The notes under the pieces are model-generated. The model saw only the letters and a program-made list of their open reading frames with translations, was not told the DNA's origin and searched no databases. From positions 239,496 through 273,640 of the forward strand of contig WELB01000065.1 in assembly GCA_009602725.1 (NCBI GenBank): a stretch of DNA of 34,145 bases, written 5' to 3'. The translations under genes were made by a program, and so were the position numbers. This DNA is from Spirogloea muscicola. Lineage: Eukaryota > Streptophyta > Zygnematophyceae > Spirogloeales > Spirogloeaceae. Positions 1 through 34,145 of the stretch are shown one piece after another; within the stretch, counting starts at the first letter, position 1, and each line of letters starts with the position of its first letter.

Positions 1-738
1 GTGAGCGCAGCCGTCGGCCCGCGGCAGCCCGCGCTCGCCGGAGCGCCTCGGCTGGCGGCGGCGGCAGCGGCTGTTGCAGCCGCAGGCGACGCGGCGGCGG
101 AGCTTCCGGCCAAGAAGGTGGGGCCCGTCGAGACCCACAGCCATGGCGGCGCGCCTCCCCACCGAGCCACGGCTAGCGGAGACGCACTCTCGTCTTAGGG
201 CTTACAGTTTAGGCTTCAGGGGTTTAGGGGCTCAGGGCCGAGGGTTTAGCAGAGCCTCTGAGGCCCCGCCAAGGCCGCACCAGCAGTGCCGGACTCCTCA
301 GTGATACAGTCTGCCAGCTGAGAGCTTGACAGCATTGAGGGGCTTCAGTCTGTGTGACAATGTCGGGGATTGGGTTAGGTCCAGGAGCTTAGGGCCTGCA
401 CTTGGCGACCTCCAGACTTCATGCACAGTTGATGGGCAGCAACTCGACCATCGGCCGCTGACCACGGCTCCGAGTCCGAGGTCGCTCGCCCCGCAGAATC
501 ATGCTGGAATCCTCCTCCTCTTGCTGGTTTCTGTAGCATACTTTACCTTCTCCTCTCTGCTTTAGGATCTAGAGCACATTTAGTTGGCATTAGTTGGCTG
601 TGTAGCCAGTGTAACCAGCTGCTTTTACCATATAAGGTTTGTCAAATTAACGTATCCGGCCTGCCGCTTTGTGGGCTGGCAGCCTCTGCGCGCTGCTGAC
701 GGCGGCCATGCCCCTGCTGACCACAGGGCTTTGGAAAG
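1..738. other. Left-edge region without a resolved gene
   Basis: This GC-rich stretch (especially 1-180 and 660-738) may hold promoter, 5' UTR or early exons of the heme-oxygenase-like gene that is readable from about 739. An open frame from base 1 encodes an Ala-rich, low-complexity peptide without a recognisable domain. I could not place a start codon joined to the downstream exons. A few TTTAGGG-like words lie at 195-255 but they are not a tandem array. Confidence 0.4.
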
Positions 739-3501
739 GCCGCCCCGCCGGTGGCAAAGGGCGGGAGGAAGGCCGGCGCCGGCAAGAAGCAGCCGCCGCA
801 GCCGGCCTCTGCGGCGGAGTCGCGCGAGCTCCGGCGCGTCCTCAAGCAGGTCGAGGAGGTGCGGCCGGTCTCCTCCTGGTGCCCCACACACGACCCCTGA
901 GAGCCCACATTCGCATCCTTGAGGCACCCATTCTGCAGCATCACTCAAGGCCTGCAGCATGATGCTGAATCATGTGATTGGTAAATGAATCATGTGTCTG
1001 GTGATGAAGTTCCTGACTCTTACTGAAAGGCCCTTGCCGGCAGAGAGCTTAACAGTTATAAGTTGACCACGTTCTTCCTTTGGGCTCTTGGCTTTAAGAT
1101 TCGAGTGCATTGTGGAGCCGAGGCAGCACCATGCTTGTAAAAATCGTGATCTCAGCTGTCAGAGTTGAGTGCTGCCGCTCTCAGGGCTCACCTCTGGTTG
1201 CATCTTCTTGATGGCCTAAGAGGAGGACTGTGGCCGGTCGTCCCCATGCGCAGCAAGAGGAAGCGGACGGCCGGCCTGAGGTGCGCCTGCAATCGACAGA
1301 GGGCGGCAAGGTCGACTTTGCGCGAGTGAGCGCGTGGGGCCCTGGCACTGGTGGCGACGCGGAGCTGGAGTCGCTGCGTGTGCGGAGCTTCAGTGAGAGC
1401 TACAGCGCCAAGGACGAGGCCGCGAGTGGCAGTGGCCAGTTCTATGATGCGCTCGTTCGCCGCATCCAGCTTCTGGACTCCAAGGTTTGCCGGACGATTC
1501 GAGATTGATCGAAGTCATCATCATATCAATCATGAAGTGACAGAGACTGTTCACGAGTCCCCATCTAATAAGGGGATATTGAAATCACTCCATGGTGTTG
1601 TTTGACTGTTATACGCGTTTAAAAGATTAATTAATAAAATAAAACAGTAGCGGATGCGACCTCTTCACATGCCAGGGCGACCTTGCAGTGGCGAGTGCGA
1701 AGCCGCTCCCTCCCTTTGAGCGTTGGAGCTTCAAAGAGGAGCACTACCTGCAGTTCCTTGCAGACCAGGTTGCTGTCTACTAGCTGAGGTTGACAGGAAC
1801 TGCTTGCAGTTGTTGGTGGTCAAGCATTTGTCAAGCTCGTTGCGAGTAGCTAAGTAGCATTGCTAGACTTCTCTGGCCTTAGGCCTCTTATCTGACAGCT
1901 TGCCTTAGGCCTCGTTCCAGGGTGCTACAGCGTCCACATAGTAAGACTCTCGACAGATGTGGTTAATATCTTCTGGATGTCGCTGCATAATGTCATGCAG
2001 GCCGCTGTGCATGCAGGGCTAGAGGATGCGATTGCGGCCATAGTCGAGGGAGACAAAGCAGGCGGCGTAGGACCAGCAAGTGATGTGATCGAAGAAGGCA
2101 GTGGAGACAGGCGTGAGGAGCAGAGCAGCTTCGCAGCCGTGGCTACCTTCCACAGCGGGCTTGGCTTGGGAAGGGCGCAAGTACGTCTTGTTTCGAAGTG
2201 TACGGCTCTGGTCGGTCTTTGCATGTTACATCAAGTACGTCTCACATCCTAAATTGCTGCGATCAGACTTCTCAGGAGGCATCAAACCCAATTCCTGTTT
2301 GCAGGCGGTACAGTCAGACATGCAGAAGCTTGCTTCCATGAAGAACGGGGACAGTGGGGTGCACCTACCTGCTGCCACGACCCAGGCGGCATCATACGCC
2401 AAGGTGGCTTGCTGGACGCTGTTGCTTGATGCGTGGCCTCAATGTGTGTTCCTCGTGCTGCTCTGCTTGTTGTGCTGATAACGTACTTCGTTTGCATCTC
2501 TGAGCTCTGACAGAGAAGCACCCATTCTTTGCAGTATATCAGGCAGCTGGGCAGGGATGCCATCTGCAAAGCAGAGTCACCAGGATGGCGTCAGTCCCGC
2601 CACCAGCTACTGGCCCACATCTTCGCTGTCCACGTTGCGCACCTCACAACAGGTGCTGGGAGCATATTCACTCCATAAATCTGCAGTCGCTGCTAGTCGA
2701 ACAACCCAAAAGTTCATCTCCACATTCATTCGATTTTTGACAACAGAGAAGTCATGGTTCGTGCGATTGCCTCAGAACTGGCGCCTTGGCACATGCCTGA
2801 CCAACGTGCAACTCCTGGCGAAGTGTAGGCATGCGCGTGGGAGCTCGAGCTATCGGGAGCCTGCCCAGGCTGGTGCAAGCCAAAGCGGTGTCCTTCTACC
2901 GCGACTACCCAGCTGTACATCATCAGGAACCCCTACCTTTTGATGAAGGATGAATTTGCTGCTCAGCTAATCTGGGAGATTGTTGACTTTGTGGTTTAAT
3001 GTGCAAAGAGCCCCTACACTATTCATTAATATTCCCTCTTGTTGACTGACTGGTTTACTGCATTAGGGGGACTGCTGTCTTAGTGAGTGAGAGAATCCTG
3101 ACAGTATGCCTTTGTTGTGACCAGAATGCAAGCAATCCATTGAAGGTGTTCACAGAGGCTGTCAATCAAGCGGGGCTGCTCATTGGATCTGAAGACGGCA
3201 AGGAAGAGGTGCATCCCACTTTCTAAGACCTGCTAGGTGTAGACAACGGCCGCAAGAGACGCAACTCCACTTTTCAACCAATGCGAAAATGTTACATTGG
3301 AGCTGACGGCAACCTCTTGTCAAGGCATGCTTGTGCTTGCCAAGCAGATGCGCTTGTCATTTTGTTGCTGGCTCCAGCCATTGTGGAATCATAGCCCGTT
3401 GCTGCACCATGCAGGTGATGCAGGAGCTCCCAAAGGCCATCCAGAGAACCAGCCTTCTCCTCGCGCCTCTCGCTGTTGAGGAGGAAGCGCTGCAGCACTA
3501 A
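739..3501 (+). CDS. Heme-oxygenase-fold protein, HO2-like (multi-exon)
   Basis: Exons I can place: 739-858, 1221-1484, 1676-1768, 2001-2180, 2305-2403, 2535-2652, 2829-2914, 3125-3208 and 3415-3501 (TAA 3499-3501). The first two are a low-complexity, partly acidic N-terminal part, perhaps a plastid transit peptide and linker. The rest follows the order of plant heme oxygenases: a W-x6-YLxFLxD block near 1725-1768, a GLEDA helix (2016-2035), a linker ending SYAK/YIRQLG (2390-2555), a helix ending HLTTG (2620-2652) like the distal-helix FAHxAGG, an SFYRDYP block (2890-2912) and a C-terminal helix. Exon phases agree at all junctions from 1676 on. Canonical heme oxygenases open heme to biliverdin in plastids. 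The proximal-helix His expected near 1470-1484 is not seen (the residues are LLDSK), so a non-enzymatic HO2-like protein is more likely. The start codon is unresolved, so the true start may lie upstream. Confidence 0.6.
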
Positions 3502-4116
3502 GTCAGCAGGACTTTGCCATTGGCTGTCACTGTGATGGTGCGTCGGCTGTCTCCGGAGCAACTGGAGGTTTTTGTCTCTTGAGCAACAGGAGAATCCCGC
3601 CTTGCAGTAGCTGCCATGGGAAGTTGGCATATGCTTACATAAGCCTTTGTGGTGGCAAGCGCGTATGACTGGCCAAGGTGCTTTCGCTTGTCAAGAGATT
3701 TTGGTTTCCTGAAGGATCAGGGCCAACTTCAACTGCAGCAATGTGCACAGCCCGGCTTCTTTCGCAATATACTTGGCCAAATCCACAGCGCAGTTGCCAT
3801 GTTACTCAGTGAAGCCAAACCTCAAACCACAGCTGGGATTTTGTGTTGCAGCTCAAGACTTCCGTGCACCTTTTGATTAATGGTGCCTTCTGTGAGTGAT
3901 GCCATAAGGCTGGAGATTCCTTGACTTCTAAGTGGAAATCCAGCTGCAGCTTTGCGGATCAGCTTAGCCTGTGTGTGATCTCTTCCCACTTGAGTAGAGT
4001 CGCCAAGACAAAAAGCGAGCCCCCAGCTCTGTCAGCAGCAACCTGACGATGTGGCGTGCTTCGGAAGACTGCTGAGAATCAAATACGAATGGAGGGCAAT
4101 GGAGGGTGCCCTTGTG
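3502..4116. other. Convergent intergenic region
   Basis: This lies between the stop codons of two converging genes and should hold both 3' UTRs. I see no domain-bearing frame, RNA gene or repeat here. Confidence 0.5.
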
Positions 4117-6537
4117 TCAAGAGGCTGTGGACTCTAGCAGCATGTTGGTAGCCACATTCAGATCATTCCGGGCCTGTGCTAAGGCCCGCAACGCCAAGTC
4201 GCGAGGGAAGCCCATGGCCTCGAGCGTAGCCAAAGCCTCTGCAGAGGGTGGGGGAGGAGGTGCAAGCGGTGGCGCGGACGCTGCCAGCCGACCCTGCATG
4301 TAGTCCACCGCTTGCAATTCTTAGGACAAGGTTTGTGATTGTCCTCTCGACGCAAGTGAAGAATCTGTAGACACCAGTGCTGCCAGACGTAGCATCGACT
4401 AGTGCAAGGTCCAGTTATTCCAGTCATGGGTCTGCCACGTAGAAGAAGTGGACCTTGCACTAGCTGATGCTATGTCTGCTTCCATGGTACAATAGGTAGC
4501 GCACTGCCTATGAGTAGGGGAAGCTGGTCTCACGGCAAAATGTGTTTGGACGGCAGCTGCAGGCGCACCGCCAAGCAGCTGGTCCTGGAAGCCCTGCAGG
4601 TCACGCCCAGAAGGGAAGCCAGGAGTCAACCCAAAGCCATTTGTGCATGTCAGATTTCGTGAAGAGATGGTGTGAACGCCAGGGCTTCCTTGTTTTCTGT
4701 GTCTGAGAGGACACAGAACCTGCAGGTGACGATGAGCTTCACCTGCCCTGGCCCGGGATTCGCAGCGACTCCTGTCGGAGGCGGCCGATGTGGTCGATGC
4801 AAGGGTGAATGCAGGGGCTGCGAGATGACTGGAGCAAAGAGCCGCGCAGCCGCTGCGGCTACCAGCTCTGGGAACTGAAGCAAGGCACAAAGCGGGAGGC
4901 AGTTGGTCATGGGGGGACTTGACAGTGCACTCAAACAGAGAAGGCATTCTCTTCCACACCCCATACTGGCGATCGACAGGCCTCTGCCGCCCCATTCAGT
5001 CGAGACAAACAACACAGAATGCTCAAGATACTTTCCTTCCTTGCAACCGATGCAGTGGAATGGCAGGATGCACCTGTATTTGCTTGATCCCGAGGACATT
5101 GCTCCTGTACACAGCTCCAGCTAAAAGCCCGCAGAGTCCAGGGATGATGGATCTCTTGTACGAGGAGAGGAGGACCTGAGGGCTAGCAGGTACAAAGCTT
5201 GAGCAGCAATGATACTGGCAAGAAATCTTAGACCGACAAACTCTGCATGATTCTTTGACTGCCAGCGCAGCGTCAACAGAGACAAAGTAGCAGACCTGAA
5301 GCCCGCCAAGGTAGACGAAGGACTTGTCAGAAAACTGGGCGCCGAAGATGGTGAAGCGCGTCGAGACCGGGATGTCAAAGAAGAAGGGCACGAAGGACGC
5401 TAACAGGAGGCCGTAGGGGCCAGGGGCAATGGTCAGCTCGGCCTCAGGATCTGCAGGGCAGCATTCACGCAAGTGCTTAATTTGTTGCGCTAGCTATTAA
5501 TCTGACTGAAAGCATACATCTCTTATGTTCACTTCAGTCCTGCTCCAATCTTCCTCACTACACAAGCTGCTATTCAGTGACCGACCCAAGCGCCTGCAGC
5601 AATGCCTTCTGCAACTCAGAGTCCATGAGCATGGCCTGATCCTTGAGTGCCGGGCTGAGGAAGCTTCATTGGAGAGACCTCTGAGCAGCGTAAGGGCCAG
5701 AAGCTCGAGCAGGGTGCTGAGGATGGTGGCGAAGATGGTGAACACCTGGAACATGGGCCCGTGACTCAACAGTCTGAGAGATGCTGGTAAGTACAGAATT
5801 TGGTGATATTGTAAACTTGGTCCTATTGATCGAATCTGATCTCCTGAAACGGGAGCACCGCATGTGCATGCCAGCCATCCAATGCCAGATTGGAGCTCAG
5901 CCACAGCAGACAGCACTGGCAAAGAGTCAGACGGTCCCCGCCCCTCACCGCGTACTTATTAGACCCGAGCTGGCGCTCAAACACGCGGAAGAAGTAGACG
6001 AGGTAGAGGCCGACGAGGGTCTCCGGTGTGGAGGAGAAGACCAGGCTGGCTGCTGGGAGCCGCCAGAGCTCCTTCCGGACGAAGATGGCCTGCGGCAGAG
6101 CTTGTCCAGTGGCTTCGTGTCAGGAGCATCCCGAGTAAGGGCTAAGCTTCCATTCAGAGGTCTCCGAATCCTGTGGTCTTATCGACAGCCCTGGCACTGC
6201 ACACGGCGTGGTTGCGCAGGTGCAGGCCTTCTACAGGACCTCAGGACCGACTGCCATGTAGGACCTGGCGAAGAGACCGCGATGAAGCTGCAGAAGCTAG
6301 TGCTTCTGAGGCCGACAGTCGAGTCGGCTCTGGAGCCTGCCATGAGCGCATTTGGCTGCGGCGAAGCCCGGGACCGCCACTGGGGAGCAGCCTGCTGCTC
6401 TGCGACGGGAAGGCCCCTAGAGCCAGCGGCACTGACCTTATACGAGAGGCCGCAGAGCTTGGCGGCGCCCCGCGAGCCAGCCAGCAGGGAGAGCACGCCC
6501 GACGCAATCACCACGACCTTCGTGACCGGCGCGTTGA
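4117..6537 (-). CDS. UBAC2-like: UBAC2-like rhomboid pseudoprotease with C-terminal UBA domain
   Basis: Minus-strand exons: 6537-6437 (NAPVTK start block and a membrane segment), 6089-5949 (WRLP...[17 protein letters not shown], ending [11 protein letters not shown]), 5745-5679, 5450-5296 ([20 protein letters not shown] and [13 protein letters not shown]), 5175-5074 ([17 protein letters not shown]), 4874-4743, 4593-4534 and 4293-4117 (UBA domain, MGFP...[18 protein letters not shown]). Phases agree from exon to exon. This is the layout of animal UBAC2 and plant UBA-containing rhomboid-like proteins: a rhomboid-like multi-pass ER membrane part, then a ubiquitin-binding UBA domain. No GxSx motif is visible, fitting a non-proteolytic rhomboid. 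The family retains or degrades ER clients (known of the family; function here is inferred). The start codon is not resolved: the exon seems to open at an acceptor at 6538-6539, and upstream lies a GGC tract with an ambiguous base. Confidence 0.85.
4393..4469. repeat. Short intronic foldback (24-nt arms)
   Basis: 4393-4416 and 4446-4469 are inverted copies (core GTGCAAGGTCCA) with about three mismatches and a 29-nt loop. The foldback sits in the intron between exons 4593-4534 and 4293-4117 of the UBAC2-like gene. It could be a tiny foldback/MITE remnant or a small-RNA hairpin. Confidence 0.7.
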
Positions 6538-6587
6538 CTGCGAGCGCCGCGGCGCAGCTCGACGGCGGCCGTCAGCGCCGCCGCCAG

Positions 6588-6634
6588 NCGGCGGCGGCGG
6601 CGGCGGCGGAGGAGGCGGCGGAGGCGGCGGCGGC
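6588..6634. repeat. GGC trinucleotide tract with one ambiguous base
   Basis: An N at 6588 is followed by a GGC/GGA-rich run to 6634. It lies just upstream of the first readable UBAC2-like exon. On the minus strand it would encode poly-Pro or poly-Ala after an ATG near 6634, but that frame does not join the NAPVTK exon. Tract length and frame here should not be trusted. Confidence 0.8.
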
Positions 6635-6640
6635 ATGCGG

Positions 6641-7694
6641 GCGCCGCCGGGCCGTGGCAGCTGCAGCGGCAATGGTGCCCTGTCAACGATTTAACGATTC
6701 GGTGCCTCGTTCCACTTCGTCGATCCAGACGGAGAGAACGTCGGCTGCTGATATGCTAAGGGGCGGCTGGGAACGGCCAGCCGCCGTGCATTCAGACGTG
6801 GGTCCTGATGGGGCTGGGCAGGCACACCCACCCTTGTGCTTGCCTTTGTACTGAGTGATTTGCAGCTGCTTTCTTTGTGTGTTTGTTTTCTTAGCGCTTC
6901 CTCTGGCCCCCCTTCTCGTACTCTGTTCATTCTTTTCGGGCTGGCTTTTCCAGCCCCTATCCTCAATGGGCGAGCCCTTCTCTCTTTGTACTTGGCCAAT
7001 TTGGCCTTCGTTTGTTTAACATACCCGAATCTTCCTTGGCGGCAGTGAGCTTGACCAGGAATCACCAGTGCCGCGCTTAATTTGTGAACGCTTGATTCTG
7101 CTGAGACGTTTGTGCTGTCCATGTCGGGGGCTTTGCAGCTTGAGCTTACTTCGTTGGAGAGTCCTCGCCTCGGGCCCAGACTGCAGAAGGACCTCTTTGT
7201 CTGACATCTTAGCTTTCTTGTCTGCAACAACTTGGTTGTGGCCAGCGACCAACTGCTCAAGTGAGCATTAAGGGGGGCTCCGCCACGCCACAAGGCATCT
7301 GGGAGTAAACAGAGGGCTTGCGGGCGCAAGGCACTCCAACTTGAGCTTGCCACATTAAGTGCTCATTTGCTGGGCAGGCATGGTTGTTCCCAGTTGCCTC
7401 TCTCACTTAGTAGCCTCTGCCTGCTTGCTCCAGTCCTGGCAGCTTGCTATGTATGCCGTCTATGGTGGCCTTGCTGACCTGCTTGGCTGGCTATCATTAT
7501 CTGCACTGAGAAGGACTGAAAGGCAGCCAAATGGCAGCAGCGATGGCAGCACTAGCAACTAACCAGAGCTGCACTGTGGGCCTGGACGGGTGGCCGCCTT
7601 GTGCGAGGGTGCTGCAGCGTTGGCTGCAACAAGGAGCTATGAAGGAGAGGAGGCAAGGCAGCATCAAGCTGCTGGCGGTCTGGAGGCTGCCTTG
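6641..7694. other. Intergenic region with dispersed-repeat relics
   Basis: This stretch lies between the UBAC2-like gene and the stop of the methyltransferase gene. A 220-codon minus-strand frame (6691-7353) has no recognisable domain and reads like non-coding DNA. Bases 6921-6960 closely resemble 11500-11545 of the LINE insertion in the left LTR, including a short hairpin, and 6836-6850 shares words with the LINE tail, so at least part is old repeat. Confidence 0.45.
6938..6956 (+). repeat. Short hairpin shared with the LINE insertion
   Basis: Stem GGGCTGG/CCAGCCC around CTTTT. The matching site at 11522-11541 keeps stem and loop with slight changes, and the preceding 15-20 bases (a CATTCTTTT run) are also shared. 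This marks both as members of one repeat family. Confidence 0.55.
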
Positions 7695-10069
7695 TCAATG
7701 GCCGCCCTGAGCTTGCCGCCTGAACGCCACTGTGCACACGCGGCTGCCCTCCGATCCACCAAAACGGAAGCTGGGGTAAGATCGCACGAAGTCTACAAGC
7801 TCAAATGCTGCTCGACTTGGCATGCTCTGTGTGCCATTTGCTTCCCTCGCCTGCTTGAAGCCTCTGATGGGCATGGTGCTTGTTGGGGAGTCTATGTTGC
7901 AGAACTCCGCAATAAGTTCCTCTTTTGTGAGGTTGCATGATGTGATGACCTGCAGATGCACAAGCTCCACCACCACGTCATGCACATATCATGGATATCT
8001 TTGACGGAAGTCCTTGCTGATAAATAATCTGCAGACAAATTTCTAGTGGCTTCAGCTTATGGACCGCACCAACATGCCGCCTGGAGCTATGAGCCTCTCC
8101 ACGGCCTGCATGTACATTTTCCTGCCATGTGCAACACAAATGCTGTGGGTAAGAAGGGCAGCTGTTCATTGCTTTCGGCCAAAACTTGCTGACATGATCC
8201 ATACTTGATATAGCTGACTTGATTATCTGTACTAGAGGTATCAGGCTTCATACTGCAGACTCAGAACAAGCCCTTGGCATGCTGGAGGGCCTTGGCTGTA
8301 CACGTACTTTCGAGCAGCACCATCTTGATGGAGGCCGACAGCATCAAGCGTGCCCTTGTCTGTGACCAGCTCGTACTGCCCCTCCAAGCGGCTGTCTAAG
8401 ATGTTATCCACCTGCGGACACATCCACCGTGGTCACATATCGGACGAACTATAAGCTTTTGCTTACTGCAGCGGCTGAAGTCCTTCCCGCACACCTCTAC
8501 TGAGACTGCAATCACCTAAAAGGCAGCAAGCCTTCAGGAGTTAATGAGGCGTGAGACACACACAAAGTGGCACATGTATGCGCTCACATGGAAATTAATG
8601 GATTGTTGACCATGCCGTTGTGCTACAGCTCGTGCAAGCTCTATTGCGGCCTCGCTGTAGTCACTACCAGTAAGGTCTTTGAAGCTGCAACCAGGGATAA
8701 CAATCCACACAATCAATCAGCATTTCATGACAATAATCAGGTACATTAGCGACATGCAAATACAGCATAGTTGCGACGTAATGGTAGCTTCAGTTGCATA
8801 TAATACACCACACTGTGTCAGGGCTTCACCCATGCTTAGAAAGAGCGTGGAGCAGAAGACCATTGCCCGTGCCCAGGTCCAGGACACGCCAGGCAGCAGC
8901 ATCCCCAGCAGTAGATCCATGAATCCCTTGCCGTGCTTGGGGAGGGCTGCACACTGTGACGGACGAAGCGCGGACCTGCTCCGTTGGTAGTCCGGCAGCT
9001 AACGCAGCCGCAACCCTTGTCGTCCATTCAACCATGATCTCCATCACTGACTCCCCAAACCTGTTGCACAAGCACGTATCGTGATCAGCTGAACTTGAGC
9101 ATATCCAGATACATAATAATTTTGGTGTGCTTGACGAGGTCAATGTCCACCTTGCCCTATGACTGGTCCATTGCTGTCTTTGAGGAGTCAAGTAGTACCA
9201 AACTGTCATAGCAGAGGAAAACGAACAGAAAGAAAGTTGCATAAAGATGACCTTTGTCAGCTTAAAGCAACAAAACTGAACAACAGAACTTCGACAGGCG
9301 ACTCACCAAATCTCCCCTGGCTCGCCGCGTTCATGGAAATTGGCAAGTTCATCAGCATACACAGCGTCCCAATGGCTCTGTTGGCCAAGGACGGAGCCAT
9401 TGCCTCCGTCACGCCCCTCCTCATCCTCCAGACTGCACACATTGTCGCAGCAGCAATGAGGAAACTGCGGCAGCTCCTTAGGATGTGCACTACTTGACGA
9501 ACCCTGGCGAGGACACTAGTCATGAGGGATGCTGCGATTTGGCTGCCACTATTCGCCAGCAGGTGCGGCTCAGATGTGACACTCTGATGTCACAAACACA
9601 ACAAGTGCTAACAATGTGACCGGCGCCTCTCGCGAGAAACAGATCAGTGCGCGTCCCGACAGGTTTTGCAACACAAGCACAGGTCTGGCTGATGAGAAGC
9701 TGCGACGAATTTGTGTCCACTGGCTTTTCCTTCGTGACCACTGCTTGCAGTGGACACCCGTCGTGCAGCCTTGCCGGATAAAACCGGCGTGCCGCGGCAG
9801 ACAACGTTGCGGACGGCATGCACGCAGCGCTTGGAGGCCACGCACCCGTTGTTGTCGTCCTCCACCGTGGCCATAACCTCCATGACCTCGGCCGTCCGCG
9901 TGTCCTCGCCGTCCAGCGTGCTCCCATACTCGCTCTTGACTGACCACGAGTCCGCGGCGATCGAGCGCTCGTCGTCGGAGCCGTGGTGCTCCTCCCCGTC
10001 CGCCGCGGCCGCCGCCGCCGCCCTCTCCCCGTGCTCTCCGTGCACTACTGCTGTCCGGTACCCCACCAT
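7695..10069 (-). CDS. EEF1AKMT2: EEF1A lysine methyltransferase 2-like (METTL10/Efm4 family)
   Basis: Minus-strand exons: 10069-9887 (ATG; conserved acidic DDERSIAADSWSVKSEYGS block typical of plant homologues), 9464-9307 (HWDAVYADELANFHERGE, ending GEIW), 9060-8830 (FGE... then SAM motif I LDLGTGNGLLL), 8684-8611 (LTGSDYSEAAIELAR), an 11-nt exon 8505-8495, 8411-8308 (LVTDKGTLDAVGL), 8121-8070 (AVERLIAPGG) and 7949-7695 (VITSCNLTKEEL... FVRSYPSFRFGGSEGSRV). The order matches class-I SAM methyltransferases of this family, which methylate a lysine of elongation factor eEF1A in the cytosol. Phases agree across the joins checked. The last segment may hide one more intron around 7800-7890, since the insert between EEL and FVRSYP is longer than usual. 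Identity is secure; the 10069 start is the best of several ATGs. Confidence 0.9.
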
Positions 10070-10339
10070 CCTCTTCCGCCACGTCTGCCGCCGCCTCCGC
10101 TCCTTCTGCCAACGGCCGCGCCCGTGCCGCCACCGCCGCCGCCGCCTATCTCGCCGCGATTGTCGCCGCGTCCGGCGCCGTCTGAGGCGGAGGCGGGGGT
10201 TGGCGTTGGCCCGGGGGGGGGAGCCTGGCCACGGCCGCCCTCCCACTCAAAAGCGGGTACCCTTGACGCCGTCAACTGCGGCGTTCCGGGCGTTTAAAAG
10301 TCTCCGACGCTCCCACGCCTCGCCCCGAGGAATAATAAG
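10070..10339. other. GC-rich promoter-side region of the methyltransferase gene
   Basis: CCG/GCC-rich sequence between the methyltransferase start and the LINE end. The open frame extends upstream of 10069 as Arg-rich low complexity, so a longer N-terminus is possible but not supported by family similarity. A G8 run lies near 10209. Confidence 0.4.
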
Positions 10340-10901
10340 TGTGTAATGATAAGAGATGGAGGGCCATGTGTGGCCAAGTACAAAGGCAAGCACATTGACA
10401 GATGTACGTAACCTGCTACTAAGCTGACCCGCTCAGTAACCACGAGTCAGCACGTAGAGGTCGCTAACTGATGCCCGAATACCGGACGGCAAATGACAAG
10501 CTCTTGATCTACCAGCTAAGGCTCGACCAGCTTTCTGATGCAACGGATGAGCCTGCGCTCAGGGCCTGAGCTCGCTGCAGACAAGCTGACACTCGGCGAC
10601 GCAAGAATGACAAGTAGGCTGCCGGCATGCTCATTTGAGCTAGAAGCATATCCTCACGTCAAGCGTATCACAAGCTTGCAACGTTCTCCAATAAGGTGTG
10701 GAAGCAAGGGCCCATGCAGCCGAAAGTGTCGATTGCTGCCGGTAGGAGGATCGCTGCGGGGGTAGTCAGAGTAGTGTCGGAGCTTTCTCTGCTCAGCACC
10801 TCCCACTGCGTGGCCAGCAATGTTCGTCGAAGCGGAACTCTTGTATGCCTCCGTCACCACCACATCAACCAAGGCTCGTGGGCCACCGCCAGGTTGAACA
10901 C
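10340..10901 (-). mobile_element. LINE-like element, 3' part (left of the gypsy insertion)
   Basis: On the minus strand, 10901 down to about 10720 encodes the continuation of an endonuclease-type domain (VDVVVTEAYK, then AEQRKLRHYSDYPRSD). Next come a frameshifted C-terminal region, a stop near 10438-10433 and a 3' tail ending near 10345. It matches 11566-12040 in inverted orientation, and the tail also matches 22187-22290. Its upstream half lies beyond the gypsy element at 21541-22186. A deletion after the DYPRSD block, with stops downstream, shows it is dead. Confidence 0.8.
10898..10901. repeat. Target-site duplication, left copy (ACAC)
   Basis: ACAC here and at 21541-21544 flank the gypsy element. 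If the element is taken to end one base earlier, the duplication is AACAC. Removing the element plus one copy restores a continuous LINE reading frame. Confidence 0.85.
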
Positions 10902-11117
10902 TGTCGTGCCGTATCCTGTCGACTGCCCATTTGTGTCGATTTGACTAGGACTGCTGACTGGGCTTCACACGTGGCCTTACTAGGCTGACTCATTCACTTC
11001 GGTGGGTGATTCACGCTGACGATGAAGGACCACTTTTCTCCCTATGTGGCTCCTAGGCTGGGTCATACACTTTTGTGTGTGATTCACGCTGACAATGGAG
11101 GTTCCACCCATCTCTGA

Positions 11118-11207
11118 CTCTCTCGGCGACACCGACTTTCTCTCTCGGCGACACCGACTTTCTCTTTCGGCGACACCGACAACAACAACAACAACAACAA
11201 CAACAAC
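11118..11207 (+). repeat. Minisatellite and CAA microsatellite inside the LTR
   Basis: About three copies of a 22-23-bp unit (core TCGGCGACACCGACTTTCTC) are followed by about nine CAA triplets. The right-hand repeat has fewer minisatellite units (20496-20523) but a similar CAA run, so the copies have changed in unit number since insertion. Confidence 0.85.
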
Positions 11208-11434
11208 GGCGGAGCGACTACAAGGGCCAATGCCCACGCACGACGCCAACCTGCCGAAGACCGTTCAAAGCGCAACGAGGGAAGCCCGTCTACAGGGACC
11301 TCAACCACCAACAAGACCGTCAAGGTGGGCGCTACCGAAGCAGTGGAAAGGCGACCGTGGAACAGACGGCCGAAGACCACCAACTCAAGGTCAGGTCGAC
11401 CACTGGGTCGAATGAACGGCCCTGAGAGACCACC

Positions 11435-11443
11435 CTTTCTCCT
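11435..11443 (+). repeat. Target-site duplication of LINE insertion, left copy
   Basis: CTTTCTCCT here and at 12066-12074 bracket the 622-bp insertion. The right-hand repeat (near 20782-20791) has a single copy at the empty site. Confidence 0.9.
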
Positions 11444-12065
11444 CAGGCCCTTTGCATCCTCAGGCCCCTTTGTAGCTGCTCACCGCTCTTAGGCCCCTCT
11501 GAACCTTTGTGCATTCTTTTTGGGCTGGCTTTTCGCAGCCCTTGCCCCCATTTCGCTTCCACACACATTGCTGGCCACGCAGTGGGAGGTGCTGAGCAGA
11601 AAAAGCTCCGACACTACTCAGACTACCCCCGCAGTGACCACCTCCTCCCGGCCGCAATCGACACTTTCGGCTGCTTGGGTCCTCGCTTCCATACCCTACT
11701 CGAGAACATAGCGAGTCTGGGATATGCACGACGCGAGGATATGCTCCCAGCCCGGATGGGTATGCCGGCAGCCTATCTGTCATTTCTGCGACGTCGAGTG
11801 TCAACCTGTCTGCAACGAGCTCAGGCGTATGCTCTGCATCAGAAAGCTGGTCGAGCCTTAGCTGCTGGCACAAGAGCTAGTCAATTGCCGTCCGGTATTC
11901 GAGCGTCAGCTAGCGACCTCTATGTGCTGACTCGTGGTTACTGAGCGGGTCAGCTTAGCAGCAGGTGACGTACATTTGTCCAATGTGCTTGCCTTTGTAC
12001 TTGGCCACACATGGCCTCCCCATCTCTTAATATACACGCATTTTCATTGGGAGTGCCACTCCTTT
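11444..12065 (+). mobile_element. 5'-truncated LINE-like insertion in the left LTR
   Basis: Absent from the otherwise matching right repeat and bracketed by a 9-bp duplication. From about 11566 it encodes the LINE C-terminus in one open frame to the stop at 11942-11944 (blocks AEQKKLRHYSDYPRSD, AIDTFGCLGPRFHTLL, RRVSTCLQRAQAYALHQKAG), then a 3' tail matching the minus-strand tails at 10340-10440 and 22187-22290. Bases 11444-11565 are not LINE coding sequence and resemble the repeat near 6921-6960, so the insert may be a template-switch chimera. No poly(A) tail is visible. It postdates the gypsy insertion. Confidence 0.85.
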
Positions 12066-12074
12066 CTTTCTCCT
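12066..12074 (+). repeat. Target-site duplication of LINE insertion, right copy
   Basis: CTTTCTCCT, the second copy flanking the LINE insertion. Confidence 0.9.
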
Positions 12075-12448
12075 AGCCAACCAGCGAGCAGCGCACCTAG
12101 CCAATCAGGTAGCGCTAGGGTTTCACCGCATCCGGCCCATGTCGGAGCGCGCGAGCCCTGCCAAGCAGTTCGCTTGGCAAATCTCACCCTCCTGCCGCGC
12201 CTGCGCCCACCGCGCCTGTGCCGACCAAGCCTGCGTCTACTCGCGCCTGTGTCCGCGAGAGCGTAGAGCCCGGCGCCCACGGCGTGCGCGCTTAGTGAGC
12301 GTCGCCCGAACCCGCTAGCAACTGCGAGAAGTCGTATTTCTTCTGTGGTGAGCAGCTTATCATTGTGCTGTTCTTGCGAGTCTTACCATCGGAGTGCTGT
12401 GCTCATTGCTTGTGCACACGTCTTTGCATTGGTTGCTTGTGTGCATGT

Positions 12449-12517
12449 AAGGCGCGCCCTTTGGGCCCCTTTACAATATTCACAAAAGGCGCGCCCTTTG
12501 GGCCCCTTTGAATATTG
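12449..12517 (+). repeat. Tandem 36-bp duplication in the LTR
   Basis: Two adjacent copies of a unit with core GGCGCGCCCTTTGGGCCCCT (AscI- and ApaI-type palindromes) followed by an AATATT word. The same pair is in the right repeat at about 21167-21235, so it is part of the repeat itself. Confidence 0.85.
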
Positions 12518-12613
12518 GTGGTGAACCTAGATAGGGCCGGTCTTGGGACGGTCGTGTGACTGAAATACTGGTGACGGGAAACTCGAGATACAGTGGCACG
12601 TTACTTTTATTTG

Positions 12614-12777
12614 CCAAGCGAACTCAGAGCTTGAGTTTATTGCATTGGATTGCTATTACTTGCTTGAACTCTGCTCAAGGCTGCAAGTGCGACTGTTATC
12701 TCTGAGTTGGATTGTTGCCAGTGTTATCGATCAGCTGTTGATTGCGTTGTGATCTGTTTCTCGGCTACTACTATTGC
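12614..12777 (+). other. Retrotransposon 5' leader
   Basis: Untranslated stretch between the end of B1 and the first gag ATG. The first bases (CCAAGCGAACTCAGAGC) would be the primer-binding region in a standard element, but they lack the usual TGG complement to a tRNA 3' CCA. A different primer or self-priming is possible. Confidence 0.5.
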
Positions 12778-14814
12778 ATGAGACTCAGGTCAGGCAATAT
12801 CGTCAATCTGGAGCCAGAAGGTGAAGTTGCTTCGACAGACATTGATCTTGCCTCTGAGCCAACTGGTACTGCTGTTGCTGAATCACGTGTGGCGGCACGT
12901 AGCTCAAGCGAGATCTTGACAACGATACGCTTTCGGAAAAGCATCAACATGGCATCAGGAGACTTGCCAAAATTCCAAGGTACCCATAGCACTGCTTCTC
13001 TATCTGATGTCAGGAAACATTTCCTGGCAGAGCTATGTCAGTTGGACATGCACGGATGTCAGGTCAGCCGAGAGTCGAAGATGACTTTGTTAGCGAAGTA
13101 CTTCACTGGGGATGCGGGGTTTATGTTTGAGCGGATTCGAGATGATGTTTTGTCCATGACAAAATCAGTCCCCGAGTCTGCGACGGAAGTTGAGAAGCTA
13201 GCAGGTCCCCAGTTAGTCGACCCGGTGGCCGAAGTATTTCGTCAATTCACCCAACAGTTTCCAGAGGATACCTTACAGTATAAGCGAGATCTACTAAGGT
13301 TCCAGAGAGAACCGAATGAGAACATTACCGTCTGTTATTTCAGATACGTGAAGCTGATAGAGAAGTCAGACACCACTATCAGTCATCAGGATTTGGCGGC
13401 AAAGTTCTTACGTGTTGTAGCTGGTAAAGCTCTCTGGCATGTAGTCGATTTATTGACTGTGCGCAGGCAACAGCTCAACAAGAAACATTATGACATTCAT
13501 GATGTCTATCAAGTCATGTTGGAGAGGGAGGCTGCGGAGTTTACTTTGAAAAGCTTAGATGATCGCTTTCCAGAAGTGTCCAATTCCTTCACCAGATCTG
13601 ACAAGAAGTTTGGTGGTCCTGTGGTCAAGAAGCCCTTCACAAAGGCACATGTAGCCATCCCTGATGTACAGCAGGTACCTGACCATTACAAACCTCGTCC
13701 GGCGGTGACTTGCCACAACTGTGGTAAGATTGGACACATTTCAAAACATTGTGCAGCTAGACATCAGACTGCAGGTGCTACCTGTGGTCATTGTGCTAGA
13801 ACAGGACATGTTGAGTCGCAATGTTGGCGGAAACACCCTGACAAATTGCCTGTGCAATTTCGTGGCAAGAAGGCATTGGAGATAGGAAAGGCTCCAACTG
13901 ACGGTGGTCGTGTGGATGGAGACCAACTACAGAAGTTGCAGAGACAGATTGAAAAGCTGACACAACAGTTAGCTGCAAGCGAGATCAAGGCCAAGTCTAG
14001 TGCTAAGTCGGCCGCAGCTGCTGTTGTGCACTCAGATGTAGAAGAGGATGAGGATGACCTTGCAGGCATGTATGAGGCTCAGTATGCAGCAGGGACTTCT
14101 CATAAGTATGGGTATTCTCACCTGGCATCGATTGTTGCTGCAGTACCGGAGTCTTCTAACACTGCAAGCAGAAACCCAATGAAGCGAGGTGAAAATGCTA
14201 TGCAGCAACTTGCTAGGACCGGCAATGCTAGGTACCCTGCAAGTTTCAAATTGAAGGCCACTCAACCTGACTTTCTTCTATCACAGCCTCAGCTCGTTGT
14301 GAAGTCCACAGAGCCGAAGGTTACTAATCCCACTTCACTTAGTGTTGATTGTACATTGTCGGCTGGGACCCTGTTGGACAGGTTGTACACAGCACCTGTT
14401 TTGAGCATCAACGACCTAGGATGGACGAAAGAGGCATTGAGTAACATGCTGACCAATACTGCAGTTGAGGTTGTGCAGAACTTGCAGACTACATCTGTCG
14501 GAACTGCCACCTACTCTGAGAATAGGGCACAGTCATGTGTTTTTGATATTGTGCCTCTCAGATCATCGGAGGAACGAAAGAAACAGTTTTCCACGGTGAC
14601 AATGCTAGATAATAGTTCAGGCATATTAGAGGTCAATGCAGTCAAGCCTAATGTCGTGTTGTTAGACACAGGGGCTCAACCGATCCTTTTGGGTTGGCGT
14701 ATGATCGCTGAACTGGGTCTAGAGTCTTGTGACATAGCCCCCAGTAACATCAAGATTAAGACTGCTACTGGTGGTACAGATGCTATCTTAGGACTGACCA
14801 GAAAGCCAGTTTAA
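12778..14814 (+). CDS. gag: Gag-protease polyprotein (N-terminal part of the element)
   Basis: An open frame of about 678 codons from ATG 12778 to TAA 14812-14814. The capsid-like region (about residues 70-270) includes a YKRDLLRFQREPNE...YFRYVKLI block. Two CCHC zinc knuckles follow at 13711-13752 and 13783-13824, both C-x2-C-x4-H-x4-C, for RNA binding and packaging. A coiled-coil-like Gln/Lys stretch follows (13915-14010). Near the end is the aspartic protease signature LLDTGAQPILLG (Asp codon 14665-14667). The rest of the protease, including a DILLG motif at 14892-14906, lies in the next frame after the stop. The stop may be decay or a recoding site; no canonical slippery heptamer is in phase at 14806-14816. 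Confidence 0.9.
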   Translation: MRLRSGNIVNLEPEGEVASTDIDLASEPTGTAVAESRVAARSSSEILTTIRFRKSINMASGDLPKFQGTHSTASLSDVRKHFLAELCQLDMHGCQVSRESKMTLLAKYFTGDAGFMFERIRDDVLSMTKSVPESATEVEKLAGPQLVDPVAEVFRQFTQQFPEDTLQYKRDLLRFQREPNENITVCYFRYVKLIEKSDTTISHQDLAAKFLRVVAGKALWHVVDLLTVRRQQLNKKHYDIHDVYQVMLEREAAEFTLKSLDDRFPEVSNSFTRSDKKFGGPVVKKPFTKAHVAIPDVQQVPDHYKPRPAVTCHNCGKIGHISKHCAARHQTAGATCGHCARTGHVESQCWRKHPDKLPVQFRGKKALEIGKAPTDGGRVDGDQLQKLQRQIEKLTQQLAASEIKAKSSAKSAAAAVVHSDVEEDEDDLAGMYEAQYAAGTSHKYGYSHLASIVAAVPESSNTASRNPMKRGENAMQQLARTGNARYPASFKLKATQPDFLLSQPQLVVKSTEPKVTNPTSLSVDCTLSAGTLLDRLYTAPVLSINDLGWTKEALSNMLTNTAVEVVQNLQTTSVGTATYSENRAQSCVFDIVPLRSSEERKKQFSTVTMLDNSSGILEVNAVKPNVVLLDTGAQPILLGWRMIAELGLESCDIAPSNIKIKTATGGTDAILGLTRKPV

Positions 14815-16967
14815 ATTCTCTGTATGCCAATGTCCCTAGCAGACGGACTACTTTGTCAGTGATCTGCATGATCACTAAAGCCAGAAGTTATGACATTCTG
14901 CTAGGAACTCAATTTCTGGTGCCCATAGGCTTCGGTTTGGATTTTTACAGTGAAGCAGCTTGGTATAGACCAGATTGGCTAAATGCTGGCACTGATATTG
15001 TCTCATTACCGTTGATGAAATCGTGTACCAATGCAGACATTGAAGCCAATGCTGGGGTGCCAACTACAGACGATGTTGTGGACAGTGAGAAGCTAATGAA
15101 GCAATTGGAGGATGGACTGGAGGGAACAGAGGAGCCAACTGAAGAGCAGTTGGCGAGTCTGAGAGATGAGCTGAGGGAGATGGAGGATGTGACTCCCCCA
15201 GCCGATTCGCCACCGACCGATGCACCAGCTATTGCTCCATTAGTCAATGTTCCACCAGCTGCTGCTGCGACTGCCGCTGCTGCTGTCACTACTTCTACTG
15301 CTGCTACTGCTATCGCTGCTACTGCTGCGATTGCCGCTGCTGCGACTGCCGCTGCTGCTACCACTACTGCTATCGCTGCTGCTGCTGCAACTGCCGCTGC
15401 TGCTGTTACTACTGCTACTGCTGCTACTGCTATCGGTGCTGCTGCTGCAACTGCCGCTGCTTCTGCCACTGCTGCTGCTGTTACCACTGCTGCTGCTGCT
15501 GCACCACCAACGGCACCAGCACCACCAGCGCAGAATCCACCAGGTGGACAGAAGAGAGAAATTTCACCGGCGTTTCTACGTGCAGCACTACAGCCTGCCA
15601 AAATGATGAAACCACTCACTGCAGCAGGACTGAGTGACAGGGACTTGGCAGAGTTGACCGTTGAGGAGAATTTTCGACGGTACCTTGCGATGTTACCAGA
15701 TTGGTCTGCCACGGCAGCAATTCGGGTGGAGGAAGCATGGACATTCAAAACTTTCAATGTTTCGATGACCAACCCGGGACAAAATGAAGAGGCGGCCGAA
15801 GATAGGAGATTCTACGCCGGGGTTATCCCTTTCGAGTTTGGAGAGCAGGGACTGGTGGTACTAGAGTTGTTTGGAGGCAGCGCTGCAGGGTTGGCAGGGT
15901 TGTTGCGCAGCCGCTACAGAATTGCGCAGTATATTTACGTGGATAATAATTGGGCCTCACGTGAAGCTGCAGCCCACCACATCTCCATACTCAAGGAGCG
16001 GTACAACCACCTGGTGACTCCAAATACGTTTGCAACCTGGGATACTCTACTCCCAGGAGATATCCGGGAAGCGGAGAAAGTGGAGTACCTCAAACTCTTA
16101 CCCCAGTGGACCTGGTTATCGCAGGCTTCCTTGCGAGGGCTTCAGCCCTGCAGGCCGAGGGGAGGGATTCGGTCATGTCAACTCAGCCCTTTTCTTCCCA
16201 ATGCTACGCATCCTTAAACATATTCGTAGCAGACAAAGGAAGCCCATGGCTTACATAATAGAAATTGTACAGCCAGATGATGATGCCATTGATGCGAACA
16301 ACCATTTCCGTAGGTTGTATCACATATTGGGTCCTTTTGTGACCTTAGATGTGGCAAGGGTTAGCTCGTTAGCCGACCGGAAGAGAATTTTTTGGACAAA
16401 TCTGGCACCTGCGCAGCTCCTACAAGCCTGCATCAACGGTCAGGAACGACATGACGACGCCAGGGTTCAGCTCATCCTTGATGCCGGACGGAGGGTACCA
16501 CTGGTCTCACTTCAAGTGACGCAGCACCCAGTTAACCGTCCAGGACAAGTTCGATGCACTCTACCGACCTTGGTGGCATCTGACAAGTCTGCCGGCTTCA
16601 GAATCCGGAATGGTATCATTGGTCAGGGCATGATACTCGTTTCGCCTGTGAATACTCCAGATGTTTATGCTACGCCAACACCTCGCGAACGCGAGAAAAG
16701 CATGGGCTTCTGGCCTGGCGACATCACTCCCCATCACTTCCTGATGTGCTCAAAAATCGTATCATAGGTCAAGCCTTTGACCTTAATGCCATTACCTGGT
16801 TGGCTAGTGTGCTTGGTCGCTTACAGACCAAGTATCGCATGCTGAGAGTAGCGTATGAGCGTAGTCTTCTACCTCCACCTCAAGGTTCTTCAATGTCGGT
16901 GATTGATAGGCGCATGCTGACCCTATTCCGATTTCTTGAAGCAGAGAGGGAAGAGGATGACGAATAG
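14815..16967 (+). pseudogene. Protease C-terminus, Ala/Thr linker and cytosine-5 DNA methyltransferase (frameshifted)
   Basis: Frame 0 (to 16217) carries the protease tail, an acidic segment, a long Ala/Thr linker (15246-15516) and the N-terminal half of a C5-methyltransferase: motif I VVLELFGGSAAGLAGLL at 15853-15903 and a YIYVDNN strand after it. The frame shifts twice at about 16105-16130. The next frame (to 16767) holds motif IV PCEGFSPAGRG (catalytic Cys, about 16127-16160), motif VI as IIEIV rather than IIENV (about 16254), motif VIII RKRIFWTN (about 16378), a TLVASDKSAGF block and an EREKSMGFWPGD motif. A third shift near 16730 leads to IIGQAFDLNAITWL, the motif X-type C-terminus, and a stop at 16965-16967. 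These motifs in this order define a cytosine-5 DNA methyltransferase. It would methylate host or element DNA in the nucleus. This copy is broken. Confidence 0.85.
15246..15516 (+). repeat. GCT/ACT trinucleotide repeat encoding an Ala/Thr linker
   Basis: About 270 bp of imperfect GCT, GCC, GCA and ACT codons giving roughly 75 Ala/Thr-rich residues, with Pro-rich borders. It separates the protease region from the methyltransferase and is probably a flexible linker; its length is likely variable between copies. Confidence 0.9.
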
Positions 16968-18705
16968 CAATTACAATGTGTAGCCCATACTGCTGATAAA
17001 ACCATTGTTGGGTACAAGTGGCAGCTGGGTCTTTGGTTGAGTGATGAACAGAGGCATCGACTAACGATAATGCTTCAGCAGAATATTGCATGCTTTGCTT
17101 TTTCGGCGGCTGACTTAGTTGCTTATGTGGGTGCCAAGTTCCAAATTAACTCAGTGACGACAAGCCTATCTTCCGGAAGAGGTATACATTGTCTCCATAT
17201 GAGGATGAGCTTGTAGCAAAGAGATGTCAAGAACTGCTTGCTCTTGGTATGATAGAACTATCTAATAGTTCTTTTGCAGCACCTACAGTCCTACCAGCGA
17301 AGAAAGACGAGCATGGCAACTATACCGATAGACGCATGTGTAGTGACTACCGGTTGCTGAATGCAGATACACCCTTGGATAGGTATCCAATGCCCACTCC
17401 AGAAGAGATCTTTAACCGCATAGGTTCTGCAAAGCTTTTCTCTGTCTTGGATTTAAAGTATGGGTTCAATCAATTGCAATTGAGCCTAATGATAGACACA
17501 AGACTGCATTCTGGGGCGTAGATACACTATATCAATGGACAAGGATGCCGTTTGGACTGAAGAATGCACCGTCTATGTTTCAGCGTGTTATGGACCAGGT
17601 GTTGAAAGGAGTTCCATACGCCAAATGTTACATAGACGATGTTCTGATATTCAGTCATGAATTTGTTGAGTATGTGACTCATATTGACTCTGTTCTTAAG
17701 ATGATACAGAGTTCAGATTTGAAGTGCCATCCAGGAAATTGCCGGTTTGCACTCACTGAGGTCCATTATCTTGGACATCAGATAACAGAGAATGGTCGTT
17801 CTCCGCAAGATAGCAAGGTGCAAGCAATCCTGTCCATTCCTGCACCTACCAATCTTACATCTTTGAGATCGTTTTTAGGGCTTGCCAGTTTCTATCGTCG
17901 GTATATTGAGCATTTTAGCTCTTTGGCTCGTCCTCTCAACAGTCTGCTCAAAAAGAATACGCCTTGGCTATGGGGATCTGAACAGGAACACGCTTTTTGC
18001 CAGTTTAAACAATCACTGACAACAGCTCCTGTTTTGCGACGTCCTGATTATACCAAAGAGTTCCAGCTGCACACAGACTGGAGCAAACTCGGCATGGGAG
18101 CTGTACTTGTGCAGCAGGACGAAGATCACCATGATTATGTCATTGCTTATGCAAGTCGTTCTAACAATGCTGCCCAACGCAATTACTCTGCTTATGAAGG
18201 CGAATGTCTTGCAGCTGTTTGGGCTGTCACGCATTTTAGACCGTACTTATATGGACGACAGTTCAAGCTCGTCACAGATCATCAACCTTTGAAGTGGTTA
18301 CTGACCACTAATCATTTGACTGGCAAACTCGCCCGATGGGCACTACGTTTGACAGAATATAAGTTTGAAATTGTTCATAAGCCAGGACTGCAGAATCTGG
18401 ACGCAGATGCTCTGAGCCGCAACCCTATACCGGCAACTATGGATGAGCAATTCGCCTTGCTTTCAATTGCTATTGTGTCAGTACCTTTGAGCAGTCCTGC
18501 TTCTTACCTGGCATGCTTTGCTATGCATTCGCCACATGCCTGTGCTATAGACGGCCCTGATGATACCTTCTTTTCCAAAGATGTTTGGCTGGATCTGCCT
18601 GTACTTCATTACCTACAGAATGGCATGTATCTACCTCATCTTTCTACCATACAGAAGGATCGGGTAAAACACCGGGCCCGACGCTATGTCTGGCAAAACA
18701 ATTAA
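16968..18705 (+). pseudogene. pol: Reverse transcriptase and RNase H of the gypsy element (frameshifted)
   Basis: A gypsy-type pre-RT segment is followed at about 17189-17521 by PTVLPAKKDEHG, RRMCSDYRLLN and FSVLDLKYGFNQ, and then a frameshift near 17475. The next frame, open to TAA 18703-18705, has MPFGLKNAP, the catalytic YIDD box (17629-17640), the LGHQI and FLGLASFYRRYI thumb/connection motifs, and RNase H with its first Asp in TDWSKLGMGAVL (about 18076), Glu in YEGECLAAVWAV (about 18194) and Asp in VTDHQPLKWLL (about 18272), ending LDADALSRNP. It copies element RNA to DNA and removes the RNA. RT and RNase H catalytic residues are intact, but the frameshift and terminal stop break the polyprotein. 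Confidence 0.93.
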
Positions 18706-19692
18706 CTAGTTCGTCCGCATGAGGTATACGGAAACCAGGTTGTTCCTCCTCCTGCTGAACGCTTACAACTCGTCCAAGATGTTCATACGAATTATGGACA
18801 CTTCGGTGTAAAACGTACAATCAGTCTTCTCATGCCTAGATATTGGTGGCATGGTGTGACCAACACTGTTAAACAGGTTCTGTCACAATGTGAGGAATGC
18901 GACCGCATCCGTAGTACGTTCTCCCTGAAGTCTCCAGTATTACATCCTTTGCTAATTGAAGGGCTCTTTTACAGATGCAGTCTTGATTTGGCGGGACCAC
19001 TACGACTGGGTGAACGGCAAAGGCCGTATGTTCTCATTATGATCGAGCATTTCTCTAAATGGGTAGAAGTTGTTATTATTCCTACCAAAACTAGTGAACT
19101 CATCGCTGATGCTTTCAAGAATGCTGTGCTCACCCGGTATGGTGCTCCAGCAGAAGTGCTTACTGATCGAGGCACTGAATTCAAGGGTGCCTTTCAGCAG
19201 CTGTTGGACCGCAGCTTCATTGATCATCGTCTTACATCAAGGGATTATCCGCAGGCTGATGGTTTAGCAGAGCAGATGGTGCAGACGATAAAGAAAGGTT
19301 TGATGAAATATGTGATGAAACATGGCATGGAATGCTGAGACCAATTTTCACCATGGCTGATTATGGGCTATCGAATGTCAAACCAGACTTCTCTGTCTTG
19401 CTATAGTCCCTATTTTCTGCTATTCGGTCGACACCCTGTCATTCCATCTAACATCCGTCTTGTCAATAACGACGTAAACCTGGATAACCCAGTGATTTGG
19501 TACAAGGTCTGCGCGGCCAGAGGCAAACTCTTCCAGAAGCATATGCAGATGGCCCTGAACAACTTGCGTATCGCTCAGCATCGGGATACTAACAGGTACG
19601 CTACTATTCGTAGTGGTGGGTACAAACCACAGTTTAAAGACATTGATCTTGGTGACTTTGTGTATGTGAAGGTGAAACCACAAGACGCTTGA
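18706..19692 (+). pseudogene. int: DDE integrase of the gypsy element (two in-frame stops)
   Basis: Same frame as the RT/RNase H end, separated from it only by TAA 18703-18705. The HHCC zinc-binding domain (VHTNYGHFGVKRT near 18780-18815, CEECD near 18889-18905) precedes the rve core: first Asp in SLDLAGPL (about 18984), second Asp in LTDRGTEFKG (about 19165), Glu in GLAEQMVQTIKKGL (about 19272). A TGA at 19336-19338 interrupts it, followed in frame by the PWLIMGYR...YSPYFLLFGRHP C-terminal core typical of gypsy integrases. A second TGA at 19690-19692 follows. The enzyme inserts cDNA by strand transfer and normally makes the 4-6-bp duplications seen here. No chromodomain is present; a PHD finger follows instead. 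Confidence 0.93.
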
Positions 19693-20079
19693 GACTCTTC
19701 AACAGGACCTCTCATCCTTCAGGTTGTTGAGAAACTCTCTTCCAATGTGGTTAAACGTCGTGGTTCATGCAATCGTGTAATCAGTGATCATGTTCAAAAT
19801 ATTACACGTTGTCATCTGAGCAATATTGATCCAACCATTGACCCCACTACCCAATGGGTTTCTGAGAATCTATCTTGTGAACTTTGTCAACGTTCCGATC
19901 AGGCAGTTCAAATGCTTTTATGTTCTCTTTGCACTAGGGGTTTCCATATACACTGCCTTGATCCACCACTGACTTCTATTCCACAGGATGATTGGTTCTG
20001 TGTAGCCTGCTCAGATACTTTCCCAACTGCTCCACCTGTGCCAGGACTGACAGTTGGGGGGGGGGAAACTACAGATTAA
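19693..20079 (+). pseudogene. C-terminal PHD finger of the gypsy polyprotein
   Basis: The integrase frame continues after the TGA at 19690-19692 through a short linker into a C4HC3 zinc finger at 19876-20020: CELC, LLCSLC, GFHIHCLDPPL and WFCVAC supply the Cys/His ligands in PHD order, with the Trp before the final Cys pair. PHD fingers read histone H3 tails. At the end of an integrase it would sit where chromoviruses carry a chromodomain, suggesting chromatin-guided integration (inference). The frame runs through the G10 tract and ends at 20077-20079 inside repeat A1. Confidence 0.85.
20056..20065 (+). promoter_or_regulatory. Polypurine tract (G10)
   Basis: Ten G residues followed by AAA directly precede repeat A1. 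In a standard LTR element the purine tract primes plus-strand synthesis and marks the start of the 3' LTR. Here it marks the start of segment A, not of the TGTC terminus. Confidence 0.6.
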
Positions 20080-20274
20080 AATTCGACTGTTCTTGACTTG
20101 TTCATGGTGCTGTGATGTCTGGCATGGTTCCTTAGCAGATGGATTTTCATGACAGTCTGGTCAAAGTAGCCAACATTCTCGTTTGGCTTTTGTGTACACC
20201 AAACTAGCAAGTCAGCATTTCCCTTCTTCTAGACCTATCGACGCCATCTCGCACCGACGCCCTCGCGCGTGACA
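20066..20274 (+). repeat. Terminal-repeat segment A1
   Basis: Matches A2 (21331-21540) over 210 bp including the preceding G, without indels and with six substitutions. It starts right after the purine tract and ends CGCGTGACA. Its partner A2 forms the outer right end of the element. Confidence 0.9.
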
Positions 20275-20280
20275 GCTGTC
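20271..20280. promoter_or_regulatory. Palindromic A|B junction (GACAGCTGTC)
   Basis: A perfect 10-bp palindrome where A1 meets B2. Its halves are the element's outer ends: the left end begins TGTC and the right end ends GACA, with the central GC absent. This resembles a circle junction of unprocessed LTR ends (CA-GC-TG) and may be the integrase recognition/cleavage site. Confidence 0.6.
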
Positions 20281-20523
20281 GTGCCGTATCCTGTCGACTG
20301 CCCATTTGTGTCGATTTGACTAGGACTGCTGACTGGGCTTCACACGTGGCCTTACTAGGCTGACTCATTCACTTCGGTGGGTGATTCACGCTGACAATGA
20401 AGGACCACTTTTCTCCCTATGTGGCTCCTAGGCTGGGTCATACACTTTTGTGTGTGATTCACGCTGACAATGGAGGTTCCACCCATCTCTGACTCTCGGC
20501 GACACTGACTTTCTCTTTCGACG

Positions 20524-20554
<31 letters not shown>

Positions 20555-21330
20555 CGGCGGAGCGACTACAAGGGCCAATGCCCACGCACGACGCCAACCT
20601 GCCGAAGACCGTTCAAAGCGCAACGAGGGAAGCCCATCTACAGGGACCTCAACCACCAACAAGACCGTCAAGGTGGGCGCTACCGAAGCAGTGGAAAGGC
20701 GACCGTGGAACAGACGGCCGAAGACCACCAACTCAAGGTCAGGTCGACCACTGGGTCGAATGAACGGCCCTGAGAGACCACCCTTTCTCCTAGCCAACCA
20801 GCGAGCAGCGCACCTAGCCAATCAGGTAGCGCTAGGGTTTCACCGCATCCGGCCCATGTCGGAGTGCGCGAGCCCTGCCAAGCAGTTCGCTTGGCAAATC
20901 TCACCCTCCTGTCGCGCCTGCGCCCACCGCGCCTGTGCCGACCAAGCCTGCGTCTACTCGCGCCTGTGTCCGCGAGAGCGTAGAGCCCGGCGCCCACGGC
21001 GTGCGCGCTTAGTGAGCGTCGCCCGAACCCGCTAGCGACTGTGAGAAGTCGTATTTCTTCTGTGGTGAGCAGCTTATCATTGTGCTGTTCTTGCGAGTCT
21101 TACCATCGGAGTGCTGTGCTCATTGCTTGTGCACACGTCTTTGCATTGGTTGCTTGTGTGCATGTAAGGCGCGCCCTTTGGGCCCCTTTACAATATTCAC
21201 AAAAGGCGCGCCCTTTGGGCCCCTTTGAATATTGGTGGTGAACCTAGATAGGGCCGGTCTTGGGACGGTCGTGTGACTGAAATACTGGTGACGGGAAACT
21301 CGAGATACAGTGGCACGTTACTTTTATTTG
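20277..21330 (+). repeat. Terminal-repeat segment B2
   Basis: Right-hand counterpart of B1, 1,054 bp, lacking the LINE insertion and some minisatellite units. Outside those it differs from B1 at about six positions, all transitions and five at CpG. It is flanked on both sides by segment A. Confidence 0.92.
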
Positions 21331-21540
21331 GAAACTACAGATTAAAATTCGACTGTTCTTGACTTGTCAATGGTGTTGTGATGTCTGGCATGGTTCCTTA
21401 GCAGATGGATTTTCATGACAGTCTGGTCAAAGTAGCCAATATCCTCGTTTGGCTTGTGTGTACACCAAACTAGCAAGTCAGCATTTCCCTTCTTCTAGAC
21501 CTATCGACGCCATCTCGCACCGACGCCCTCGCGCGTGACA
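21331..21540 (+). repeat. Terminal-repeat segment A2 (outer right end)
   Basis: Second copy of segment A. It starts after TTTTATTTG of B2 and ends GACA at 21540, where LINE sequence resumes with ACAC. Confidence 0.92.
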
Positions 21541-22186
21541 ACACCCACAATGTCCAGGGTGCGACGGTGATGGCGTCTTTGGGAGTCCGTGGTGATGGGC
21601 ATTACATTGCTTACTTCCACAATGGCGCGGTAGCCGGCGTCACGCATCAGGCCCGCCAGGGCGTTCCGTAGGAGATTATGGACGCCCACCACCTCAGGGC
21701 CTGTGGGACACCGCAGCATGTGGGTGGCAAGGTCTCCGCCCTCCGCACAGAAGCCGCACTCACACTGAGTTACTCCAATCAGGCAGGTCGGGGTCAAGCC
21801 TAGGAACAGCTGGAGAAGCGTCCGGAATGCTTCGCGGCTGATTCTGAAAGCGTTGTGGATGGGGTGCGTTGTGAGCCAGTCCGTTGCCCCAGATGTTGCG
21901 AGCGATGTGAGACGTGCCAGACTCCTTGGATTGGTCATGCTATCTGGCATCCTCCTCAATGTCTTGCGGCGCTCATCCTCAACTGCAGCCACAAGTCTGG
22001 CCTGTGCCCCTTCGTCTGATGCTTGAGCAAGCGCTGAGAAGGGTGTGAAGAGGGGTTGCAGGGAGGGGAAGGAGCAGAGTGCTGACTCGCGGGTGCTCCT
22101 CAGTTGCACTTGGAATGCCAAGGAGCCTTCTACCAACTCGGCTGCAGGGCCCGCCAGACAAGGGACGCGCAAGGAAAAATGCGTGT
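21541..22186 (-). mobile_element. LINE-like element, upstream part (right of the gypsy insertion)
   Basis: On the minus strand, about 22165 to 21541 encodes a post-RT segment: ARLTSLATSGATDWLTTHP, FRISREAFRTLLQLFLGL, a zinc motif C-x-C-x11-H-x4-C (CECGF...HMLRC), HNLLRNALAGLMRDAGY and then RRTLDIVGV, where the gypsy element interrupts. Zinc motif followed by an LDIV...VDVVVTE block fits the restriction-like endonuclease end of R2/NeSL-type non-LTR elements (family inferred). It continues in frame at 10901. The RT itself is not present. ACAC at 21541-21544 is the right target duplication of the gypsy element. Confidence 0.8.
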
Positions 22187-22290
22187 GTACTAAGAGATGG
22201 AGGGCCATGTGTGGCCAAGCACAAAGGCAAGCACATTGACAAATGTACGTCATCTGCTGCTAGGCTGACCCGCTCAGTAACCACGAGTCA
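22187..22290 (-). mobile_element. LINE 3' tail fragment
   Basis: On the minus strand this is the stop codon and 3' tail of the LINE family (GACTCGTGGTTACTGAGCGG to CCATCTCTTA), matching 11933-12032 and the inverted copy at 10345-10447. It lies immediately upstream, in the same orientation, of the LINE coding fragment 22186-21541, giving a tail-then-body order. Confidence 0.8.
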
Positions 22291-22717
22291 CAAGGGGAGG
22301 AGGGAGGTAACCTGGTGCCAGCAACCGAGAAACTGTCCCCAGGAACTTTCCTCCTGCCCCCGCGCCTTGACCTCCGACGCCGCGGATATCGGCGTCCGAG
22401 CCTGGTGGGGGCTTCCCGGCCGCCGTGTCGGAATAAGCTTGAAGTTGTCGAGGAACTGCATTCGTGTCCCCTTTGGTCCTCCCAGCAAAGCGTGGCCCGC
22501 CGCGAAACGGAGCGGTGGAGAGCCCGGCACAGCTCCGTCCCTTTGTCGGCAATTTAACAACAAGTTAGCAGGCTGTCGCTGAGCGAGCATCCTCGGCTGG
22601 TTCCCCCCTCCATTCGAATACGAACCCGGCCACGCCGCCGTCGCTGCCTAGACTGCACCTGCGGCGGCGGCGGCGGCGGCGGCGACGGCGGCGGCGATTG
22701 CGGCAGCGGCTGCCGTC
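22291..22717. other. Upstream region of the DUF1348 gene
   Basis: GC-rich sequence with a GCG-repeat 5' leader (about 22660-22710) just before the ATG. Probably promoter and 5' UTR. No other feature is recognised. Confidence 0.45.
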
Positions 22718-23654
22718 ATGGCCGCACCGGCTGGCCCTCCGAAGATTGTGCCGCCGTTCACGCTCGAGAGCGCCAAAGCCAAGGCACGGCGCCAGGCACG
22801 GCCTTGTCATCGGCGAGCCCGCCGCGCATGGCGCTCCCGGCGCGCCTGACCGCCGCCGCCGCCGCCGCCGACGCCGCGTGCGCAGGTGCAGGCGGCGGAG
22901 GACGGATGGAACTCGCGCGACCCGGAGCGCGTGTGCCTGGCGTACACGCCCGACTCGCAGTGGCGCAACCGCGACGAAATCTTCGAGGGCCGCGAGGCCA
23001 CCAAGGCCTTCCTGCGCCGCAAGTGGGAGGCGGAGCTGGACTACCGCCTCACCAAGTGGCTCTTCTGCCACGACGGGCACCGCATTGCCGTGCACTTCCA
23101 GTACGAGTTCCACGACGCCGGCGGCCAGTGGTATCGCGCCTATGGCAATGAGGCAAGCGCTTAGCCATCCAGCGTCCAGGTTGCTGCAACCCGGAGAACG
23201 TGATAGCTATGACCTCCTCGCAGGACGCTTGCGGCTGAAGTACAGTGTCAAGCATTCGGGGCTATGGATTGGCTCTTCCCACTGTCAAGCATCCCAGGGT
23301 CTTAGCGTCTCGGTTGCTGCCAGGGCTACACGACACTGTCAAGCTCATGTCAAGAGAAGCTGCTGTTGTATGTGCTGTGTGGCATGTATTGCTAGCAAGT
23401 GGCTGCAGAATGTGTCGGCAAGATGCCTGCAGCCTCCATGCTTTTAGAGTAGCTGTGGCAGAGGTCCACTTCACAATGGCAATGTTGTCGAGGTACTGAC
23501 AACAAGGTGCTACGGCTGTGCCCCTCTGTGCCAGCACTAGGAGTATGACGACGAGGGCCTGATGAAGAAGCGGGACATGAGTTGCAACAATGTGCCCATC
23601 ACGTTTGCCGAACGCCGCATCAAAGTCGACCAAGCCCCCATCCTGACCCAATAG
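22718..23654 (+). CDS. DUF1348 / NTF2-like fold protein
   Basis: Exons 22718-22783 ([14 protein letters not shown]), 22886-23152 ([33 protein letters not shown]..., ending YRAYGNE) and 23541-23654 ([20 protein letters not shown]..., TAG). This is the nearly full-length signature of the DUF1348 family, small SnoaL/NTF2-fold proteins common in bacteria, fungi and algae. The fold forms a cone with a hydrophobic pocket; the substrate is unknown and I assign no function. The protein is about 148 residues. Both introns seem to start with GC rather than GT (AAG|GCACGG and GAG|GCAAGC). Two residues usual between GNE and EY/EF are missing, so a micro-exon in the long second intron is possible. The stop is convergent with RRP6. 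Confidence 0.85.
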
Positions 23655-24007
23655 GCTGTCGCCTCCAGCACAGCCCTCCACACCAGCCACTGGGACGCAC
23701 CACACAGCTGGCCGCCTCCTTTGCTCAGGCGCTTCTGAGCCAATGAGCCCATCAGTGAATCACCTCTGCTTTTGCATCAATGGAGCGACCAAGATTTGTA
23801 GTATTTGTGGATTTGTAATTTTTGTAGCTTTTCTGTTATTTTGGCTCGTGTAGCTTCAGAAGGCTGGTCACCCAGCCTTCTGATCACCAGCTTGCCCTTT
23901 TTACACTTCTTGCCTCTGTCAGTGGCACTGGCCAAAACCATGCGGTGAGCCATGTGCAGCCTGCAGAAGGTGCTCTTTGTACTGCAATCGATCTGAGTCA
24001 TCTTCTT
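23655..24007. other. Convergent intergenic region
   Basis: Holds the 3' UTRs of the DUF1348 gene (+) and RRP6 (-). T-rich at 23795-23845. It contains the perfect hairpin at 23856-23883. A minus-strand frame of about 75 codons spans it (23777-24001) but matches nothing I know. Confidence 0.5.
23856..23883. repeat. Perfect 12-bp hairpin between convergent genes
   Basis: Arms TCAGAAGGCTGG and CCAGCCTTCTGA around a TCAC loop. The position, in both 3' UTRs and beside T-rich DNA, suggests a 3'-end or RNA-stability element for one or both genes (inference). Confidence 0.75.
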
Positions 24008-27000
24008 TCAGAATGTTGCAGAGCGGTTCCCGCTTCGCGGGTAGACCTGGCTCCGCTTGCCGGGCTTCAGGCCGTCAGGCATTGCCTCCTCGCGAAACGC
24101 CAGCATGGGGTCGAATGCCCCACCCTCAGAGGCCTGGACGGTGGTGGCGACGGCAGCAACCCGCCGAGCTGCCTTGCCACGCTTTCTCTCATGCACCACT
24201 GGAATTGGCTCGTACGCAGCCTGTCGACCACTACGCAGCACCTTCTGAGCCTCAGTGTAGTCGAAGGGAAGCAATGGAGGACGCCCGTCGCCCTGCTGGA
24301 TAGTAGCGTCATCAGAGGCCCTGGCCACTGGCGCCTCTTTCCTCCTCTTCTTCACTGACTGGCGATGCGCCTCGGCCAGGGAGAGCGGCAGTGCATCACC
24401 CTGCCCTTGCAGAGTGCCCACCGGCAGAGTCTGCTCACCATCAATCTCGGCCATAGGGCTGAGATCACTGGCAAGGCTGTTGCCACTCGCTGCCGCTGCA
24501 TCGCCGAAAAGGAGGACATCCTCAGAAGCACCGGCTTCTGGCCACCTGACTACCTCGTCGTTGCCGTTATCTGTTGCAGCCGCGCCCTGGTCCATGCCAA
24601 GCGAGGCAGGGAGTTCCTCGCCTCTTGTTGCAGTGTCCACGTGATCTGTGGAGCGACCAGTGGTCACATCTACCTCGCTGTCAACAGTCTCCGGCAGCCT
24701 GGCAAAGGGTAGCTTGATTGACGACAGAATCTGCCGTGCCCTCCTCGCATCACTGTCTCTCGTTACTTCCATCACTCGATCCTGCAATAGATGGAGATTC
24801 TGCACAGACTCAGTGCAATTGCTGCGCAAGCTTGGGAAGGCTCAAGTCAAATGAAGAATTGCCTGCTGCTAATGACATTTCTGCATACAGATACAAAAAG
24901 TGCAGAGTCAAGGGCTCTGCAGCAACTCCTGCACATCATAACGAGGCTAAGATGGCACGTACAGCGACATTGTTTCAGAATGATTTGAGATAGGACGACA
25001 AGCAGCTGGAAGCAGATGCATACGAAGGACTGGGAAGGCCTATCAGAACCTACTGTGGCAGAGGCAGCAGCTGCTGATTGTTCTTGCATCGATGCTGCCG
25101 CGCTGTGTCTGGCGCTGGCAGAGTGCCCCCCGAGCATGGCGCCGAGGCCATTAGCGCGCCTCCGAACTGTGACCACGCGGCTGCCTGGTGCCTCTAGGGC
25201 CAGGGCCGGCTCCTGCGGCTGCTGTCCTACCTCGCCTTGAGGGTGTGACGGTGCCGGGGCACTGCCGTGGACGTCCAACGTCGCAGCCCGGGCCTCGAAC
25301 AGGGGTGCAGCACCCTGCCCAGCACGTGCCTCGTTGTCGCCACAGCTTGAGCCAGCGCCGACCCCCATCACTCTCGCCGCGCTGACAAGCGCCACCGCTG
25401 TCTGCACGACCTCAGCCGTTCTAAGCGTCGGTCGCCCGGCGAACATTGATGAGGTGCTCGCCTGCCGGACAACCACTGCCATCCTCCTCCTGCTGAAGCT
25501 GGTAGCCGACCGCTCGGTCTCCGCAGTAGGTCCAGCAGTGATCTGGTCCAGAGCAACGACTGTGCCAGCGTGCGACTGCGAGCCGCAGTTGCTTGCCACA
25601 CGAGCGGCTTCTGAGGTGTTTGCAGCCCTCAACTCGTTGGCGTCACCGACTGCGTGGTGGTTCTTGAGCGCGCTGCCACTCTCGTGAGCTATGGCCCTGA
25701 CTTCGCTTGTCGCAGGCTGCTGCTTAGTGGCACCCGAGACGCCGTCGGGCTGCCTCCGGCTCAGCAGCGGCGGTGGCGGCACGTGCAGGTGGACGGCCTC
25801 CCTGGTCCTGACGATGACCTCAAGTACGGCCTGCGCATTCTTGGCGACTAGTGGGAAGCGTCTCACGCTCTTGAGCAGAGCGTGCACTGACCCCGGCATC
25901 TGCTCGGCTGCTCCACCTCAAAAGACACAAGTCGATCCTGTGCATCAGTTAATGCAATGCAGAATCTACTTGCATGTCATCAGAGGTGCCCATTTCTCCT
26001 TCAAGGATAATCCTGTGCGCTTAGCTTGCTCAAGTCTGACTGCATGTTGATCAGATCAGGTCTGCAAGAAGGCTGGAGGTCACAAGCGTGTGGCTTCACC
26101 GAGGCGGAGAAGCACGTGGTTGGGGAGCACGTAGCCGGTGCTCTCGTCTTCCCTGCGCGCCACAGCGTCCCGCCACCTGTAGAGGCCCTGTAGGCACCAA
26201 AAGCCTCACATGCCATGAACTCACAGCACTTTGTGACGTGCACAGCGACTTATCTGTGACATCCAGACATCCCCCTGCAACGCCTCTGTGAAGTCCTCTT
26301 GAAGCTGTCCTCAGAAATCCCACAACTTACAGCTACTATGCGTGTACATCAGCAGAAGATAGCAGCAACTGATGACCATATACGATGGCGAGCCGTACTT
26401 ACTGCGAGCACTGCGAGCTGCCGTGCATCCAGCTCTGTCTGTTGTGTCCTGCAATGTCAGAGACAAGGTCAAGCCAGTTCAATGGACAGGGGTGTGCTGT
26501 CTCGAAAGCGCCAGCCCCTAACATGTCACGAGAAAAGCCCTGCAAATGCTGATCGCCATGCGCAGCTCACTGGTAGAGCCGCAAATGGGACGTCTCAGTG
26601 AGCAGCTCCTTCTCGTACAGCTTGCAACACAAGGCCTTACTCCGATTCAGGACCTGTGGAGGAAGTGGACCAACCGTATCAGCGGCTTTACCAACCTCCT
26701 CCATCTCCTTACTTTTCAGGAGCGCAATGAAATTACATCTCCTTTTATTTAAGTAGGAGCAGCGCATGTTTGCTTGCCCTCGCTTAGTTCACATTGCCTC
26801 ACCTCTAAAAGCAAGGATTGCGGAGAGGCCTCCCCATCCTCAGCCAGCTTGCCTCCTCCCTTGGCCAAGAGCTTAGAATCTTTCCTCAGCAGAGCCTCTC
26901 TAAGCCTATCATAGATGTGCAGCAAGTAGTGCGTATCCTCTCTTGCGTACCTACACAGTGCACAATGCATCTGTCTCATCACTACTCAACACCTCCAAGC

Positions 27001-29722
27001 CTTACAAATGCTTCCACATCCTTGGGGCGTGACTAACCAGGCTCATCATCTGTGACAATAAGGTCCTGAGTCATGTAATGTGTTATGTATATTATCTATA
27101 TGTGAGCACTGACGATATATGTTCTGCTCAGTAACTTATAAGATGCAGTCACCTACTTGCTGATCAGGAGCAGGTAATCATGGAATGATTAAACATGTCT
27201 CAATCACATCATCAGGAGAACAAGGACATGCCAACTTCAGGTGCAAAGAAGCAGGTGTAATGTGCAGGTGCAGCTAACTTCAGCATGTCTGCGGGAAGCG
27301 GCCGGAGCCTCCAGTCAGCCAGTTGATACCTAACAGATGTTACACACAATCATCTCTTTTAGCCATGTACTCCAACATGTCCACACGCAACTCTTGTATT
27401 TGAAGAGGGTAAAAGCTACAGAGAATATCAATTATCAAGTCATGAAGCGGTCATTGGCCTCGTTGGATACTGCAGGTCCACAGGTGGCTTATGCAATGCG
27501 CTTCAGAGTCAAACAAGGAAGAGGACAGATGATGACAGCGAAGATGGGCAGAACTCTGAGGACCAGTCGGGGCACACCGCTTGTCGGCCTGGACACCGCA
27601 GTATTCTGACAGCAAAGAGGCCAACCCGTGCCCATCACGCTGCAGCACCCTGGAGGCCTGCATATGCGCGGCCTCTCATAATCACTCACTGATGAAAGAC
27701 CTCTGCTTCGAGCTGGACTCTGAAGACTCTTTCATGGTGCCACGAGTAACAACACAAACGCTTCATCTGTGCGGGGACATTATGCTCTCCAATCCCGCAG
27801 TCAATGGCAGGCTTTCACATTGGGAGGCACATCCATAGCCCAGTTGGGTTACAGACCTGGCCAGTGTCAAAGAGGTTGAGGATATATATGCCAAAGTCGC
27901 GCTGGAGCCACATCACGTCCCTATCTGCGCCGTGCAGCACCTACACCAGAGCATTTCATGCCACTTTGCAAAGTCAGTGCCCTGCTGACCAAGCTCTCAG
28001 AAACTTAAAGCATTATGCGTAGACCAAGCCTGAAGTGCAGACCTCACACGTAGCCTGAGGGCCGCAGGAGCTAGGCATTGTCACGCTTCTGAACTTGGGC
28101 TTCACTAATGCAGTTACAGTGGTTGGAATCATTGGCATGAAGGAGCATGTTCTTTCAGAGACCCAAACCCAACCAATACCCACAAATTGTTGGACATCTA
28201 GACATTGGCCTGACTGCAAAGGCGGCTTGCGACCTCTTGTCCATCGCTCGAACAGCAAGTTTACGGCGCCAAGGCTCTGACCTTGAGCACGGCGGGGTCA
28301 GCGAAGATTGGGCCAAGGGCCTGGCCGATGTGACTGCGCAGGGCGAGCACGTCCACTACAAAGTCCTCTGTGCGCGTCGACAGCTGCATGACGCAGGTGA
28401 AGCCCTGGAAGCTGCGGTAGTGGTGGTTTTCCAGATCGACCTGTGCCAACGGCAAAGCCCGCCACGCACTCAGAGTCACGACTGGAAGTAGCTTGAATGC
28501 TGAACAGGATTCACTCAGAGGCATTACCTCTTCAATCTGCAAAATACCAGTGCAAGTCACGGCCCTGTCCTTAACAGATCCTGGGGAGCCCCCTCACCGC
28601 AATTTCCCTGCATTTACGCAGGGAGGTGACGACAACCGCCAGCTGCTCCGGCGTCTCCACGAGCGTGAACGGCGTGTCGTCCAGCGCTGGCGCCGGCTGT
28701 GGTGCCGCTGGCGCCAGCTGCCAGCTGGGGTACCGCAAGTCACGCAGCTGGTCCTGCCGCCGTCAAAGGCTGTTCATGAGTGCTCAGGTGCCTTGTAACA
28801 GCACTTGTTTCTGAGAGCTGCCACGGTCAGCACAAGGCCAGTGTGCTGAACTCTAGAGCCTAAAACCTGAGGTCATAGGACCTCGGAACGTGGCCTCATG
28901 CCTCACTGTCGCTCTTTCCCATTAGCCATGCTCCTGTCTGTACATGAGCCTCGTCAAGTGGCGGCTCCCGGCAGACATTGCTAGTATCTGCTTGAGTTCA
29001 GCACGTTGCCATCTGCTCGAGATCACGCTCATTCAAGTGACCTATCCTACGATGCCACGACCTCAGAATGTTACTCCCCCCTTTCACTGCCACGCTGAAC
29101 ATCTTGAGGTTGTGGCATCGTAGGCTCGGTCACTTGAATGACCGTGATCTCAAGCAGATGGTAACACAACACAGCATACCTCCTGAGGATGCGTACGGCT
29201 GCTGTTTGTGGCTGCTGCATTGGCGTTGTCGACGGCATCCTTGAAGCGCGCTTGCGGCCGGGGCAGCGTAGCCACGTGGAAGGGGACCCGTCGCACGTGG
29301 GCGGAGGTGGGCACTGCGGCGGCTGGCAAGGCCGCCGACGACGACGACGGCCGCTGGCCCCGCGCCTCGTCGAGCGCGGCGTCCACGCGCTCCATGAGGC
29401 CGTCCTGCACGTCCACGAGCCACTCCGCGGCGTCGTCGGTGTCGGCGCCGGCTGGCCACGAGGGCAGCGCCGCCGCGCCACCGCCGCCGCCGCCCCCGAA
29501 GGTCGCCAGCAGGGCCTCGGCGCGGGCAGCGAGAGCCTCGACGCGCCCAGCAAACGCCCGGAAGCTGGCGTAGTAGTGGTAGTCGTCGTCCTCGGGCAGG
29601 CCCTCGGCCGCGGCCGTGGCCGCCTCCACCGCGCTCGCCAGCGGCCCCTGCCATGCATAGCCGACCACAATCAATGGCGTCACTTGGGCAGCAGCGAGCA
29701 GGCCATGGCTGCCAACATGCAC
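24008..29722 (-). CDS. RRP6: RRP6/EXOSC10 nuclear exosome 3'-5' exonuclease
   Basis: Minus-strand exons: PMC2NT domain ending at 29180 ([14 protein letters not shown]... [25 protein letters not shown]... [15 protein letters not shown]; starting between 29722 and 29647), 28753-28598, 28440-28282 ([22 protein letters not shown]), 27940-27857 ([20 protein letters not shown]), 27657-27578, 27329-27279, 26950-26803 ([16 protein letters not shown], with the DEDDy Tyr), 26653-26571, 26448-26403, 26187 to about 26110 ([24 protein letters not shown]), 25910-25024 and 24781-24008. The DEDD residues are present (Asp/Glu of VDLEN, Asp of HGADRD, Asp of ARED). The C-terminus has the family's [11 protein letters not shown] end. 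The enzyme trims and degrades nuclear RNA as an exosome cofactor. Phases fit at nearly all joins. The start codon is uncertain: a frame at 29800-30039 may be the first exon. Confidence 0.92.
29005..29165. repeat. Intronic foldback element, 68-bp arms
   Basis: 29005-29072 and 29098-29165 are inverted copies, about 88% matched with no indels, around a 25-nt loop. It lies in the RRP6 intron just after the PMC2NT exon (donor at 29179-29178). It has the shape of a MITE/foldback element or a long small-RNA precursor. I see no flanking target duplication. Confidence 0.85.
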
Positions 29723-31006
29723 GGCGGCAGCAGCAGCAGCAGCCTGCTCAAGTAGAGCCCAAAGCGGCAGCAGAAGCTTGGCGGCAGCGTGCTCGCCTCG
29801 AAGTCCTCGAAGAAGCTGCGGGCCTCGCTCGGTGGTACCGGGCCGCCGCCGCCGCCGCTGCCCATGCCATCGTCGGGGCCTGCCATCAAGCCTCCATCGC
29901 CACTGTGACGGCGTCGCCGCTTTGTGCCCCTGGCACTTGACGCTGGCGGCAATTCCTCTGCGCCGATGTCCAACAGGCGTGGCACAGTGAGCACGACGGC
30001 GCCTTTGCCGCCGCTGCTAGGCCCGGCAGCGCGCTGCAAGGCACGTCCTCAGTGCCAGGACTTCGATCTCGACGCAACTTCCGCTAGCGGCTAGCTCGTG
30101 AGCTCTCGTGAGATGGAGTGCCTGACCACCGCGTCACTACGAAGCACTGGAAGGACGTGGAGACGAGGGTTCAGGGCTTTAGACTACACTGAGGGGTTTA
30201 GTTGAAATGTGTACTGATATAACTGAATGCCAAAGCGGCCAAGTAAACGGGGGCGTAGAAGCCGGCAGACGAATGCCAAACCGTCAGCTCCAAAGGTCAC
30301 TACTTGAGGCCCTAGCCTCCAGCGACGTGGATCCGACAACTGGTGCCAGAGGCTGAGCACATGGCCAGCTTGACCGAACTCAGACGACTCATAGATCCGG
30401 CTCCTGGGTTCTTGACTGATGGCCAAGAACTCGCAGGGACGTCGAGCAGGAAGGTATGGTGTCATTGGCTCAGCTGCACCCAGACGTTATTGCTGGACAT
30501 CTGACATGGCAGCTTCTCGACGGTAGAAGCACGGTAGAAGTCAGACACGTATAGTGCAGTTTGGCGCGCTGCGCTGGCGCTGTAATTGCCTTTGACATCG
30601 ACGAAGGCCAAGCGAAGGCGGGAGGCAGGGAGGTGCTTGCAAGAGCCAGCCAACAATCCACCAAACAGATGCCAAATAGACGCCTAGTCCACGCCTGCCT
30701 AGTAACCCCTTTGCACAGCTGGTGCTGAGCCTGCCAGAATTGAGGGGGAGCTCCATATGTGCCACTGCCGAAGCACCTGTGCACAAGCTATTGCCTGAAC
30801 AGTGTATTGACATAAATAAGCCTTCCTTTTGTTTTATGCGCACCGCGCGCCTTCCCGCCCTCCTAGAATGTGCGCATCGTCCCCCCACCCCCAATTCTCG
30901 CCCCGGTGGACAGATGGGGTTTAGGCTCCTATTTAGGGATAAGGAAGTCATGACACAAACTGATATCAATATGGCATCAGGCAGGCCATTACCAGCACTG
31001 GCGGCC
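29723..31006. other. Region between RRP6 and the GT8 gene
   Basis: 29800-30039 on the minus strand has an open frame with a basic KRRRR cluster and Gly-rich run, a candidate first exon of RRP6 with a nuclear signal, but no join could be confirmed. From 30040 to 31006 I see no coding signature or RNA gene; the last 250 bases should be 3' UTR of the GT8 gene. Confidence 0.4.
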
Positions 31007-33912
31007 TCAGACTGCCGAGTCCTGTGACCGCGACTGACTGCGGGAGTCATAGCCGAGCTGGAACCAGCGCAGAGCAGTGTGCCGCGCCGCCAGGGTCATG
31101 GCGCTCACAAAGAGCATGCCGCCGGCCACCATGACTCCCAGCCTGCAATGAGAGAGAGTGGACGTGAGCAGAAAATATCAACTCAGAGGACAATAGTGGG
31201 ACAATACATAAAAGATCGATTCCGTGTTGGGGTACACAGAACATCTTAAGACGAGCAATATGCCAGACCAAGGTGTTCAGCTTTACCATGTGGCCAGACT
31301 CCTGGCATGAACCTTTTGTAAGTACAGCAAAATGCAGCTGAAAGCAAAGACAACTCATGTTTGGAGGCTTGTGATGTGGACCATTTGGTCGAAAAGGCAG
31401 AGCTCCTGATTGCAGAAGGCGAGCAAAGAAAAAATTGATGCAGAGGCGGCTCTATATTGCACCTTGCAAAGAGCGCCGTGACATGAAGGACAAATGGCGT
31501 AGCCGGCACGAGCACGGCAAGGCCAGCCATGCCCAGCGCACACGCTGCAGTCTCTATTTCCCAATCTGGGACCTTGCTGTGCACTGCCACCGCACATGAG
31601 GCCATGCCGCCCACACTCAGCGGTGCAAGATTTATATAAGTAATCAACTGAGTGTGACAGCAGCACTGCCAGGACTTCACATGCAAGCATGAAATTGCGG
31701 CAAGGATGGGCTCGTGGAGAAGCCATGGACTGGGTAAGACTGTACATAAGCTGGGCAGAAGGTCGACGGCTCAGATTCCGTCTCAGCCTCAGGCAGTAGG
31801 TAAGCACAACCAGCAACTTTCGAAAGGGCAAGCGTGAAAATCTGACTGTGCCCTGCGTCACCTTTGCTGGGCCCAGGCCTCTCTTCGGGAAGCTCATGAG
31901 CAGCGGCGCCGGCAGCGGCGCGGCCCCAGGCGTGGAAAAGCGCCAAGGTGCGCCCATAAGCGAGCAGAAAGAGCACGAAGATCCACTCGTACATGAGCAG
32001 CACACCTGTCCATGGCATCACCTGCAGCGGCAGGAAGAAGAGCTTGACCTCACAAGTACAACAGAAACTGCGTATAGGCCTTGGCCTCACTAGACGTTCT
32101 CCATCAGCTAGACAACATAATGCGCACATCTGGATTTAGATTCACAGCGAACTCAACGGAAATACAATAGAGAGAGATGGAGACCACAGTTGCTAGGTGT
32201 CAGCTTGGAGGCTCACACAGCGCAGTTCACCTGGCGGGGGATGAGGCTCATGGAGGTCGCCCATGCGCCGAGCGTGTACACGAAGCAGGCTGCCACCGCA
32301 AGAGGCACTATGACCGCCGGCGCTGTGCGCCCTGCCACTGAGAAACTGGCCACCACGGCGCCCCCCATGTACTGCACAGAGGATGGACGGCGCAAGGCTC
32401 GAGCCTCACCTCGCGCAGGGCCTGCGGCTACAGCGACTACAGGCAGTGCAGGCTGCAGGTCCGGCAAGGGCAGCTGACCATGGGGCTTGCGGAGGACAGC
32501 GGCGCCGCCCCGCCGCCTTGCACAGACGAGTACAGGGGGCTGCCAGCTGGCCGGTACTTGTGCCACAGCTGCCGCGCAAAGTTGCCGACGTACGACCCCT
32601 TGCACAGGAGCTGGATGGCCTCCGCGTACGCCTGCAGCCGCCACGGCAGCACCATCACACCACGCTGTATACTACGTCAGCAGTGTGCATCAGCGCGTGC
32701 CTCACGTGCGTCAGCGCGGCCAATGACGTTGCCGAGCTCAGCAGCGCTTGAGCGCGCCAAGAGGCATGAGCTCCACCTGCATGACCATGCGGCGATGGAG
32801 GAAGGCAACCACAGCCACCGGGAGGAGGAACAGCGCACGGACATACGCCAGCTGCCTCGGGTTGCGACCGCGTTCCGTGCCCTGGCCGTGCCCCAGCAGC
32901 CGCGACCGGAACTCCTGACACGGGGCAACACTCGCGCTCACACACGATCAGGACTCAGGAGCTCATGACTGCAGCTTTGTGGCAGGACGTGAAGGGGCAA
33001 GTAGTGCACCTGCCATTGCTGGACGGGCGTGAGGAGCCAGGAGGTCCACCAATCCCACGGCTTCAGCGGACCCAATGTGAAGTGCACGACACGGATGAGA
33101 GCCTCGTCCACCATCCACTACCGAATATTGACGAGGGTGGCCAGTGAAAGAAGCGTGGAGAAGGTGTCAGCTTTCTCGGCGGCTGCCACGCATATGGACA
33201 GGCCTGATGGCTCCCAAGAGGTCATCGGGCATGACAGCCGCCAGACTGCGGGCGCCGTCCACACCTTGTTGGCGAGCATGAAGAGCCCGACGTCGGCATT
33301 GTAGAAGACAGAGAGGCGCTCCATGGCAGGGCTCCGCCCGGCGCGCTGCTTGGCGGTCAGGTCGGGGTCAAAGAGCAGCGCGTTCGGGAAGTCGGGGTAG
33401 TACGAGTTCAGGAAGCCCTGGTCGCCTGGCGTGACGAGGACGAACGAGGGACGTCAGGTGGCTTGCTGCGCAGCAAAGATGGGCGTTCAAGCAGCAGCTG
33501 AGGCAGGGAAGGAGGGGAGGGAGGGAGGAGGGAGAGAGGAAGAGGGCGGCACAGTGAGGAAGGAGGGCGGAGGGAGGAGGAAGGGATGGGTGGCACGCAC
33601 CTCCGGTGTACGACTCGAGGCTGGTGATCTTAGCGATCATGTCCTCGAAGACGCCGGCGTCGGGCTCGACGACCATGACGCCCGAGTTGAGGCGCTCCGA
33701 GTGCTTGACGTTGGCGCAGAAGCCGCGGCACAGGAACAGGTCCTCGATGCTCTTCACCACGATCGTGTCGGCGTCAAGGTACACGACTGCGCCGAGCCGC
33801 GGCGGGCGCCCACGTGGGCAACGTACACTTCTCGTGAGCTCGCTGGCTTGGCGCTTGCGCCGTGGACACAACGGCCGCTGCCGGAAAGCCACGATGAACG
33901 CAGAGCGGTAGA

Positions 33913-33944
<32 letters not shown>

Positions 33945-34079
33945 GCTGTCGCGCGCACCCTTGTCGTACGCCGTCATGTTGAAGATGCGGAGCTTGGTGT
34001 AGACGCCCCAGAAGCGCGCCGGGCGCCGCCGGTTGGGGTTCGCCACCAGCGAGATGCGCTCCACCAGCCACCCGTCCGC
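31007..34079 (-). CDS. IPUT1-like: GT8 inositol-phosphoceramide glucuronosyltransferase-like (IPUT1/PGSIP6 type), 5' partial
   Basis: Minus-strand exons: 34079-33959 (ADGWLVERISLVANPN... RFWGVYTKLRIFNMTAYDK), 33786-33601 (VVYLDADTIVVKSIEDLF with the DxD metal site; KHSERLNSGVMVVEP), 33425-33265 (DQGFLNSYYPDF; YNADVGLFMLANK), 33117-33010 (HFTLGPLKPWDWWTSWLL), 32914-32777 (first membrane segment), 32631-32479, 32371-32231 (membrane segments, ending SLIPRQ), 32021-31862 (VMPWTGVLLMYEWIFVLFLLAYG), 31544-31463 and 31142-31007 (TGA). All phases checked agree. The long membrane C-terminus separates IPUT1/PGSIP6 from soluble glycogenins: the enzyme adds glucuronic acid from UDP-GlcA to inositol phosphoceramide in the Golgi, the first step of GIPC sphingolipid head-group synthesis. 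The N-terminus is off the right edge. Confidence 0.93.
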
Positions 34080-34129
34080 CTGCCCGCAGCGTGGCGCCCG
34101 CGGCGGCGGCGGCGCAGCTCGCGGCGTCA

Positions 34130-34145
34130 TTTTTTTTTTTTTTTT
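34130..34145. repeat. T16 run at the window edge
   Basis: Sixteen T residues directly abut GC-rich coding-side sequence of the GT8 gene, before the first recognised exon. This looks like a contig-end or library artefact rather than genomic sequence. Confidence 0.6.

Follow-up and report, generated by a model that had tools for sequence, protein, structure and literature searches.

The 34,145-nucleotide stretch of Spirogloea muscicola DNA analysed here (the window; contig WELB01000065.1) contains a retrotransposon with split direct repeats, arranged in the order B-internal-A-B-A. Read together with other copies in the genome, its structure suggests, with a probability of about 0.7, a Ty3/Gypsy retrotransposon with the integrase attachment site placed within its LTR, joined cDNA being cut at the internal junction of segments A and B (the A/B joint).

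Layout of the element

The element is bounded by the target-site duplication ACAC (positions 10898–10901 on the left, identical to 21541–21544 on the right). Its left terminal segment, B1 (10902–12613, plus strand), starts with TGTCGTGC and is predicted to hold the promoter-side part, R and U5. B1 is split by a nested insert of 622 bp (11444–12065, minus strand), a later arrival foreign to the element, which is an 81–92% inverted match to 10397–10837 and is flanked on both sides by the nine bases ctttctcct. At the opposite end, a polypurine tract of ten G (20056–20065) lies directly 5′ of A1 (20066–20274), the start of the reverse-transcribed LTR, followed by B2 (20277–21330) and by the right terminal segment A2 (21331–21540), which ends in GTGACA; all are on the plus strand, and A2 repeats A1, and B2 repeats B1, in direct orientation. 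The original prediction of split repeats at these positions is confirmed, with the addition of two bases, GC, separating A1 from B2. The A/B joint, TGACAGCTGTCG (20270–20281), may represent two integrase ends fused across a 2-bp spacer, and the joint between B2 and A2 (the B/A joint, 21327–21335) is copy-specific.

The outer ends had been placed at the start of B and the end of A, and the ACAC on both sides bears this out. When the flanks are joined through one ACAC, a single minus-strand frame is open for 320 codons across the site, the remaining two minus-strand frames being open for 34 and 43 codons.

Coding region

The coding region follows the Ty3/Gypsy domain order of protease, reverse transcriptase (RT), RNase H and integrase, the last with an H2C2 zinc domain and a DDE core. 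In gag (12742–14814, plus strand), reading by eye shows two candidate CCHC knuckles and a candidate protease motif, DTGA; no Pfam match to this frame was found, and an aspartyl-protease match in copy C2 scored 22.3 bits, below the cutoff. The following stretch (14853–16767, plus strand) holds the remainder of the protease, an alanine-rich stretch and a C5 cytosine methyltransferase, which in the window copy are spread over two overlapping frames. PF00145 scores 20.6 bits here, below the cutoff of 22, and 32.3 bits in C2, above it; in C2 the methyltransferase is in frame with gag–protease, and a single TAG stands before RT in the same frame. The best relatives of the methyltransferase in a solved-structure comparison are DNMT3A (E = 2.4e-5) and bacterial HhaI (E = 2.9e-4), and a protein database search with the C2 methyltransferase part gave no match.

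Part of the reverse transcriptase and RNase H follow (17545–18705, plus strand; PF00078, PF17917 and PF17919). Ty3 is the best solved relative of the RT part, and a protein search with it returned generic Gypsy relatives. The integrase (18784–19338, plus strand) is matched by PF17921 and PF00665 on 18832–19338, its remaining residues having been read directly, and a PHD finger forms its C-terminus (19876–20010, plus strand; PF00628 in C2, with the same cysteines read in the window). The integrase–PHD part has its best match in Klebsormidium nitens KFL_015960010, to which it is 50% identical over 67% of the query, and has relatives in Haematococcus and Tetrabaena as well. The predicted HHCC/DDE integrase is thus present, and no tyrosine recombinase domain was found in the five window ORFs and three C2 ORFs scanned. 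A scan of viral contigs with the RT–integrase–PHD protein yielded no confirmed relative.

Other copies and their outer ends

A genome check for the same order, suggested with the original prediction, found B-internal-A-B-A again in copy C328, where both ends were read and the duplication is its own (GTGC), and in C17, where the order holds from mid-B1 to the right end and the left end falls in an assembly gap. All 21 copies with both outer ends read start with TGT[C/T]GTGC and end with GACA. Perfect 4-bp duplications flank 16 of the 21 (2/2 of the B-internal-A-B-A form, 4/6 of B-internal-A and 10/13 of solo B/A) and are absent from 5 end pairs; such a short duplication of fixed length is as in Ty3/Gypsy elements. 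Identical complete LTRs flanking the integrated copy, likewise a Ty3/Gypsy feature, were not found: the copies compared, two of them read to both ends and a third in its right part, carry B on the left and A-B-A on the right. Nor did the genome stretches retrieved hold any copy with ordinary complete LTRs at both ends (BA-internal-BA or AB-internal-AB), the arrangements that had been named as speaking against the split layout. B1 and B2 of C328 carry the same internal deletion, which fits the expectation for LTR copies.

Within the window, 6 differences separate A1 from A2 over 207 sites and 8 separate B1 from B2 over 1,063 compared columns, with 27 gap columns set aside. This excess of A over B differences (p = 0.017) was counted against the circle explanation. 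In C328 the excess is reversed (p = 0.19), in C17 p is 0.07, and the pooled value is 0.088. A1 and A2 within one copy have subfamily bases in common, and the suggestion that the A copies might not be renewed in each cycle was not borne out. A separate A2 lineage was considered and rejected, all bases common to the A2 segments of the window and C328 being found also in C328 A1 or in solo copies.

Variable and constant joints

Among ten copies with window-type A, the B/A joint takes ten distinct forms, which differ in trimmed ends, leftover tract Gs and filler. Its B side stops at [C/T]AT, [C/T]ATT or [C/T]ATTTG in 8 of the 10, that is, at the border between U5 and the primer site (in C237 it stops slightly earlier, and C137b is not placeable), and its A side begins at the G tract or inside it. 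Runs of tract G are kept in C274, C289 and the relative C77, and C14 has at its joint a 30-nt filler of inverted primer-site sequence. An identical blunt form is shared by two relatives, C99 and C3, so some joints are not unique. As judged from sequence, the B/A joints look like the joined cDNA ends of two-LTR circles.

The A/B joint has the spacer GC (CA-GC-TG) in all nine exact genome matches to a pattern that allowed 0–12 spacer bases; three of the nine were read in context, and a reversed control pattern gave four matches, so a few may be due to chance. In a search across the joint, which scored 40 of 190 candidates, 34 of 38 B-bearing matches start at the start of B (query 105–108) and four span the A/B joint. 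The border between B and the primer site is constant among copies, as is the A/B spacer.

LTR definition and putative self-priming

Since A follows the polypurine tract and the primer site follows B, the reverse-transcribed LTR would be A+B. The primer-binding site, ATTTGCCAAGCGAACT (12609–12624, plus strand), assigned by complementarity at the end of B1, pairs with a putative self-primer, AGTTCGCTTGGCAAAT (12167–12182, plus strand), at the predicted 5′ end of the element RNA; the self-primer sequence recurs in B2 (20884–20899, plus strand). The 16-base complementarity in the window scores 16, whereas the best of 200 shuffles reaches 11.2. It beats all shuffles in 6 of 10 loci and fails to do so in C328, from which the self-primer segment is deleted, in C38, a mosaic whose B mismatches its site, and in C246 and C18. 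Across seven aligned sequences, 94.6% of pair cells are paired and ten cells are double-sided, and 0 of 500 shuffles reach the observed pair cells, double-sided cells or covariation score; counted as pairs with double changes, the alignment does not exceed the shuffles (285/500).

Because of this complementarity and covariation, reverse transcription looks self-primed in the manner of Tf1, from an RNA 5′ end at the predicted position. Tf1 has LTRs at its ends and a self-primer complementarity of 11 nt, compared with about 14–16 nt in the window family. A primer-binding site complementary to a 5′ LTR segment at the predicted RNA start is described for Tf1 and Tj1 (PMC4600332), Tj1 having LTRs at its ends, unlike the window family. 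An internal fragment of C328 runs from just past the primer to the last primer-site base (its left edge is uncertain within seven shared bases), as would a misplaced, fossil minus strong-stop DNA.

Proposed integration through the internal joint

In the proposed mechanism, the RNA would begin in B1 and terminate in B2, and reverse transcription primed by its own 5′ end would yield a linear AB-internal-AB cDNA with A+B as the LTR. The cDNA ends (the U5 end of B and the U3 start of A) would then be linked to each other, the simplest product being a two-LTR circle made by host end joining, and this would create the variable B/A joint. The element's DDE integrase would cut the palindrome CA-GC-TG at an internal A/B joint. 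Both CA-3′ ends would then be recessed behind 5′ tails of 2 bases, like 3′-processed retroviral ends, and would be joined to target DNA with a 4-bp stagger. The layout, the ends, the duplications, the range of joints and the primer covariation are observed; the circle itself and the identity of the cutting enzyme are what we infer. Integration from a two-repeat circle, raised as possible in the original prediction, is supported by a B/A joint that varies near the expected cDNA ends and an A/B spacer that is fixed.

A cut in the left LTR would give B-internal-AB/A, which alone keeps a downstream repeat for RNA ending together with an intact A/B joint, so end joining is predicted to be obligatory. 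Copies of the B-internal-A form may derive from one-LTR circles or from recombination between A segments, and solo B/A copies from recombination between B segments. We consider the odds somewhat better than even that this is a DDE-integrase lineage in which, in nature, circle joining is obligatory and the attachment site, CA-GC-TG, lies pre-fused inside the LTR; linear cDNA could then not insert properly, and a re-transcribable, mobile copy would come only from the opening of a two-LTR circle. A circle with two sites should also open the opposite way to give B/A-B-internal-A, and this product was not identified (0 versus 3, p about 0.125), which counts against the circle reading. One further copy, C66, reads A-B-internal, with its A end about 16 bases short and a further B about 2.5 kb upstream, and might be this product or a rearrangement.

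Alternative explanations

PAT-like replication is modelled as a series of strand transfers that build split-repeat cDNA directly. Templated replication of this kind, producing a linear B-internal-A-B-A cDNA for a DDE integrase to insert by its ends, would explain outer ends that resemble normal integrase ends and a layout that resembles PAT-like split direct repeats (PMC4157794). It would also pass the B/A joint from parent to offspring, yet this joint differs in 10 of 10 copies compared, varying while the A/B spacer and the border of B with the primer site stay constant, and we regard templated replication as unlikely. A slightly lower probability attaches to end-to-end dimers of linear cDNA, cut at two A/B sites, in place of circles. 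These would give the same products and the same joints as a circle, but they require two cDNAs and two cuts where a circle requires one, and no A-B-A-B flanked by internal regions on both sides turned up in the genome stretches retrieved, C66 aside.

Mobilization in trans by the tyrosine recombinase of a resident PAT or DIRS element would fit the identical repeat layout and the presence of PAT-like elements in green algae (PMC8226300, PMC3266345). It is made very improbable by the 4-bp duplications in 16 of 21 copies, of which a DIRS1-like mechanism makes none (PMC3266345), and by TG..CA ends together with the element's own DDE integrase. Least probable of all is a misassembly or rearrangement peculiar to the window copy, which the original prediction had held to be the main alternative. 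This was rejected on recurrence: the order is repeated in C328, where the duplication is independent, the right end is repeated in C17, and duplications flank B/A remnants at 10 more sites (10 of 13 solo copies). To survive, it would need a like misassembly at several independent loci.

Relation to known elements

Chlamydomonas TOC1 (1988) has reportedly been grouped with split-direct-repeat elements, and PAT elements are not known to make a target-site duplication. The window family shares split direct repeats with PAT-like elements, kangaroo and TOC of the DIRS order (PMC4157794, PMC3266345); PAT-like elements use a tyrosine recombinase, whereas the window family has a DDE integrase, 4-bp duplications and TG..CA ends. 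DIRS1-like elements are described as making no target-site duplication (PMC3266345), a feature of the order that the window family does not share.

KnitGypsy-Dnmt3 of Klebsormidium nitens is a Gypsy element whose repeat structure is, in the Fig. 4 legend of the 2018 report by de Mendoza et al., “the same as that of a DIRS retrotransposon” (PMC5890265). Like the window family, it combines Gypsy pol domains, a cytosine methyltransferase in the coding part and DIRS-type repeats, the repeats being compared with the wording of that legend only; sections 6 and 9 of the report present it without joints, duplications or mechanism (PMC5890265). A Gypsy element with a DIRS-type layout had already been noted in Klebsormidium. 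Searches of the open-licence PubMed Central literature turned up no account of how split repeats could work with a DDE integrase, which does not prove that none exists.

Circle junctions as possible integration substrates

Standard teaching has retroviral integration use linear cDNA and treats two-LTR circles as dead ends. The circle model was given up on two grounds: linear DNA proved able to integrate, and a circle joint should leave 4-base tails where 2-base tails are observed (PMC11054761); the built-in A/B joint, having a 2-base spacer, predicts 2-base tails. In foamy virus two-LTR circles, the palindromic LTR–LTR joint loses two bases, and a single integrase reaction was proposed to yield two processed ends (PMC1180852). 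That joint consists of joined cDNA ends, whereas in the window family each LTR carries the joint as a templated internal feature, and the ends that are joined lie elsewhere. Cleavage of the two-LTR palindrome is known for the integrases of both foamy virus and HIV, and for HIV it has been proposed that two-LTR circles form an integration reserve (PMC1180852, PMC1905944, PMC4372172); HIV integrase in vitro produces mostly 4-base overhangs at the joint, its authors noting no such cellular intermediate (PMC1905944).

Split repeats need not imply a tyrosine recombinase, which makes repeat layout an unsafe basis for classification. The circle route would offer a way for split repeats to originate. 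If the proposed mechanism is true, the circle-junction model of 1984, abandoned for retroviruses, would be operating in nature, and if the whole element family relies on the circle route, the use of circles by a DDE integrase would become simply testable.

Split-repeat layout and genomic copies

Repeat finding and sequence reading bore out the predicted split-repeat layout of the Gypsy element, B1 ... A1-gc-B2-A2 (10902–21540), with ACAC on both sides. B1 (10902–12613) is interrupted by a nested insert later than the element (11444–12065), and the right end comprises A1 (20066–20274), B2 (20277–21330) and A2 (21331–21540). A repeat found in both element flanks (10350–10449 and 22191–22290, 94% alike) recurs in inverted form within the nested insert.

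The genome (153 Mb, 471 contigs; the window is C65:239496–273640, C numbers denoting contigs and the copies on them) was searched with A, B, an internal piece, the B–A end, a diverged right end and the A–B joint; copy counts are lower bounds because at most 40 candidates were scored per query. Window segments were mapped onto the window and the first 40 of 43 extracted stretches (L numbers). The B-internal-A-B-A order, whose recurrence the original prediction proposed as a check, was found on C328 (L025/L026), with both ends present in the segment mapping, and on C17 (L058) from mid-B1 onward, where its left end coincides with an N gap. Among the mapped stretches, none showed a copy with ordinary complete LTRs. 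Both ends were read in six B-internal-A copies: two on C2 (the second L064) and one each on C370, C7, C39 and C104, of which the last three contain inserted or inverted stretches. Solo B|A copies, in which the B end meets the A start, were read at both ends on C52, C137 (two, the second L045), C274, C384, C44, C77, C99, C3, C65 (a second copy, L062), C240 (a second copy, L065), C19 and C46.

Perfect 4-bp duplications flank 16 of the 21 copies with both outer ends read (B-internal-A-B-A, 2/2; B-internal-A, 4/6; solo B|A, 10/13), a set that leaves out stretches showing one element end only and solo copy L057 (plus strand), detected only via its own duplication. The element starts with TGTCGTGC in 20 of the 21, the exception being C137 (TGTTGTGC), and ends with GTGACA or ATGACA in all 21.

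A constant and a variable joint

The A|B joint, from A end to B start, reads ..GACA-GC-TGTC.. in the window, C328 and C17. When the whole genome was scanned with an exact pattern in which A end and B start stand 0–12 bases apart, nine places matched, all nine with the spacer GC and three of them read in context; the reversed control gave four matches. A 251-base query spanning A|B, with 40 of 190 candidates scored, returned 38 main matches with the B start, of which 34 start there (query 105–108; B from 108) and 4 span A|B.

The B|A joint has ten sequences in the ten copies with window-type A. Its B side ends after [C/T]AT, [C/T]ATT or [C/T]ATTTG in eight; it ends slightly earlier in C237, and could not be placed in C137b because B is diverged. 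The A side starts at the polypurine border. Runs of polypurine-tract G are retained in C274 and C289, C384 has two extra bases, C14 a 30-base filler that is an inverted primer-site copy, and C52 216 extra bases that match no extracted stretch except their own locus. The joint varies among diverged copies as well, except that C99 and C3 have one blunt form in common. Variation, trimmed stops, tract Gs and filler are characteristic of linear cDNA ends that have been joined.

LTR unit and putative self-priming

A polypurine tract directly precedes A and a primer site follows B, so the reverse-transcribed duplicated unit would be A+B and the cDNA AB-internal-AB. The B segment AGTTCGCTTGGCAAAT (12167–12182; second copy 20884–20899) is complementary over 16 bases to the B1 end and primer site (12609–12624). 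This putative self-primer scores 16 in the window, where 200 shuffles of B reach no more than 11.2. Ten loci have a primer site; at 6 of these it beats all own shuffles, and at C328 (segment deleted), C246, C18 and C38 it does not. Seven sequences were picked by hand for alignment, including C246 and C18, with the window and C2, being the same, entered once, and leaving out C328 and C38 (mosaic B, mismatching its own site). Across these, 94.6% of pair cells are kept and three pairs are changed on both sides, in 10 cells. None of 500 shuffles matches the pair percentage, double-change cell count or covariation score; the count of pairs carrying double changes does not exceed that in shuffles (285 of 500). 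Sliding the alignment by 1–3 columns drops pairing to 19–44%.

The right arm of a short hairpin, GCCAAGCagttcGCTTGGC (20876–20899), shares bases with the self-primer, and by eye the hairpin arms also change between subfamilies. A shortened B, with 1–244 joined to about 900, occurs on C370, C87, C133 (to 961) and C328 (to the B end) (stretches L035, L037, L039 and L025/L026); these copies are without the self-primer segment. C328 also carries, out of place, a fragment that begins at TCTCACC immediately behind the primer and runs to ..GCGAACT, the primer-site end (edge uncertain within 7 shared bases), as expected of minus strong-stop DNA with copied primer.

Encoded proteins

The window encodes, with frame breaks, gag (CCHC knuckles and a protease motif, read by eye), a C5 cytosine methyltransferase (14853–16767; also L059:1675–2613), RT-RNase H, integrase and, at the integrase C terminus, a PHD finger (19876–20010; L028:824–3865) common to many listed relatives. 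Chromoviruses carry a chromodomain at this position. The methyltransferase Pfam match is below cutoff in the window and above it in C2; the nearest solved structure is DNMT3A (weak, E 2.4e-5). An in-frame alanine-rich simple-repeat stretch (15198–15540) differs in length between copies.

In C2 the gag-protease-methyltransferase frame spans two adjoining stretches, the bridging codon not being a stop. After a single TAG followed by CAATTA (L028:752–770), RT-RNase H-integrase-PHD continues in the same frame; counted from its first start codon it has 1014 residues, and it stops about 13 bases inside A. The TAG-CAATTA resembles the leaky stop context of tobacco mosaic virus, and the single TAG between the two coding parts suggests readthrough.

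An integrase-PHD query found 164 proteins, the top one from K. nitens (50% identity across 67% of the query); Haematococcus lacustris, Tetrabaena socialis and Closterium are named among the best 120. Six relatives picked by hand, four of them for a listed methyltransferase, have a PHD finger in five cases and a methyltransferase in four.

Divergence of repeat copies

Excluding gap columns, A1/A2 and B1/B2 differ by 6/207 versus 8/1063 substitutions in the window (Fisher p 0.017), 5/163 versus 11/941 in C17 (p 0.07) and, in the opposite direction, 3/208 versus 13/386 in C328 (p 0.19); pooled, p is 0.088. A1 and A2 within one copy have subfamily bases in common, and thus give no sign of a separate A2 lineage.

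Proposed integration mechanism

At the sequence level, the element is circularly permuted relative to its reverse-transcription borders, and combines a constant A|B spacer, a variable B|A joint, TG..CA ends, 4-bp duplications and a DDE integrase. We infer that integrated copies derive from AB-internal-AB cDNA whose ends were joined, a circle being the simplest form, and which was reopened within an LTR. Integrase would cut CA-GC-TG at the A|B joint; given the 2-base spacer, one staggered cut would leave a 2-base 5′ tail on each of the two ends, matching the geometry proposed for foamy virus (PMC1180852). The copy on C66 (L059) runs A-B-internal, its A end is shortened and a further B lies about 2.5 kb upstream; it might be a rearrangement or could even represent the opposite opening of the joined molecule. 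Copies on C18, C39, C7, C127 and C38 (L046, L048, L053, L036, L041) have internal segments in inverted orientation or as head-to-head duplicates, which might be a trace of cDNA self-integration.

The split-repeat layout is not new in a Gypsy element, as a figure legend already notes it for Klebsormidium nitens KnitGypsy-Dnmt3, with the same repeat structure as a DIRS retrotransposon (PMC5890265, Fig. 4 legend). Within the open-access literature searched, the joints, duplications, self-primer and proposed circle mechanism appear to be new here. Only B-internal-AB|A retains a repeat on the downstream side as well as an unbroken A|B site, and the lineage should therefore pass through joined ends in each cycle.
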